Below are positions 1 to 21,983 of a DNA stretch of 21,983 bases, one piece after another. The notes beneath the pieces were generated by a model that saw only the letters and a program-made list of their open reading frames with translations, did no database searches and had not been told where the DNA came from. Within the stretch, counting starts at the first letter, position 1; every line of letters starts with the position of its first letter. The DNA is from a virus. Location: positions 1-21,983 of IMG/VR virus record IMGVR_UViG_3300000227_000032; one strand, written 5' to 3'. Position numbers and translations under genes: made by a program.

Positions 1-3000
1 CGTATTCCGAAGAATTACGTCTCGATATTTTTCGTCTATCGAGCCGAGAACATTCGTTATAGCCGTCCATTCGGATGGTGTTTTCGGACCTACCCGGTTT
101 ATGGACTCAATTACTTTCGTGAGGTTACCTTTAAAGTCGTCCGGGGTACTCCGTAAGGCTCTTTGCAGTGTAGCTCTTACCGGGCCAGCTACCGCGTCGA
201 GTTGAGCTTTAGCCACTTCTGACCGGTCAGTCAGACCCTGATTCGATACTCTTATCATACCAGCTTTTATTAAAGTTTGCAAAAATGGAATGTTAATTCC
301 TGTCTCAAGCATATCAGCTATAAGTTCAGAAATTTCCGCATCCGGGTTGGGTGGGATATCTTTCCCGTCAGTCCGTGTTGTTTTGAATTTGTAGAACACC
401 GACCAGGGAGCAATTGCGTTTAGAAAGTGCTTGATTAGTGCCCATGCTGCATAGCCTTTGTCCTCAAATTCGGATTCGGTCATGATCGGTTTATTTGACA
501 GGGTATCTCGGGGAATTTCCCCATTAGCTGCTGTAAGAAGGTCAGCTATAATCTGAAACTGGGGCTGTAGGGACATATCAAACCTATCTCGAATGGGTGT
601 GGTTGTAGCTTTAACCAGGTTAAAGATCGTCTGTCCAAGTGTGGCATTACGTGATTCAAGCAATTCTCTAGTGGCCCGTTTAAATATAGCTGTTTGTTCA
701 TCATGAGGTATCACGAAGTAAGCGGACTTACCCCGTCTTGAGATACCTATGGGAATGATGAAACCCCGGTCTTTATCGTGCTTTGGAACTCTATCCCAGA
801 AATCCCGCCAGTCATCCCCAAGTAGCATCGAGTAAACATATTGAGTCATAGCTGACCAGAAGCCCATATTCATGGACGCGGCCAACATTCGTTTGGTCAT
901 TACTCCGCCCGATTTTAAAGCCAGGTTATAATCCCTATAGAGGGCCTGCATACCGGGGTTAAAGAACATGTAAACAGAGTTGATCAAGGGAGTTAGGGAA
1001 CCCTTGTTAAGAAAGTTTGGCGAACCAGATTCCCGAACGAGCATGTTATATTCCGCTTTTGTAAGAACCCCCTGCTGGAGGAAAGGTTTGTAATATCTTG
1101 CAGCAGCACGCTTCGGTAGATACTCAATCTGCCTGCCTATTGATTTAACTTTGCTGGTTGCCGCGTGCCAAGCCTTACCGGGAGTTCCTTCGATGATGTA
1201 ATCTGCGAGCAGATTACCAATAAGGGGAATAGCCCTTATTTCCCGGGAAGCTTTAATGGGCTTCTTGTCCCTTTGGAAGCTGGATAGGATTCTCTGATAA
1301 GGTTCAATCACTCCGCCATCTTCCCCTGCATACCTGGATTGATAACTGTAGGTTGACATTGGTATGCCTTCCTGCCAGAGATCGATTATCTCTTTTTCAA
1401 GGGCTTTTGCTGTCTGGGGGTTGCGGGATAGAACTTCGCTGAGAACTGAAACATAAGATCGAAACATCTTATAGGTGGGTCTCAAGATTTCCCGGGTTTT
1501 CATTGGGTTGAAGGCATTCACTAGAAGGTTAAAACCATCTCGAAGTAGATTCGCAGTTTGAAAAGCAGGTTGGAAGGTTGTGTATAGATCGCGGAAGTAT
1601 TCGCTTTTGGAAGATAGTAGTTTTAAGAATTCGCTAGTTTGGGTTTTCAGGCCAATCTCGATACCATCTACCATAACCGAAGGAACGACCCAGGCTTCTT
1701 CTTTACCCTGATCTCTGAAGATAACCAGGGTGTCCTCGTTCTGGGAGTTGGGGTTTTCCCAATTTCCACCGATGCGTTTAGCTTTTCGTTTGAATTCCTC
1801 GGGAAGTTTCCTGACTATGTTACGTTTAACGTCATTGGTATGAGCCATGAACAGCAGATTCAGGCCATGTTCAATGGTGGAAGTTATGGGATTTGTGGTA
1901 TCCCGGAGAGTTCCCCACATTTCCTTGAGAGGCCGAGGCGCTCGTTTATACATTTCTCCATGGTCTTTTATGGATTGAACAACAGCATAATAGACGTAGT
2001 TCTTGTTTTTCCGCATAGCGTCTGCCAAAGAATCAGTAACAAGGCCGGATTTTATAACCGGCTCAACTATGTGCTTCTGCCAGGCATCTTCAAACTTGTT
2101 CATAAAATCATCCAACTGGGGTCCTATGTCTTTGTATATACTGGCTCTTAGCTGTTCTTTAGCAGTCTTCTGGTCAATGTCATAGGTTCCCTTGAACAGC
2201 GGAACGTTAGCTACCATGGTCTCCATCTTTCCAGTATCGTTGTTGTAAACCTGATATGGGATTGACTTCTGGGTTTCACCAGCAGCAATACGTTTAAGCA
2301 TGGCATAGTCTCCCATAATCCGAAGGGCTCGATCAGGTTCAAAGCCTTTCTTCTTCATGAAGTCAACCATGGGGTCTATGTATCCTTCCATTTGGGTTAC
2401 AAGAGACTGAGCGATAGCGCTGAGATTCTGCCACTGCTCAATCTTCTCCCTACTTTCGTTATAAGCATTTCTGCCTTTGGCTTTATCAATAATATCAAGA
2501 ACTGGATAGAACTTGGATATAAACTGGCCACCAATAAAGCGTTTAGCCCATGTTCCAAAAGCTCCGGGGGAAGACCAGATTCTCCGGATAACAGAATCAT
2601 CGGCTTTTTCCATGCGGGCAAATTTTTCTTCATCAGCTTTTTTAATCCGAGTCAAACGATCTTCTAATTTCTGATCGTCTGAGTCATAAACTTCGAAAGA
2701 TCGATCAAAGATTTCCTTGGCGACAGGATTAGAAGCCAGGTAAGCATCAAAGAGTTCGGAAGCCTTCGGGGCTAAGAAATCAGTCATGTTAATTTTTTGA
2801 CCTTCAACTTCTATCTCAAGACCATTGATCTTGGCTGAGAAGAAGTTAGCATAAAGCTCTTCAGGGGTGTGACTGTCGTAGCCGTTTTTAAATATGGCGC
2901 TGAAATCCGCAGGCTTGTAGAATTGGGCGTTATACATTGCCTGGGTGACCATTTCCATTTCTTCCTGAATCTGGGGCAGATACCAGGCACCCTTTTCTTC

Positions 3001-5991
3001 GTAGGCTTGAACCAGATACTGCTTATAGAATCCTTTGGCGGCCTGCTGGATAAAATCTTTACGAGCCTGACCAGTAAGGCCGGCAGCTCTGGCATGTTTT
3101 CTGGCTTCTTTCCGGGCATAGATATTAGCTCTTCTGGTAAATTGCTGGTCAAATCCTCTAAGGCCGGCATCTTCCATCAGCTTATCCCAGTTATCCTGAA
3201 TCATTCTCTTAAATTTGTTATCTTTGGGATAGTGTTGTTCCAGGAAATCCACATACTTCTGCTGCTCTTTAAGAGCTTTGGCATAAGCCGAATCACGGGC
3301 GGGGTCTTGTTTCAAAATGAAATTTTGAGAAGAAAAATACTGTCTAGCTAATTTTCCAAAGAGGCTATTATTATTAACCCTCATGGTGTCCATGCCCGGA
3401 ATAACAGTCGTGCCAGCCATCAAGCTGAGGATGTGGCCAATTTCATGAGCAATAACTTTTTGAGCCATCCCGGGGTATCTGTTTATCATCCAATCCATTC
3501 GAATGTATTTTGGATTACCTGTGATTTTATCAAAGACTACAGCAGCCAGGGATTTCTTTTTGCTCTTGGTTACTAACGCATTGAAAAAGCCGCTAGCGGC
3601 TTCCAGTATTTCCCGGCTGACCCGGATAAGTTTTGAAGGGGTGGGGGCTCCATCTGAGGGCATACCAAAACGTCCAGCGATACCCGTTTCACTTGGTTCC
3701 ATGATATCCTTAGGTGAAACCGGTATAGTCTTCCCATCTTCGAACTCGACCACGTAACTTCCATTTTCGTTAATATTGAGAAGTTTACCAAACGCCATGT
3801 TTTCCGCCGAAGATTCAGGGACACCTTTCCGGCCATACTTAACCCGGACAGCTACAGTGTCCCCGGGTTGTGGGTTGTAGGAGGTGTCAAATTCTTCAGG
3901 TTGGGTTGTTTCAGGCTGATCGATCTGAGGTTTTTCCAAGTCGGGGAATGCAGCGGCTTCAAACTCCGTATCGCCAGTATCTTCTTCGGGGATAATCTCC
4001 ATTGCCCGGCCACTGATCGGGCGCATGTTAACAGGACGACCTTCGTTGTCAATGGGCGGAAATTTCACATTGCCAAATTCCCCATCGTTGGCTGCCCAAC
4101 TCGCTTCAGAAGTATATTCAATACCGTCATAACCCAGTTTTCTGAGAAGGATATTCAGGGGGTGAACCATTCGGTGTCTCTGCCAGGTTTTCACGGTTTC
4201 TTCAATGAGCTTGGTTTGCTCATCTACGGTCATATTTGCCAGTGCCGGCACAGGGCCAAAAGGTATCTGCTCAAGAACATCCTGAACCTGATATTCCCGG
4301 CTTTCAGTAAAACCGGTCAGTTTTCGGGTAGCCTGATCTGCCAAGCCCATAAGGTTTTTGGCCAGACGGAACAGCCGGTTGGGTTGGGATTCTCGGGTAA
4401 CAGTCAGGGGTCTGACCGGGGGTTTCACGGGGGTAACGCCAGAAGAGCCTTCTATAACTGATCTGTTTCCAGTCGCAGCTACTTTGTCACCAAAAGCATA
4501 CATTCCCGTAGCCACACCAGTTCCACGACCACTGGTCATTCTCGCCGCACTCCCCGGCATCAGGGGGAAAGTAAATTCCGAATACTCGTTATCTCTCCCG
4601 ACCCTCCACCAACGCTTGCCTTCGTCCACTTCTTCAATCGTGTTCGGGTTACGACGAGCTTCGATATCTTCAACCCGCATACGCTTGGGAGTCTTCCGGA
4701 ATTCCATATCTGATTCGGGGGTAGCAGAGGGGGGCTCATTGTGGAATTCGTCGTCAAAAACAACTTCTTTGCGTTGGGCTTTTTCACTGTTAACCCGGGT
4801 ATTTTTAAGATCGGTGGTTTTGATCATTCCAGTCTCAATATCGCCGGTATCTTCTGTTTTTTCTTTGACTTTCTGAGCAACATCTCGAAGGTCGATTCTT
4901 GATTCGGGGTTAATTACAATAAATCCCTCGGGAATATCCTCTTCTTTTACGGTCTGACCAGTTTCTTCAGCTTCCCGAAGCATAAGATCAAACTTCTCAG
5001 CACTGATCTTTTCTGATTCAACCTGCTTTGTTTCCTGAATATCTGCTATTTTCTGAAAAGCTGGCTGCATGAGTTTCAAACCTCCGCCTATAAACGGGGT
5101 CGCTATGGCTGTTTGAACAGCAACTTCGCCTATCCTCCGGCCAACCGGTGTTTCCAAGTCGCCGGATTGGAAGACATAATCCAAGCCTATATCAGCTATT
5201 TCAGTGGCAATTTCACTTGGAATTTCCGTAGCCATCATGGCGGCTATATTGGGCATACCCTTAGTGAACCCCCCGAGATACATTCCTGTATATTCTCCGA
5301 GAAATTCTGTTCCGGCGCCTAAACCGCCCTTCAAAGCTGAGCCTACGAAACTTCCGCCCTGCTCATAGTTCTCTCCAGCTACATCTGAGCCTTTTATAGC
5401 TGATAATATCGCCGGAGCCCCCACAGCCACGGTAGCCCATGGGTTTGTTCCCGCAACAGCAGCTCCACCCAGGGCTGCCCCAACAGCTCCAAGGTTCTGG
5501 CCCACCGAAGTTGCCGCTCCAAGAATTTGGCGGTTCATGCCTTGGACAACTGGAGCATCATACTCCGTCCAGGTTTTCATAGCCTGGTAAGGTTCAGGGA
5601 GTCCCAGAAGCTGCAAACCTCTGGTAAGAGAACTGGCTGTATTGAGAGCGGTCTGGGAAGGTATTTTCGTCAGAGTAGCTCCCAAGCCTTCGTCAACCCC
5701 AAGCATTTCTGAAAAAGCCTTAGTCGCTTGTCCAACGGGTTGTTTGTTAGCTTTTGCTACCTTTCGGGCATATTCCCGAATTTGAGGAGTTTTAAAAAGA
5801 ACATCCACGTTCTCTTTGGATACGGGCTGTTCGAGTATATCCAGATAATTGGGGATGAGATCACGCAAGAGAGCATCAACTTTCGCAGGATCTGATGCGT
5901 AGGAGTTGACTATTTCGTCTCTTTCTTTGGGATCCAGAGAATTCCATTCAGGAACTATCTGACTGAAGAAGGATTCCAGCTGTTTACTCAC
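1..5991 (-). CDS. Giant polyvalent ejection protein with zincin motif and LPD38-like region (3' end outside window)
   Basis: One uninterrupted minus-strand frame of 1997 codons begins at a GTG (5991-5989) and is still open at base 1, so the C-terminus is missing. GAGG lies 7 bases before the GTG and the upstream gene ends 13 bases away. Residues 1-150 are helical. Residues 156-250 are Gly/Ala-rich and hydrophobic, as in ejection proteins that cross the envelope. Residues 478-650 include GTGVATGMYAF and LGYDGIEYTSE, which resemble parts of phage ADP-ribosyltransferase-like domains. Residues 706-766 look like a small SH3/KOW beta-barrel. HEIGH at residues 849-853 is a zincin-type metalloprotease motif; I did not find the third zinc ligand. 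Residues ~1140-1900 resemble the large polyvalent protein domain LPD38, with FQPAFQTANLLRDGF (~1473) and a KGSLTPLINSVYMFFNPG stretch (~1663). Its place after two ejection-type genes matches P22 gene 16 or the T7/N4 giant virion proteins. It is probably injected with the DNA. Domain names are from memory of motifs; virion role is inferred. Confidence 0.85.
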   Translation of the reverse strand, partial: MSKQLESFFSQIVPEWNSLDPKERDEIVNSYASDPAKVDALLRDLIPNYLDILEQPVSKENVDVLFKTPQIREYARKVAKANKQPVGQATKAFSEMLGVDEGLGATLTKIPSQTALNTASSLTRGLQLLGLPEPYQAMKTWTEYDAPVVQGMNRQILGAATSVGQNLGAVGAALGGAAVAGTNPWATVAVGAPAILSAIKGSDVAGENYEQGGSFVGSALKGGLGAGTEFLGEYTGMYLGGFTKGMPNIAAMMATEIPSEIATEIADIGLDYVFQSGDLETPVGRRIGEVAVQTAIATPFIGGGLKLMQPAFQKIADIQETKQVESEKISAEKFDLMLREAEETGQTVKEEDIPEGFIVINPESRIDLRDVAQKVKEKTEDTGDIETGMIKTTDLKNTRVNSEKAQRKEVVFDDEFHNEPPSATPESDMEFRKTPKRMRVEDIEARRNPNTIEEVDEGKRWWRVGRDNEYSEFTFPLMPGSAARMTSGRGTGVATGMYAFGDKVAATGNRSVIEGSSGVTPVKPPVRPLTVTRESQPNRLFRLAKNLMGLADQATRKLTGFTESREYQVQDVLEQIPFGPVPALANMTVDEQTKLIEETVKTWQRHRMVHPLNILLRKLGYDGIEYTSEASWAANDGEFGNVKFPPIDNEGRPVNMRPISGRAMEIIPEEDTGDTEFEAAAFPDLEKPQIDQPETTQPEEFDTSYNPQPGDTVAVRVKYGRKGVPESSAENMAFGKLLNINENGSYVVEFEDGKTIPVSPKDIMEPSETGIAGRFGMPSDGAPTPSKLIRVSREILEAASGFFNALVTKSKKKSLAAVVFDKITGNPKYIRMDWMINRYPGMAQKVIAHEIGHILSLMAGTTVIPGMDTMRVNNNSLFGKLARQYFSSQNFILKQDPARDSAYAKALKEQQKYVDFLEQHYPKDNKFKRMIQDNWDKLMEDAGLRGFDQQFTRRANIYARKEARKHARAAGLTGQARKDFIQQAAKGFYKQYLVQAYEEKGAWYLPQIQEEMEMVTQAMYNAQFYKPADFSAIFKNGYDSHTPEELYANFFSAKINGLEIEVEGQKINMTDFLAPKASELFDAYLASNPVAKEIFDRSFEVYDSDDQKLEDRLTRIKKADEEKFARMEKADDSVIRRIWSSPGAFGTWAKRFIGGQFISKFYPVLDIIDKAKGRNAYNESREKIEQWQNLSAIAQSLVTQMEGYIDPMVDFMKKKGFEPDRALRIMGDYAMLKRIAAGETQKSIPYQVYNNDTGKMETMVANVPLFKGTYDIDQKTAKEQLRASIYKDIGPQLDDFMNKFEDAWQKHIVEPVIKSGLVTDSLADAMRKNKNYVYYAVVQSIKDHGEMYKRAPRPLKEMWGTLRDTTNPITSTIEHGLNLLFMAHTNDVKRNIVRKLPEEFKRKAKRIGGNWENPNSQNEDTLVIFRDQGKEEAWVVPSVMVDGIEIGLKTQTSEFLKLLSSKSEYFRDLYTTFQPAFQTANLLRDGFNLLVNAFNPMKTREILRPTYKMFRSYVSVLSEVLSRNPQTAKALEKEIIDLWQEGIPMSTYSYQSRYAGEDGGVIEPYQRILSSFQRDKKPIKASREIRAIPLIGNLLADYIIEGTPGKAWHAATSKVKSIGRQIEYLPKRAAARYYKPFLQQGVLTKAEYNMLVRESGSPNFLNKGSLTPLINSVYMFFNPGMQALYRDYNLALKSGGVMTKRMLAASMNMGFWSAMTQYVYSMLLGDDWRDFWDRVPKHDKDRGFIIPIGISRRGKSAYFVIPHDEQTAIFKRATRELLESRNATLGQTIFNLVKATTTPIRDRFDMSLQPQFQIIADLLTAANGEIPRDTLSNKPIMTESEFEDKGYAAWALIKHFLNAIAPWSVFYKFKTTRTDGKDIPPNPDAEISELIADMLETGINIPFLQTLIKAGMIRVSNQGLTDRSEVAKAQLDAVAGPVRATLQRALRSTPDDFKGNLTKVIESINRVGPKTPSEWTAITNVLGSIDEKYRDVILRNT

Positions 5992-6004
5992 GATTAAACC
6001 TCAA

Positions 6005-7258
6005 TTATTTTTTCGGGCGAGGGTAACCTGAAGAAAATGTATCAGTTGCGGCAGAATAAATATCCGCAGGATAGCCTGAAATAGGGTAGCTCGCCGGTGG
6101 GGTTGAACCAGCAGGTGGGGTTGAGTTCTTATCCATACCAGCGTGTTTTCTAACTTTCGCGAGAGCATTGAAAGTATTTGTCTCAAATATTTCTTTAAGA
6201 GCAGTTTTCATCGAGCCCGTAAAATCCTTGATGCCTCCGGCCATAATCCCCATATAATCGCCTGGGGTTACCCGAAATTTCTGCATGAAATCTGTTGGAG
6301 GAGTATGAACCGGCTGGCCGATACCCATTTTATTGAGAGAATTTTCAAACTGGGACAGAGCAGTCCAATTATGATAGAGATCTTTTTCCATGGTGTTTAT
6401 CTGTCTATCCAGATCAGCTTGAATTATTTCCGCATCTTTTGTAGAGAGGGGTTTTCTAGTCGACATAGCCTTCATAATAGTTACAGCCTTAGTCAATTCG
6501 GGATCCAGACCGGCAGTGAAATCCTGATTGAGAATAACGTCCGGAGCTACCATATTTCGAGCTTTTTTAAGCTGATTCAATTTATCGTAACTGTCTTGAT
6601 AATCTTTTCGCTGAACTTCCCATATCTTATAATTCCGATCGTAAGAATCACCCAGCATCTTCATCATATCCATCTGACTCTGAGCTGAGGCTCTCGAAGC
6701 GCTGGCAGCTGCCTGAGCTTTAGCTATACTCAGTTCAGCTTCTTTCAACTTAAGAGTTCTTAATTGTATCTGATCTGAGAAAGCGTCGCGCTCTTCCTGT
6801 CGTTTTTCCTGACGGGCTATGTGCATATTCTCAATTTCTTTGGTAACGAGATCAACGTATTGATCTGGGCTGAGGTGTGGCCCGGCTACATCCCGGATAA
6901 TGCTTAGTCTTTTTGTAGGGTCGGTTTCAGCCTGGATAGCAGGAGCCGCTTCAGAAAGAGCTTTCTGAAGATTCTTAGCTCTTTGCCACTCAACCTGCTC
7001 CCAACCAAATCTTTCTAAATTCCTGGCAGCTTCTTCTTTCTGCATCCCCAGCTGTTCCTGCTCAATACCCATTCGTTGAATAGCCAGTTGATTTTCGAAT
7101 TCTCTCTGTCGCAGTATATCATTACGTTTCTGTTCTTCGGCTAACCTCTGTTGGCGCATCTGACCTGCCTGCAAGAGAGAATCAGAAAACCCCTGCATTT
7201 CACTTCTGGGCTGAATCAGAGGCATTTGGGCAAACTGAAGTTGGGGAAAACCGTTCAT
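6005..7258 (-). CDS. Coiled-coil internal virion / ejection protein
   Basis: This 417-residue protein is rich in Gln, Glu, Arg and Ala. Residues ~26-110 and ~140-245 have the charged, Leu/Met-spaced pattern of long coiled coils. The C-terminus (from ~376) is Pro/Ser/Tyr-rich and probably disordered. No enzyme motif, signal peptide or membrane segment is visible. AGGAGG lies 5 bases before the ATG and is formed by the last codons of the upstream gene (TAA, one base, then ATG), so the two are translationally coupled. Its position between a gp7/pilot-like protein and a giant polyvalent protein matches the P22 ejection gene cluster (7, 20, 16) and suggests an internal head protein released during DNA entry. 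The assignment rests on composition and gene order, not on a recognised family. Confidence 0.7.
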   Translation of the reverse strand: MNGFPQLQFAQMPLIQPRSEMQGFSDSLLQAGQMRQQRLAEEQKRNDILRQREFENQLAIQRMGIEQEQLGMQKEEAARNLERFGWEQVEWQRAKNLQKALSEAAPAIQAETDPTKRLSIIRDVAGPHLSPDQYVDLVTKEIENMHIARQEKRQEERDAFSDQIQLRTLKLKEAELSIAKAQAAASASRASAQSQMDMMKMLGDSYDRNYKIWEVQRKDYQDSYDKLNQLKKARNMVAPDVILNQDFTAGLDPELTKAVTIMKAMSTRKPLSTKDAEIIQADLDRQINTMEKDLYHNWTALSQFENSLNKMGIGQPVHTPPTDFMQKFRVTPGDYMGIMAGGIKDFTGSMKTALKEIFETNTFNALAKVRKHAGMDKNSTPPAGSTPPASYPISGYPADIYSAATDTFSSGYPRPKK

Positions 7259-7259
7259 A

Positions 7260-8249
7260 TTAACCTCCTAAACCGGGTATATTGCTGAGTCCATATATAA
7301 AAGGCATACCTATATTGCGAGTATAGAGGTTAGACATATTAGACAGAAGGGCTGGATTTCTGGCGGGAGTAAAAGCTCCCATACCATAAAGCTGGAGCCC
7401 GGTGTTAATCAGTGTGTTCATGGGGTTAGGTATCTGAGCTTTGGAAATCCCGGCATTCATTATATTCTGACCCTGAGCAATAGTCCCTTGAGCCATATTT
7501 CCGCCAACCCCCATCTGAACATCAGCAATATTATTACCCAGGTTATTAAACATATTAGCCCGATTAATCGCAGCCTGGTTATACAAATCCGCGATAGACG
7601 AACCAACATTTAGCTGGTTTCCAGCGAGAACCTGGCCGGCACCCATCTCATTCGAGCCAAGGGATTGACCAGCCTGAAGACCCATTGAAGAAAGATTCAT
7701 CAGATCATTAATCTGTCTTTGGCGTTCTTCAGCACCCAACTGACCCACATTCTTGCTGCGGATGGCCGCTCCAACGCCCGAATCACGAAGACCTAAGGCG
7801 TTTAAGTGTGCGGTTAATTGTTCGTCCAGCTGGTTTAACTGCCAATTATAAAGAGGACTGGCAGTAACATCATAAGCTACGTCTGAAGGTAGGCCAAGAG
7901 CGGAAGATAAAACCGGGACGGCACCTAAAGCTTGGGTAGTGGCGTCTGTAAAAGGTTTTCGAGCAAGTCGGGCTTTATTAAACCAGTCAGTAAAGGTCTT
8001 TTCACTGGTTGTTCCAGCATCACGGAGAGCTTCGATTGCAGCCTGATGAGCCGCATCATACTCCGTCATACCTTTCTTCATATACTCCCGGTAGGTCGAA
8101 ATAGCTTTATCGCCGGCCTGCTGAATAATTTGCATGGCGGCCTGGTTGGCCTGATTAGCCAAACCCAAGGCTTTATCAATCTCCTTACGGGCTTTATTAC
8201 CGGAAAAGTCAGTTCCCACTATGCTATCTACAAGATCAAATAGTCCCAT
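7260..8249 (-). CDS. DNA transfer / pilot-type ejection protein
   Basis: The protein has 329 residues. It starts with MGLFD and continues with an Ala/Gln-rich helical region (residues 17-80). Around residues 124-160 is a block with ASPLYNWQL, an NALG and an SGVGA that I recognise from phage DNA transfer proteins, where an SPxYxWxL motif is followed by a Gly/Asn-rich tail. Residues 190-275 are rich in Gly, Asn, Gln and Ala, typical of flexible injected proteins. The start is supported by AAGGAG six bases before the ATG, and the upstream gene stops 30 bases away. The next gene starts within 2 bases of its stop. It probably lies inside the capsid and moves into the host ahead of the genome, like P22 gp7. 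The exact family was not confirmed. Confidence 0.7.
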   Translation of the reverse strand: MGLFDLVDSIVGTDFSGNKARKEIDKALGLANQANQAAMQIIQQAGDKAISTYREYMKKGMTEYDAAHQAAIEALRDAGTTSEKTFTDWFNKARLARKPFTDATTQALGAVPVLSSALGLPSDVAYDVTASPLYNWQLNQLDEQLTAHLNALGLRDSGVGAAIRSKNVGQLGAEERQRQINDLMNLSSMGLQAGQSLGSNEMGAGQVLAGNQLNVGSSIADLYNQAAINRANMFNNLGNNIADVQMGVGGNMAQGTIAQGQNIMNAGISKAQIPNPMNTLINTGLQLYGMGAFTPARNPALLSNMSNLYTRNIGMPFIYGLSNIPGLGG

Positions 8250-8279
8250 ATTTATCTCCTTACCCTATTTTACCATAGA

Positions 8280-9404
8280 TTAGTTCAGAGGGGTATGCTC
8301 ACAGAAATTGAATTGCCATCCCAGAAAGTTGCCTGATGCGAGAGAGGTTATCCTGATAAGATACTTAGTAACGGGTTTGAGGATAAGTTTATCTTCGATA
8401 GAAGCCAGACCGGCTTCTTTATCACCCCCGGCAACGTATCCAGCCATGCGAGTTCCCGTAGCTGTAACGGTGGGATTTTTAACGATGGAAGTAGCAGCTA
8501 CGTTTGCTGAATTGAGATTACTATTACCTGGGGTTATTGTGGTTCCGCCGGAAACAGTGGGAGCTTCAAACAGTTCGATAGTGGCTCCATCGGAGGCTGA
8601 GAATTTATACCAAAGATGGGTAAGTTTTGGAGCTGTGGGTGTGGTAAACACAAAGTCGATTTTATCCGCATTAGCTACACCGGCCTGATAGTCCGCAAGT
8701 CCGAAGTGAAACCCATTGTTGATACCGGAAGAGATTATCGGGATAGATATCAGGGTTTCCGACATAGCATCAATACCGGATTTACCCACAACGTAATCTA
8801 CAGCAGTAATGAGATTGCCTGGCGTGCCATCAGCTTGTTTGGGAGTGACTTTCAGTTGAGTTCCAGCGTTTTCGCTGATTGTTGAATCAAGGCTGTTGAG
8901 ATTTACCGGCACAAAAACGTTAGTTACGTTTACGTCAAGTGTGGCAGCGGACGTAACAGGAACCGATTCATTAACCACTATGCCGCTTTCGCCAAACTGT
9001 TTCAGGATTACCTGGAGCCGAAGTTCTGTCTGGGCAGAAGCACCATTAAGAAGAGAGACGCGAAGGTATTTCGCAACAACCTTGATGGTTTTAGACAGGA
9101 TAGTATCAGCGGCAAGGGTGAACTTGTCCTGCTTATCCCAATTAATTCCATCTGAGCTTTGCTCAATGATAAGGCCTTCAGAAGCGCTAGCCTGGTCAGC
9201 AATAGCATATAGGGTCACATGAGAAAAATTTGAGACATCTTCGGCAGTGCCAACAAATTGAGCAGAAGCATCAAGCGGAGTTGAGGAAGAGTTGGAAGTT
9301 GAAATCTTGCTGGAATTAATAACATCGAATTGTCCATCACTATTAACTTTTGCAGCAGTGCGGGTAAGTTTATCAATAATTTTTATTTCGCTGAAGAAAC
9401 TCAT
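8280..9404 (-). CDS. Virion surface / tail fibre-like protein with two beta-rich modules
   Basis: The 374-residue protein is Ser/Thr/Ala/Val-rich with few charged clusters, as in beta-structured virion proteins. Module one (residues ~44-135) has FVGTAEDVSNF, then SSDGINWD and AKYLRVSLLNG; this discoidin-like pattern recurs in phage fibre and decoration proteins. Module two (~190-374) has LWYKFSASDGATIELFEAP, NPTVTATGTRM and a C-terminal EHTP, a second pattern common in phage structural proteins of unknown role. GGAGGA lies 7 bases before the ATG. The start overlaps the upstream stop by one base (TAATG), so the genes are coupled. It lies among other surface proteins, so host contact or capsid decoration is likely. 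No receptor or enzyme activity can be deduced. Confidence 0.7.
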   Translation of the reverse strand: MSFFSEIKIIDKLTRTAAKVNSDGQFDVINSSKISTSNSSSTPLDASAQFVGTAEDVSNFSHVTLYAIADQASASEGLIIEQSSDGINWDKQDKFTLAADTILSKTIKVVAKYLRVSLLNGASAQTELRLQVILKQFGESGIVVNESVPVTSAATLDVNVTNVFVPVNLNSLDSTISENAGTQLKVTPKQADGTPGNLITAVDYVVGKSGIDAMSETLISIPIISSGINNGFHFGLADYQAGVANADKIDFVFTTPTAPKLTHLWYKFSASDGATIELFEAPTVSGGTTITPGNSNLNSANVAATSIVKNPTVTATGTRMAGYVAGGDKEAGLASIEDKLILKPVTKYLIRITSLASGNFLGWQFNFCEHTPLN

Positions 9405-10066
9405 TATTTAATCCTCCATTCGTAGCCAGTAAAATATAAAACAGCAGAAGAGTCCGGCGGAAGCTCCTGCTCACTTTCGCCTTCAATACGAAAAAGACCG
9501 TCACTGCAGATAACGGAATATCCGGTGCTTTGGTTATCTATTGTAATTTCCCGCCCGGTAACGCATAAATCCACACTTATCACAAAATAACCATTGGGTA
9601 TGATAATCTGGAATATGTCAAAATTACCGGATATGGTTGAGAAAGGCGTATCCAAGAGCTTAATTCGACCCAGAATAGTTTTATTCGTGAGAATTTGTTC
9701 GTCGCTTTCACCGACCAACGGACTAAATCGCCCATGGGCTACCGGTTCAGAATCAAGATTCACCCCATGCTTCAGATTAATTACAACATTTTTCAAAGCG
9801 TCAATAGTTTTATTCGTTATCTCAACCGTATCTCCTGCGCCAATGACGGGAGATTCCGTGCCGTGAACTATGTTGGCGGCAATATGCCGGGACAAATCCC
9901 GCTCCAGCTCATCAATAGTCGGGGTGTTAATACTTCCAAGTCCCCCGTTCGAATCATCGAGCAGGGCTTTCAAACCAATTACATATTCATAAAGGCGCTG
10001 AAACCACTGATGTAGTTCAGCACCTTTCATCCCCGGAGTTGGAGGTCTCAGATCAACTTTATTCAT
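9404..10066 (-). CDS. Fibre-like structural protein with NKTI repeats
   Basis: This 220-residue protein has a helical N-terminus (residues 1-70) with an LHQWFQRLYEYV segment. Two short related segments ending in TNKTI follow (residues ~70-90 and ~110-132). Such 'ltNKT' repeats are common in phage tail fibres and collar-associated proteins. The C-terminal ~80 residues are beta-rich and end in FTGYEWRIK. The ATG overlaps the stop of the upstream gene (ATGA). AAGGA lies only 2 bases before it, too close for a normal site, so translation probably depends on coupling to the upstream gene. The product is likely a small trimeric fibre or a connector between fibre components; nothing more specific can be supported. 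Confidence 0.65.
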   Translation of the reverse strand: MNKVDLRPPTPGMKGAELHQWFQRLYEYVIGLKALLDDSNGGLGSINTPTIDELERDLSRHIAANIVHGTESPVIGAGDTVEITNKTIDALKNVVINLKHGVNLDSEPVAHGRFSPLVGESDEQILTNKTILGRIKLLDTPFSTISGNFDIFQIIIPNGYFVISVDLCVTGREITIDNQSTGYSVICSDGLFRIEGESEQELPPDSSAVLYFTGYEWRIK

Positions 10067-11691
10067 TGTCCTTGAACCTTCACATCCTCTTCCAGGGCTA
10101 TTATGGATATAGGCATACTACAGGTTGAAACGATTTGATATTGCCGGGTTCTATAACACCCGAGGCCATGCAGGTGTTTTATAATTGCATAGTCCCCCTT
10201 TTGACCCAGGTCAACTTCTCTCCATTTCTTCCATTCGCTTTCGCCGTCATTTCTCCAGCGTATTAGGAGCTTCCTTTCCGACGTCCTGGTTGCCGAGATA
10301 TTCCGAAATTGATAGACTGCTACAAGGTTTCGGTTTCCATCAATAGTGGCGGGGGGAGACACTGGATTCCCATTTTCAGTCCATCCGACGAATTCATATT
10401 CAGCGCCCGGGGTCTGAACAAAAACCAGAGCATCTCCAAAATTTCCCATAAAACCGGATACGCCGTTAACCGTAGCAGACCCGGCTCCAACCGGATTTAC
10501 AGAAACATTTATGGTGTATTCGATTGCATCGAACAAGGCATAGTAGATCGCATCAGTTACAATCTGGAGTGGAGCTGTTGCGGGGTGTCCGTTATGCTGC
10601 CACCCGGAGAAAATGAAATGTGAATTCGAAACTGCAACCGGAATCAAGGGAGTCCCCGCCGGCCCGGTTACCGAAGAAACCCCATTAATTGTGGCAATCC
10701 CGCCTTCTGGTGGTGAAGGTAGAACTGACACAGTATATTCTTTCAGAGTGAACCTGGCTTCATAAATCCCATCAGAAGTAGCTTGAGAAGGGGCAACCAC
10801 TAGTGAGCCGTCTTTATACCAACCATCAAAGAGATAGTCCAAACCGGGGGATGCTACAAAAGTTAGAGAGGTTCCCGCATCCACCTGAATATTAGTCGAA
10901 CCATTTACTGTGGCTGTCCCGGCTCCCGAAGGTGAAACCCGGGTTTGAATATTAAAATTATCCAGGATGTTCGTGACGTGGAAAGTTGCCTGTTGAAGGA
11001 CTATTACATTAATCTGAGGCGGGGATGAGTTATTAATCGAAGAAGTATTAAACGGAGGTATGACTTCCGTAAGTCCATAAATACCATGGGGAAGTTGGTT
11101 AAATAAGGCCTCCCCCGCCGCATTGGTTGTGGCGCTGAATGTTTGATTATCCGATAGTCTTGTTGCTGTGAAAGTAACATTTTCATGCGGGATATTACCA
11201 GATAATCTCTGCTGGGTCTTAGTAACCAACAGGCTCCCCCACGATCTGATATCCATCTCCAAATCGACAATGGCGGAAATATTACTAATTCCTCCTGGTT
11301 GATAAGTCACATATTGTTCTTCATCCCCATTGTATCCGCGGGTTATGGTGAAGTCTCCATCGATGTCTTCATAAATCTGGGTGCCTGCTGGCCAAGTGTA
11401 AATATGGCTATTAACAACCGAACCTCCGGGACCATTAACAGTTATGGTTACCGTAACCCGAATGTCGTGCTGGAGGGTGACGACAGACTCAGGCGGGTAG
11501 GCATCCGCTTCGAACTGTACAATTAGTTGAACCGGTTTTATTATAGGGTGGGTAGCTGTATTATTAAATCCATAGCTCTCCGGGCAAATTGCCTGAGAAT
11601 TAATAACATAGTCAGCTGGATCAGGATATTCCACATAAGGGCTGACTGCTGAGCTCTCAACTCGAAGTAGTGCTCTCCATCGATTAGCCAT
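10063..11691 (-). CDS. Modular Ig/InlB-repeat surface protein with gp10-like C-terminal module
   Basis: From the ATG at 11691 (GAGGG 8 bases upstream) the protein has 542 residues. A TTG at 11697, overlapping the previous stop, is in frame but only 2 bases from the same GAGGG, so I chose the ATG. The N-terminus has RWRALLRVE and VEYPDP; residues ~15-150 are beta-rich. Residues ~151-230 resemble a SpaA/Cna-B prealbumin-like domain. Three InlB-B/Flg_new-type repeats follow at ~246-316, 318-388 and 390-462, each with Gly-Ala/Gly-Thr-Ala-Thr-Val/Ile-Asn-Gly near its start and GW in the middle. Residues ~471-538 (LLIRWRNDG, GDYAIIKHLHGLG, then CYRTRQ) resemble the last ~65 residues of P22 gp10. 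It probably sits on the tail as a fibre or adhesin anchored by that module. Confidence is high for a structural protein, moderate for each domain name. Confidence 0.8.
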   Translation of the reverse strand: MANRWRALLRVESSAVSPYVEYPDPADYVINSQAICPESYGFNNTATHPIIKPVQLIVQFEADAYPPESVVTLQHDIRVTVTITVNGPGGSVVNSHIYTWPAGTQIYEDIDGDFTITRGYNGDEEQYVTYQPGGISNISAIVDLEMDIRSWGSLLVTKTQQRLSGNIPHENVTFTATRLSDNQTFSATTNAAGEALFNQLPHGIYGLTEVIPPFNTSSINNSSPPQINVIVLQQATFHVTNILDNFNIQTRVSPSGAGTATVNGSTNIQVDAGTSLTFVASPGLDYLFDGWYKDGSLVVAPSQATSDGIYEARFTLKEYTVSVLPSPPEGGIATINGVSSVTGPAGTPLIPVAVSNSHFIFSGWQHNGHPATAPLQIVTDAIYYALFDAIEYTINVSVNPVGAGSATVNGVSGFMGNFGDALVFVQTPGAEYEFVGWTENGNPVSPPATIDGNRNLVAVYQFRNISATRTSERKLLIRWRNDGESEWKKWREVDLGQKGDYAIIKHLHGLGCYRTRQYQIVSTCSMPISIIALEEDVKVQGQ

Positions 11692-11693
11692 AC

Positions 11694-12896
11694 TCAATAC
11701 CCTCGTTTCAAGCGGAAGGTCAAATTCTGAGGGAATTTTCGCTTCAAAGTTCCGTAATCAATATTTGCAGTAGTAATTTCCAGGCGGATGACATTGCCTG
11801 CATCAGTATTTTCAGCGTAATTCGCCACATAAACCTGACCATCCTGACCACCGACTATCTGCTGTCCCCAGCTTTTCGCGTTAACACAGGATACACCCGG
11901 GAACCGGTTATATTTATCCTGTTCGGTGTTCCATGACAGCCACTTATACCAAAGGTTGGTAACGGTGTCGAAAACGAACGTAACATCGTCCTTTGTGAAT
12001 GTAACCACGTAAAACCGGTTGAACATCGCAAAAGCCTCTGATCTATCCACGTTGAATCCCTGAAGTTGATCATTTATAGGCCGGGATATAACTTCGGCAG
12101 TTCTACCGTTCATTCGAACTATTTCTTTATTTGGCGTTACAAAAACATAGGAGTTAGCTATTTTGGCCAGACAGCGGTTATTCACAATCCCTATTTCGCC
12201 GACAGATCCATTGAGAAGCTGGAATGGAATTTCCGAATTGCCAGTAGCGTAATGGGATTCTGTTGAATCCCTGCCAAGAATAAAGAGTTCTTCCCAGCCG
12301 GATGACAAGGTAATGATATTATCTGGTTGGGAAGAGGCGGTTAAGAACAGTGGATTCCAAGTTGGGGGCTGAGATCGATTATCGGTCGGGCCGTATGTGG
12401 CGGTAATGAAGTTCTGAGTATTCTGAAGAGAAGCAATCGTGTAGCCTTTGAGGTAAGTCAAGGCAGTTACACTCTGGTTCACTTGAGTAATTCTTTGAGC
12501 TTTCTGAGAAACATCCCCACCCCACCAGAGCATGTGGCGGCCAGCACACATGGTAACCCCGTATTCATCCGCGCTGAAAAATACGTATCCATTGTAGGGC
12601 AGACTATCACAAGAATTTACGGGGGTTATATCAATCCAATTACGAACCTTTGTAATTTTAACAAGGATCCTACGGTTAACACAGGCTATCAGATAGCCTC
12701 TAGTTTCCCACCAGAAAAGATAGACCTTACCAGTCTGACCGGTAGAATAGGCCTCCGAAAGTCCTGGTCTTAGCCGGAAAAAAGCCTCGTTACCTGAAAA
12801 TTCAACATAAGCATTAATAACGTCAATTGAGCCTTGAGATATTTCAGACTTATCCCCGCCAGGAAAAATTGGAGAAATCAGGTTTAGTCGTGGCAT
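11694..12896 (-). CDS. P22 gp10-like tail accessory / packaged DNA stabilisation protein
   Basis: At 400 residues, the protein resembles P22 gp10, which binds below the portal-gp4 ring, helps retain packaged DNA and carries the tailspikes. It starts with short motifs typical of the family (PIFPGGDKSE, INAYVE, LRPGL). WEELFILGRDSTE (~residues 203-215) and repeated Gly- and Trp-rich strands fit the beta-propeller-like body. It ends at FRLKRGY, where P22 gp10 (about 472 residues, from memory) continues for about 65 more residues into a beta module. That module appears to be present at the end of the next gene. AGGTG lies 5 bases before the ATG; the fibre-like gene upstream ends 7 bases before it. 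The family call is solid; the missing C-terminus is discussed as a finding. Confidence 0.82.
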   Translation of the reverse strand: MPRLNLISPIFPGGDKSEISQGSIDVINAYVEFSGNEAFFRLRPGLSEAYSTGQTGKVYLFWWETRGYLIACVNRRILVKITKVRNWIDITPVNSCDSLPYNGYVFFSADEYGVTMCAGRHMLWWGGDVSQKAQRITQVNQSVTALTYLKGYTIASLQNTQNFITATYGPTDNRSQPPTWNPLFLTASSQPDNIITLSSGWEELFILGRDSTESHYATGNSEIPFQLLNGSVGEIGIVNNRCLAKIANSYVFVTPNKEIVRMNGRTAEVISRPINDQLQGFNVDRSEAFAMFNRFYVVTFTKDDVTFVFDTVTNLWYKWLSWNTEQDKYNRFPGVSCVNAKSWGQQIVGGQDGQVYVANYAENTDAGNVIRLEITTANIDYGTLKRKFPQNLTFRLKRGY

Positions 12897-12903
12897 AAAT
12901 CAC

Positions 12904-14013
12904 CTATTTCAGAATGACAACTTTTTGAATTGCTACGTTGCCACCACAAGTTAAATTGTAGCTTCCGTTAACTCCGTTGATAGTTATAGCTCCATCATAG
13001 TTTCTATCAGCATTTTCTCCACCTCGGTTAATAATTCTGTAATAACCCGCAGTCAGGAAAGCGGTAAAATCAAGAACCACCATACACGCGGCAGCTCCAA
13101 AAAATGAAAAGGTAATATGGATTAACAGCGGGGTAGTATCTGATGTAAAGGTAACAGTAGCGGAATTTCCCGAAAAAATTTCCTCACGGACGAGAGCTGA
13201 AGCAGCAGGAGCTTCGTATTCAAACTGATTCAAGGTTCCATTGTATTTCAATCTATCACCATTGTTGGGAGTCGAAGAAGTGACCGGAATACCCTGAATC
13301 TTCTTTGCGTCAACATCCACCAGTTCCAGGTTGTCTTCAGTCCCGTTAACCGCCGGGACTTTCCCTGCTTTCCCTATATAGTCCGTATCAATGGTATCAG
13401 TCAGATCGAGAAACGAACGATCGGGGATAGCATCAGTTTTACTTTTCAAAACAAGTTTCAATTCCCCCGCTACATCTTCGACAACTGGAATCCGACCTTC
13501 TTTACCAGTAAAAGAAGTATCATAAACATCCGTCAAGTCTTTGTAGGCCTTCGTGTTAACTACATTGGCAAGATTGGATATCGATTGTTCCAGGGTATTT
13601 ATTTCCTGGTTGAGTTGGCCCTTATTAATTGCATCTTCCGGGTTAACCCCATCATCGAGGTTGATGATTTTGAAGTTCTGCATATCCAAATCACCGTCAA
13701 TCTCAATATTGCCACTGTCTTCAAACGAAGGCTTGAACTCCAGGTTATCAGCTTCGTAAAGGATATCTCCATTCTCATCAGCTGAATCTCGAATTACTAT
13801 TCGGTATAGCCCGTTGGCATAAGCTTTCAACCGGCCAAAGCTGTCCAAGATAGCTGGGTTGGCATGTTCCTGGGACTGATCTCGGCTAGTCCACACATTC
13901 GACAAAATAGCGGAACCAGCCTGATAAAACCAGACTACCCCACCATTCAAAGGCTGGTCAGTTTCGGGATGGCGGATACCATCCATAAGAAATTCAATTT
14001 GTTTTGCTGGCAT
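12904..14013 (-). CDS. Tail fibre-like protein
   Basis: The 369-residue protein begins with a common fibre N-terminal module (residues 20-95): GGVVWFYQAG, ANPAILDSFGR, then NGLYRIVIRDS. This binds fibres to virions in several phages. Residues 108-133 (DLDMQNFKIINL and PEDAINKGQL) match the short repeat used in many tail fibres. Two copies of a DLTDxxDTxxxGKxGxxP unit lie at ~159-175 and ~203-220. Residues 240-267 (IPVTSSTPNNGDRLKYNG) are another fibre module. The last ~100 residues are beta-rich and could form a tip or trimerisation domain. GAGG lies 6 bases before the ATG and shares bases with the upstream stop (TGAGG). No depolymerase or lyase motif is visible. Host recognition is the likely job, but it could also be an adaptor. 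Confidence 0.75.
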   Translation of the reverse strand: MPAKQIEFLMDGIRHPETDQPLNGGVVWFYQAGSAILSNVWTSRDQSQEHANPAILDSFGRLKAYANGLYRIVIRDSADENGDILYEADNLEFKPSFEDSGNIEIDGDLDMQNFKIINLDDGVNPEDAINKGQLNQEINTLEQSISNLANVVNTKAYKDLTDVYDTSFTGKEGRIPVVEDVAGELKLVLKSKTDAIPDRSFLDLTDTIDTDYIGKAGKVPAVNGTEDNLELVDVDAKKIQGIPVTSSTPNNGDRLKYNGTLNQFEYEAPAASALVREEIFSGNSATVTFTSDTTPLLIHITFSFFGAAACMVVLDFTAFLTAGYYRIINRGGENADRNYDGAITINGVNGSYNLTCGGNVAIQKVVILK

Positions 14014-14021
14014 GACTTACC

Positions 14022-14840
14022 TCAAAAAATTGGTTCAGTAGTTTCGCAATCAGTATATTCTACTTGCTTGCGGCTAATAAGGGCAAGTCTGACTTGAGCT
14101 TTCCCTTCGAGTCTTCGGATTTTGATATCTTCTTGTCCATATTCTTCGGCCATCCTGGCAGCAAGTTCATAGATCAGGTATGAATAGAGACTGCTGGGAA
14201 TATCAAGATTGTCATCAATAACGGTAATATCTTCGAGAATTCGGAGACGGTCATAAATAACAGTGTAAGGCTTGTCAGGTAGATAATAAAAGGTTAGGAG
14301 CTGACGGTCATAATCAAACCGGGCTTTTTCCGGTCGGTCAACTTCCCACTTAAAGGGGATTTTCATTTCCTTAAACCGGTTAATAACCGGGACCGGGAAA
14401 TCCGTATCATCCTCGCGTATCGTGATAGACTCTATGCTGGCAGTTCCAGCAGGAGTAGCAATCTCTCCACCCCGGATATAATCAACGTCGAGAGCCCAGG
14501 CAACGGGAGAACTTTCAACAGCGTCACTCCCGTACCAGAAATCCCGCCATCCAAGGCCTATCCCCGGCTCGTTGTTCGGTGAGGAGGTATGAGTTTTCAG
14601 ACAATAATAAATGGATCCATTATGGGAAACAACGCTCGAAACTGGCAGTTGAATTTCAACTCGGTCTATCGACCAGAGTTTCTTTTCAAAGGCTTCCAGC
14701 TCTTTTGAGATCATGTTTAAGTGATCAGCAGAGGACTGTAGCATTTCATTATCCATTTGCTCCCCAGCTTCGAGTATGCCAGCCATTCGACAGGCCTTTG
14801 TCAGAATGGGATTTCGAACCAGTTGAAAATTAACCGTCAT
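14022..14840 (-). CDS. P22 gp4-like head-tail connector with inserted carbohydrate-binding-like module
   Basis: The 272-residue protein has the start of a gp4-type connector (ILTKACRMAGILEAG) and its C-terminal helical region (LYSYLIYELAARMAEEYGQ). P22 gp4 forms the ring under the portal. Between them is a longer insertion than the basic fold needs: residues ~66-103 (VSSVVSHNGSIYYCL, HTSS, EPG, then WRDFWYG) resemble a CBM5/12-type chitin-binding or phage surface module. AGGAG lies 6 bases before the ATG and abuts the terminator T-tract. The gene stops 8 bases before the fibre-like gene. Its place after the capsid genes and ahead of gp10 supports the connector role. The insertion could bind glycan or simply be a structural loop. 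Confidence 0.78.
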   Translation of the reverse strand: MTVNFQLVRNPILTKACRMAGILEAGEQMDNEMLQSSADHLNMISKELEAFEKKLWSIDRVEIQLPVSSVVSHNGSIYYCLKTHTSSPNNEPGIGLGWRDFWYGSDAVESSPVAWALDVDYIRGGEIATPAGTASIESITIREDDTDFPVPVINRFKEMKIPFKWEVDRPEKARFDYDRQLLTFYYLPDKPYTVIYDRLRILEDITVIDDNLDIPSSLYSYLIYELAARMAEEYGQEDIKIRRLEGKAQVRLALISRKQVEYTDCETTEPIF

Positions 14841-14851
14841 ATCATTCTCCT

Positions 14852-14885
14852 AAAAAGAAGCCAGCCACAAGGACTGTAGCTGGCT
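14852..14885 (-). terminator. Rho-independent terminator between capsid and neck genes
   Basis: On the minus strand AGCCAGCTACA pairs with TGTGGCTGGCT around a GTCCT loop, giving an 11-bp stem with one G-U pair. It is followed by TCTTTTTA. It lies 19 bases after the small head gene (stop at 14905) and just before the AGGAG of the connector gene. It should reduce, but perhaps not abolish, transcription from capsid into neck genes. Strong by eye; no energy was calculated. Confidence 0.8.
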
Positions 14886-14904
14886 AACTTTTGTCGTTCT
14901 GCTG

Positions 14905-15318
14905 TTACAGTGCGGAAGTAGCCACCTGATAACATTCCATAGTTACGGAGATAACTGCATTAGTCCCGGCGGCTCCGGCGATGGTGAGTCTGAGGCGGTT
15001 GGCGGTGGCATAGAACTTCTGAGCAGTGGCCGCAGAAATTACTCCTCCACCGGCTCCAAGGGTCGTGAGAGTCTGGGCGACAAGGAATTGAGTTGCGTTA
15101 GTCTGATCTCCTACAGCTACGGTTACAGCAGCTTCAGGGGTATGGCACACAAGAGTAACTGATTTTACCACGGTACCTTTAGGAATTTCCAAAGCATCCA
15201 CAGTATCAGCAATAGCAGCGTTCTGTTTGCTGAAGTCAATTTTGTTATGTACAATGACGGCCTTGCCTTCAAGGCGGTTAAACGAGTTTTTTGGGAGGAA
15301 TTTGGTAATGTTAGCCAT
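14905..15318 (-). CDS. Small head protein, probable decoration/cement
   Basis: The 137-residue protein is beta-rich, rich in Ala, Thr and Val and low in Trp. It begins MANITKFLPKN and contains a KGTVVKSVTLVC strand and a Gly-rich turn (LGAGGG). It immediately follows the major capsid gene, the usual position for capsid decoration or cement proteins, and ends before the terminator, so it probably shares the high capsid-level expression. AAGGAG lies 9 bases before the ATG, the same spacing as for the capsid gene. I do not recognise a specific family, so the function comes from position, size and composition only. Confidence 0.6.
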   Translation of the reverse strand: MANITKFLPKNSFNRLEGKAVIVHNKIDFSKQNAAIADTVDALEIPKGTVVKSVTLVCHTPEAAVTVAVGDQTNATQFLVAQTLTTLGAGGGVISAATAQKFYATANRLRLTIAGAAGTNAVISVTMECYQVATSAL

Positions 15319-15331
15319 ATTTCAATTCTCC

Positions 15332-16366
15332 TTATTGGGCGTTGGCCAGGTCGGTTATGGTGAAGTATGCACCACAGCTGCCGTAATCAACTTTAGGGCC
15401 GACTGAGGTGAATTGGAACTTGGTCTTTTTAATCCCAGCGATGAATTTTCTGGCAATACCACGTTCTTCATCATAGCCAAAAGATTTATCAACGGTAACA
15501 GGTTTCTGACCCCAAGCCCAGATAGATGAACCGGCACCCATGAAAATACCCTTGCAATAGAAAACGGTTCCGTTGGAAGCAATCGGGATATTTTCGTGTT
15601 CTTTAACAACTACATTGTCGATAATAGCAACAGCACCGCTGAAAATGGGGTTATCGTTCGAACGAGCAAGAGCTTCTTTAAGATAGCCTTGGTATTCCGC
15701 GTTGTTCTTAATATCGTACAACGCATAAGGATGCACGTAAAGGATATACCAGCCCTTACCCAGAGCTTTGATTTTCTGGAATGGGTAAGTGGTTCTGGCA
15801 TTGAGAGAAGTAGCGAAGTTCGGGAAGCCGGCACTGGCCATCGCTGACAGTCTGCGAATATAGGCCGGGGTCAGTTTGTCGGCGTTGGTAAGAGCAGCTG
15901 CGTTAGCTTTGCCTCCGCCATAGTAAACTGCGCTTGGAGCGTCAAGCATCTTTTCAAACCACAGATCGTCCATAACTTCTGAAGATACCTGATTAAGGCC
16001 AATGGCATTTTCTTCTGATACGGAAAACCAGGGTCTGTGCTCATCCAGACCACATTTGTATCGGAAGCCCAACTTGTATTCTTCAAGAGTTACCTGATCG
16101 GTGAAATACTTGATTTTGCCTTCCTTGCCTTCAAGAGACAAGCCAGACGAACCAGTAATTACATCAGCTTCCTGGCGGGGAAAAATGGTGAAGGTGATTG
16201 CATCGCCCTCGCCTTTTTTAATATTTGATTTTTCATAGATCGCATAGTCAGAAGACGGACCCATGAGAGACCCAATAACCATAGCTTTCCGAACTTCTCG
16301 AAAGCGCATTTCATCCCACATTTTCTTGACCACGGGGTCATTGGTACTTACAGCAAGTGAACCCAT
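15332..16366 (-). CDS. Major capsid protein, N4-gp56/DUF4043 type
   Basis: The protein has 344 residues, an HK97-fold family recognised from its pattern: a KGEGDAITFTIFPRQ strand (~52-66), LSLEGKEGKI (~76-85), then TDQVTLEEYKLGFRYKCGLDEHR (E-loop/spine region) and EVMDDLWFEKML. These match the N4-gp56/DUF4043 coat family rather than P22 gp5. ILYVHPYALYDIK in the middle is another conserved type of strand-helix. AGGAG lies 9 bases before the ATG, formed partly by the scaffold's final codons; the scaffold stops 3 bases before it. A small decoration gene and a terminator follow. No delta domain or N-terminal protease site is obvious, consistent with use of a separate scaffold. The assignment is strong. 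Confidence 0.9.
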   Translation of the reverse strand: MGSLAVSTNDPVVKKMWDEMRFREVRKAMVIGSLMGPSSDYAIYEKSNIKKGEGDAITFTIFPRQEADVITGSSGLSLEGKEGKIKYFTDQVTLEEYKLGFRYKCGLDEHRPWFSVSEENAIGLNQVSSEVMDDLWFEKMLDAPSAVYYGGGKANAAALTNADKLTPAYIRRLSAMASAGFPNFATSLNARTTYPFQKIKALGKGWYILYVHPYALYDIKNNAEYQGYLKEALARSNDNPIFSGAVAIIDNVVVKEHENIPIASNGTVFYCKGIFMGAGSSIWAWGQKPVTVDKSFGYDEERGIARKFIAGIKKTKFQFTSVGPKVDYGSCGAYFTITDLANAQ

Positions 16367-16369
16367 ATT

Positions 16370-17260
16370 TTATTTCTCCTGTTTTAATCGGTTTTCCATC
16401 TGAGCCATAAGCTCTTCATCACTTAGCGAATCGATATCCTCAGAGGATAGATCGCTCGCTAATTTAGCCGCGGAAGTCTTACCTGTCGAGGCTCTCACAG
16501 CCGGGACTGAATCAGCTACGCCCGAAATCTTAGTGACAGTTTCTTTTTGAGCTTTTTTAAGAAGTGCGTTTTCGGCTTCAAGAGCCTTGAACTTTTTCAA
16601 AAGTTTCGCTCTTTCGTTTAACTGATACACACCCCATGGGTTGAGTGTAAAGATGTTAGACATCAGCCTGCTTGCATCGTCATGGGATACCTTATCGACT
16701 GAAGTTACCAGATCGAAAATATCTTTCGAGTTGGCCTCCAGGTCGGGGCAATACCGAGAAGCGAATTCAATATTCTTCATAATGAATTCTTTCTGAGCCA
16801 GATCTTTCTCAACTTCGGCGATTTCTTTGAGTTTTTCCTTGTGATCGGCAAGGTCTTCAGCGGCCTTTGCAGGATTCTCATCAAAATCTTCCTGAGTGGG
16901 TTTTTTCTTCAAAGCAGCCCGTAACTTTCCCAGTTCATTAGTTTGGCGACCATAAAGACTTTCAAGATTCTGATGCTTCTTTTTCAAAATTTCGTAGGAC
17001 TTTTTAAGTTCTTCGGTTTCATCTGATTTTACATCAGGTTTGGATTCTTCTTTGATAAATTCCCCTTCTTTAGTTTCCGGTTCTTTGGTGGGTTCCTCAG
17101 AGGTGTCGGGTTTTTTTTCTCCGCCTTCTTCAGCGAGAGCCGGGGTTTCTGTTGGCGGGTTGTTTGCTTCATCAAACATACTCGCTAGTTCAACATCAGA
17201 CAAACTGGAAAAATCATCCTTAGGTTGTCCCTTAATCGGGGCCGAGGGATTCGGGTTCAT
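16370..17260 (-). CDS. Capsid scaffold protein
   Basis: The 296-residue protein is Lys/Glu-rich, with an acidic disordered N-terminus (to ~80), a coiled-coil stretch (~80-165), a helical region to ~215 and a Ser/Ala-rich linker before the last helix. SLSDVEL (19-25) and SLSDEEL (278-284) are near-identical motifs at opposite ends. Position between portal and major capsid genes is the normal scaffold place. GGAG lies 7 bases before the ATG. There is no protease domain, so removal would be by exit or by a protease encoded elsewhere. Known scaffolds often use a C-terminal helix to bind coat protein; the repeated motif suggests two such sites. Confidence 0.85.
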   Translation of the reverse strand: MNPNPSAPIKGQPKDDFSSLSDVELASMFDEANNPPTETPALAEEGGEKKPDTSEEPTKEPETKEGEFIKEESKPDVKSDETEELKKSYEILKKKHQNLESLYGRQTNELGKLRAALKKKPTQEDFDENPAKAAEDLADHKEKLKEIAEVEKDLAQKEFIMKNIEFASRYCPDLEANSKDIFDLVTSVDKVSHDDASRLMSNIFTLNPWGVYQLNERAKLLKKFKALEAENALLKKAQKETVTKISGVADSVPAVRASTGKTSAAKLASDLSSEDIDSLSDEELMAQMENRLKQEK

Positions 17261-17281
17261 TAAAGCACTCCTTTAATAAAT

Positions 17282-19357
17282 TTAAACTGGCATCCTGCCA
17301 GCTTTAGCCAAGTCCGCGGCGAGTTTCTTTTCTTCCATTTCCTGAATCCGCGCCTGATTTTCCTGCATAATCCGCAGATACTTGGATTTGTTCGGCAAAG
17401 AACTAAGTTCCATCAGAAGTTCCGGAGGCACGGGAAGACCATTTCTTGCAGCTTCAAGCCACATTGAGAATTGGGCTTCCTTGGCAGTAACGGAGAAATT
17501 CTGTTCGCCTATTTGTATATCATACTCAGATAAATCCCTTGTGGAAAGTAGTCTGAGAATATTTTGCATAATTACCTGGTCCTGATCGGGGGTTCTCTGC
17601 GCAGGGATTTCCTGCCCGGCGATATGGAGCGGGGAGGTTCTATGCGGGTCTGAGGCCTCCGCGAGAACTATTCTGGCAATTCTTTCTGGAGTATAAAACT
17701 TCTGAACCAGTTTGAAAACTTTTCTGAACATTACCTGCTTGGACAGAGAGAAGTTATCAAAAATTCTCTCATTGCCCATGAGGCTGCCTCGAGCTTCCTG
17801 CATACGGGCACTGCCGGATTCATAGCCGGTCTTGGATTGTCCATGCATAGCCGGGCTGATATTGGTAACTCCGTCTAATATGCTTAGATTCATTGTGTGC
17901 ATGGTGAACAATTCCACGGGGAATGGAGGCATTTCAGCAGGAATGGGGGGTCTGGTTGTATCGGCTATCTTGGCGTGCCAACCGGAACCACCGGATTCAT
18001 TGATAAACTTATTTTTATGCTTGGGGTCGTCGAAGGTATCATTATCGTAAAACCAACCCCGGCCAAGGATTCGGTTAACCAAGTCTATCGACTGGCTCGA
18101 TCTCTTGTTAAGCTCCCTCTGAGGGTCTTTCATTGATTCAACTTTACCAAAGAAATCCCCGTCATCGAACTTATACGCATAGACCGGGATAAGTGAAAAG
18201 CCCTCGTAAGGCCTGACAGGATAAAAATCCCGGATAAACTCTCCACCTATGGTTACAGTAACTCTGATTCGGCTCCGAGGAAAGGACATTCTCTGGAGGC
18301 CGGGGATGTTTTTTGCCTTGGCATAGACTTGTTTGTCAACCTCCATGCTAAAACTGCCATCAGAACTCATAATCCACAAAGCTTCACGAAATTCCTTAAT
18401 TTCATGCTCAATAATTCGAATTCGTTTGTGGAGCTTATCAACTATTTCTACATCAGAGCTGTAACCCTCGATGGCTGCCATCGTTGCTGAACCTTTATCC
18501 GTTACAAGTTTAATTGGGTCGGATATGTTAGTTGAACTGGCAGACATTAAATGTTCTTCAATCTTTTTATACTGGTCCGGGTAGGTTACTTTTGCTTCCC
18601 CAAATGACAACCATTTGGCTTTGTGGCAGTGAGTCGCATCACTGGCGTCCAGTTTTGTATGGGCCCCAAAGTAGCCATCCTGCCAGGGGAATCTTTCAAT
18701 GAGAATATCGCCGAGAGGGTTGCGCTCCTGAGTCATACCAAGGTGGAAAAGGCCTCTGCCGGGGATAATCTCATCTTCAAAAATTTGAATTTCTTCGGTT
18801 ATAAGATTATTTTGTTTGCCTATCCGTATTAGAACCGCGGTAACAATATCAGCTAAACCTTCATCGGAGCCTTCGACTGGAAAAGCCCGAGGGTCTAAGC
18901 GGTTCTGTCTGGCCAAACCGGATAGAACGTCAATCTTACTTTGGGTGTAGTTGAGAACCTGGGTAGCTCTTTTCTTGGCTTTGAGGTGATTGATATCTTC
19001 CCGGTTCCACTGATCACCTTTCACAAAGCGGACGGATTCTTTACCCTTCTCCCGGGAGTCGTGCTCTATGGCACAGGCTTCTTTGAACAGAGCTATGGCT
19101 TCATCAGCCAGCTCTTTTTCATTTCTCTTCGGGGGTTTTTCCGGTAAAGCATCTTCTTCGGTTAGAGGAAAAACCTCATGAGTGTGGGCGGACATGGGGG
19201 TAAGGATTATAGCCATTGAACCGTCTGGATTCGGGGCTATAGTAACCGGATGTGTGTGGTTGTTATCCACAGAGGTAGTTAATTCAGACACCCCTTCAGC
19301 AATGTAAAAGATGTGCCAATGTCCATCAGCTTCAGTTGTCCGGTATAATTTTCCCAT
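17282..19357 (-). CDS. Portal protein with N-terminal histidine-rich extension
   Basis: This 691-residue P22-type portal contains FVKGDQW (111-117), a landmark of these portals, and VLNYTQSKIDVLSGL (~134-148). The long C-terminal part is helical, as in the portal stem and crown/barrel. It forms the dodecameric DNA gate and binds terminase and gp4. The first ~65 residues are unlike a usual portal: three HxH pairs occur at residues 13/15, 34/36 and 58/60. An in-frame TAG four codons upstream fixes the ATG as the earliest start; only a weak GGTAG lies before it. The gene starts 42 bases after terminase large. The extension could bind metal or contact internal proteins. Confidence 0.9.
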   Translation of the reverse strand: MGKLYRTTEADGHWHIFYIAEGVSELTTSVDNNHTHPVTIAPNPDGSMAIILTPMSAHTHEVFPLTEEDALPEKPPKRNEKELADEAIALFKEACAIEHDSREKGKESVRFVKGDQWNREDINHLKAKKRATQVLNYTQSKIDVLSGLARQNRLDPRAFPVEGSDEGLADIVTAVLIRIGKQNNLITEEIQIFEDEIIPGRGLFHLGMTQERNPLGDILIERFPWQDGYFGAHTKLDASDATHCHKAKWLSFGEAKVTYPDQYKKIEEHLMSASSTNISDPIKLVTDKGSATMAAIEGYSSDVEIVDKLHKRIRIIEHEIKEFREALWIMSSDGSFSMEVDKQVYAKAKNIPGLQRMSFPRSRIRVTVTIGGEFIRDFYPVRPYEGFSLIPVYAYKFDDGDFFGKVESMKDPQRELNKRSSQSIDLVNRILGRGWFYDNDTFDDPKHKNKFINESGGSGWHAKIADTTRPPIPAEMPPFPVELFTMHTMNLSILDGVTNISPAMHGQSKTGYESGSARMQEARGSLMGNERIFDNFSLSKQVMFRKVFKLVQKFYTPERIARIVLAEASDPHRTSPLHIAGQEIPAQRTPDQDQVIMQNILRLLSTRDLSEYDIQIGEQNFSVTAKEAQFSMWLEAARNGLPVPPELLMELSSLPNKSKYLRIMQENQARIQEMEEKKLAADLAKAGRMPV

Positions 19358-19399
19358 AACTATATACTACCAGTTAATATGCACGTATGCAAGCATGTT

Positions 19400-21034
19400 T
19401 CATACAGTCATCCAAGAATAACGATCATTTGTGTACAGGTCATCATCGTCTGACGAGTATGGGTCTCGGACTCGACGATCAATTTTATCCGAATTTACAC
19501 TCATATAAGATCGACCACGATCGGCCATCGTTACCATGTAGGCGTCAAACAGGTTGGGGCTAAGGATACCTCGGGATTTCATCTTGGACTTTGATTCTAT
19601 TTTGATCTTTCCACTGTCTTCATCGCTGGCATCCCTCTGCATAACAGCTAACTCCTGGCGAAATTTACGGGTAAGCCGGTGAGATGAAGGGATGGAGACA
19701 AGACCTTGTTCGAATTGTTCACGGACAAGCCAGCAAAGTTCATCGCGGAGTCGATTGAACTTTTTCCGGTCATCCCGAGGACGGGTGGAGACGTCGACAC
19801 CTTTAACTTTCCCGGGAAATCGCCTCTTGAGTAGGTCATAAACCCCGGCTCCATTACCGATGATGTCAATATACATGATATCACATTCCCATTCAATGAA
19901 AACCTGAGCGATTTCATCAGCCAGTTCCACAGTATCAAGCCGGGTGAACTCAATAAAGTCCCGAATTTTATGAGCATCCCGAATAAGGCAGGCCGCGGGA
20001 TCTCCACCTTGCCTGGAGGGGTCGACTCCCATAACCCTAAGAGCCTCAGGGCTCGGGGTAATATCCCGGTCGATAGCATTATCAATCCATTCCTGAGGGA
20101 TGAGGGTATTTTCGGACTGCTCTGGGGGAAGACCAAGCACGTTAACTCGGTATTCATAAGAGTTTTCACCATAGATATTTTTGATTTTCTCAATCTGAGA
20201 GATGTCAACATTTTCCGAAAAGCGGGAATCCCAGTGGAGGGTTTTCCAGTATTGGCTGCGGTTGGGGGAAAACTGAGTTTCATAAGCGTAACCGTAGTTT
20301 TTCGTCGGGTTAAAAATCATCAAAATGAAGTTAACCGGCCCAGTGAGAGTGGTTTCAAGTGAAGTCAGGATAGGTTGGGGGACACCATCTGCTTCATCAA
20401 TCCCGATCATCATAAAATCTTCATGGAGACCATCCATATTCTTTGATTGTTGCTCTTCAGTGGAATTCTTCGGAGCCGTTCTTAAGCGAATGAACCAGTT
20501 CTTGCCTTCATCTTCAGGCCTTTCCGGGTCTTTTGAATAAATCTTGTCGGCCTGAATTACTACATTATCCCGGAAAATGAAACAGGGTTCCCCATGTTCA
20601 TCAAGCCGGTTAGCCCACTTGGACATTTCCGAAAGCAGAACGTCACGAAGCTGATCTCTGGATGGCCCGGTAAGGGGAACTTTTGAAGAGTAGAAACAGG
20701 TATGAAACCACCAGCAGCACCATGCCAGAAAAGCATCTTTACCGGTTCCTTTACCGGACATAATAGACAGGCCGACGAGGCCTGCGTAATGTTCTTCTTC
20801 GGGGGTCAGGGGTTGTTTCTTCCACTTCTTCATTTTAGCCGTAACAAGTTTTCCCAGTTCCATAAGGGCTTCAGTCTGTTGGGTTGTCGGCTTAACCCCC
20901 AGGGCTTCTACACAATACCGGAGGGGGTTGACCTGCCATTCGTCGATCAGCTCAACAAACTGATTCTCAATCTGCTGGTTTTCTTCGACTGGTTGCAATT
21001 CCAACGGCTTTGATGATGGAGAGCTTTTTAACAT
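19400..21034 (-). CDS. terL: Terminase large subunit
   Basis: At 544 residues it has both motor and nuclease parts. Walker A is SGKGTGKD (93-100), with Asp where Thr/Ser usually follows the Lys. Walker B is MMIGIDEAD (208-216; D213, E214). The RNase H-like nuclease contains VMGVDPS (D338), IMYIDIIGNG (D390) and PNLFDAYM (D497). It uses ATP to drive DNA into the head through the portal and cuts concatemers. The gene overlaps the terminase small subunit by 68 bases, with no clear Shine-Dalgarno close to the ATG, which suggests translational coupling. The next methionine (58) would remove conserved sequence, so I kept this start. Confidence 0.93.
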   Translation of the reverse strand: MLKSSPSSKPLELQPVEENQQIENQFVELIDEWQVNPLRYCVEALGVKPTTQQTEALMELGKLVTAKMKKWKKQPLTPEEEHYAGLVGLSIMSGKGTGKDAFLAWCCWWFHTCFYSSKVPLTGPSRDQLRDVLLSEMSKWANRLDEHGEPCFIFRDNVVIQADKIYSKDPERPEDEGKNWFIRLRTAPKNSTEEQQSKNMDGLHEDFMMIGIDEADGVPQPILTSLETTLTGPVNFILMIFNPTKNYGYAYETQFSPNRSQYWKTLHWDSRFSENVDISQIEKIKNIYGENSYEYRVNVLGLPPEQSENTLIPQEWIDNAIDRDITPSPEALRVMGVDPSRQGGDPAACLIRDAHKIRDFIEFTRLDTVELADEIAQVFIEWECDIMYIDIIGNGAGVYDLLKRRFPGKVKGVDVSTRPRDDRKKFNRLRDELCWLVREQFEQGLVSIPSSHRLTRKFRQELAVMQRDASDEDSGKIKIESKSKMKSRGILSPNLFDAYMVTMADRGRSYMSVNSDKIDRRVRDPYSSDDDDLYTNDRYSWMTV

Positions 21035-21506
21035 TCTCGGTACTTTCTTCCCTCAATAGACGAGTGGTTTTTACAAGATCGCTAATATACCGGAGGCGAT
21101 GTTCCGGTTTCATACAACGAAGATCAGACGCGGGTATGTCGATCAGAGTGGAGATAACCTCTTCAATACGGTTAGCTATAGCCAGCTCTTTTTGAACAGG
21201 GGTGGCATCCGGCCCTATAGCCTGAACAGCTCGCACAAAATTCTTCAGATTCCGGGTTTGTTCTTCCACAGGTAACAGTTCTTCGCGTTGGGGCAGTCCC
21301 CGGTCTATCCGAACTTCTACCTGCTGTTGTTCGAGCATTTCGATAAACTCGGGATATTGAGTTTTAAACCTGGCCATTCGACTATAAATGCTGTTAATTG
21401 AATCTACATTGTAGGCTACGGCGGCTTCGCGATACGACATACCGTCGACGATTATCCGTCGAATCATATCCAAATCCTGGGCTTCGGTTGTCTTTTTCCT
21501 GCTCAT
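20967..21506 (-). CDS. terS: Terminase small subunit
   Basis: The 179-residue protein starts with a basic stretch, then DMIRRIIVDGMSYREAAVAYNV and IYSRMARF (14-50), a helix-turn-helix that would recognise the packaging site. The rest is helical, fitting the oligomerisation region of small terminase subunits. It lies directly before terL and overlaps it by 68 bases. The first ATG (21506) has no good ribosome site and coincides with the predicted transcription start, so either the message is leaderless or translation starts at residue 14 (21467), preceded by AGGA 7 bases away. The call rests on HTH, size and position. Confidence 0.8.
   Translation of the reverse strand: MSRKKTTEAQDLDMIRRIIVDGMSYREAAVAYNVDSINSIYSRMARFKTQYPEFIEMLEQQQVEVRIDRGLPQREELLPVEEQTRNLKNFVRAVQAIGPDATPVQKELAIANRIEEVISTLIDIPASDLRCMKPEHRLRYISDLVKTTRLLREESTENVKKLSIIKAVGIATSRRKPAD
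21475..21478 (-). promoter_or_regulatory. Alternative ribosome binding site for terminase small subunit
   Basis: AGGA lies 7 bases before the ATG at 21467 (residue 14 of the longer frame). The upstream ATG lacks such a site, so this could decide the true start. The HTH is still kept by the shorter form. Confidence 0.4.
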
Positions 21507-21512
21507 ATTCCC

Positions 21513-21541
21513 AATATAGCAGGTCTAGTTTCTTTTTGCAA
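21513..21541 (-). promoter_or_regulatory. Sigma70-like promoter for the leftward virion genes
   Basis: TTGCAA (21536-21541) and TATATT (21513-21518) are 17 bases apart on the minus strand, matching consensus spacing; the -10 fits 5 of 6 and the -35 4 of 6. The predicted start is about 21506, at the first ATG of the terminase small subunit. It is the only good leftward promoter I see ahead of the packaging and head genes. Judged by eye only. Confidence 0.5.
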
Positions 21542-21668
21542 ACCGGTACCTGAACGCGTTTAAATTCGAATATATAATTTTCGTACAACTAGATTTTTGA
21601 AAGGAAGATACGTTTTTGAGCGGGCGGGGGCTAGGCGCACACAAAACAATCACTACCAGCGAGACGCG

Positions 21669-21674
21669 TATAAT
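21669..21674 (+). promoter_or_regulatory. Possible rightward -10 box
   Basis: A perfect TATAAT lies 15 bases before the ATG of the Asp/Gly-repeat frame. No good -35 is present at the proper distance and there is no TG extension, so it is only a candidate rightward promoter. Confidence 0.25.
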
Positions 21675-21675
21675 A

Positions 21676-21694
21676 TGTACCCCGTACAATGTAC
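21676..21694. promoter_or_regulatory. Operator-like overlapping inverted repeats
   Basis: TGTAC-CCC-GTACA is followed after one A by TGTAC, so two perfect 5-bp inverted repeats share the middle arm. They lie between the candidate -10 and the rightward repeat ORF and overlap its first codons. Such symmetry is typical of dimer-binding sites, but could be chance. Confidence 0.35.
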
Positions 21695-21983
21695 GATGAT
21701 GATATCGGTGATATCGGTGATGATATCGGTGATATCGGTGATGATATCGGTGATATCGGTGATGATGACGGCGATGCCGGCGATGCCGGCGATGCCAGCG
21801 ATGGTGATAGTGGTGACGATGGTGATGACGGTGACGATGGTGACGATGGTGATGACGGTGATGACGGTGATGGTGATGGTGATGGTGATGGTGATGGTGA
21901 TGGTGATGGTGATGGTGATGGTGATGGTGATGGTGACGACGGTGATGGTGATGGTGATGGTGATGGTGATGGTGATGGTGATG
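21689..21983 (+). CDS. Asp/Gly-repeat acidic protein, partial (3' end outside window)
   Basis: A rightward frame opens at ATG 21689 and runs 98 codons to the window edge. A TAA lies in frame just upstream (21671-21673), so this ATG is the earliest. After Met-Tyr the sequence consists of three 7-residue DDIGDIG units, then DGDAGDAGDAS and a long Asp/Gly tract with DGDG and DDG steps. Every codon from the fourth on ends in T or C, and local variation is mainly GAT/GAC and GGT/GGC, silent in this frame but not in others. This supports real coding. The product would be extremely acidic and low in complexity. No Shine-Dalgarno is seen. It may instead be noncoding simple-sequence DNA at a contig end. 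Confidence 0.35.
   Translation, partial: MYDDDIGDIGDDIGDIGDDIGDIGDDDGDAGDAGDASDGDSGDDGDDGDDGDDGDDGDDGDGDGDGDGDGDGDGDGDGDGDGDDGDGDGDGDGDGDGD
21698..21760 (+). repeat. Three perfect 21-bp tandem repeats
   Basis: Each unit is GAT followed by two copies of GATATCGGT. The units start at 21698, 21719 and 21740 and are identical. They encode DDIGDIG in the rightward frame. Each contains two EcoRV-like GATATC palindromes. Confidence 0.9.
21761..21983 (+). repeat. Low-complexity GAT/GGT (GGTGAT) repeat tract
   Basis: After the 21-bp repeats the DNA passes through GGCGATGCC-type steps into GGTGAC/GATGGT and then nearly pure GGTGAT hexamers, with one GGTGACGAC interruption near 21930. It reaches the edge of the window. 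The pure hexamer part is prone to slippage and assembly collapse. Confidence 0.9.

Follow-up and report, generated by a model that had tools for sequence, protein, structure and literature searches.

A P22 gp10-type tail hub gene apparently split at its C-terminal turn, with the missing module on a neighbouring adhesin-like protein

The closest described counterparts of the locus reported here are P22 gp10, Sf6 gp8, the Pam1 needle-head protein and the Pan3 stabilization protein (Hc3, phrog_578), which are single chains of 442-472 aa with a propeller-bearing hub fold and a C-terminal module. The hub chain encoded in the window, by which we mean the whole stretch of DNA analyzed (a virus record of the IMG/VR type, 21,983 bases long), belongs to the same sequence family and an intact relative of it likewise has the propeller-bearing fold, but the chain stops at 400 residues and the remainder is found on another protein. 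The nozzles of SU10 and T7 are also hub proteins which show extra domains (nozzle, Ig-like) by insertion (PMC9509320, PMC6702177). While those inserts lie between or in propeller blades 2-3 of a single chain, the site affected in the window is the C-terminal turn. In the SU10 nozzle, the beta-sandwich platform domain, which touches the adaptor, is assembled from the N-terminal and the C-terminal part of the chain (PMC9509320); by homology, the split in the window would cut the counterpart of this domain. No earlier description of a split gp10 or of inserts in its C-terminal turn was found in the literature searched, which was limited in extent.

The minus strand of the window is a P22-like late operon. 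It encodes a terminase (19400-21034), a portal (17282-19357, phrog_156), a capsid protein (15332-16366, PF13252 and phrog_334), a tail-fibre-like protein (12904-14013), the 400-aa gp10/Hc3-like hub protein (11694-12896, phrog_578), an adhesin-like second gene of 542 aa (10063-11691), two unassigned proteins and a DNA-ejection-like protein (7260-8249, phrog_598). The order portal, capsid, hub and ejection protein is that of P22 gp10/Hc3-type genes. The two ORFs singled out by an earlier note on this DNA are present on the minus strand at 12896-11694 and 11697/11691-10063. Elsewhere in the window, a 272-aa protein (14022-14840) had a weak chitin-binding-like match to PF02839 (E 2e-4, below the cut-off) and a match to phrog_12985. 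Positions 1-6000 contain plus-strand ORFs of 80-200 aa, and a PHROG scan of six ORFs in this region gave a sole match at E 0.04.

The 400-aa protein matched the phrog_578 profile ("head closure Hc3", P22 gp10) at E 3.8e-28 over profile positions 40-379 of 486, leaving the last ~107 positions without a match. The structurally characterized Pan3 (9vyg) and Pam1 (7eeq) proteins are gp10 homologues of this core by sequence. A Pfam scan of the 400-aa protein gave no match, PF11134 (Phage_stabilise) included; since PF11134 also missed several intact relatives or gp10-type proteins (the core of locus L129, L111 and L220), this model is narrow. When the gp10 core, the adhesin or the capsid protein of the window was used alone as a query against viral contigs, no relatives were returned, and alignment-based searching was required for relatives to be found. 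The 13 distinct sequences which matched the core best (L151, L247-L249, L253-L255, L257-L261 and L277; E down to 2e-41, ~27% identity to the nearest) all have one intact ORF, 467-499 aa in length. In every one of them a turn of 8-9 residues joins the two halves and is followed directly by the module. The window core aligned to residues 9-396 of the 474 residues of L151 (E 2e-29), and its C-terminus, ...LTFRLKRGY, falls at the position of this turn. Where the strand at the turn reads FRLKRGQGNVAVANPVMTLRWRN in L260, the window has FRLKRGY followed by a stop, and the module, absent from the 400-aa ORF, begins SERKLLIRWRND on the next ORF. As the nearest relatives are intact across the turn, the 400-aa protein is incomplete by their standard, which bears out the earlier claim that the gp10-like protein ends early. 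On this profile and alignment evidence, it is a P22 gp10/Hc3-type tail hub without the last ~70 residues of the family.

An AlphaFold2 model of L151, produced from 38 sequences, had a pLDDT of 86.9 and a pTM of 0.86. When compared over its full length by Foldseek, the model matched P22 gp10 (8eap, TM 0.85) and Pan3 (9vyg, 0.81/0.86), as well as Sf6 (7sg7) and Pam1 (7eeq), with the SU10 and T7 nozzles matched more loosely. In this model the strands at residues 383-395 and 406-413 flank the turn, such that the position of the break is a turn between two beta strands in the C-terminal region.

The gp10 C-terminal module occupies positions 10066-10290 of the minus strand (profile match 10269-10087). 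A first hint came from a search of a phage collection, where five gp10/stabilization proteins were among weak matches (E 0.3-1). Pairwise comparison of the module with each of five gp10s gave E ~1e-6, and BLASTP against residues 402-474 of L151 gave E 2e-9. A profile was built from 269 intact gp10 ends, with the window and L129 left out, and the module matched it at E 2.3e-11 and 44.0 bits, compared with 9.8 bits for the best of 2,000 shuffles and 11.9 bits for the best unrelated ORF among 24,514. In P22 gp10 (8tvr, 472 aa) the corresponding region is the C-terminus. Core and module together tile L151 (9-396 and 402-474), with about five residues over, and no second copy of the module was found within the window. 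The module is diverged (~25% identity) and retains the invariant W, G and R positions of the gp10 family; conserved family positions are kept by both halves. The earlier note had placed the missing gp10 end in the last ~68 residues of the next protein. The homology holds, while the length is nearer to 70-75 residues. By sequence, then, the last ~75 residues of this SpaA/InlB-type protein are the gp10 module which is missing from the hub.

Structure prediction, which the earlier note had proposed as a check, gave a consistent result. Within the model of the 542-aa protein the module (residues ~470-540) was predicted as a block with pLDDT of 71-93, mostly above 80, and contained three strands in gp10-like order. 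The equivalents of gp10 strands 435-440 and 460-473 were unformed in this isolated-chain model, which would fit a need for partner strands supplied by the hub core; we regard this as suggestive only. With respect to distribution, the module was located in gp10 ORFs in the contigs, with the exception of two splits (the window and L129). Among 40 named phage records in which the module was matched at E <= 0.01, all annotated matches with a named function were located in gp10 or its hub equivalent; a few others were labelled "hypothetical protein" or lacked annotation detail. The best matches of the window module are spread across the family, with L260, from the clade of the core, sixth and the rest lower, and the module may either have been acquired separately or go back to the gp10 that gave rise to the core. 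One profile, phrog_19101 (595 positions), matches GTA TIM-barrel (megatron-like) proteins over ~8-516 and the gp10 module over ~522-595, so that in some phage a further kind of protein may bear the module; a source phage for this profile was looked for and not found.

The second ORF encodes 544 aa from a TTG at 11697 or 542 aa from a better ATG at 11691. At the junction the stop of the core is followed by two bases and then this ATG, with a probable ribosome-binding site, GAGGG (11700-11704, minus strand), ahead of it within the last codons of the core; similar sites precede other genes of the operon. At its 3' end the gene overlaps the one that follows in an ATGA. The start codon, the ribosome-binding site and this overlap fit real genes.

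The domains which the earlier note read in the second protein were largely recovered, all on the minus strand. The N-terminal region of ~150 aa (11242-11691) is beta-rich in the model and had no family match, in keeping with its description as novel. It is followed by a SpaA/Cna-B-like domain of prealbumin fold (11047-11193), which matched PF17802 at E 1.9e-4; the score of 21.9 bits lies below the cut-off of 23.1, and membership in the SpaA/Cna-B group, as read from PF17802, is therefore given as probable. Three InlB-type repeats of ~70 aa each (10953-10747, 10746-10531 and 10530-10306) can be aligned to each other and passed the curated cut-off of the divergent InlB repeat PF18998 (E 2.9e-7, 30.8 bits against 23.6), as the note had proposed. 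GC content is uniform over core, cassette and module. The model of the isolated adhesin had a mean pLDDT of 51 and was poor outside the module, which made a fold search with it meaningless. This exact SpaA/InlB cassette was found in no other phage of the searched collections, and the window is thus a single record. The SpaA/InlB part may bind the host surface.

The same turn carries inserts in other gp10s. Our survey covered 318 gp10 ORFs from 327 loci, some of which lie on the same contigs. All 318 have core and module in the same ORF, with 6-495 aa between the two. Inserts of 160-495 aa were observed in this turn in seven other ORFs, all single chains. In L109 (2959-6210) and L120 (2974-6210) the insert is a BD-FAE-type alpha/beta hydrolase (esterase; PF20434, E 1e-15), and in L206 (3299-5683) it is a glycine-rich domain of ~300 aa (PF21722, E 0.002, below the cut-off), reminiscent of glycine-rich phage adhesins. 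The inserts of L111 and L130 (490-495 aa) are paired beta domains, lectin- or SPRY-like by eye, and those of L187 and L220 are other beta domains. These metagenomic gp10s share with the window the insertion point and the presence of inserted enzymes or binding-type domains; they differ from it in that the domains are others and that insert and both halves form one polypeptide, whereas the window has two genes. As judged from these alignments, gp10 hubs have an insertion hotspot in their C-terminal turn, which supports the earlier reading of an insertion into gp10. As separate observations, the gp10 of L189 (78-1865) has an insert with a stretch which looks dockerin-like by eye (GDVDNTGSVVLADATTVLSY) and had no Pfam match, and a second insertion region lies near residue 130 in L087 and L091, as in many gp10s with lengths of 630-1083 aa, where the inserts are repeat or fibre-like domains (phrog_21413, phrog_38233).

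A second split was found in L129 (IMGVR_UViG_3300014202_000110), which has fibre genes of phiKMV/LUZ19 type. Its core ORF (2541-3827) lacks the module and is split at the same place as in the window, and the module ends a downstream fibre-like protein. The core is followed by a complete phrog_4176 tail-fibre gene, which stands between the halves, and a 280-aa ORF combines a match to the phrog_4950 tail fibre at residues 9-190 (gp41 of LUZ19 by tblastn) with the gp10 module at residues 205-277 (E 1e-37 with the profile of intact gp10 ends). The L129 core shares 75-78% identity with intact gp10s, and its position in the tree is remote from that of the window; the two splits therefore represent independent events. 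The cassette differs from that of the window, and the L129 halves are separated by two further gene boundaries. This second, independent split supports the proposal of the earlier note that the gp10 end is supplied in trans. T10 and G6 tracts lie where the split core of L129 ends (3750-4122), and the frame beyond them continues an acidic repeat; they perhaps reflect a sequencing fault, slippage or phase variation. Other candidate splits were rejected: in L144, L088 and L269 part of the core shares the ORF of the module (the frame breaks lie within the core), and in L046, L195, L242, L312 and L326 a contig end cuts off the module or the core.

It is possible, though unlikely, that the split in the window is a sequencing or assembly error and that the virus in truth encodes one gp10 of ~940 aa with the SpaA/InlB cassette in the turn, much as in L111 (983 aa). 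The second frame is already open 63 nt ahead of the stop that ends gp10, single-chain gp10s with inserts of 490-495 aa are known (L111, L130), and the T10 tract at the end of the L129 core ORF is suspicious. However, the gp10 frame in the window stops right after the conserved KRG of the strand, a ribosome-binding site and an ATG lie within five bases, an arrangement which a random frameshift would leave near a stop in ~4% of cases, and long homopolymers are absent at the junction, where a base error is unlikely. A one-base error fusing the frames of the window could not, moreover, explain L129, in which a complete extra gene lies between the halves and the two further boundaries preclude their joining by a single base error. 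Were the junction in the window an error nonetheless, the virus would carry this cassette at the same site within one continuous hub chain.

Somewhat less probable is that the module is a relic, with the hub functioning without its last strands and the adhesin held by other means or not at all. The divergence of the module (~25% identity) would fit this. In opposition to it, the invariant W, G and R persist in the module, whose structure is predicted with good confidence, and the core likewise keeps the partner strands in a lineage that shares only ~27% identity with its nearest relatives, such that both halves have survived a long divergence. We consider it very improbable that programmed frameshifting joins the frames and yields some fused chains of 940 aa beside the 400-aa form: the open frames do overlap by 63 nt, but by eye no slippery heptamer of the XXXYYYZ type was seen in the overlap and a good independent start exists. 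That the module merely resembles a generic WxxDGG or Asp-box-like beta motif, as in sialidases, can be all but dismissed, since the matches of its profile to Asp boxes of sialidases are weak (E 4e-4 at best) and span 20-24 residues, as against 60-75 for gp10, and the function-naming matches in the 40 named phage records were all gp10 or the equivalent gene.

We consider it probable that the turn of gp10 was invaded by an adhesin cassette which then became a separate gene, and that the module now supplies in trans the missing part of the split domain and holds the adhesin on the hub. An adhesin-like cassette (the novel N-terminal region, the SpaA-like domain and three InlB repeats) would have entered the turn between the two strands, and a stop and a new start at this turn would have separated the reading frame into two genes. 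The hub core would thereby have retained the strands before the turn, and the adhesin those after it as its own C-terminus. Core and module would most likely reunite as a split domain during tail assembly, and one adhesin, displayed on the tail exterior near the adaptor, would complete each subunit of the hub (P22 tails have six, and hubs of this family form a hexameric ring between adaptor and tail tip). The homology, the exact fit of the two halves to one another, the intact relatives, the insertion hotspot and the second split are observed, while the docking of the module on the hub, the stoichiometry, the place on the tail and the binding of a host surface are proposed here.

In a wider sense, the turn of gp10 may be a general display site of short-tailed phages, with the module a natural split-domain tag that locks separate adhesins or fibres onto the hub and with splits having occurred on more than one occasion (in the window and in L129); in our judgement the case for this is about evenly balanced. 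If it is true, the conserved hub which seals the DNA channel can also gain host-binding parts, in the order of insertions into a tolerant turn followed by separate genes attached via a complementing half-domain, and this would provide a testable route by which phages acquire receptor-binding proteins. It would also explain truncated gp10 genes, and a C-terminal module would mark a protein as belonging to the virion surface even where the rest of it is unrecognisable. A natural two-part lock on the phage tail may in addition serve for display.
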